A stretch of 35,265 nt of DNA from a virus, in the IMG/VR virus record IMGVR_UViG_3300030430_002669, positions 1 to 35,265 of that record. The stretch is one strand, 5' to 3'. Under the pieces are notes generated by a model, which was given only the letters and a program-made list of their open reading frames with translations, searched no databases and was not told the origin of the DNA. Position numbers and translations under genes: made by a program. Position 1 is the first letter of the stretch. Every line of letters starts with the position of its first letter. Positions 1 to 35,265 of this stretch are shown piece after piece.

Positions 1-1184
1 CCTTCAATTTGCTTTAACATATTTACATTTACAAAACCTTCAACTTTACTTCTTGATGGAGTAGCAGCAAACATATTCTCATCTGTTTTTAATTGTAATC
101 CTGTTACACCTATATTTCTAAATGTTTCTGATTTTTTTTGTAAGAAATTTATTTCCTCATTTGATATATTATATTTTTTATCTTTCTTAACAGGCGTATC
201 TTGATATATAGATTTATATAATTTTACTTGTTCTTTTGCTAAAAATTTTTGAAATTCTTTATACCTTTTTGGATTAAAAGAATCACTACCTGGGGTTATA
301 TCATCATAATTATTAGGACTAGTATTTGCAACTGATTCTTCACCTGTTTGTAAATCTTTATCTTCATTAATAGAAAACATAAATCTTGCATCTGCAGACT
401 CTATATTACCATCAATTAAAAATGTGGTTTTATTTTTTCCTGTTAGTATTCTTTCCATATCAGAATTAACAAATTGATTGTTAACATCAAAATTACTATT
501 AGAAATTATAAATCTTGTTAGTTTTTTTTCTACCTCTGGAGTAAATTTAATTATTTTATCTTCTAACTTTATGTAATTTTTTTCATTATTAGTTAAGTCT
601 TTGGCATAAGCAGAAATAGGATCTTTGAAACTACTTGAAATAAGTACATCATCAATATCAAATGGATTGTTTTTTAAAGCTTCTTCTATGTTCCCTGTTT
701 TATTATACTGTAAAACTATATTGTTAAATATTTGATTATATAATAAATTACCTTGATCATCTTTTTTAAAAGTATTAGGCGTTTTTATAGCCTGCTCATT
801 ATAAGATTGAAATTTACTTGTTATATCTTTTAATATATTTGCATGAGAATTAATATTAGTTTCTGTAATTTTTTTTATAGTATCTAATTGAGGATTATCT
901 TGATTGTCTGCAATAAATTGTACATAGTTATTATATTCATCTCTATAAGCAGGAATCAAATTAGAATCAATTTCTTCTATTTCAAAACCTATAGGTTCAA
1001 GTTGTGCTTTTTTAAGTTTAAGTTGATTTGCTCTAAATTTTTTTCTTTCATCTTCTAATTGAGCTTTAGATAAATTTAACTCTTCTCTTCTTAAAGCAAG
1101 TTGTTGTCGAACAGCTTCTTCTTGTAAAAGATTACGATTGTTTTTTAAAACTACGCCACTAAAAAATAAACCTTCTCCAGCCAT
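1..1184 (-). CDS. Probable internal virion / cargo protein, C-terminus cut off by the window edge
   Basis: An open frame starts at an ATG (MAGEGLFFSGVVLKN) and stays open to the left edge, giving about 394 residues without a stop. It begins three bases after the stop of the upstream gene, as expected for the next member of the same minus-strand operon. Residues about 15-70 are highly charged and rich in Gln, Glu, Lys and Leu, and should form a helix or coiled coil. The rest is mixed and Lys/Asn-rich, with no recognised catalytic motif, signal peptide or membrane segment. I do not recognise a named family. Its place after the stabilisation-type protein and the 424-residue protein suggests a protein carried in the capsid or ejected with the DNA; this is inferred from position only. 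True length is unknown. Confidence 0.8.
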   Translation of the reverse strand, partial: MAGEGLFFSGVVLKNNRNLLQEEAVRQQLALRREELNLSKAQLEDERKKFRANQLKLKKAQLEPIGFEIEEIDSNLIPAYRDEYNNYVQFIADNQDNPQLDTIKKITETNINSHANILKDITSKFQSYNEQAIKTPNTFKKDDQGNLLYNQIFNNIVLQYNKTGNIEEALKNNPFDIDDVLISSSFKDPISAYAKDLTNNEKNYIKLEDKIIKFTPEVEKKLTRFIISNSNFDVNNQFVNSDMERILTGKNKTTFLIDGNIESADARFMFSINEDKDLQTGEESVANTSPNNYDDITPGSDSFNPKRYKEFQKFLAKEQVKLYKSIYQDTPVKKDKKYNISNEEINFLQKKSETFRNIGVTGLQLKTDENMFAATPSRSKVEGFVNVNMLKQIE

Positions 1185-1187
1185 AAT

Positions 1188-2462
1188 TTATTTATTTGAT
1201 TTTATGTAAGAGCCTATTCTAGATTTTATTTTAGATAAATATCCTCCCTCTTGTGTTTTAGGAGGAGGAAACATCATTGTCTCTTCTTCAAACTTCATTG
1301 GTTTATTTTGATCTTTTTCTTTTTTTCTAATTAAAAAGTCTCGATATTGTTTTACAAAGTTTATTATATCTTTATCTTCAGACTTTATTTCAAAAGGAAG
1401 TTGACTATTCATAAAATTAAAAAGACCTGCAGGGTTTGAAACATCCTCATCAAAAGGAAGTTCTACGACATTAGTTACTTCATCTGATTTTTCATTCATC
1501 ATATCCATAATTTGTTTCGCCTTATCTTTAGGGATAGCTCCACCCTCTTGAGCCATTTCTTCATCCTCTCCTATAACATTAGAGTCGTACTTAGCAACTA
1601 ATTTTTTCATTAATTCCATAGCTGACTCAGCATCATCTTTATCTAAAGCAGCTCTAATAGCCTCTACATCATCTGGTGGTAGTATTAATTCACCACCTGT
1701 AGCCTCACCAATTTTTTTCCCATCTTTTACCATATCAATAGGATTGGTATCATGATCAAACTCTCCTGGAGTTACTCCTCCATCTTTATCTATCTTACCA
1801 CCTTCCTGTAAACCTTGATCAGTTCCTTCTGCCATTCTGTTAAGTTCATTCATTTGCTTAAGATTTAATGCTTGTTGCTCTGGAGTTAGATTATCTCTTC
1901 TTTCTTGACCAAATAATTGTCTAACATCTCCTACAGCTCCTGCACCAATACCTGAGGCAATATCTTCAAGTCCTCCAAATATATTTTGTTGAGCAGCAGC
2001 TCTCCTTGCTTGAAGAGCAGAAAGCTTACCTTCTTTTATAGCTAATCTTTGATCTTCAACTGCTCTTTGCTCTGATGCTAAATTAGCCATAGCTCTTCTT
2101 CTAGCATCATCTTGTAATCCTAAAAGATCTGTACGTTGTTTTCTAGCACTACTCTCCAAGGCTTGTACTCCAGCTAAAATATTTCTAGGATCTTTAGATA
2201 AAGCACCCATAGCAGAGGCTCTGTCAGATGCTTGCTGTTGCTGTAAGTTTTCTATGTAGCTTTGAGATATAGGCTCCTCTGCCATTTGTCTTGTTGCATC
2301 ACTTACCCTTCTTCTTAATTGAGACTTGTCAAATTTTCTAGCTGCTTTTCTAGCTCTTGCAGCTCCTACTAATCCAGATACACCTTTAGCTAAACCTAAA
2401 GCTGCAGTAGCTGCCCCTACAACAGCTTTTTTGGTTTTTTTCTTTTTTACGTGATATGCCAT
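1188..2462 (-). CDS. Probable internal virion / cargo protein (424 aa)
   Basis: Starts at an ATG after a 35-base gap that holds a TAnnTTTG promoter-like box. The N-terminus is strongly basic (residues 1-12), followed by an Ala/Gly/Val-rich stretch (about 13-35) that could touch a membrane. Residues about 40-155 are an Arg/Gln/Ala-rich helical region. The middle holds the sequence PGEFDHDTNPIDMV and then GEATGGELILPPDDVEAI, a block I recall from proteins of marine phages beside the tail genes. The C-terminal third is acidic, then basic. No enzyme motif is visible. A basic, amphipathic start plus long helices fits a protein packed with the DNA and released on infection, but this is inference. 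The gene sits between the 3197-residue protein and a partial gene of similar style. Confidence 0.75.
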   Translation of the reverse strand: MAYHVKKKKTKKAVVGAATAALGLAKGVSGLVGAARARKAARKFDKSQLRRRVSDATRQMAEEPISQSYIENLQQQQASDRASAMGALSKDPRNILAGVQALESSARKQRTDLLGLQDDARRRAMANLASEQRAVEDQRLAIKEGKLSALQARRAAAQQNIFGGLEDIASGIGAGAVGDVRQLFGQERRDNLTPEQQALNLKQMNELNRMAEGTDQGLQEGGKIDKDGGVTPGEFDHDTNPIDMVKDGKKIGEATGGELILPPDDVEAIRAALDKDDAESAMELMKKLVAKYDSNVIGEDEEMAQEGGAIPKDKAKQIMDMMNEKSDEVTNVVELPFDEDVSNPAGLFNFMNSQLPFEIKSEDKDIINFVKQYRDFLIRKKEKDQNKPMKFEEETMMFPPPKTQEGGYLSKIKSRIGSYIKSNK

Positions 2463-2477
2463 ATTATTTTATTTTTA

Positions 2478-2485
2478 CAAATGTA
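2478..2485 (-). promoter_or_regulatory. Bacteroidetes-type -7 box (TACATTTG) upstream of the cargo gene
   Basis: In the 35-base gap between the giant stabilisation-type gene and the 424-residue gene, the minus strand reads TACATTTG, matching the TAnnTTTG element known for Bacteroides and Flavobacterium promoters. The box ends 15 bases before the ATG. A TTTG or TTG -33 element is not evident at the usual distance, so this is a weak call. It may give the cargo genes extra transcription separate from the long upstream gene. Confidence 0.4.
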
Positions 2486-2497
2486 CTAAAATTTTTT

Positions 2498-5400
2498 TTA
2501 TTTATTGCTAAGTTCACTCTTATCTACATCAGCATTGGCAACGTATAAATTAAATTTATATCTAGATAAATATTTTGATGGAGTTGTAAGTAAAGGTCTA
2601 GTTGATAAAGTAGTCATCATATAACTACCTTTCATTTTTTCTCCCTCTACTCGACCATCTTTTGATACAAATAAAAATCCACCTACATCTTCACTTGATG
2701 AACTGTAAACATTTTCGTTATTGGGTTTTACAAAAATAACACTAGAGTTATTTATAACAATAGGATATCCTAAAAATACAGAAGTACCATCTTCTTTTTG
2801 ATAGTATAATTTATACTCTGTTTCATATATAGTAGCATTACTTTGCAAAGGTGATGTCTGACAAACAAAAGTTACCCCAACATCATTTGATCCAGAATAA
2901 GAACTATTTATATCTGATATAGAAAAATCACCAGCCTCTCCTATAATATATTTACCTCCTACTGTCATTTTATCACTAGGAATTGTAGAATTTACTGTAA
3001 CATTAGAATTAAAGTTTCCTAATATTTCACCTATACCAGTTGTTTCAGATATAGAATCTACAGATCCAACACCTTGAAGTTCAGATCCATCACCAAAAAC
3101 TTCTGTTTCAGAATACGTACTATTAACTTCTGCTTGAGATTTTACATAAGGTATAGTAGAATAATGTATTGACTCTTTAGTTTTAAAATCTATAACCTCT
3201 ATATAATTATTATCTAATATTAAATCTACATTTTCTGTTAAACTTAATATAGTATTTGATATTACAGATTTTACAACTCTATATTTAAATACATATCCAC
3301 CATCTTTATTGTTCCCATATATTTTTACAAAGTCACCTTTTTTAACATCTTGATAAAATAAAGTATTTACACCTTTAATTAAAGATTCTGAGCCTTCTAA
3401 ATCAGGATTATAATTAACAATAAGACCATCTACTTTTTTAAATCCTATTTGTGTATTTATAACAGAATCATAACCAGACTTTAATCCTTCACCTGTTATA
3501 GTTTGTCCCATGTTAGTAAACATATAAGCAAATAGTTTTCCATCACTTTCTAAAGATAAAGCGTTGTATGTTTTTATAGATGATGGTTCTGCATTAAAAG
3601 GAAACTGTATTAAAGAATCATATTGTTGACCATAAAAATTATTATACCTTCTTTGTAAGTTTCTGGTTTCATCTACATCAGATTCTTGAAACACATATTT
3701 ATTTTGATAAACTCTATCAGTAGTATTATGCTTGTATAATTTTCCATCTTTAAATCCTATAAATTGTCTATTTACTTTGCCATAATAGTCTGGATAAAAA
3801 TCATAAAAAGAAGTCCATTTATTTACTCTTTCGTTAAAAGCTATAGTTTTACTTTTAAATATTAATATAGGATTTCTGTTTTCATAAGTGTCTAAAGACG
3901 TAGACCATGTAGAAGAATCCTCTGCCCATTGACCAGTTATAGCATTTGTAACATCAGGAAAAGTTACTATATATTCATCATACTTTGGATCATATCCTCC
4001 TATAATATTAAAACTTACAAGACTATTTTCCTCTGGATCATTTATAACATACATTTCTCCAAGGTCTCTAAAATAATCTCTCATTCCACTTTCAGATATT
4101 ACAGTTAGACCATCAGTTGATAATCTTAAAACTACTCCTCTTTTTATATCTACAAAATAAAATTTATTTCCAAATTTAACTATACTCTCTGGCTGTAAAC
4201 CACATCCATAATCGCCAGAATATAAAGTAGCATAGTTGTCTATTATCTTATTAGATAGTGAAACTAAATTATCTCCTTTAGCTGTTGTAATAATATCAGC
4301 TCCCACTAAAACTCTACCTACTTTATTTTCATGAAATATTAATAAATCATCATTTATTGTCATTAAAGATTGTATAGAACCAAAGTCTTTATTGTAATCA
4401 AAATATGGAATATTAGCTAAATTAAAGCTTGATAAACCATTTATGGATGCTGTGCTAGAAAATGGCTCAGAAAAAAATACAGATGCCTCTAATCTTCTTT
4501 CTGCTGCATTTAAATTAATAACATTAATCCTACCCCTACTATAATTATTAGTATTGTGAAAATCATTTAAATAATAATCCTCTACAAAAAATGTTTCTGT
4601 TGGTGATCCTGTTTCATCAGTAACCATATTTCTTGGTTTTAAATATACATCTCCATCTCTTAAAATTAATGTTGCAGGTTCAGATGAAACTAGTTGATTT
4701 ATTTCTGTATCTAAAGTGTAAGATGAAGATTGATTTGTATCACCTATGTGAGCTCTATTTGTTTTCCCAGGGTTTGATATTGCAAATTTATCTCCTATCT
4801 CATAGTAAACATTAAACTCATTTTCTAAATCTTTTTTAGGTCTATATATTTCTACTATAAGATTTTTATATCCACTAGTAGCTAAAGAAAAACCATTATG
4901 TGCTATACTTACAGTAGATCCAAACTCATCTAAAACACTAGTAGATTCTGGGTTAGGTATTCTTATATAAAATCCAGAGTTAGCAGACGTAATAGTAAAT
5001 GGTGGATCATCTGTATCAGATGTATAAATTTCAGATCCTGATATTTGTAAATCTATATATTCTGAAAATCTTCTTCTTCCTGTACCTGGATCATAGCTTA
5101 TAAATCTAACTCTATCTCCTTCCACATAATCATAATCTATTAATGATCCTGTGCTTTGATTGTAACTATAATTCTGACCTTTTAAAGACTGTAAACTTAA
5201 ATACATTTGTGTATCATTTGAAGTTCCAGCTTCTACATTAACAACTGACATTTGAATAAACTCATCTACAGTATTATTTCCTGTGTAATATAACTGATAG
5301 TGAGTTGCAAATTTAGGTGGTTTATTAAATATCTTAAGTTCTAGTTCAGTTTTTTGCGCCACCTCATGACCTTGTTGTTCTGTATAAAACTTATTATAAG

Positions 5401-8400
5401 CTTTTGTTCCATTAAAAGTTTCTGAAAATTCTGGACCTACATTTACAAAAGAACATCTGTTTGTTTCATCAAAGTAAGCTATACCAAAGCTATGATAAGC
5501 TCCTGATTTAAAAGCACTTACACCAATATCTCCTGATACAAACTTTGATTTATCTTTTATTACAAGATCATGAGAGTTTGAAAAATTAATTGTAGTAAAT
5601 CCAGAACCTACATTCTCATCATTAAATTTAAAAGTGATTTCAACTTTGCTATCTGAAGAGTTATAACTTGCAAATACTTGCCCTCCACCATCTCCTATGC
5701 CTTCAAATGTTGCAGTACCAGCACCATTATTAATAGCACTTGCAACTTTATTACCTATTAAATCTATATCTATATCATTAGTTATGTCAATCGTTAAATT
5801 AAAAGTTACCTTTCTATTTTTAGAACCTTTTAAATTAGCTAGATAATCTATAATTATTTTTTGATTTTTACCTGATTCAAAATTTAAACCTGTTAAAAAA
5901 AAGTTTTGAAAATGTCTTGTAAATCCATCATCTAAAAGAGGATTGCCTCCTAAGTTTGGATTAAATGCAGGATCTGCATTATTACCTAAATCACTTTCAC
6001 TAATTTCCTCTGTTATATCTGTAGTTGTTGTTTGTAAAATAGTTTCTATTGGATTAAAACTACTGCTAGCTATTATCTTAGTATTATCAAATCCCTCTAA
6101 TACATTTCCATATGCTATTCTATTATTTCTTAATATAGTTTGTGCTTTTGCAAGTTTTGGCACAGAATCAAATAATTTATTAGAATCAACAACATCTACG
6201 AATGGATATGTTCCATCGTTAAAAAAATTAATACTAGAAGTTATATTTGTGTAATTATAAAAATCATTTGTTATAACTTCATTTTTTATCTTTTTAAGAA
6301 ATCTAATAAAATTATTAGGAACTGTATCTACTAAAAAAAACTCTCCTGTATTTCCTTTTCTTGCAACTATTTCAATGGTGTCTACATCAGAAACACTATC
6401 TTCATATTCTACTTTTAAAAAATTATCTATGTCAGTATAACTATCTGCATTAATATTAGTATTTAAAGCAAAAGCATCACTAATTTTTATATCTGATATA
6501 CCACTGTACGATGTGTTTTCTTCATCGACATGATGATATCTGTATTTAAACTGAAACATATTATCTAATATGTTATTTGTTGATACACTACTATCTTTAC
6601 TAGAAGTAGTTATAGGTCTTGTATTAGGTTGATGTTTTACAGCATCTATATATTTTTCTTTATGAATAGTATCTCCAAAACTTATTAGTGGAGAATAAGC
6701 ATTTTCTGGATCAGCAAAAAGCATAACACCTGTTAATGCAGAAAAGTTTCCAACCCATGGGCAATCAGTTATTATACCCTCTACCTCTACACCATTAAAT
6801 GTTAGTGGTAGAGCTGCAGAGTTATTTACCTCTATATTGTTATCAGATGAACTTGCAAATTGTGGATTTGTTAAAGAACCATATTCTTGAACTAAAGTTA
6901 TAGTAGTTCCACTTACAGATAAAACTTCATAAAAAAATGGAAAACTATTAGCATCTTGTATTGCTATAAAATTACCTGGAAGTAAACCTAATATTTCTTG
7001 TGATGCTGTTACAGTAGCACTACCATTTGTAACATTAAATGTTGTACCTGAACTAGCTTTAGGAACTATACCTAAAACTTCTGCATATCCATTAAAACCT
7101 GATGTACTTACATTATTAGAATTATTATCTAACTGAGTGTACACATAATCTCCTTTTTTAAAAGGATGGTTAGTTGACCCTCCTATAAAAACAGAGCTAG
7201 AGTTTGTTTTATAATTTACATCTTGAAATTTATATTTACAAGTATCTATATTTATTTCATTTTGTTTTGCAAGCTCTACATTTATCTTTCTAGGTCTATT
7301 TAAATTATCTGTAAAGTATAATATGTCATCAACTTTATTTATACCTGTAATTAAAAAGTCTTCATCAAAATTTAATATATTATTATTATTCCCAGAACTA
7401 GATGGTCTACCATCTTGATATACAGTTTGTATTGAATCTGTTAATAAATCATATTCCAATATAGAATCAAATTTTGTATTTAAAGGACTATTGTAAATAA
7501 AGTAATACAACTTATTTTTTGGTTTATCTTCATAAGAACCTATACATCTGTAGCCTACTGCAACTGTAGGTTGAACTACAGTTCTGCCTAATAGTACATT
7601 TTTTGCTAAATTTTTAGTAGATGTTGCATAAGCTAAACTAACTAAAGATGATGATTGATCATTGACACTACTTAAATTACTATATACTCTTTGACCTATT
7701 AATTGTAAACTTGTGTTTGTTGTTCCATCTGCAAAGGTAGTTCCTACTAAATTGTAGTTATCAAATAAGTTCCATATTATATGTCCATTTGAATCTGATA
7801 ATATATTACTATCATATACAGTTGGAGTTTGACCTGAAAAAGATCCAGTATCATATATAAAAAATTCCCAACCTTCAGGGCCTCCTATTATTTCAATCTC
7901 TACTTGCAAACCAGTTGTTATACTTTCTGCTGTAGAATCTAAAGGCTGATTGCTTTGAGTAATTGTTGGTGAATTATTAGTAAATACAGTATTATTATTA
8001 AAATTTAAAACTCTATAAATAAAAATTATCTCACCATAATTTTCTGTATTTATAATTTTTATATGATTATGAGGCTCACTTGTGTTTCCAGAAACTTGGT
8101 TGGATCTCCCATGAGAAAAACCATCGTCAAAATCAGAACAATAATTTATTAAAAGTTGAGGCAAAGTTAAAAAACCAGGAATATTATTATCACTAAAATT
8201 TTGATTAATATATATTGGAAATAAATGATAGTTGTCTTCATTAAAATTATTAGAGTTTATTACACTTGAAGTATCTTCTACTTGAAATTCTGGTATGTTA
8301 GTATTTCTAAAAACTAAAAATGGATCAGACCCATATGATGAATGGTTTACATAACTATCTTGAGGATTGTTTCCAAATCCAATACCACTAAAATCAGTAA

Positions 8401-11400
8401 ACTCTGGCATCTTTCCATTAAATGTGAATCTATATAGAGCACTATTAGAACCTACTGTAGACCCATCTGTATTAGAATCTATTTGAGTTAAAGCCTCATC
8501 TAGTTGACTTTGTAATTCATCTTTATCGCTTTGTAAGTCTGATATAGTTTGATTAAATAAAGATACTGCAGAATCTAAATCTGCTTGACTTGCACTTGTT
8601 GTAAAGTTTAAATCTGAAATTATATTATTATGCTCACTGGTAATGCTTTGTACTGCACTTACTAAAGAGTTTGCTAAACCTATATATCGAACTATTGATT
8701 GGTTTAAAGACTGATTTTCTAGTGTTAATATTTCTATTTCATTAAACCTATCATTTGAAGTTTGTTGAAGTTCTGTAAAGTTATTTAAGATGTTAATACT
8801 TTGATCTACAAAATTATTGTATGATGAGTTACTTAAAGCAACATTATTAGGTAGTTTAAAAAATTGTACGTTATCTATTCTTGTCCCTACAGGAGGAACA
8901 ATACTTTCTCCATTTAATTCTACAGAAACAGGAGATATAATAATATCTATAGATGATGTGCTTAAAGAATTTAAACCTAATATATTTACAGGTAAAACAA
9001 AATCTCCATTACTAAATCCAAATTGAACAGAGTCAGCTAAAACATTTCCATCTACATCTTTAAATTCTGCTTTAAAAGCACCCTTACCCTCTTCTTTTCC
9101 AGTTACAGAAACATTTAATAAATAAGAACCATCAACTTGTGGAGAAGATATAGTTTGTTTTATTGTATGAAAATCTTTTAATTCTGTAGATAAAACCTCT
9201 ATCGCACTAGAGGATATAGCAAAAGTAGTTGGACTTGACGCAGTCCAGTTACTAGAGGAATCAAAAGTACCATTTATTATTAAATCAGTAAGAGTAACAG
9301 ATTGTTGTAGTAAATCAATCTCTGCTTCTAGTGTAGATTTTGCATCTAAAGCCTGATTTAAAAGTGCTTGAACATTATTAACATCTTCTTGTGAAATACC
9401 ATCCTCTTGATTTGCTAAAGCACGATCTAAGTCTTGCTCTAAAGCCATAATATTAGATTGTAAATTACTAGCTTTAATATTAAAATTAGTAAGATTAACT
9501 TGATATTCACCTATTTGACTTACAGGTAAATTTTCAAAACTTCCATTTTGTATATTATCTACTGCTTCACTTAAATCCTCTACAAGTTTATCTATTCCAT
9601 TTTGATATTCAGTTATAGTTGTTTGTAAGTCATTTAATGTTTGCGTTTGATTGCCTATTGTTGCACCTAAAGAAGTAACCTCATTTTCTAAAGTAGATAT
9701 ACTTTGTGTTTGAGAATCTACTTGAGCTTGTAATTCTGTATTTAAAAGATTAGCTGTTGTTAAACTATCTTGATATTGATTATTTTGTGTAGTAAGTTCT
9801 TGAACTTGATTTTGCAAACTATTAAATTCTGATATAAAAGTGTTAGCATTTAAACCTAAATTTGCTAGCTCAGTATTGTAGGCATCCACTTGTGATTGAG
9901 CAAAATCTAATTGTGATTGTAAACTTGAAATTTGTTGTTCATTAAGATCATTTTCAATAGCAGATGCTTCTATACTTTCATGTAAAAATGAAACTAAATC
10001 TTGTATTTCAGCATAAGTTTCTGCATTTATTGTTGTTATAGTTCCATCATTATTTTGTATTTCTAAAGTTGTGCCTAATTGATTTTGTAGATTAACAATT
10101 TGTTCGTTTAAATTATTTTGTGCACTTTGTAAATCAGTAATAGTATTATTTAAAGATGTTATTTGCGACTCTAAAGATGCTATTTCACTAGCAGATAAAG
10201 ATAAAGCAGCGTTAAAATCTGAAACCTGTTGTTGATGAGCAGTAGTTAATTGATCAATCTCATCTTGCTTGAAGTTTATTTGATTCTCTAATTGAGAATT
10301 TAATTCTTGAAGTTGACTTATTTGATTTAATAAATTACTGTAATCAAAATCTTCTGCATTAGATTTATTAACTAAAGATGTAGTTACTCCAGGTAGTAAA
10401 GGTCTATTACTCATACTTAGTGATCTACCTTCTTGTAAAGCTGATAAAACTTCTTGCTCACTTGATCCAAAACATAAATTAAAATAAAATCCTTTTATTA
10501 TTTTAACTTCTAAATGTGCTATATTAGGTTGTAGTTCAGATATAGTTAAAGCCTTTATTATTATTGTATCTGTTTCAGCAAAATTATTTGTAACCTCTAG
10601 AAAAAAACTATTATGATTTGAATCTGCTTGAAATATAAATGAATCAAAAGTAGTGCTTGTAATCGCTGGACTAATACTAGATCCTACTTTAAAAAACAAA
10701 GAGTTGCCTGAACTAGTATATGTTGTAAAGCTAGCTTGTATTTTATACCAATTACCTTGTATTATATTAGCAGGAAAGAAAAATGTATCCCCTGCACTTG
10801 CACTAGAACTTAAGGTAATAACATTACTTGATATAGAAAAAGCAGGATTATTTAAAGGAGAATTATCAAAATTATTAAAACTATCATCTGATGTATAGTT
10901 ATTTAATAAAGAAAAACTACTGCTTGGAGCAGAATCTCCATTTACTAGTAAAGAATTATTATTACCTTTTAAGGCTGTATTAGATTGAAAACTCAAAGTT
11001 ACATCATTATGTACACCAACTGTTGAAACTGTATGTATATAAGGAGAACCTTTTACTAAAACATTACTTTCAAAGTTTGTAAATTTATTAACTAAAGATT
11101 CAGCTATATTACTTTGAGTAGTATCTAATTCAAAGGGATCACCAGTATTAAATTTACCCTCTCCTCCCAACTCTGCAAAAAGAGAAACTTCAAACTCGCC
11201 ATTATTTTCTACATAACTGTATATATTATTTATGTCTGCATCTTGAGCAGATGTAGGCTCTGTTCCACTTATAGTTAATATATATTCAGTTCCTCCATTA
11301 TTATCAGTTGTTACACCTATAGGGCTACCATCATCTTGAGTATTGTTAGGTATAGAATCTCCAGTTTCAAAATCTGCATTAGACTGTATAACTAAACCAC

Positions 11401-12091
11401 CATTATTTTCTATATGAAGTCTACCCTCTGATGGATAATCATCTATAGATGAGGACCATGTAAATTCAGAACCCTCTTGACCATAATCACTTTTAAAGTC
11501 TAAATCAAAATCAACACCTGGTACATCAGAAGTTATTGTTATTTCGAGTTCTCCTCCAAACTTTAAACTTGTTCCTGGAGTAAAATTAACACTTGAGCTT
11601 CCTGTTATAGCCTCACCTGACACTCTATCTACTAAAGGTATATTATTACTTAAAACTCCAGATATTTCATTAAACTTATTGTATAAATATGAAGCTGCTT
11701 TAGTTCCATCACTATTTCCTGTCCACTCTAAAGAGGTATTAAAAACAGGATCTAAGTTATTATTTTGATTAAATCTAAATATTTTAAACTCATACTTAGA
11801 ACCTTGCAATTCTCTTCCTGATATTCTTATAGTTTGACTATAAAATATAGTATTTATAGGAGGATTAGTTACAAATCCACCTTCTAATATTTCTACATTA
11901 TGAAACTTTTCTTCAGGAAAATCATACTTTACTAATTTAGTTCCCTCTATATTTTCTACTGAACCTGCTGTGCTATCTGAAGATGCTATATTTCTAATAT
12001 TTTCTGCATGACGATAATCACCTTGTTTAATTAAACGAGGGTCAGAATCTTTGTCCATTCCACCTGTAAATACTCTTTTATCTATAGCCAT
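2498..12091 (-). CDS. Giant tail / DNA-stabilisation-type protein (3197 aa) with large coiled-coil and lectin-like insertion
   Basis: The N-terminus has the block FTGGMDKDSDPRLIKQGDYR followed by HAENIRN. I recognise this from long stabilisation or ring-region proteins of crAss-like Bacteroidetes phages, sometimes compared with P22 gp10. The matching body seems to resume near residue 1510 (CIGSYEDKPKNKLYYF, later DDILYFTDNLNRPRKINVE) and runs to the end. In between lies about 1450 residues of other material: a carbohydrate-binding-like stretch (about 410-530), a long Gln/Asn/Leu heptad region (about 585-935), a second CBM4/9-like module (about 935-1080, starting near INGTFDSSSNW), and another coiled coil (about 1090-1210). 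There is no signal peptide or convincing membrane segment. It is about 27% of the window. The gene is three bases from the adaptor gene upstream. The role is inferred: sealing the portal exit and probably projecting to the host surface. Confidence 0.75.
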   Translation of the reverse strand: MAIDKRVFTGGMDKDSDPRLIKQGDYRHAENIRNIASSDSTAGSVENIEGTKLVKYDFPEEKFHNVEILEGGFVTNPPINTIFYSQTIRISGRELQGSKYEFKIFRFNQNNNLDPVFNTSLEWTGNSDGTKAASYLYNKFNEISGVLSNNIPLVDRVSGEAITGSSSVNFTPGTSLKFGGELEITITSDVPGVDFDLDFKSDYGQEGSEFTWSSSIDDYPSEGRLHIENNGGLVIQSNADFETGDSIPNNTQDDGSPIGVTTDNNGGTEYILTISGTEPTSAQDADINNIYSYVENNGEFEVSLFAELGGEGKFNTGDPFELDTTQSNIAESLVNKFTNFESNVLVKGSPYIHTVSTVGVHNDVTLSFQSNTALKGNNNSLLVNGDSAPSSSFSLLNNYTSDDSFNNFDNSPLNNPAFSISSNVITLSSSASAGDTFFFPANIIQGNWYKIQASFTTYTSSGNSLFFKVGSSISPAITSTTFDSFIFQADSNHNSFFLEVTNNFAETDTIIIKALTISELQPNIAHLEVKIIKGFYFNLCFGSSEQEVLSALQEGRSLSMSNRPLLPGVTTSLVNKSNAEDFDYSNLLNQISQLQELNSQLENQINFKQDEIDQLTTAHQQQVSDFNAALSLSASEIASLESQITSLNNTITDLQSAQNNLNEQIVNLQNQLGTTLEIQNNDGTITTINAETYAEIQDLVSFLHESIEASAIENDLNEQQISSLQSQLDFAQSQVDAYNTELANLGLNANTFISEFNSLQNQVQELTTQNNQYQDSLTTANLLNTELQAQVDSQTQSISTLENEVTSLGATIGNQTQTLNDLQTTITEYQNGIDKLVEDLSEAVDNIQNGSFENLPVSQIGEYQVNLTNFNIKASNLQSNIMALEQDLDRALANQEDGISQEDVNNVQALLNQALDAKSTLEAEIDLLQQSVTLTDLIINGTFDSSSNWTASSPTTFAISSSAIEVLSTELKDFHTIKQTISSPQVDGSYLLNVSVTGKEEGKGAFKAEFKDVDGNVLADSVQFGFSNGDFVLPVNILGLNSLSTSSIDIIISPVSVELNGESIVPPVGTRIDNVQFFKLPNNVALSNSSYNNFVDQSINILNNFTELQQTSNDRFNEIEILTLENQSLNQSIVRYIGLANSLVSAVQSITSEHNNIISDLNFTTSASQADLDSAVSLFNQTISDLQSDKDELQSQLDEALTQIDSNTDGSTVGSNSALYRFTFNGKMPEFTDFSGIGFGNNPQDSYVNHSSYGSDPFLVFRNTNIPEFQVEDTSSVINSNNFNEDNYHLFPIYINQNFSDNNIPGFLTLPQLLINYCSDFDDGFSHGRSNQVSGNTSEPHNHIKIINTENYGEIIFIYRVLNFNNNTVFTNNSPTITQSNQPLDSTAESITTGLQVEIEIIGGPEGWEFFIYDTGSFSGQTPTVYDSNILSDSNGHIIWNLFDNYNLVGTTFADGTTNTSLQLIGQRVYSNLSSVNDQSSSLVSLAYATSTKNLAKNVLLGRTVVQPTVAVGYRCIGSYEDKPKNKLYYFIYNSPLNTKFDSILEYDLLTDSIQTVYQDGRPSSSGNNNNILNFDEDFLITGINKVDDILYFTDNLNRPRKINVELAKQNEINIDTCKYKFQDVNYKTNSSSVFIGGSTNHPFKKGDYVYTQLDNNSNNVSTSGFNGYAEVLGIVPKASSGTTFNVTNGSATVTASQEILGLLPGNFIAIQDANSFPFFYEVLSVSGTTITLVQEYGSLTNPQFASSSDNNIEVNNSAALPLTFNGVEVEGIITDCPWVGNFSALTGVMLFADPENAYSPLISFGDTIHKEKYIDAVKHQPNTRPITTSSKDSSVSTNNILDNMFQFKYRYHHVDEENTSYSGISDIKISDAFALNTNINADSYTDIDNFLKVEYEDSVSDVDTIEIVARKGNTGEFFLVDTVPNNFIRFLKKIKNEVITNDFYNYTNITSSINFFNDGTYPFVDVVDSNKLFDSVPKLAKAQTILRNNRIAYGNVLEGFDNTKIIASSSFNPIETILQTTTTDITEEISESDLGNNADPAFNPNLGGNPLLDDGFTRHFQNFFLTGLNFESGKNQKIIIDYLANLKGSKNRKVTFNLTIDITNDIDIDLIGNKVASAINNGAGTATFEGIGDGGGQVFASYNSSDSKVEITFKFNDENVGSGFTTINFSNSHDLVIKDKSKFVSGDIGVSAFKSGAYHSFGIAYFDETNRCSFVNVGPEFSETFNGTKAYNKFYTEQQGHEVAQKTELELKIFNKPPKFATHYQLYYTGNNTVDEFIQMSVVNVEAGTSNDTQMYLSLQSLKGQNYSYNQSTGSLIDYDYVEGDRVRFISYDPGTGRRRFSEYIDLQISGSEIYTSDTDDPPFTITSANSGFYIRIPNPESTSVLDEFGSTVSIAHNGFSLATSGYKNLIVEIYRPKKDLENEFNVYYEIGDKFAISNPGKTNRAHIGDTNQSSSYTLDTEINQLVSSEPATLILRDGDVYLKPRNMVTDETGSPTETFFVEDYYLNDFHNTNNYSRGRINVINLNAAERRLEASVFFSEPFSSTASINGLSSFNLANIPYFDYNKDFGSIQSLMTINDDLLIFHENKVGRVLVGADIITTAKGDNLVSLSNKIIDNYATLYSGDYGCGLQPESIVKFGNKFYFVDIKRGVVLRLSTDGLTVISESGMRDYFRDLGEMYVINDPEENSLVSFNIIGGYDPKYDEYIVTFPDVTNAITGQWAEDSSTWSTSLDTYENRNPILIFKSKTIAFNERVNKWTSFYDFYPDYYGKVNRQFIGFKDGKLYKHNTTDRVYQNKYVFQESDVDETRNLQRRYNNFYGQQYDSLIQFPFNAEPSSIKTYNALSLESDGKLFAYMFTNMGQTITGEGLKSGYDSVINTQIGFKKVDGLIVNYNPDLEGSESLIKGVNTLFYQDVKKGDFVKIYGNNKDGGYVFKYRVVKSVISNTILSLTENVDLILDNNYIEVIDFKTKESIHYSTIPYVKSQAEVNSTYSETEVFGDGSELQGVGSVDSISETTGIGEILGNFNSNVTVNSTIPSDKMTVGGKYIIGEAGDFSISDINSSYSGSNDVGVTFVCQTSPLQSNATIYETEYKLYYQKEDGTSVFLGYPIVINNSSVIFVKPNNENVYSSSSEDVGGFLFVSKDGRVEGEKMKGSYMMTTLSTRPLLTTPSKYLSRYKFNLYVANADVDKSELSNK

Positions 12092-12094
12092 GTA

Positions 12095-13300
12095 TTAAAG
12101 TTTAGGAGATTGTTTAAATGCTTTTCTAGAAACCTGCATAGCAGCCTCTTTATTAAAGTTCATCATTCTAGCTCTTGCTAATCTTTTACTATTAAACCAA
12201 TCTCTTTTTGCTATTTGTTTTTCACCTAAAGGAATACCTCTTTTTCTTTGTATATATTTATAATATATGTAGCTTCTTAAAGCTTCCTCACAAAACTTAT
12301 GAACTCTTGGTTGAGTTCCAACAACACCTAGTTGAACTAAAATTTCATCAGAGACTAAAGGATTAGTAATACTACTGTCTATAGTTTGACTATCATCAGT
12401 ATTGCTATTAAGTAAAGAACTATTTAATCCTAATGGTAAAGATTCAGTTCCATCAGTTTGAATAAAACTAGTATAAATTAGTAACACCTCATTATCACTC
12501 TGTGATGCTTTTAGTGAAGTTCTAAAAGGAGCAACTTGAAAATTTGGATAACCTTCATTTACAACTGTTGAAAATTTTTCTGCTATTTGACTTGCACTAT
12601 CATCTACATTAAATTGTATTTGTTGTGAAGTTGGTGTTGAGGTTAAATCTGTTGTAAATGTATAAGTATCTATACTACTAGAAGAACCAAGTCTAGGAAT
12701 TTTTAAAATTGTTCCATTATTTATTCCATTTACTGAACCTGAATCATTTACAGCTCCATTAAATTTTAATTTTATAATATGATTTTTAGGCTCTGTTGAA
12801 CTTATACCATCAGATATGTATTCTATAAATACTGTTTGACCTGAAAGCTCAGATGAAAAATTTATAGTATTATCATTTCTATTTACCCTATAATAGCCTA
12901 AAACATTTTTACCTCCACCAACTCCATACTTTCTTCCCATATCAGTATGAAAATAAGGATTATTTTCATCATAAGGATCTTCATTTAATTTTGCAGCTAC
13001 TGAAGAATCTAAACTTAAGTTTGATTTATAACCTAAAGAAACAAACTCATCTTCACTATTTTTGTAACCCACTCTAAGTAATTTAACAAAATCAGTAGGT
13101 AAATCTATAGTAAGACTAGAATCAATACCTCTTGTAGTGGTTTTAACTTCTTGCTCTAAATCAAACTTTAACTCTCTTAATCCTTGTAATGCAAGTAATC
13201 TTATTTGATAGGCTTGAGCTTCTTTATCATAAGAAGTATCATCCATTATTAATTGAAAGTCATTTACAATTTGACTTATTGGAGTATAATCTATTGCCAT
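12095..13300 (-). CDS. Tail tube / adaptor ring protein, crAss-like type (401 aa)
   Basis: The N-terminus (YTPISQIVNDFQLIMDD, then an Arg/Leu-rich helix with LQGLRELKFD) and the C-terminus (EEALRSYIYYKYIQRKRG, then basic KRDWFNSKRLARARMMNF) look like the second adaptor or tail-tube protein of crAss-like and related podoviruses. This family is usually compared with P22 gp4 or T7 gp11, which join the portal to the tail. The middle (about 170-320) is Ser/Thr/Asn-rich and probably beta, perhaps an inserted surface domain. It lies three bases after the 242-residue ring gene and three bases before the giant gene. The family assignment comes from remembered motifs; the position supports it. Confidence 0.7.
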   Translation of the reverse strand: MAIDYTPISQIVNDFQLIMDDTSYDKEAQAYQIRLLALQGLRELKFDLEQEVKTTTRGIDSSLTIDLPTDFVKLLRVGYKNSEDEFVSLGYKSNLSLDSSVAAKLNEDPYDENNPYFHTDMGRKYGVGGGKNVLGYYRVNRNDNTINFSSELSGQTVFIEYISDGISSTEPKNHIIKLKFNGAVNDSGSVNGINNGTILKIPRLGSSSSIDTYTFTTDLTSTPTSQQIQFNVDDSASQIAEKFSTVVNEGYPNFQVAPFRTSLKASQSDNEVLLIYTSFIQTDGTESLPLGLNSSLLNSNTDDSQTIDSSITNPLVSDEILVQLGVVGTQPRVHKFCEEALRSYIYYKYIQRKRGIPLGEKQIAKRDWFNSKRLARARMMNFNKEAAMQVSRKAFKQSPKL

Positions 13301-13302
13301 TA

Positions 13303-14031
13303 TTAACTATCTTTTTTTATTTCATTTGCTTGTGCATATTGCACTATTTCTGCCTCTCTAATAGTTACACCTAAATATTCTAATATTTTAACTACAACTT
13401 CACCATGACATCTACTAGATATTTTTAATTGTACAGAAGTAGAAAAATTAAATACAGGCTTGCCTGCTATTGTAACATAACCATAAGTAGGTTTATTATC
13501 ATAACTATAATGATAAACTAATACACTACTAATTTCCTCTGGAAAAACAGATATCTTTTTAACTTCATTTTCACCTGATTTTCCTATTAATGCTATAGGA
13601 TATTCAAATGATGGTTTTACTAAGTTACTTCTTAATACGTGAGCAACATCTTTAGGTTCTACTATATCTACTGGAATATTAGTATGTATAGAATGTTCTT
13701 CATCTACAGCAGTATATATAGCCTCTATATAATCTGTTTTTAAATTACCAATACTACCTAAATGTGGTAATGAAGAGTCTGAAACACTAACAGATGTTGT
13801 ATTTAAAAAAGCAGATAAATCTTGTCTTGCAACATCATAAGATAATGTTTCATTGTAAAATCCTGCAGCTTTTTTAGGTTGAGATTTTTCTATTATTATT
13901 TTTAATCTTTTATTGTATAACTCTAGTTCAGCTTGTTGAGCCAATAAATTAAACTCAGATGGAGTTATATATCCTCTTTGTTCTTTATTAGCAAAGGTCT
14001 GAACTAATTTATATACTTCATCAATTACCAT
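13303..14031 (-). CDS. Head-tail adaptor / ring protein (242 aa)
   Basis: The start contains VQTFANKEQRGYITPSEFNL, a block typical of a conserved head-completion or ring protein found beside the tail-tube gene in crAss-like and flavobacterial phages. The C-terminal helix (HGEVVVKILEYLGVTIREAE) is also in keeping. It probably binds below the portal and helps seal the packaged head. There is no enzyme motif, signal peptide or membrane segment. It is the first gene after the terminator-like hairpin at 14085-14108 and has its own TAnnTTTG box upstream, so it may start a separate tail transcript with the next two genes. Confidence 0.7.
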   Translation of the reverse strand: MVIDEVYKLVQTFANKEQRGYITPSEFNLLAQQAELELYNKRLKIIIEKSQPKKAAGFYNETLSYDVARQDLSAFLNTTSVSVSDSSLPHLGSIGNLKTDYIEAIYTAVDEEHSIHTNIPVDIVEPKDVAHVLRSNLVKPSFEYPIALIGKSGENEVKKISVFPEEISSVLVYHYSYDNKPTYGYVTIAGKPVFNFSTSVQLKISSRCHGEVVVKILEYLGVTIREAEIVQYAQANEIKKDS

Positions 14032-14053
14032 CTATATATTATTTGTTAGGTAA

Positions 14054-14061
14054 CAAAAATA
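14054..14061 (-). promoter_or_regulatory. Bacteroidetes-type -7 box (TATTTTTG) upstream of the tail genes
   Basis: The minus strand reads TATTTTTG, matching TAnnTTTG, 22 bases before the ATG of the first adaptor gene. The region where a -33 element would fall is the T-run of the preceding terminator, so no clear TTTG is present there. The arrangement terminator, then promoter, then gene makes it more credible than the box alone, but the surroundings are very T-rich and a chance match is possible. Confidence 0.4.
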
Positions 14062-14080
14062 CAAAATAAATTGATATAAT

Positions 14081-14108
14081 AAAAAAAGGGAACTATTAAG
14101 TCCCCTTT
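14081..14108 (-). terminator. Rho-independent terminator on the minus strand
   Basis: The plus-strand arms AAAGGGAACT (14085-14094) and AGTCCCCTTT (14099-14108) pair with one A/C mismatch around a four-base loop. Read on the minus strand, the hairpin ends in seven Ts. It lies 22 bases after the stop of the 291-residue gene and before the adaptor gene. It should end or reduce the transcript from the capsid genes before the tail genes. Confidence 0.75.
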
Positions 14109-14130
14109 AGTATTGTATGCTTAAAAGTAA

Positions 14131-15006
14131 TTAACTATTTAATGCTTGTAATCTTCTTTCTATTTCAGCATACACTTGCTCACCCTCCCCTTGTGAACAA
14201 AAATCAACCATTCTATCTATAGCTTTAACACCAACAGGTGAAACACATATCGTATTTCCTGATCCTACCCATGTTACTTTATTAGATTTTATAGATATAA
14301 TACTAGACTCTTGAGCCATTAAAATAACTTGCTTCATTGTAGTTCTAGGATCATTCATTCCTGCCAAGAATCCTTTAGGATTTTTTTCAGCTTGAATCTT
14401 CATGTCCCAACGAACCTCATCAACACTTCTATCTATCTTTATTCCAAGAATTTTAGCATATCCCATAAGTTCATTTACAGGCATTTTAAGGGCTGCTTGC
14501 ATAGCTTCCATAGTGCTTCCAACTTCCTCTATTTTTTTCTGTGCAGACTTTTCATCATCTTTTACAGTAAATAAAATATTTTTAGATTTAATTCTATGGG
14601 GATTGCTACCATTAGCATTACAAGTATCTAAGTATTTTTTTAAAGTTGGATTTGTATGATCTACAAATAAATATCCATTATTAAAAGATATAGGATCCCT
14701 CATTTTAGCTGTCTCTGGTTGCTCATCAGCATATATAGATGTTTCTCCAGGAACATATCTAATTTTTCTATTATCACCTTTTATAGGATCAAATATGATA
14801 TCCTCAGACTTTAATAAAGAAACTATTGGATATTGTGGCATACCATTTTTTCTTTTAGCCTTAGCTACAAGTTGATATATTGTTGGTTTATAATCTTGTT
14901 TTTTATTTATAAAGTTTGGAATAAACTTTTTTTCTACAGAAGGTTTTATTTCAACCTTTGTGTTTGTTGGTGGTGTCACCACTCTTCTTTTTGTTTTTGT
15001 TGTCAT
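14131..15006 (-). CDS. Structural or head-associated protein of unknown function (291 aa)
   Basis: Basic, Thr/Lys-rich N-terminus (TKTKRRVVTPPTNTKVEIKP), then a mixed domain with IRYVPGETSIYADEQPE and ISFNNGYLFVDHTNPTLKK. I recall similar blocks in marine phage proteins encoded near the capsid gene. Residues about 150-205 form a charged helix. There is no signal peptide, membrane segment or enzyme motif. It lies between a strong hairpin (15039-15058) and a terminator (14081-14108), so its expression is probably set separately from capsid and tail genes. I do not recognise a named family; a head-vertex, decoration or assembly role is inferred from position only. Confidence 0.65.
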   Translation of the reverse strand: MTTKTKRRVVTPPTNTKVEIKPSVEKKFIPNFINKKQDYKPTIYQLVAKAKRKNGMPQYPIVSLLKSEDIIFDPIKGDNRKIRYVPGETSIYADEQPETAKMRDPISFNNGYLFVDHTNPTLKKYLDTCNANGSNPHRIKSKNILFTVKDDEKSAQKKIEEVGSTMEAMQAALKMPVNELMGYAKILGIKIDRSVDEVRWDMKIQAEKNPKGFLAGMNDPRTTMKQVILMAQESSIISIKSNKVTWVGSGNTICVSPVGVKAIDRMVDFCSQGEGEQVYAEIERRLQALNS

Positions 15007-15038
15007 GTCTAAAATTAAATTAAAATGTTAATATTATA

Positions 15039-15058
15039 GGAGGGGATTGATCCCCTCC
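15039..15058 (-). terminator. Perfect 8-bp GC-rich hairpin downstream of the capsid-region genes
   Basis: GGAGGGGA and TCCCCTCC pair perfectly around a four-base loop, and TATTA/TAATA just outside can extend the stem past a two-base mismatch. It lies 30 bases after the stop of the 113-residue gene. On the minus strand the hairpin is followed by A/T-rich sequence but no solid T-run, so it may be a partial terminator or a stop for 3' exonucleases that protects the capsid mRNA. Confidence 0.6.
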
Positions 15059-15087
15059 AGTAATATATAATTAAATACTGATATTTA

Positions 15088-15429
15088 TTAAGATGCTAAT
15101 GTAATAGTACAGCTTAAAATATTTGGATGAGCAAACTCTGAGTTTACATCATCGCAAATAACAACAAAACCATTATTACCAGCAATTCCTGGTTTAGATA
15201 TAGCATTTGCAATACCTTTAAATACATCTAATTCTTTATCAGCAGTTGTAGTTATAGTAACTACATCGTGGTCTCCATCTGCAGTACCACCAATACTACT
15301 ATCAAATTTCATTAAAATAGTCGAATCAGCAGCAACAGTTAAACCTCTAAGTCTGCTAACTGGAAACATTGCTGCATCATCTGCTGCATCAATGAATATT
15401 AACATTTTTGAACCATTATCGTAAGCCAT
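15088..15429 (-). CDS. Probable capsid decoration or head-stabilising protein (113 aa)
   Basis: A small, mostly beta protein rich in Ala, Asp, Gly and Thr, starting MAYDNGSKMLIFIDAADDA, with MFPVSRLRGLTVAADSTILM after it. It lies 26 bases after the major capsid gene, and a strong hairpin follows it. A short acidic gene directly after the capsid gene is the usual place for a decoration or cement protein in HK97-fold phages. I recall similar proteins from marine phages but no named family. There is no signal peptide or membrane segment. The role rests on position, size and composition. Confidence 0.6.
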   Translation of the reverse strand: MAYDNGSKMLIFIDAADDAAMFPVSRLRGLTVAADSTILMKFDSSIGGTADGDHDVVTITTTADKELDVFKGIANAISKPGIAGNNGFVVICDDVNSEFAHPNILSCTITLAS

Positions 15430-15455
15430 TTTCTTATGTTTTTATATATTAATAA

Positions 15456-16877
15456 TTATGATTTTTTGAATAATAAGAATCTGTTAGGAGCAAACCCTTC
15501 AAAACCTCTTTCAGTTCTGTAGTGAGATCTTAACTCATCTTTCTCATTAGTTCTATTTTGTAGAACTGCAGATCCAGTTAACCAGTGTTCCATCTCTCTA
15601 GAGTAACCATTAGCAGCTTTATATCTCATTCTTAATGATGGAATACTTTCTCCTGATCTTGGGTCTCTTTGATTATCCATAGGAATACACATTCCAAATC
15701 CATTAAAATTAAATCCAGTTCCACCTAATAAATCAGGTCTGTTGAATAAATCATAAGTTTTCTTATGAAAAGTGTAACCACCTCTAGAAAAAGAATTAAA
15801 TCCAAGATTTAATGCTATATCCTTACTATTTGCAAAAGTTCCATAATTAGCACCACCTGCAGCGTAAGCTCCTTGTGAAGCTAATAAGTCATCAATATCT
15901 AAAGATAAGTTAATACCAGCATAAAGAGCCATCTCTTTAGCACCTCTGTGCTTATCTAAAGATTTTACAGCAGCATCAAAGTCTGCCATTGTAATTGCTG
16001 AAGAACCAAGATCCATAGTTTGACCTTTATTTTCAATAAAAGATAAAAGACCCTCTGTTGTTACAACTGTAGATCCAGCACCATCAGTAGCACCATCATC
16101 TAAAGTGCTGTCACCTGCTTGACCTACAATCATTGCAAGCTCAGAGTAATCCATAAATCTTTGATAAGTATCAGACTCACCTTGCAAATACCATAAATAT
16201 CCAGTACCAAACTCTTGATTATTTACTTTTACATAAATAACATTTGTAGCTTCAGATCCTGAAACAGTAAATGATTCTTTAATAATTTGACACTTGTTTT
16301 GATATTGATCTACACGAGGTGTAATACCAACTGGCTGTTCTGTTCTTTCAGCATAAGCATTACCTACAATGGTGAATGATGTATCAGAAGGATTTCCAGC
16401 TAAAGCACCTGTAGAAACTAATTTTAATTGAAAATTATCTTCTGGTTGAGAAGATGCAGAACCATCAGCTTTACCAGTTACATAATACATAACCCCTGTG
16501 TTACCTAATAAAAGATCACCATCACGAACTGCTGTGTTACCATTATCATTTGCTAAATCATCAAAAGCACTATCAATAGTTAAATCATTACTAGAGATAG
16601 AACCTGTAAAGTGATTATGAAGGAAAGTTTCTTCATAATGCTCAAAAGTTTGTTGAGTAGTTTCTTTTTTATTACCTAATAATTCCATTAATCCAGTAAT
16701 ACCTTGATTACCATATCTTTTAATTAATTGCTCATCTACATCTCTTTTATGTAATGGAATACCATCTGTTCTATCAGCATTTATTAATGTTGAAGTACCT
16801 ACATAGTTTGATGTTGATGCAACTGCTACATTAGATGGTGTTGGGACCATCCCTGAAGCTAAACTTACTGTTGCCAT
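15456..16877 (-). CDS. Major capsid protein, HK97-type fold (473 aa)
   Basis: It occupies the expected place after portal and scaffold genes, and its length suits an HK97-fold capsid protein. Features seen: an N-terminal arm with HKRDVDEQLIKRYGNQGI, a middle with beta-rich Gly/Asp stretches, a helix near DFDAAVKSLDKHRGAKEMAL resembling a spine helix, and a C-terminus rich in Arg/Asn/Phe (TERGFEGFAPNRFLLF). No enzyme motif or signal peptide is visible. The leader is an A/T-rich stretch with no Shine-Dalgarno sequence, as for highly expressed Bacteroidetes genes. Together with the scaffold gene it lies downstream of the best promoter candidate in the window (18003-18033). Assignment is by position, length and general pattern. 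Confidence 0.8.
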   Translation of the reverse strand: MATVSLASGMVPTPSNVAVASTSNYVGTSTLINADRTDGIPLHKRDVDEQLIKRYGNQGITGLMELLGNKKETTQQTFEHYEETFLHNHFTGSISSNDLTIDSAFDDLANDNGNTAVRDGDLLLGNTGVMYYVTGKADGSASSQPEDNFQLKLVSTGALAGNPSDTSFTIVGNAYAERTEQPVGITPRVDQYQNKCQIIKESFTVSGSEATNVIYVKVNNQEFGTGYLWYLQGESDTYQRFMDYSELAMIVGQAGDSTLDDGATDGAGSTVVTTEGLLSFIENKGQTMDLGSSAITMADFDAAVKSLDKHRGAKEMALYAGINLSLDIDDLLASQGAYAAGGANYGTFANSKDIALNLGFNSFSRGGYTFHKKTYDLFNRPDLLGGTGFNFNGFGMCIPMDNQRDPRSGESIPSLRMRYKAANGYSREMEHWLTGSAVLQNRTNEKDELRSHYRTERGFEGFAPNRFLLFKKS

Positions 16878-16905
16878 AATTTTATATTTTTAATTTTTTA
16901 ATAAT

Positions 16906-17979
16906 TTATTTATAACCTAATATTTGTTTTCTTAACATATCTAAAGTTGTTTCTTGTTTTTGAGGTGCCTCTTGCTTGTCTTGTGCAAATGAAGGATTTT
17001 TAATTTCATTAATTACATTCTCTGTACCTTTACTTCTATACTGATTAGCTACACCTCTAATAATTTTATCTATATTATTTAAGATATACATATCTGTATT
17101 AAGTTTGTCAAAGTCCCATGTTCCTTGTTCATCTACATATTTATCAAAAAAAGTATCAAGATTTGAATTATAACCTTTTATTTCTTCTCTAGCTGAATCA
17201 TCTAATTGATATACATATTCTTCTCCTTTATCATTCATAGGAAAAGATATACCATCTAAATCATCTACTTCTTGAGACATTTGGTTAATCCATTGTCCTC
17301 TTTCTTCTTCTGATATGCCTTCATTTTTAGACTCTAAAGGTGTAGCATACTCTTCTTTTACTTCGTTGAAATAATCTCTAGCAGCTTTTGCATCTTTAGT
17401 AAGTTGAACTTTACCAGCATTCATCTCTCTTGCACTGTGTTTCTCTTTGTCTGTTTTATACATTTCAGTTACATAATCATTTAACTCAGCTTCAGTTAAA
17501 TTAGGATTATCTAATCTTATGTATTCTTTTAAAACAGCTTCATCAGAAACGTTTGACAAATCAACAGTCTGTGTATTAATATAATCTTGAACACTTCTAC
17601 CTGTATTTTTTATATAATCATTAATTACTTTTAGCTGATCGCTAGCAAATTGATTATTTTCAACAGGTTGTTCTGTGTTTTTAAGATCGTCAAATGATGA
17701 AATATCTCTACCTAACTTTTCGCTAAGATATTGTAAGACTACTTCATCATCACTAATATCATCTACATTTTCTTGTTGTGATTGATTATTACTGACTTCC
17801 TCATTATTTAAAGAACTTTCTTTTGTTAAGTCTACAACATTTGATTGCTCTTGTGTTGTAGGTTGAGACTCTTCTGTTTGATTTTCATTACCAGTTAAGT
17901 CTACTACGTTTGGCTCTTGAGGGTTGTTATTAACAACTTCTCCACCTATATTTTTTACTAATTTTTCTCTTATATCCAT
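16906..17979 (-). CDS. Probable capsid scaffolding protein (357 aa)
   Basis: It lies between portal and capsid genes, where scaffolding genes are found. It is very acidic and rich in Gln, Asn and Glu, with long predicted helices (about 60-260) and a short basic C-terminus (LDMLRKQILGYK) that could bind the capsid shell. The N-terminal 60 residues look disordered and contain NVVDLT twice (residues 24-29 and 47-52). No protease motif was seen, so maturation by a fused protease is not indicated. The gene has its own promoter-like element 24 bases upstream. The role is inferred from position and composition; sequence conservation of scaffolds is generally poor. Confidence 0.65.
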   Translation of the reverse strand: MDIREKLVKNIGGEVVNNNPQEPNVVDLTGNENQTEESQPTTQEQSNVVDLTKESSLNNEEVSNNQSQQENVDDISDDEVVLQYLSEKLGRDISSFDDLKNTEQPVENNQFASDQLKVINDYIKNTGRSVQDYINTQTVDLSNVSDEAVLKEYIRLDNPNLTEAELNDYVTEMYKTDKEKHSAREMNAGKVQLTKDAKAARDYFNEVKEEYATPLESKNEGISEEERGQWINQMSQEVDDLDGISFPMNDKGEEYVYQLDDSAREEIKGYNSNLDTFFDKYVDEQGTWDFDKLNTDMYILNNIDKIIRGVANQYRSKGTENVINEIKNPSFAQDKQEAPQKQETTLDMLRKQILGYK

Positions 17980-18002
17980 GTTAATTAAATTTACTTTTTT
18001 TG

Positions 18003-18033
18003 CAAATATAAAACTTTTTTACTTAAGCTCAAA
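18003..18033 (-). promoter_or_regulatory. Bacteroidetes-type promoter (TTTG, 19 bases, TATATTTG) before scaffold and capsid genes
   Basis: On the minus strand TTTG (18033-18030) is followed after 19 bases by TATATTTG (18010-18003). Both elements and the spacing fit the -33/-7 promoter pattern known for Bacteroides and Flavobacterium. It lies in the 54-base gap after the portal stop and ends 23 bases before the scaffold ATG. It is the most complete promoter match in the window and would raise expression of scaffold, capsid and decoration genes over portal and terminase. Confidence 0.65.
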
Positions 18034-20433
18034 TTATTCTTCTTGTTTTTCCTCTTTTAATAAAGGACCTCTCCTATTTTTTCTTTGCTCTATTAATTGA
18101 GATTGATTAAGTGCAGATTGTTGTTGTATTTCTTTTCTAGTTTTACTTTGTATACTAGCAGCTCCTTCTTTACCTAAATTATTAAGTTCTATTTCTCTTA
18201 ATCTTCTTTGATGTTGAGATTGTTCAAATTGATCTTTTAATTGATATTCAGTCTGCCTTAACTGTATCTCTGCTTGCGTTTTTGCTTGTATCCTTGCTTG
18301 TTCAATCTGAACTTCAGCTTGTAACTCTTGTTGTTTTAATTGTGCTGATTGCTGTGCAGATTGTTGTTGTATTATAGCATTTTGCTGTGAAGCCATTTGT
18401 GCTTGTTGTTGCTGTTCTTGTCTATACTTTTGCCTTCTTAATATTAACATTTGATTAGCCATTTTAATATTCTTAATAGATCTAATCATTATAGCATCTT
18501 CAAGTCTTAGTTCTTTTTGAGATAAAGATATTTGTATATTTTGCTCCATAAGTTGTCTTTCCTCTTCATTTGGAGCAACTTCTAGTGTAATACCAAATTC
18601 ATGTATAGATAATTTTTTCATCATCTCTATTGAGTGCATTGCAGTATCTCCTATTATATTTGAATACATGCTATGTAAACCTTTATAATTAATAAGATCT
18701 TGCATTCTCATAGAGATACATTTAGAAACTCTTTGTGTTACATTTAAATAAGCATCATTAATATCTCTTGTAGCATTATTAGATGCAAGTAAAGCTAGTT
18801 TTTGAACTCCAACTAAAGCCTCACTAGATGGTTTAGAAGCGTCTCTTGCTTCATTGACACCAGTTACATCTCTAATCATTTGTAAATTATGATTGTAAAC
18901 ATTTATAAGAGTTATAAAATCTCTACCTATACCATTTTCTAATTCTGCAATAGGTAAAGCTCCTGTCATATTACCCTCATCATCAATACGTCTATAATAT
19001 ATATTACCAGTTTGATCATATATTTCTTGAAGCTCCATAGGTGTGAATGTACCACCATCTCCTTTAGATACATTTTCTAAAGACCCTACTTCAAAAGCAG
19101 CACCTTTTGGTCTTGCTTTAGCAAGTGTATGTTGTATTTTTAAATGAGCAAGTTGTATTTGATCTGCAAAAGGAATCATTCTATCAACCAAAGATTTACT
19201 TTTCATCTTATATAAATTAGGTTGATATATAATATATGATAAATTAATATCAGCCAAGTTAGATTTAGATCTTGGCATATTTTCCATCATTTTATAATTA
19301 AAAATATAATCTGTATTAACTATATATTTTCCTGTATAAATAACTTTTACATTAGAATTTAAAGATTCTCTTTTATTTTTAGACTTTTTAGGTGGTTTAT
19401 AATTTGAAGATTTTTTATTTACAGAAAATCCTCCAAAGTCATTTTCTTTTTTTTCATAATTTAAAGTATGACTTGTAATAAATTCTGCATCTAAAATATT
19501 AACACTAAATTTATCATAGTCATAAGTTTCATTTCCATTATCATAATAAGCTCTATCACCATAAGTCATAGGATTATTATTTTTACCTGCATATTCTTTT
19601 GCTATTTTCTGATAATCATCTTCATCAAATTCATCTCCTGCCATTTGTTTTAAATCTGCTATTGTAATAGAATATATTTCACCAGCATGCCTTATATTTT
19701 TATAATCTGGTTTTGCAGAAAAAGATGTTATTAAATTAGCAGGGTCAACATGTCTAATACTTAATCCTGTAGATGGAGATAAGCTAACTTTTGCAGAACA
19801 CAATCCTAAAACAACTAAATCTCTAATCATGTATCTTTTAGTTTCATCATAGTCACTAATATCTAAAGTATAATCTATAGCTTTTTCAAGGGCAATCTCA
19901 ACATTTTGTTTATAATTTAAAGACATAAACATTTCTATTTCTTCTGGAGTATCAGCAACAAAACCTTTAGGAGCTAAAGATAAACCTGTTTTATCCTCTA
20001 AATTTTCTGTAAAATCTTTAGTCATCATATCTGCATACATTTGATTTTTTTTATTTAATCTTTCTTTTGCAGCTATTGGATCTATAGACTCAGCTTTTAC
20101 ATCATACTCTTGATTTACCATTCCATTAACAATAACATCAACAAACTTTGGTATTATTGAAACTGGTGTAAAATCTATATTTAAATAAGCAGTATCACCT
20201 TGAACATCTAACAAATCTTTATACTTTCCTATATCTTGACTACCTTCTGCATAAGCTCTATTTCTAGAGTATCTTATTTTTACATCTCTATAGTAAACAT
20301 CAGAATTTTTACTATAATCGTAATACATGGCTTTAAAATAATCAAGACCATATTGTTTACTAGCTTTTTCTTCATTAGTGGCTAATGGATTAGGATATCC
20401 ATTTAACTTATCTTTGGAATTATTATATATCAT
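18034..20433 (-). CDS. Portal protein (799 aa)
   Basis: The portal forms the ring through which DNA enters and leaves the head. The N-terminal region has YLNIDFTPVSIIPKFVDVIV followed by NGMVNQEYDVKAESIDP, a block I recognise from portals of crAss-like phages. The middle holds helices and the loop typical of portals (DRMIPFADQIQLAHLKIQ, DVTGVNEARDASKPSSEALV). Residues about 660-780 are an extreme Gln-rich helix (QQQAQMASQQNAIIQQQ and more), probably the coiled-coil barrel projecting into the head. At 799 residues it is long but normal for that group. The ATG overlaps the terminase stop in ATGA, which suggests translational coupling, so the two products would be made together. Confidence 0.85.
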   Translation of the reverse strand: MIYNNSKDKLNGYPNPLATNEEKASKQYGLDYFKAMYYDYSKNSDVYYRDVKIRYSRNRAYAEGSQDIGKYKDLLDVQGDTAYLNIDFTPVSIIPKFVDVIVNGMVNQEYDVKAESIDPIAAKERLNKKNQMYADMMTKDFTENLEDKTGLSLAPKGFVADTPEEIEMFMSLNYKQNVEIALEKAIDYTLDISDYDETKRYMIRDLVVLGLCSAKVSLSPSTGLSIRHVDPANLITSFSAKPDYKNIRHAGEIYSITIADLKQMAGDEFDEDDYQKIAKEYAGKNNNPMTYGDRAYYDNGNETYDYDKFSVNILDAEFITSHTLNYEKKENDFGGFSVNKKSSNYKPPKKSKNKRESLNSNVKVIYTGKYIVNTDYIFNYKMMENMPRSKSNLADINLSYIIYQPNLYKMKSKSLVDRMIPFADQIQLAHLKIQHTLAKARPKGAAFEVGSLENVSKGDGGTFTPMELQEIYDQTGNIYYRRIDDEGNMTGALPIAELENGIGRDFITLINVYNHNLQMIRDVTGVNEARDASKPSSEALVGVQKLALLASNNATRDINDAYLNVTQRVSKCISMRMQDLINYKGLHSMYSNIIGDTAMHSIEMMKKLSIHEFGITLEVAPNEEERQLMEQNIQISLSQKELRLEDAIMIRSIKNIKMANQMLILRRQKYRQEQQQQAQMASQQNAIIQQQSAQQSAQLKQQELQAEVQIEQARIQAKTQAEIQLRQTEYQLKDQFEQSQHQRRLREIELNNLGKEGAASIQSKTRKEIQQQSALNQSQLIEQRKNRRGPLLKEEKQEE

Positions 20434-22511
20434 GCCTTAATTCTTTTACTATATGTGCCTTTAATATTATATTTTTTTACTAAACTATATGTTTTTTTTA
20501 TTTCTTTTTTCTTTTTTATATATTTTTGTGAAGCTAGTAATGCTAAAGATGAAGATATACTAGCATCATATTTTGTTCTATTGTCTATTTCAAATCTACT
20601 CCAATCATCTAAAAGCTTATTAAAATAACAAGAACCTATTTCTCCTGTATCAGAATTATAACCTACATAATCATATATGTATGAAGCTATAGCTTCTGCT
20701 TGTGAGTTTATAACAGCTACTCCTGATCCAGGTATTCCTTTTGTCTTTTGCTTTCCTTTACTCCACTCTGTATGTGTTGTATCAGGTCTATCCATTAAGT
20801 ATTCATAATAACCTCTATTTTCAAAGTATTTAATTATTCCCACTTTATTATTTTCAACTAACATTTGACATCCATAAAATACACACATCTTAATCATGTC
20901 TTCATAAAATATTTCTGCTTTAGGTGGTCTATTAATATACTCACATACAAACTGCATAGAAGCACTACTTGCCATGCTAAACTTATGAAATACATGAGCA
21001 GCAGCATCAGATCTCCTACCATCAGTTGTTGTATCATGGTCATAGGGATCACAACCTGCAACCAAACTATCTGCCCTACCTGGAAACTTTTTATTATTTT
21101 TTGATATAATAATATTTTGATTTTCAAGGTCAGGAACCCAGCTGATTTCCCACTTACCTTTTTTATGAGGTATCCAAACAACTTCTTTGTCTTGTATTCC
21201 ATTTTTCCAAACAAACTCACCTTTTGTGGTATTTATATTATTTATCAAATTGTAATCTATTTGTTCGTAAATTTTTTCAACATCAAATATACAACTTTGT
21301 GTGTCATTTCTAAAAGCTTCTTCTATAGTAAATGGAAACTGACGTTTAAATTCTGATAAAGATACTGTATCATTCTTTAAAGCTTCCCTTCTATTTTCTA
21401 TATAATCTTTAGCTCCTATATCAATCATCATTTCATCTATACCCATTATAGGTTTTTCTGGAGTTACAATTACTGATTTACCATACTCATCTATAAATCC
21501 CTCTAGATTATCATATGCAGGAATAAATAATTTATAAAGTCCACTTTTTGTTCTACCATTTAAATCTTTTTCTGATGAGTCAGAATTATAAAATATATCT
21601 TTAAACTCTGCTCCACCATCTTGTTGTTTATTAGCTGTTGAACCCATTAAACATTTTCCTATAACTTTTCTTCCTAGTAGTAAACAAGTTTGTGTAACTC
21701 CCCAATTCTTTTTGATAGAATTTTGACCTGTCCATTTTCCTGCCTCATCATGAACTAATAACTTTAACTTCATACCATCATAACTATTATCAGATGTATT
21801 TCTCCAATCTATAGTTGTATTTAAAGCTTCTGACTTTTCTATATGTTTTTGATTCTTAGTAATCTTTTTTGCAGGTTCTCTAAAAGCTAACTCTACTCTA
21901 GGATTACTAGAACCATCTTGTATAGGTTGAAAAAAGAAAGGATAGTTCCTATAAATCTTAACAACCTTATCTGTAAACATAGCTTTAGCATCAGCTCCAG
22001 TTTTAGATAATAATCCAAAATGACTATCATATGTTTGTGTAGCTAAATTAACTATTTCTGAACTTGCCATGTATGAAAATCCAGATCTACGATTTTTTAA
22101 AAAACACATACCATAAGAGTTTTTGTCTAGTTTACAAGCTTCCCAAAAAATAAAGAACTCTCTGTTTGCTTCTCTATAATCAGGATACCCAACATCTATT
22201 TTACTCCATTGTAAAAACATATAATGAGCTCCTGTTATATAAGTTGGTTCTCCATTATTAAAGAACCACAAACCTTCTCTTCTCCTTCTAAACTCCTCAT
22301 CTATATAATCTACATAATCTGTAGCATTATCTCTAGTAAGACCAGATGGAAGTTTTTGTCTTTTCCATTTTTGATCTTTCTTTTTTAAATCATAATATAA
22401 TATATCTTTTTTAAATCTTGGTTTTTTAGGAAGTACAATTTTTAAATTATCATACTCTAATACCTCTCCTTCACTATTATCTAACAAATATATCTTATCA
22501 TTTTTTTGCAT
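20430..22511 (-). CDS. terL: Terminase large subunit (693 aa)
   Basis: The packaging motor ATPase and nuclease. N-terminal marker: LWFFNNGEPTYITGAHYMFL (81-100), typical of terminases from crAss-like and other Bacteroidetes phages. A non-classical Walker A is LKNRRSGFSY (138-147). Walker B is LLVHDE with D255 and E256. The coupling motif is near GSTANKQQDGG (290-300). The C-terminal RuvC-like nuclease shows D488 in GCDPYD, E553 in LVENN and D649 in KYDASISSS, a complete acidic triad. Length is usual. The gene overlaps the preceding small gene by 14 bases and the portal gene by four. All key residues are present, so it should be active. Confidence 0.93.
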   Translation of the reverse strand: MQKNDKIYLLDNSEGEVLEYDNLKIVLPKKPRFKKDILYYDLKKKDQKWKRQKLPSGLTRDNATDYVDYIDEEFRRRREGLWFFNNGEPTYITGAHYMFLQWSKIDVGYPDYREANREFFIFWEACKLDKNSYGMCFLKNRRSGFSYMASSEIVNLATQTYDSHFGLLSKTGADAKAMFTDKVVKIYRNYPFFFQPIQDGSSNPRVELAFREPAKKITKNQKHIEKSEALNTTIDWRNTSDNSYDGMKLKLLVHDEAGKWTGQNSIKKNWGVTQTCLLLGRKVIGKCLMGSTANKQQDGGAEFKDIFYNSDSSEKDLNGRTKSGLYKLFIPAYDNLEGFIDEYGKSVIVTPEKPIMGIDEMMIDIGAKDYIENRREALKNDTVSLSEFKRQFPFTIEEAFRNDTQSCIFDVEKIYEQIDYNLINNINTTKGEFVWKNGIQDKEVVWIPHKKGKWEISWVPDLENQNIIISKNNKKFPGRADSLVAGCDPYDHDTTTDGRRSDAAAHVFHKFSMASSASMQFVCEYINRPPKAEIFYEDMIKMCVFYGCQMLVENNKVGIIKYFENRGYYEYLMDRPDTTHTEWSKGKQKTKGIPGSGVAVINSQAEAIASYIYDYVGYNSDTGEIGSCYFNKLLDDWSRFEIDNRTKYDASISSSLALLASQKYIKKKKEIKKTYSLVKKYNIKGTYSKRIKA

Positions 22512-22779
22512 ACTTTTCTGCGAAAGAACCTTTAAAGTCTTTCTTTTCTTGAATTAAATTATCACCCTCTCCAATTCTTTCCTCTAAATTTTTTATACCT
22601 AAAAGTATTTCTTGACAATCTTCAAAGCATTCTCTTTTTGCTTTTATAGCTTGCCTTCTTTTAGCGTCATCTTCTTCAAGTAAAGGCTTTCCTATTTCTT
22701 CTATTAGAACATCTACAGCCTTTTTACTTGCATCTATTAATCTATCTAAAGTTTTTAAAGCGTAATCTTTATTTTTCAT
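22498..22779 (-). CDS. Small charged helical protein, candidate small terminase subunit (93 aa)
   Basis: A short, highly charged, helical protein (LDRLIDASKKAVDVLIEEIG, then ECFEDCQEILLGIKNLEERI) lying directly upstream of terL and overlapping it by 14 bases. Small terminase subunits often occupy this place and are small and helical. However, I see no clear helix-turn-helix, and 93 residues is short for that family, so the role is a guess from position. It also overlaps the preceding GroES-like gene by 11 bases, so all three should be translated from one message. Confidence 0.6.
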   Translation of the reverse strand: MKNKDYALKTLDRLIDASKKAVDVLIEEIGKPLLEEDDAKRRQAIKAKRECFEDCQEILLGIKNLEERIGEGDNLIQEKKDFKGSFAEKYAKK

Positions 22780-23332
22780 ATACCCCTAGAATATCAAAGT
22801 TTCTCATTCTAAGAAGAGATGAACCATTAATGTTCATATCATACTCAGAATTTTTACTAAACAATACTCTATCTCCAACATTAACACCTTGCTCCTTTAA
22901 ATCATTATTTATATATACTGCTTCTCCATGAAGCTCCACTTCTTTATCTTCAACATCTAAAATTATACCAGACTTTGTAATTCTTGCTGGTGTTTTTTCT
23001 TGTTTTATAAAATTCCAAATTCCTATTGGAATCATTTCTCCATCTCTCTCTACAAGATAAATTTGATTTTTATCTGCTTGATAAATATTTTTATCTTTTA
23101 TGTAAGATACTTTATTGGTATCTGTTGGTACAAAATGGTGAAACCATATTTTATCACCTTCTTGTACATTTAATTCATTATTCATTGGAACTTTATATAC
23201 AATTCCAAATTGTCTTGCTAATCTCATAGGATCAAAAGATGTATCTCTATACATTTCTATTCCATTTAGCGTAAAGGTATCTTCTGTTTCTTTGGCTACC
23301 TCTATCCAGTATAAGTCTTTTATTGGCTTCAT
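22769..23332 (-). CDS. GroES-like co-chaperonin with two Cpn10-type domains (187 aa)
   Basis: The C-terminal half has the Cpn10 pattern: KSGIILDVEDKEVELHGEAV, NVGDRVLFSKNSEYDMNI, and RMRNFDILGVYEK at the end, matching the GroES core and its closing DILG segment. The N-terminal half (residues about 6-110) repeats the order in looser form: WIEVAKETEDTF, FGIVYKVP, VQEGDKIWFHHFVPTD and a closing IGIWNFI. At 187 residues it is about twice the length of GroES (about 97), so I read it as two fused Cpn10 domains. Phage GroES analogues such as T4 gp31 replace the host cap on GroEL to fold the capsid protein. That role is plausible here beside head genes but is inferred. The mobile loop in each half is not clearly identifiable. 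Confidence 0.7.
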   Translation of the reverse strand: MKPIKDLYWIEVAKETEDTFTLNGIEMYRDTSFDPMRLARQFGIVYKVPMNNELNVQEGDKIWFHHFVPTDTNKVSYIKDKNIYQADKNQIYLVERDGEMIPIGIWNFIKQEKTPARITKSGIILDVEDKEVELHGEAVYINNDLKEQGVNVGDRVLFSKNSEYDMNINGSSLLRMRNFDILGVYEK

Positions 23333-23339
23333 ATTAAAT

Positions 23340-23615
23340 TTATTTTACTTCGTATTCTTCTAATTTTTCTGTATTGTATTCTATCGCTGTTGGTTGAGAA
23401 AAAAATCTCTTCCAAGGTCTAGAAAACTCCTCAGTTATTTTCTTAACGTATACATCATACACAACTTGTTGATGTTTATACCATGCAGCTTCATCTTGTA
23501 TGATAGCTGTAACTACAAGAGAACCTCCTAACATTTTTTGACCTACTTGGTATGTAAGTCCTTGTTTTAAGTCCCCTATTGTTATTTTTCTTATTATAGG
23601 GTTTATAGCTTCCAT
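23340..23615 (-). CDS. Conserved-looking hypothetical protein (91 aa)
   Basis: A small mixed alpha/beta protein (IRKITIGDLKQGLTYQVGQK, QDEAAWYKHQQVVYDVYVKK). I recall similar short proteins from Bacteroidetes phages but no function. There is no membrane segment, signal peptide or catalytic motif. The start is an ATG 17 bases after the fibre gene, and the stop lies seven bases before the GroES-like gene. The tight spacing and clean ATG support a real gene. Confidence 0.65.
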   Translation of the reverse strand: MEAINPIIRKITIGDLKQGLTYQVGQKMLGGSLVVTAIIQDEAAWYKHQQVVYDVYVKKITEEFSRPWKRFFSQPTAIEYNTEKLEEYEVK

Positions 23616-23632
23616 TTAATTTAATTTATATA

Positions 23633-25174
23633 TTATTCAAAAAAATCTCTAGATATTCTAACATGACCAACATGAATTTTTTTAGATGCAGTAGTTTTAG
23701 TTCCAACACTAGTCATAGGTATTAAATCTATATCATCTGTCATAGCTAAAGATTTTTTAGTAGAATCAGTTTCAGTAGTACCACCTGCTGTTACTGCTTG
23801 TGACAAACCTTTTCTTTCATTATTAACAAAAACACTTATTTGTCTGTTAGAATCAAAAATCATTTTTAATCTATAAACAGTATTAGCAGTAACAACTACA
23901 TTTAAATCAGTAATAAAATCAAATCCTCCTACACTGTATATAAAATGTAAATTTGCATTATTTCCAAGAGTTCCTCCCTCATCTGTTGTATCATAAAAAA
24001 ATATAGCTTGATTATCATCTGTTGTGTAATCAAGGTTAGTAGAAGTTAATCTTAATCCAGTTTGAAAATCCATATCTGCTACACTCGAATCTGTTATAAT
24101 TACTGTATCATATTCTACTTTATTTTCTGTGCCAAATTTTACAGCTGACCATGCTGATGAATTTACTCCACCTGGAATCTCAACACCTGTTCTAGGAAGA
24201 AGTGTTGTTCTATCATTATCTGTTGTTCCTGTTAATAAAGTTGCTCCAGGAGAACTTGTTGGTCTAGCTGTAGCAGCTGCACTCATATCACTACTTCCTC
24301 CAAAAGATCCTTTTATTACATGATTTTGATTAGGAGTAACATGAGGATCTATACTAAAATATAATATAAATGTACCAGAGGCTATATCTGTTCCATTAGT
24401 ACCTAATCTTATTTTACAAGAACCATCAGTAGTATCATGTACAGTAACAGAGACTATAGCATTATCTGCTAAAGTTCCAGCTTCTGATATTTGAACAAGA
24501 ACTTGAGATGATGTAGCAAAAATATGATCATTATTAAATGTAAATTCAACAGTATCTGTAGCTCCAAGATCTACTGCTTGCATAGTAATTGTACCATGCT
24601 TACCATTTAAAGTAACAGCAGTTGTTGCACTTGTTGATTGTGTTATAGCTGATATTTCTACACTTGGAAGTTTTTCAAAAGACTCCATTAATTCATATCT
24701 ATCTTGAGATTGAGTTAATGAACCTGATATATTTAAATTACCTGCACTATCAAGTTTCATAGTCTCAGCACCTGAAGTTGTAAACTTTAAACTATTTTCT
24801 GAATGATCATAAGTTATTTTACCTACATCATTATCATTTACATCACCAAAAAATATATTACCTAATGAGGATGCTCCAGATAATATTGATAAACCACTAT
24901 CTGATGAGTTTTCTAAAACTAATTGATTTGCAGAAGAGCTAGCAGTTACTGCCCCTGCAGTTACAGATAAAACATGAAGCAATCCATCTGGCTCTACACC
25001 ACCTGTACCTATACCAACTTTTAAAAATTCTGCTTTATCTGTAGATATACTCATAGAAGTGTCCTGACCTTTACCTGTTTGAATTGGTTTTAAATTAGTG
25101 TCAGTTACCTCAGTTGGAGTTTGAAGTAATCTTTGATATGTTTGTGATATTGATTTTCCTTGTAACGTACTCAT
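23633..25174 (-). CDS. Tail fibre or spike protein with C-terminal lectin-like domain (513 aa)
   Basis: Low-complexity beta protein rich in Ser, Thr, Gly and Asp. The N-terminal block (MSTLQGKSISQTYQRLLQTP) probably attaches to the virion. Residues about 85-160 contain fibre-type sequence (ITYDHSENSLKFTTSGAETM, LDSAGNLNISGSL). The C-terminal part (about 370-513) has alternating beta segments such as TVYRLKMIFDSNRQISVFVN, like the concanavalin-type or LamG-type sandwich that binds sugars. It probably contacts the host surface. It lies directly after the holin gene and before head genes. No chaperone or autocleavage motif was seen. Confidence 0.75.
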   Translation of the reverse strand: MSTLQGKSISQTYQRLLQTPTEVTDTNLKPIQTGKGQDTSMSISTDKAEFLKVGIGTGGVEPDGLLHVLSVTAGAVTASSSANQLVLENSSDSGLSILSGASSLGNIFFGDVNDNDVGKITYDHSENSLKFTTSGAETMKLDSAGNLNISGSLTQSQDRYELMESFEKLPSVEISAITQSTSATTAVTLNGKHGTITMQAVDLGATDTVEFTFNNDHIFATSSQVLVQISEAGTLADNAIVSVTVHDTTDGSCKIRLGTNGTDIASGTFILYFSIDPHVTPNQNHVIKGSFGGSSDMSAAATARPTSSPGATLLTGTTDNDRTTLLPRTGVEIPGGVNSSAWSAVKFGTENKVEYDTVIITDSSVADMDFQTGLRLTSTNLDYTTDDNQAIFFYDTTDEGGTLGNNANLHFIYSVGGFDFITDLNVVVTANTVYRLKMIFDSNRQISVFVNNERKGLSQAVTAGGTTETDSTKKSLAMTDDIDLIPMTSVGTKTTASKKIHVGHVRISRDFFE

Positions 25175-25175
25175 T

Positions 25176-25595
25176 TTATTTTTTCTTTATTTTTTCTATA
25201 GATCTACCTGCAAAATATGCACCATAAACTGTAATTAACAGCGTTTGGTATATTGGCACGTAGCTATCTTGTATTTTAAATTCTCCTATATTGCCATCAA
25301 ACATTGACAAAACTACAAAAATTACTGTTAAAAAAACACATATTAAAGGTCTAATATTTTTACTAAGCCAGTTATCAGACCTCATATCTGACTCCCATCT
25401 TCTAGTTACTTGATCTTGTGCGTCTGATTCTGCCTTTAATAAAAGTTCTTTTATAGCTTTTCTTGCAGCTAATCTTTCCTCATCTGAAGTGCTTAAATTA
25501 TCTACAACGTTTCCTATCTTTTCAATAGCACTACCACCTAATATGTTTAATATCTTTTTCAAGAACTTATCTTTGTTTATATTTAGGAATAGCAT
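25176..25595 (-). CDS. Holin, 3TM_Holin type (139 aa)
   Basis: Cytoplasmic charged N-terminal part, then DNWLSKNIRPLICVFLTVIF (the conserved WLSKNIRP entry to the membrane), a second membrane span (VPIYQTLLITVYGAYFAGRS), and a basic end (IEKIKKK). This matches the 3TM_Holin family of Gram-negative phages. Holins pierce the inner membrane at a set time and release the endolysin. I start it at the ATG at 25595, because a start two codons earlier would need TTG. It overlaps the endolysin end by 29 bases and follows it, as in a lysis cassette. A mature N-terminal helix (about 1-70) precedes the membrane part. Confidence 0.8.
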   Translation of the reverse strand: MLFLNINKDKFLKKILNILGGSAIEKIGNVVDNLSTSDEERLAARKAIKELLLKAESDAQDQVTRRWESDMRSDNWLSKNIRPLICVFLTVIFVVLSMFDGNIGEFKIQDSYVPIYQTLLITVYGAYFAGRSIEKIKKK

Positions 25596-26043
25596 CTGCA
25601 AATCTATAAGCTGTTTTGCCTAAATCATTTTTGTAAGCTTCTAAGATTTGTCTTCTGTTATTATCTTTACTATATGATATATGAATCCATGAAAAATTAA
25701 ACTCATTTATCATTTGATCAAACTCAATGTCATTGTTAAGAATCCAATCATACATAACTTTGTTATTCATATTTCCTCCTTTCCAAAACTGCAAATCCAA
25801 AGCTTCACCTTTACAATGCTGACTACGAACACTTCCCCCAATCGCACGATTAAGTTTAGGGTTGCGATAACCACTACTAATCCTAATAGCACCAATACTG
25901 CTACGCATAGGTTGAACAACCTGCTTAATAAGGAGCTGGATGTTTTGTAAGTGTTTGGCTGTGGGTGCATTATCTATACCTTTTCTTATAGCTGTATTGC
26001 TATGTATTATTTCACTTAATGAAAAATTTTCGCTTAACTTCAT
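25567..26043 (-). CDS. Endolysin, M15-type zinc peptidase (158 aa)
   Basis: D-Ala-D-Ala carboxypeptidase/L-Ala-D-Glu peptidase-like fold of the peptidase M15 family, which cuts the peptides of peptidoglycan. Seen: SSGYRNPKLN (56-65), the zinc motif SQHCKGEALD with H76 and D83, and WIHISY with H121 as the third ligand. The length is normal for a single-domain phage endolysin. There is no signal peptide, so export needs the holin encoded downstream. The middle of the gene (about 25770-25970) is visibly richer in G and C and uses CGC, CGT, GCG and GGG codons, unlike its neighbours, suggesting recent exchange. Confidence 0.88.
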   Translation of the reverse strand: MKLSENFSLSEIIHSNTAIRKGIDNAPTAKHLQNIQLLIKQVVQPMRSSIGAIRISSGYRNPKLNRAIGGSVRSQHCKGEALDLQFWKGGNMNNKVMYDWILNNDIEFDQMINEFNFSWIHISYSKDNNRRQILEAYKNDLGKTAYRFADAIPKYKQR

Positions 26044-26086
26044 AATTATGTACTTTTAAACCATCAATTTTACACTTAATTCTATC

Positions 26087-26494
26087 TCATTGAAACTTAC
26101 TTAATATTATTTGATCTATAGACTTTTGAACTTTTTTTTTATCAGCCTCTAGTTGCATCATAATATTAGGTAAAAATCTCTCTTCCTCTGTTCCATTGTT
26201 TAATACTATAACTGTAGGTATAGTCATAATATTAAATCTAGTTTTAAGCTTACTATTTTTTACTATACATAATTTATAAGCTTTACAATCTTTCAAACTA
26301 TTTAAAAAATCAACTTCATTATTAGAATTCCATTCTGCCCAAAACTCTATAACAACTATACCTTTAGATGTTTTAGAATTAAAATCTTCATCCCCAATAA
26401 AATCTTGTGCCTTTAAAAAACAAGGCAGTGAAAAAAAAATTAAAGTCATAATAACTATGACAAAAATTAATATTCTGTCTGACCAATCTTTCAT
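26087..26494 (-). CDS. Exported thioredoxin-fold protein lacking the CXXC active site (135 aa)
   Basis: Residues 8-28 are a hydrophobic signal or anchor ending in FLKAQ, so the domain should lie in the periplasm. The thioredoxin pattern follows: VVIEFWAEW (47-55) and the cis-proline loop TIPT (91-94), then VIVLNNG. Where thioredoxin has CGPC directly after WAEW, this protein has NSNN (56-59), so both redox cysteines are Asn. Two other cysteines (C70 and C76) could form a disulphide. It cannot act as a normal disulphide reductase; a binding or chaperone role is more likely. It lies between a membrane coiled-coil gene and the endolysin, inside the lysis region. The spacing is four bases upstream, with a 43-base gap downstream. 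Confidence 0.8.
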   Translation of the reverse strand: MKDWSDRILIFVIVIMTLIFFSLPCFLKAQDFIGDEDFNSKTSKGIVVIEFWAEWNSNNEVDFLNSLKDCKAYKLCIVKNSKLKTRFNIMTIPTVIVLNNGTEEERFLPNIMMQLEADKKKVQKSIDQIILSKFQ

Positions 26495-26498
26495 AAAT

Positions 26499-26783
26499 TT
26501 ATTTTAAATTATCTATCTTTTGTTCTACTCGAACCATTTGTGCTTTTATCTCTTTTACGTCTTCTTGGGTTGCCATTATGGTTTGTCTAATAAGTTGGTC
26601 TTTCATATCAAACTCCATACGAGTAACCTCTGGATCTGGAGGAAGTGGAAGTTGTTTTGCTTCTGTTATATCTGCTTGAAGTGTAAACCACATTCCAACT
26701 AATGTAAATATTAATGCAGCTATTCCTGCTAAAGTTTTTATACTTATCTGTATCTGACTATTTTCATCTAGCTGCTTTGCCAT
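26499..26783 (-). CDS. Membrane-anchored coiled-coil protein, possible inner-membrane spanin-like protein (94 aa)
   Basis: One hydrophobic span (about 14-36, IKTLAGIAALIFTLVGMWFT) after a short N-terminus, then a Pro-rich linker (LPLPPDPE) and a C-terminal coiled coil (QEDVKEIKAQMVRVEQKIDN). This layout resembles an inner-membrane spanin or XhlA-type lysis helper, with the coil in the periplasm. I cannot identify a matching outer lipoprotein. It lies one base after the outer-membrane barrel gene and four bases before the thioredoxin-like gene, so a joint role in the envelope is plausible but inferred. Confidence 0.65.
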   Translation of the reverse strand: MAKQLDENSQIQISIKTLAGIAALIFTLVGMWFTLQADITEAKQLPLPPDPEVTRMEFDMKDQLIRQTIMATQEDVKEIKAQMVRVEQKIDNLK

Positions 26784-26784
26784 G

Positions 26785-27894
26785 TTAAAATATTAAATAA
26801 TTTATACCTGTTCTGATATTATATGAGTCTATCTCCCAGAACCTTACATATCTTCCTTCTACAAATATACTAAATTGTTTATTAATTTTACTACCCATGA
26901 TAAAACCCACGTCAAAATCAATGTTTACGCCATTATACTCATAAGAATATCTACTTAAACCCATGTGAAGTGGATATATTGAAGCCCAAAGATGAGCCCA
27001 AAAATTATCTTTATATATATAATAGTCTGCACCTAGTACAGCAGAAAGTTCATGTTGAAATCCTCTAACCTCTACTTGTTCCCTATTATATCTTTCAACT
27101 ATTTTAGGAAACTCTTCTCTAAAAAACTCTTGATTAGTTCCTATATTTTTAATATCAGGAAACTCACTTACTGGCACATCATCATAATGACTCCAATTAT
27201 CATAAGCATGAGGTGGTACATTTTTATACCAAATAGCTAAGTAATTTTCTGTAAAAGGTATTTGTAGTAAGAAATCCCAATACCCATACATATAAGCTAG
27301 TTCTCTTAAATCATTATTATTTTTTAACCAATCATCTATTGGAGAATAACCATACACAGGGTGAGACCTATGAGCAGCCCCTATAGTAATATCTAAACTT
27401 CCAAAGTTTTTTCTATACCTAACCTCTGCATCTGAATATTGAAGATTTACTATATTGTTATCTACATAAGATGCTCTTGATGTAAAGTTATCAGAAATGT
27501 ATCTTAATCTATATTCATGTTGGCTAAAAATTATTTCACGATTTCTAACTCTTGAAAATTCTAAAAGATACTCTAGTCCTGAAGCGTTTGATATGGTGGC
27601 ATAATCACTAACTTCATTTTCTTGACCTGTATAAAATTGATTTTGTTTTACCTGATAGTCAAACCTTGCTATTTTTCTAAGACCAAAAGTTAAATTTATT
27701 CCAGGAGGGTTAGCTCTTGTTATCTCACTTAGAGTTCCTGCACCACCAAAGTTTTCCACACCACTTACCAAAAAATCTTGTTTTTCCACAAATGGAGCAG
27801 ACGTTGAATAACTTGTGTATAATGTTGCAAATCTTAGGAGTTGTGCACTTGCAGTTGTTGTCCATATTAATAATATTAAAATTAATTTTTTCAT
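26785..27894 (-). CDS. Predicted outer-membrane beta-barrel protein with signal peptide (369 aa)
   Basis: A clear Sec signal peptide (MKKLILILLIWTTTASAQ, cleavage after ASA or near it) starts the protein. The rest alternates polar and aromatic residues in beta strands (YLLEFSRVRNREIIF, LDITIGAAHRSH, FWAHLWASIYPLHMGL, FSIFVEGRYVRFWE). It ends in NYLIF, and a final Phe is the usual signal for insertion into the outer membrane. I do not recognise a family. A phage-encoded outer-membrane protein could block re-infection, help lysis or alter the cell surface; these are guesses. Host origin is possible, but base composition matches the neighbours. It overlaps the upstream basic gene by one base. 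Confidence 0.7.
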   Translation of the reverse strand: MKKLILILLIWTTTASAQLLRFATLYTSYSTSAPFVEKQDFLVSGVENFGGAGTLSEITRANPPGINLTFGLRKIARFDYQVKQNQFYTGQENEVSDYATISNASGLEYLLEFSRVRNREIIFSQHEYRLRYISDNFTSRASYVDNNIVNLQYSDAEVRYRKNFGSLDITIGAAHRSHPVYGYSPIDDWLKNNNDLRELAYMYGYWDFLLQIPFTENYLAIWYKNVPPHAYDNWSHYDDVPVSEFPDIKNIGTNQEFFREEFPKIVERYNREQVEVRGFQHELSAVLGADYYIYKDNFWAHLWASIYPLHMGLSRYSYEYNGVNIDFDVGFIMGSKINKQFSIFVEGRYVRFWEIDSYNIRTGINYLIF

Positions 27895-28145
27895 TATGCC
27901 TCTCTTACCTTTTTAGCTACAGCCTTACTATATTTAGCAAACTGTTTACCTTTTCTTCTAGCTCTTCTTTTAGCTCTGTTTGTTGCAGCTTTTTGACTTG
28001 CAGTTAAAGATTCTCTAACAGACTTAGGTAAATATCTTCCTCTTTGTCCTACAGGTTTTTTCTTATCTTCTTTGTTAACGTAATCCCAATCTTGTTCACC
28101 CCAATCCTTTAAACTTTTTTGTGATTTTTTTAAAGCCTTACCCAT
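27894..28145 (-). CDS. Very basic small protein with RGRYLPKSVRESL motif (83 aa)
   Basis: About a third of the residues are Lys or Arg. The N-terminal part has SLKDWGEQDWDYVNKEDKKK and then RGRYLPKSVRESLTASQKAA, a pattern I recall from short proteins of marine phages and large viruses. The rest is basic (NRAKRRARRKGKQFAKYSKA). It has no membrane segment. It probably binds nucleic acid, perhaps the packaged DNA. It overlaps its neighbours by one base on each side, the third of four basic small genes between 27894 and 28649 and thus clearly co-transcribed. Function is unknown. Confidence 0.65.
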   Translation of the reverse strand: MGKALKKSQKSLKDWGEQDWDYVNKEDKKKPVGQRGRYLPKSVRESLTASQKAATNRAKRRARRKGKQFAKYSKAVAKKVREA

Positions 28146-28333
28146 TATCTATACCCTCCTCCTGCTTTTTTATAAGCCTTAGCAAGCATTTGAGCCTTTC
28201 TTGCAGACCACTGACCAGGAGCACCACCTTTACCTCCAGCCTTTATTCTATTGAATATACGCTTTCTCATTTCTGGTTTTGTGTAATTACCAGCTTTATT
28301 TACTGTGCTTTTTCTTTTTACTGCTTTTGCCAT
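28145..28333 (-). CDS. Small basic protein with KGGAPGQWSARKAQ motif (62 aa)
   Basis: The sequence RIKAGGKGGAPGQWSARKAQ followed by MLAKAYKKAGGGYR is a short conserved unit that I associate with marine phage and virus proteins (perhaps DUF5872). No function is known to me. It is very basic and has no membrane segment or enzyme motif. The gene starts with an ATG one base after the upstream stop and overlaps the next gene by one base. The motif supports a real gene despite the small size. Confidence 0.7.
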   Translation of the reverse strand: MAKAVKRKSTVNKAGNYTKPEMRKRIFNRIKAGGKGGAPGQWSARKAQMLAKAYKKAGGGYR

Positions 28334-28334
28334 A

Positions 28335-28649
28335 TTACCATTTTACTTTATCTGCCCAATACGCTGCAGACATTTTACCTTTTGCTATATTTTTTGCGTG
28401 CCTTGCTTTAAAAGATTTTCTTTTAGCTTTCATTCTAGCACTTTCTCCTTTTTTAGGTGGTCCTGCTGTTCCAGATAATGTTCCAACTTTTTTACCTTGT
28501 TGACCAAACCTTATTGTTTTTATTTTATTTCCTTCTTTTGCTACTACAATATGAGATTTAGTAGGATGATTAGGTGTACGCTTTGCTTTGTTATAACCTG
28601 ATACTCCTGCTTTTTTTAATCTATTGTCTTTTTTTACTGCTTTAGCCAT
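28335..28649 (-). CDS. Basic small protein with KARHAKNIAKGKMSAAYWAD motif (104 aa)
   Basis: Start chosen at 28649 (MAKAVKKDNRLKKAGVSGYN), because it sits in a TAATG overlap with the upstream stop, and the conserved pattern begins there; the frame opens further upstream, but that part lies inside the membrane-protein gene. The C-terminal block KARHAKNIAKGKMSAAYWAD and the middle RTPNHPTKSHIVVAKEG match a family common in marine cyanophages and other phages (perhaps DUF6321). It is Lys/Arg-rich and likely binds nucleic acid or is packaged; this is inference. Confidence 0.75.
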   Translation of the reverse strand: MAKAVKKDNRLKKAGVSGYNKAKRTPNHPTKSHIVVAKEGNKIKTIRFGQQGKKVGTLSGTAGPPKKGESARMKAKRKSFKARHAKNIAKGKMSAAYWADKVKW

Positions 28650-28861
28650 TATTTTTTTGCAAATTTTTCTACTCCTGATATTCCAAAGCATCCTAAAACT
28701 ACCCACACAAAAGAATTATACACATACTCATTTATAATTAATCCTTTTCCTAGCCATCCTGTAATAAGATCTGCAATCATTATAAGACACATTATAGCAA
28801 AAGCTATAAATCCTACTATAGCCTTTTCATTCCAATCGTTACTATCTTTAAATATATTCAT
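28649..28861 (-). CDS. Small two-span membrane protein, holin-like (70 aa)
   Basis: Two hydrophobic stretches (about 14-36, AIVGFIAFAIMCLIMIADLI, and about 46-63, VYNSFVWVVLGCFGISGV), a polar start and a basic end (EKFAKK). This is the shape of a class II holin, and I recall similar proteins in marine phages. A clearer holin lies in the lysis cassette, so this may be a second holin, an antiholin or an unrelated membrane protein. It overlaps neighbours by one base on both sides. Confidence 0.6.
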   Translation of the reverse strand: MNIFKDSNDWNEKAIVGFIAFAIMCLIMIADLITGWLGKGLIINEYVYNSFVWVVLGCFGISGVEKFAKK

Positions 28862-29100
28862 TATTCTTCAATATTACTTGTCCACTCATTAGTTTGCATT
28901 ACAGCTTTTATTTCAGAGTGAGTGTAAGTTGTTTTACCATTTAAAAAATCTGGTTGTTCACCATTATATTTTACTAAAGCTTTAGTACCATCAACACTAT
29001 ACCTTAACATAGAAGCGTTTCTATTTATAAGTTTAGAAAAATCTATAATAGATTCTTCGTCTGTAATTTCTGTAGTATTTAATATTACGTATGTAATCAT
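28861..29100 (-). CDS. Small acidic hypothetical protein (79 aa)
   Basis: A mixed alpha/beta protein with VILNTTEITDEESIIDFSKL, SVDGTKALVKYNGEQPDFL and HSEIKAVMQTNEW. I recall such a protein in marine phages between tail fibre and lysis genes, but no function. There is no membrane span or catalytic motif. It starts at an ATG 12 bases after the adhesin gene and overlaps the next gene by one base. Confidence 0.65.
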   Translation of the reverse strand: MITYVILNTTEITDEESIIDFSKLINRNASMLRYSVDGTKALVKYNGEQPDFLNGKTTYTHSEIKAVMQTNEWTSNIEE

Positions 29101-29112
29101 ATCATCTATTTA

Positions 29113-30336
29113 TTAAGGAGTAGGGGTATCAGATGAGAATATAGTACCACCAGATGTTATGCCTGGTTTACCATTAAGTTTTTGTAGTGAAACATTATCC
29201 ACTGTAAAGGTATAAGATCCACTACTAGTTTCTCTTTCAATAGCTAACTCATCTGAATTACTATTAGCTACAAAATACTTTACAACATTTTGTGGGCCTC
29301 CAGTCATTGTAACTGATCTTTCTGCAAAAGCTGACAAACCACCATTACCACCAACATCATCTCTAAATCTCATAAGTTTACCTGCAGTACCATTAACAAT
29401 CGCAGTTAATTTATAAGTACTTCCTGATGTATAAGTTACAGCCTGTGTTAATTTACCATATGTGGAACCTACATTTGTAAATGTAGCTACTCCATTATCT
29501 ATAACTGTTGTAGTTCCACTACCTGGTGACCTTTCCCAAGGAGAATCTGTAGTTTCATAAGTATTAGAAATTGAAAAATCACCATTAACAACTAAGTTAT
29601 TTCCAAACCCAGGATTATCTTGATCATGAACTATACCATTTGATTTATCATCAAAAAAACCATCACCCATTTTGTAATAAACTTGCAAAGCAGAACTATT
29701 ATTATAATTGCCTTGATCAAAAGTTAAATTAAGTGGAGATCCACCATTATAAATAGCTGTTGCATTATCGCTATTTAAAGCAGTATTGAATATAGCAAAC
29801 TCATCTATACCTCCATCAAAAGGACTATTAACGCTTCCTTGATTGTTTTTAGCTCCTATAAAAAGATTTCTAGTAGTAGTAAAAGCACCATGATTGGTAT
29901 CAGTTAATGTACCACTGCTTATTGTAACTGAACTTCCATTTACATAAAGAACTACAGATGTATTTGCACTTGAATTTTTTGTAACAGAAATAAGTATATG
30001 TGTCCAAGAACTTGCAGCACCATCACTAAAAGGCTGAGGGTCAGTTCTAAAACTAGCTGATTGATTATTAGACTCAAATATAAATCTTATGTCTCCATTA
30101 GTATCTACTTGAGCTTGAATTTGATCCTCATTATTATCATTTGATCCAAAAAAACACTCTAAAGAAGCAGGTTGACCATCATTTGGTTTAACCCAAAAAC
30201 TAAAAGTAAAACTATTTCTAAAGACATCTTGAAAAGTTTGACCTGTATCTATAAAGTCATCAGTACCATCAAAGCTAGCACTATACTTAGCTTCTACTGC
30301 TTGAATAGATGATATGTTACTTGCAAGACTAAGCAT
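29113..30336 (-). CDS. Adhesin or tail-associated protein with LamG and carbohydrate-binding modules (407 aa)
   Basis: Residues about 18-205 form a LamG/concanavalin-like domain: YSASFDGTDDFIDTG, FTFSFWVKPNDG, the central WTHILISVTKN, and GGIDEFAIFNTALNSDNATA near its end. Residues about 245-390 resemble a CBM4/9-type sugar-binding module (NLVVNGDFSISN ... FTVDNVSLQKL). There is no membrane segment. It probably binds surface glycans and helps attachment. The role is inferred from domains and from its place at the head of the late operon, between a small virion protein and small genes. The extended N-terminus (1-15) is hydrophobic and could be a weak anchor or only a virion-attachment segment. 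Confidence 0.75.
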   Translation of the reverse strand: MLSLASNISSIQAVEAKYSASFDGTDDFIDTGQTFQDVFRNSFTFSFWVKPNDGQPASLECFFGSNDNNEDQIQAQVDTNGDIRFIFESNNQSASFRTDPQPFSDGAASSWTHILISVTKNSSANTSVVLYVNGSSVTISSGTLTDTNHGAFTTTRNLFIGAKNNQGSVNSPFDGGIDEFAIFNTALNSDNATAIYNGGSPLNLTFDQGNYNNSSALQVYYKMGDGFFDDKSNGIVHDQDNPGFGNNLVVNGDFSISNTYETTDSPWERSPGSGTTTVIDNGVATFTNVGSTYGKLTQAVTYTSGSTYKLTAIVNGTAGKLMRFRDDVGGNGGLSAFAERSVTMTGGPQNVVKYFVANSNSDELAIERETSSGSYTFTVDNVSLQKLNGKPGITSGGTIFSSDTPTP

Positions 30337-30339
30337 ATA

Positions 30340-30714
30340 TTATACTGGTGCAAAGTAACAAATACAAGCTCCTGAGTGAAGCTCTACTTTATCCCATCTA
30401 CCAAAAACTGTAATACCTTTTGGAAATACTTGACCACTAGCATCAACACTTAAATCTGTTCCATTTGCTGAAGCACCAATACCATTTGTAGCATCATCTA
30501 AATCATTTTCTGCAGTAAGAGTACTAAAAGACCCTACTTCACCACCTAAAGTTTCTAAGTCATGAAATTGAGTATCCTCTAAAAAAGTTATAGAACAAAT
30601 ATATCTTGTTGCTGAAGATCCACTTAAATCAATTAAGTCATCATCACCATCTAAATATGTAGATCCATACTGACCTAAACTTGCCTCTTGAAATTTTCCC
30701 CCTGATAAAGCCAT
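30340..30714 (-). CDS. Small virion-type protein (124 aa), first gene of the minus-strand block
   Basis: Starts MALSGGKFQEASLGQYGSTY and ends with PKGITVFGRWDKVELHSGAC and ICYFAP. The closing block (TVFGRWDKVEL, then a beta strand) is one I recall from short structural proteins in marine phages. It is mostly beta and acidic, without signal peptide or membrane span. It is the first gene after the divergent promoter region, and its ATG follows an A/T-rich leader with no Shine-Dalgarno sequence. Decoration or tail accessory protein are both possible; I cannot separate them. Confidence 0.65.
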   Translation of the reverse strand: MALSGGKFQEASLGQYGSTYLDGDDDLIDLSGSSATRYICSITFLEDTQFHDLETLGGEVGSFSTLTAENDLDDATNGIGASANGTDLSVDASGQVFPKGITVFGRWDKVELHSGACICYFAPV

Positions 30715-30747
30715 AATATTTTATTTTAATAATTTTTTTGTTATATG

Positions 30748-30755
30748 CAAATGTA
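30748..30755 (-). promoter_or_regulatory. Divergent promoter, minus-strand -7 box (TACATTTG)
   Basis: On the minus strand TACATTTG matches TAnnTTTG 33 bases before the ATG of the 124-residue gene, at the head of the whole 30-kb minus block. The same octamer occurs at 2478-2485. A -33 TTTG is not evident. It faces away from the plus-strand box at 30786-30793. Confidence 0.5.
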
Positions 30756-30785
30756 GCAATTATTTTTTAATTATAATAAAATTAT

Positions 30786-30793
30786 TATATTTG
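30786..30793 (+). promoter_or_regulatory. Divergent promoter, plus-strand -7 box (TATATTTG)
   Basis: TATATTTG matches the Bacteroidetes -7 element and ends 20 bases before the ATG of the winged-helix gene. A T-rich stretch lies where -33 is expected but without a TTTG. The same octamer heads the scaffold-capsid transcript at 18003-18010. Confidence 0.5.
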
Positions 30794-30813
30794 TCATAAT
30801 TTAAGTTAATTTA

Positions 30814-31137
30814 ATGAGGAATTATTTAAAGTATCTTAGTGATACTATATATTCCTTTCAAAGGAAGTATGATCTTTCAGATAATCAGTTAAAGTTCCTT
30901 TTATTTATAAATGATGAAAAAGGTTCTTTTACTAAAAGATTTATAAAGGAAAGTATTTATGTTAGTAAAAATTTTATTGATAATAAATTTCCTGACCTTG
31001 TAAAACGAGATTATATTTTTATCTTTGAAAAAAGAGTTTGGGGCTCAACATTACCTAATAAGTATAGAGTAACAAGTAAAACAAACAGGTTAGTAAACAG
31101 ATTTTATAACGTCCTAGAAGGACACGAACAAATTTAA
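30814..31137 (+). CDS. Small winged-helix-type protein, possible regulator (107 aa)
   Basis: The order of helices (LSDNQLKFLLFINDEKGSFT, then KESIYVSKNFIDNKFPDLVK) followed by a hairpin (RDYIFIFEKR ... NKYRVTSKTNRLVNRFY) looks like a MarR-like winged-helix domain: turn, recognition helix, then wing. I recall close relatives in marine phages ending in a similar LVNRFYNVLEGHE segment. It is basic overall and should bind DNA. Its place next to the divergent promoters suggests control of late genes in both directions, by analogy only. The start is an ATG 20 bases after a promoter-like box. Confidence 0.65.
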   Translation: MRNYLKYLSDTIYSFQRKYDLSDNQLKFLLFINDEKGSFTKRFIKESIYVSKNFIDNKFPDLVKRDYIFIFEKRVWGSTLPNKYRVTSKTNRLVNRFYNVLEGHEQI

Positions 31138-31138
31138 T

Positions 31139-31522
31139 ATGTATCACTCAAAACAAAAAAAAGCAACACATGGTGCTAAAATGAAAAAAGCCTTAGGTGG
31201 AATGGCTATGAAAAAAATGAAGATGATGGAAAAAGGTGGAAAATTAAAAATGGTTAAAGGTCCAGATGGTAAAATGGTTCCATTCTTTGCAGCAGATGGA
31301 AAAGGAAAAATGGCAATGGGTGGAAGAATGGGAAGTAAAGAAATGATGGAAAGTATGAAAAAAGATGATAAAATGTTAGGACATGGAGGGAAAATGAAAA
31401 AAATGGGACATGGTGGTGGAGTAATGCTTATTATGCCTGTAAAAAAATCTAAAAAGAAAGCAGCTATGGGAGCTAAAATGAAAAACATGAAAGCTCGTTA
31501 TGGTGCTAAAATGAAAAAATAA
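31139..31522 (+). CDS. Met/Lys/Gly-rich low-complexity protein (127 aa)
   Basis: About 24 of 127 residues are Met and more than a quarter are Lys, with many Gly. Short units recur: GAKMKK, GGKMKKMGHGGG, GGKLKM. In the middle is VKGPDGKMVPFFAADGKGKM, and I recall similar AADGKG blocks in marine phage proteins. It has no Cys, and several His lie in GHGG repeats. It should be disordered and bind nucleic acid or metals; the function is unknown. It starts two bases after the regulator gene and ends six bases before the fibre gene. A 114-residue open frame on the opposite strand is only its shadow. Confidence 0.75.
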   Translation: MYHSKQKKATHGAKMKKALGGMAMKKMKMMEKGGKLKMVKGPDGKMVPFFAADGKGKMAMGGRMGSKEMMESMKKDDKMLGHGGKMKKMGHGGGVMLIMPVKKSKKKAAMGAKMKNMKARYGAKMKK

Positions 31523-31528
31523 ATTTAA

Positions 31529-33157
31529 ATGAAGTCACCCCTAGTAAAGGGTATTGGTGAAGTAGTCACTGATTATGGTACCAAAATAATAAGAATATTT
31601 AAAAAAGGGCTACTGGGACGTAGCCTTTTTGATTTCTATGGAGATATCAAAGCCAATGCTCTTAGAGTAAAAGAATCTACAAATGTACCTACAACTCCTT
31701 TTGATAAAGAGGGTGGAGTTTTATATGTAAAGTCTTCTGATGGAAAACTATTTTATAAAAGTAATGAGGTTAGTGAAACAGACTTAACTAGCACAGCAGC
31801 TAGTATAGGGGATCTTACAGATGTTGATCTTACTGGTACTGTAGTAAATCATATATTAGTTTTTGATGGAAGTAAGTTTAAGACTAGGTTAGCACAAGAT
31901 GTTATTAATACTCCAGCTATATTTACTTTCACTACTCAATCATTTTCGTCTTCTAATTTACCTACAGCAACTCAATTAGTGGGAGATGATAGTGTTACGT
32001 TTAAAGCTGCTGGTGCTATTTCATTTGCTGCTACATATTTTCCAGATGGTGCAGCTCCTAACGATGCTAAAATACAAATTAAAATACGTAATGCTTTAGG
32101 TACTAGCACTATATTTAATGATGGTTCAAGTAACATTATAGCTAGTAATTTATCAAGTTTTCAAAATTTAAATAGCATGACAGCTACTGCTTTTACATCA
32201 GGGTCAAACTCATTTGATATAAAGCATCCTGAACCATCTACCACAAGTACATCTACTTACCCTAGTATCCAATTTCAATTATCAGTTCAAGAGGCTCTTG
32301 GTGGCTCTTTTGTTAACTTTACTACAACAACTTTAACAGTTAGTTTTGCTAATAAAATATTTAGTGGTGTAAGTAGTCAAACTAGTTTAACTGAGAGTCA
32401 AATAGAGGCATTAAGTCAATCTTCAATTAGCACAGGTTTCACTTCTTCAACTTCAACTTTAAATGCAGGGTCAGGTGAATTTTTATATAGGGCTGTACCT
32501 GCAAGATATGCTGATTATCATATAAATTATACTAATGCTGATGGTACTACTTTACAAACAGGAGATACTTTTGGTTTTACATATAATGGAATTACTTGTC
32601 CATTTATTAAGTTAACTGCAGTACCTGTCACTAATAGTAGTAGTTTTCAGGAAGATTATGATGTTTTTAAATCAGTAAAATCTAATTTAGGTAGTGGAAC
32701 TATAGCTTTTTCAACAAGTAGTTTAAATAAATCTAATACTATTATTGGTATCACTAAAAGGAGTGCTCATTCAGATATGGTCGCTGATGATTTAAAAGCT
32801 GCATCAACAGGAGATACTTTAAACACTAACCAAACTTTTATAATTCAAAGTAGCATATTAACTTCTGTTACAGGAACTTTTAATTTAAGTGTAAGCTCTG
32901 GTCATAGTTTAGGTAATACCATTAAAGTATTTTTTGCGTTTCCAGATCATATGACTAATGCTGATGCAGTAAAATTTAATCTTCCAGGATCTCCAGTTGG
33001 TGGATTTAGTGGTGGTAATAGCCCAAGCCCAGCTACTTTAGATGATGTTGAAAATGCAAATGGATTTTTAGAAAGGTATAGAATATATATATCAGATAAT
33101 ACTAATATATTATCAAGTGGAACTTCTGGAACAATAACTTTAACAGCTACAACATAA
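31529..33157 (+). CDS. Tail fibre-type protein (542 aa)
   Basis: The first 50 residues (KGIGEVVTDYGTKIIRIFKK, then GLLGRSLFDFYGDIKANALR) probably attach to the virion. Next comes a fibre-type segment GGVLYVKSSDGKLFYKSNEV and SIGDLTDVDLTGTVVNHILV, a signature of phage fibres with collagen-like or beta linkers. The rest is Ser/Thr/Gly/Asn-rich beta sequence (about 130-540). It has no enzyme motif, chaperone domain or signal peptide. It ends in two consecutive TAA stops. It is probably a host-contact fibre; the next gene is another. A terminator-shaped hairpin overlaps codons 25-34. Confidence 0.75.
   Translation: MKSPLVKGIGEVVTDYGTKIIRIFKKGLLGRSLFDFYGDIKANALRVKESTNVPTTPFDKEGGVLYVKSSDGKLFYKSNEVSETDLTSTAASIGDLTDVDLTGTVVNHILVFDGSKFKTRLAQDVINTPAIFTFTTQSFSSSNLPTATQLVGDDSVTFKAAGAISFAATYFPDGAAPNDAKIQIKIRNALGTSTIFNDGSSNIIASNLSSFQNLNSMTATAFTSGSNSFDIKHPEPSTTSTSTYPSIQFQLSVQEALGGSFVNFTTTTLTVSFANKIFSGVSSQTSLTESQIEALSQSSISTGFTSSTSTLNAGSGEFLYRAVPARYADYHINYTNADGTTLQTGDTFGFTYNGITCPFIKLTAVPVTNSSSFQEDYDVFKSVKSNLGSGTIAFSTSSLNKSNTIIGITKRSAHSDMVADDLKAASTGDTLNTNQTFIIQSSILTSVTGTFNLSVSSGHSLGNTIKVFFAFPDHMTNADAVKFNLPGSPVGGFSGGNSPSPATLDDVENANGFLERYRIYISDNTNILSSGTSGTITLTATT
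31603..31630 (+). terminator. Terminator-shaped hairpin inside the fibre gene
   Basis: AAAAGGGCTAC and GTAGCCTTTTT pair over 11 positions (one G-T wobble) around a six-base loop (TGGGAC) and end in five Ts. The shape is that of a rho-independent terminator, yet it lies within codons 25-34 of the 542-residue gene. The minus-strand copy also ends in a T-run. It may be a leaky attenuator lowering fibre synthesis, or a coincidence of KKGLLGRSLF coding. Confidence 0.4.
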
Positions 33158-33161
33158 TAAG

Positions 33162-35265
33162 ATGTCAGTAAATATATTAGGAATTTTAGGTCAACAAGGA
33201 ACATCACCATTTAAGTTAATCAATGGTAAGGATGTAGATTTAAAAAATGCAACAGATGGAACTGGAATAACAATAAGTGGTTCAGACTTGTTATTAATTG
33301 ATGATGTAGATCAAACTTTTAGCTTTGAAGGTGTAGATGGTTTAACAGGGGGTGGAGCTCAAGCTAGTACAAAAAAGGTAACATTTAGTCAAGTGCTAAC
33401 TTATATTAATAGTAATATAAGTTCAACTGCTATTGGAATAGCAGGACCTACAGATGGTGATGTAAGTATAAGTTCTGATGGTAATATAACATTTATCTTA
33501 GATGATGATAATGATGAAACATCTCAATCTTTTTCATTTAAAAATGATGATACAGAAATTGCTAATTTAGATGAAAGTGGTAATCTTCAAATAGATGGTG
33601 GTATTACTACAGGTTCAACATCATTTGTTAATAGCTCAGGTGTAATTCAAGTAGCTACTCAAGGTACAATAGATCATGATTCACTTGCTAACTTTGTTGC
33701 AGAAGAGCATTATAGATGGGATACTGATATAAGTAGCACTGCTACAATCCATGCAAATAATATACCTATATTAAATCAAAATACATCTGGAACAGCTGCT
33801 GGTTTGTCTGGTACTTCTCTTACAAGTGTAAATTCAATATTAAACACATCTTTAGTAGCAGGTAGAGATGCTGATAATCAAATTAAATTTAATACAGATA
33901 ATCAAATAATATTTAGAGTTAGTGGTGGTGATGGTATAACAATGAAAGCTTCAGGAGAAATAGAGGCTACTAAATTTGATGGGGCGTTAGAGGGAAATGC
34001 AGATACTGCAACACTGGCTGCTGGATTGTCTGATGGAGCAACATCAACAGGAGATACTTTTACTTTTAGATCATCAAATGCTAATGACCCTTTATTTATA
34101 ATAAAAAATACAAATGATGGAGCTAATGGTCCAAGATTAAAATTACTTAATGATAGAGCTTCTGATGGACAAGATGATGATGAAGCTGGTATTATAGAGT
34201 TTGTAGCTAAAGATGATGGAACTCCAACAGAAAATACATATGCTAAAATAACTGGATTAGTATCTTCAGCAACTGCAGGATCTGAAGAGGGAACTCTTGA
34301 ATTTAAAGTAAGTAATGGAAGTGGGGGAGATTTAACAGCTTTAAAATTAGATGGTGATGGAACTCATAATTTTTCAGGAACAGTAAGTGCTACTACTTTT
34401 ATTGGTGCTTTAACTGGAAATGCTACAGGTTTATCTAGCACACTGGCTGTATCTAGTGGAGGAACAGGAGCAACAACTCTTACTAGCACAGGTATTTTAC
34501 TTGGTAATGGTACTAGTGCTATTCAAGCAAGTTCTAATATAAAAGTTACAAGTGATATACTAACTATTAAAAATGAAGAAACTGATGCAGGTGGTTCTAT
34601 AAAATTTCTTGAGGGTTCAGATAATGGTAGTCATGGAACTATTATTCAATCTACTGATAATTTAGGTTCAGACATAACTGTAAATTTACCTAATTCTTCT
34701 GGAACTTTAGCTTTAACTTCTGGAAGTGTTGCTACATTAACAAATGCTAGAACTATAGGTGGAGTATCATTTAATGGTAGTGCTAATATAGATTTACCTG
34801 GTGTAAATACAAATGGAACCCAAAGTATAGAATACACTCCAACAAGTTCTGAACAGGCAGCAGGTAATAATTCTGCTATAATAATTAAAGAAGGAAATAC
34901 AACTACAGTTGCAGGTAAGGTTTATTACTTAGCTCCAAATGGAACTTGGGTATTAGCAAATGCTGGGGCAGAGGGAACAAGGAGTGGTTTACTTGGAGTT
35001 GCAGTTGGAACAAACTCAACAACAAATGGTATGGTTACAAAAGGACTTGTTACTATATCAACTCATGCTACAAGTGGTGGTGTTGGAAAAACAGTTTATT
35101 TACATACTACAGATGGTTTAATGACAACAACTGCTCCTAGTTCAGTTCGTATTTTAGGAGCTATAGTTAAACATCATAGCAATAGATGTGAAGTATATTT
35201 TAATCCTGATAATTTTAATGGGCAGGCTGCAAATCCATCATCTTCTTTTGTAGATGATTATGCTT
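33162..35265 (+). CDS. Tail fibre protein, C-terminus cut off by the window edge (at least 701 aa)
   Basis: An ATG (MSVNILGILGQQGTSPFKLI) four bases after the previous stop opens a frame that stays open to the right edge. Seen in order: GLTGGGAQASTKKVTF (fibre-linker), DHDSLANFVAEEHYRWDTD near residue 165, a block common to many phage fibres, then GALEGNADTA and GALTGNATGLSSTL repeats typical of fibre shafts (LEGNADTATL, SSGGTGATTLTSTGILLGNG). Near the end is a folded domain (GKVYYLAPNGTWVLA ... GLLGVAVGTNSTTNGMVTKG ... GKTVYLHTTDGLM). These are the marks of a side tail fibre or receptor-binding protein. No chaperone is seen, since the end is missing. Composition resembles its neighbours. Confidence 0.85.
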   Translation, partial: MSVNILGILGQQGTSPFKLINGKDVDLKNATDGTGITISGSDLLLIDDVDQTFSFEGVDGLTGGGAQASTKKVTFSQVLTYINSNISSTAIGIAGPTDGDVSISSDGNITFILDDDNDETSQSFSFKNDDTEIANLDESGNLQIDGGITTGSTSFVNSSGVIQVATQGTIDHDSLANFVAEEHYRWDTDISSTATIHANNIPILNQNTSGTAAGLSGTSLTSVNSILNTSLVAGRDADNQIKFNTDNQIIFRVSGGDGITMKASGEIEATKFDGALEGNADTATLAAGLSDGATSTGDTFTFRSSNANDPLFIIKNTNDGANGPRLKLLNDRASDGQDDDEAGIIEFVAKDDGTPTENTYAKITGLVSSATAGSEEGTLEFKVSNGSGGDLTALKLDGDGTHNFSGTVSATTFIGALTGNATGLSSTLAVSSGGTGATTLTSTGILLGNGTSAIQASSNIKVTSDILTIKNEETDAGGSIKFLEGSDNGSHGTIIQSTDNLGSDITVNLPNSSGTLALTSGSVATLTNARTIGGVSFNGSANIDLPGVNTNGTQSIEYTPTSSEQAAGNNSAIIIKEGNTTTVAGKVYYLAPNGTWVLANAGAEGTRSGLLGVAVGTNSTTNGMVTKGLVTISTHATSGGVGKTVYLHTTDGLMTTTAPSSVRILGAIVKHHSNRCEVYFNPDNFNGQAANPSSSFVDDYA

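Follow-up and report, generated by a model that had tools for sequence, protein, structure and literature searches.

What might a protein of 127 residues, composed in large part of methionine, lysine and glycine, do for the phage that encodes it? The question is raised by the ORF at positions 31139-31522 (plus strand) of the window, the whole stretch of 35,265 bases of a virus record analyzed here. The large minus-strand ORFs of the window encode a terminase (phrog_6681), a portal (phrog_6547), a virion structural protein located where the capsid gene usually lies (phrog_13704) and a virion protein of 3,197 residues (phrog_14478). The presence of terminase, portal and virion protein ORFs identifies the genome as that of a tailed phage. 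Its terminase is nearest to that of Caudoviricetes sp. MW202828 (48.5%), followed by those of Flavobacterium and Cellulophaga phages (around 38% for the best Flavobacterium ones), relatives that make a Bacteroidota host likely. No phage record matched the first 25 kb of the window at the DNA level.

Several other genes of the window were noticed as well. Consecutive small basic proteins of phrog_14910, phrog_17747 and phrog_7595 are encoded at 27894-28706 (minus strand), with the phrog_17747 gene at 28145-28333. Roseophages, cyanophages, SIO1 and HMO-2011 have proteins about 47-73% identical to the phrog_7595 protein, which also shows a weak match to phrog_220 (minor head protein and DNA pilot). 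A thioredoxin-like protein (PF00085) with a hydrophobic N-terminus lies at 26087-26494 (minus strand), in the phage late region. Also, a protein of 424 residues (1188-2462, minus strand) contains repeated EGG motifs and DGKKIGEATGGELILPPDD, belongs to no Pfam or PHROG family and is possibly another linear-motif protein.

A basic, repetitive protein under purifying selection

Recomputation of the 31139-31522 gene (here MKG, its product P0001) agreed with a preliminary description of this DNA in position, strand, length and richness in Met, Lys and Gly. Met accounts for 24 of the 127 residues (18.9%), compared to 1.85% in the other ORFs of the window (binomial 2e-17); Lys (34 residues, 27%; 2e-12) and Gly (21 residues; 1e-4) are enriched over the same ORFs. 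The protein has a pI of 10.5, a charge of +29 and four His, and no evident signal peptide or membrane segment. The repeats described earlier are present as well: GAKMKK at residues 12-17 and 122-127, with the variant GAKMKN at 111-116, and GGKMKKMGHGGG at residues 83-94.

Close relatives of P0001 in viral contigs share 87%, 72% and 64-66% identity with it. Comparison with five relatives (L001, L002, L003, L005 and L007) gave dN/dS values of 0.06-0.16, which mark the gene as real and selected; on sequence evidence, the ORF is translated and under purifying selection. An antisense ORF at 31144-31488 is not consistently retained at similar length among relatives. The preliminary description had allowed for a low-complexity non-coding stretch should conserved homologues be lacking. 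Simple composition and an empty masked tblastn search would suit such a non-coding or neutral stretch, but the dN/dS values and an invariant core present in hundreds of contigs (at least 434 viral loci) refute it, and its likelihood is negligible.

Several segments of the chain recur in relatives. A clade-specific segment, RMGSKEMMESMKKDDKML (31325..31378, plus strand; residues 63-80), predicted to form a short helix, is retained across the window clade, including a member devoid of the core (L008). A short hydrophobic stretch, GVMLIMPVKKSKK (31418..31456, plus strand; residues 94-106), has a similar counterpart, ALAIMIAPVKTKKMK, close to the N-terminal end of the protein in L005 and L007, which is read as segment shuffling. 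The C-terminal [YM]GAKMK[KN] repeats (31466..31519, plus strand; residues 110-127) are repeated in relatives too, the form AMYGAKMKK being the one repeated in L003-L008 and L019.

The conserved core and its distribution

A scan of viral contigs with P0001 as query recovered 41 loci, whose otherwise differing proteins have a single stretch in common. This core, GGKLKMVKGPDGKMVPFFAADGKGKMAMGG in P0001 (31235..31324, plus strand; residues 33-62), is near-invariant in amino acids across divergent phages, with Ala, Gly, Val and Pro codons varying freely. The family of proteins it defines (module M1, VPFFAADGKGKM) has the consensus GG-x-L-x-MV-x-K-x-G-x-x-VPF[FY]AADGKGKM-xx-GG and carries one core per ORF. 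The pattern by which family members were recognized, MV followed by G-x-x-VP[FASH][FY]AADGKGKM-xx-GG, is found in P0001 at residues 33-62. The letters AADGKGK are fixed by the search patterns, and their conservation is not independent evidence; conserved outside these patterns are MV before the turn, the G three residues ahead of VP and a GG pair that follows GKM at a distance of two residues. The core is the most informative part of the protein and was missed by the preliminary description; judging from it, P0001 is not featureless low complexity.

AlphaFold models of P0001 have a mean pLDDT of only 53-57. The model made without an alignment places strands at residues 35-40 and 46-51; that made with 34 family members places hairpin strands at 38-40 and 46-48, with a mean pLDDT of 76 only at residues ~41-50 and low confidence in the remainder. 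A helix at residues 67-75 appears in both. Tentatively, the models suggest that the core forms a small hairpin and that the remainder of the strongly basic chain is disordered.

In viral contigs, a degenerate DNA pattern of the core matched at least 120 places. With an alignment of 19 cores as query, at least 599 candidate places were recovered in IMG/VR and relatives sharing the core were confirmed at 434 loci or more. The same kind of search in 84,980 bacterial and archaeal genomes found two relatives, one in a contig of the alphaproteobacterial assembly AG-908-F15 that also has a portal-like ORF (L163) and the other in a Flavobacteriaceae MAG contig (L164). The two contigs are phage-like, with neighboring small basic genes as in phages. 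The core is nearly absent from cellular genomes and is common to many distantly related phages.

Neither P0001 nor the core belongs to any Pfam or PHROG family, at the curated level or at E<0.1, and homologues match these libraries only via extra parts, such as LysM or phrog_16759. The PDB holds no relative of either (two matches were at chance level), in keeping with the earlier remark that its composition is unlike that of any well-known phage structural protein. A degenerate core pattern was absent from ten phage records scanned whole. Masked tblastn searches with P0001, two relatives and the bare core returned no match even at E 10. This outcome is regarded as uninformative, since low-complexity filtering probably masks such queries, and homologues in cultured phages may have escaped detection in the same way. 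The literature on the core peptides, DUF6321 and virion proteomics yielded nothing on the M1-core family. Since the core recurs at so many viral loci and has no family in the databases searched, these results point to an unrecognized, widely used small late phage protein.

Across the family, Met and Tyr replace each other in the G[M/Y]AKGG repeats (159 Met versus 150 Tyr), an exchange that would fit hydrophobic or aromatic contact points. Within the core, Met occurs once in MV and once in GKM, and there is no conserved His or Cys; the His residues of P0001 are not conserved in the family. The abundance of Met (24) and the four His in 127 residues had suggested binding of metal, copper in particular. 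Interchangeable Met and Tyr and the lack of conserved His or Cys ligands weaken this proposal, which was rejected as very improbable.

Genomic context and exchange of modules

In the window, the MKG gene begins 1 nt after an ORF encoding a winged-helix-like (wHTH) regulator of 107 residues (30814..31137, plus strand; phrog_12817, E 1.6e-4) and ends 6 nt before a fibre-like gene (31529..33157, plus strand; MKSP...GIGEVVTDYGTK...), thus lying between regulator and fibre genes as first described. L001-L008 and L019 share this order of wHTH, MKG and fibre-like gene. The conserved N-terminal anchor of the fibre-like product matches 19 loci; the gene has no Pfam or PHROG family, the label 'fibre' resting on position and on the preliminary description. 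This plus-strand operon is separate from the head genes, on the opposite strand, and diverges from them at an intergenic region (30715..30813) apparent from the ORF map. Two TAnnTTTG boxes occur there (30748-30755, minus strand; 30786-30793, plus strand); their role as signals is only suggestive, as the whole window contains 63 boxes versus 59.6 expected, and thus no enrichment.

A terminator-like hairpin with an 11-bp stem and a TTTTT tract (31603..31630, plus strand) is located inside the fibre-like gene, ~80 nt past the stop codon of MKG and ~75 nt after the fibre-like start. Its predicted fold has a dG of -14.3 kcal/mol (z -4.1), similar in three relatives, and it is present in 15 of 16 distinct fibre-like gene starts. 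Among 14 sequences, synonymous change is almost absent from the codons of the stem, even from those for Leu, Arg and Ser with their six-fold degeneracy, and the loop and flanks vary; in L005 and L006 one loop codon is lost and the stem is intact. This pattern, seen in related sequences, is suggestive of constraint on the stem. Rfam gave no match at 30000-35265. The hairpin is possibly an attenuator between MKG and the fibre-like gene, or a conserved recombination joint; if it terminates transcription, the wHTH and MKG products would exceed the fibre product.

Elsewhere in the family the surroundings are different. A portal, adaptor, tail or capsid gene occurs within five genes in 121 of 163 distinct core loci, 707 of 721 neighbors belonging to shared families have the orientation of the core gene, and the median gap to neighbors is 1-2 nt. 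Position varies with the phage group, the core gene following the portal or lying beside the adaptor; as judged from sequence, its immediate neighbors in L109 and L196 are a major capsid-like gene on one side and a tail-like gene on the other, and it follows very long ORFs in L170 and L223. Such differing arrangements indicate that the core is carried by several kinds of phage and not by one lineage. An endolysin-like neighbor was found in only 6 of the 163 loci.

Many core-bearing phages also encode, nearby, small basic proteins of DUF6321, phrog_7595, phrog_17747 or phrog_14910. These are Lys/Arg-rich and have no sequence in common with the core. The DUF6321-type segment, ending in RLRQARRRWKC, occurs as a stand-alone small protein (L018:5672-5965, L163:4221-4604 and many others) and as the C-terminal end of the much longer PHROGs 10346, 3477 and 28131, in the manner of a C-terminal tag. 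An ArfA-like segment (PF03889, ribosome rescue) was noticed in a Lys-rich protein near a core gene (L022:2836-3195); ArfA is also reported for gp30 of pelagiphage HTVC027P (PMC12753301).

At the locus of the window, the gene between the wHTH and fibre-like genes is a mosaic. L001-L007 have the M1 core in this slot; L008, L252 and L261 have in its place a second module, M2 (KGLxKLPxxVRNKMGYMKxGG), and these core-less phages of the clade indicate that the core is not indispensable there. M2 is also widespread, with at least 120 places, including cultured roseophages CRP-1 (gp63), CRP-13 and CRP-345 (gp75) and phage 023Pt_psg01; further sites are in small basic phage proteins (L241:12949; L385:2011-2178; L386:2935-3093). 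Only 2 of 260 full ORFs with either module contain both, in a pattern sampling that favors single finds. Two M2 proteins (L294, L323) start with a segment like phrog_17747, a family that the window encodes as a gene of its own; this suggests that these small basic proteins are functionally linked. In addition, a LysM-like motif is present in 26 of 157 full core ORFs, and a few core ORFs, L041 among them, begin with the N-terminal module of phrog_16759, which is common to PHROGs named 'virion structural protein'. Sequence comparison thus presents the core as an exchangeable module.

Counterparts in cultured phages resemble P0001 only in part. The unannotated CRP-1 gp63 (55 residues) and CRP-345 gp75 (52 residues) are small and basic, a short invariant module preceding GG in each, and their module is the one that fills the slot of the core in the sister phages of the window; however, it reads KLPxxVRNKMGYMK and not VPFFAADGKGKM, the two modules being unrelated in sequence. 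Gp47 of Pelagibacter phage HTVC027P and its counterpart in 023Pt_psg01 are Lys/Gly/Met-rich, lie a few genes after the portal/connector and have a gene start akin to that of a core-bearing locus (L018; 82% over 82 nt), but lack the core. For HTVC027P, early, middle and late transcript clusters are reported (PMC12753301). The N-terminal module shared by phrog_16759, phrog_22033 and phrog_25121, two of them named virion structural protein, is likewise a short linear module opening diverse phage proteins; it is absent from P0001.

Possible roles of the protein and its core

The explanation we favor, with some reserve, is that P0001 is a late, disordered, cationic virion-associated protein equipped with a docking hairpin. 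A disordered basic Lys/Gly/Met chain would carry a single docking element, short and folded (the VPF[FY]AADGKGKM hairpin), flanked by GG linkers. The protein would be made late and would enter or coat the particle, where the hairpin may bind a conserved virion part, the portal/adaptor vestibule and the capsid interior being candidates. The cationic, Met/Tyr-studded chains could then bind packaged DNA or neighboring chains loosely, forming a multivalent tether, and LysM-joined versions might place a domain that binds peptidoglycan on the particle or in the ejection path. This late virion role is supported by the same-strand context of assembly genes, the near absence from cells, the selection on the core and the exchange of modules, and also by the LysM and phrog_16759 attachments, the basic charge and the predicted disorder with a hairpin. 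Position in a late operon does not prove presence in the particle, as chaperones, regulators and lysis genes are also encoded there. The separate operon of MKG, divergent from the head genes, the low confidence of the predicted hairpin and the core-less phages of the clade also count against this explanation. The sticky disordered linker of the preliminary description came closest to this evidence, given the cationic chain and predicted disorder, but left out the conserved core.

Small basic proteins that condense DNA in virions include the adenovirus-type core proteins and the phage T4-type internal proteins. P0001 is like them in being cationic and disordered and possibly packaged with DNA, its packaging being putative; we know of no sequence match between P0001 and either type. 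The main rival, rather doubtful in our estimate, is a protamine-like chain that would neutralize packaged or replicating DNA without a specific partner, its core serving for self-association. A pI of 10.5, a charge of +29, a Lys content of 27% and the unrelated small basic proteins encoded nearby in many such phages would all suit this role. Long acidic stretches in some members (e.g. DDDDMEYMMEEE in L067) and LysM-like domains in others argue against it, and a near-invariant core of 30 residues exceeds what charge neutralization needs.

Three further roles are less likely than DNA condensation. That P0001 is an assembly helper or linker for the adjoining tail fibre, which we consider unlikely, agrees with the tight wHTH-MKG-fibre order in L001-L008 and L019. 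However, this role and the specific link with adhesion genes proposed earlier are weakened: fibre adjacency is confined to the window clade, most core genes adjoin portal, adaptor or capsid genes instead, and the conserved terminator-like hairpin parts MKG from most of the fibre gene. A host envelope or lysis factor, in which a cationic disordered protein disturbs the envelope at lysis and LysM versions are held by peptidoglycan, seems improbable: the charge, the LysM-like motifs and the occasional endolysin-like neighbor are compatible with it, yet lysis genes are rare as neighbors, the M2 proteins of cultured roseophages lie near the endolysin gene but not adjacent to it, and P0001 has no evident export signal or membrane segment. 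A regulatory or host-takeover role in concert with the winged-helix protein, for instance by binding RNA or RNA polymerase and altering read-through of the hairpin, is more improbable still; the 1-nt spacing from the winged-helix ORF and the conserved hairpin downstream are what it would explain, but the core is widespread where neither a regulator nor a hairpin-bearing fibre gene was seen adjoining.

Beyond P0001 itself, it is conceivable, if somewhat unlikely, that many phages share an unrecognized virion docking or tagging code that recruits variable cargo. It would be formed by short, near-invariant modules (VPF[FY]AADGKGKM and KLPxxVRNKMGYMK among others) borne on disordered GG/Lys-rich chains and exchanged among phages that are not related. 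These phages are probably mostly marine, an attribution drawn from related isolates.

Whichever role applies, a near-invariant element of 30 residues in hundreds of differing phage contigs marks a function that many phages need. None of the standard family libraries searched includes M1, and its composition hides it from masked searches. The swap of modules in one genomic slot makes a search for binding partners and knock-out experiments direct. Should M1 prove to be a tag for docking to the virion, some of the small basic gene blocks that lack annotation in marine phages would be accounted for, and the module could be used to load chosen proteins into phage particles.
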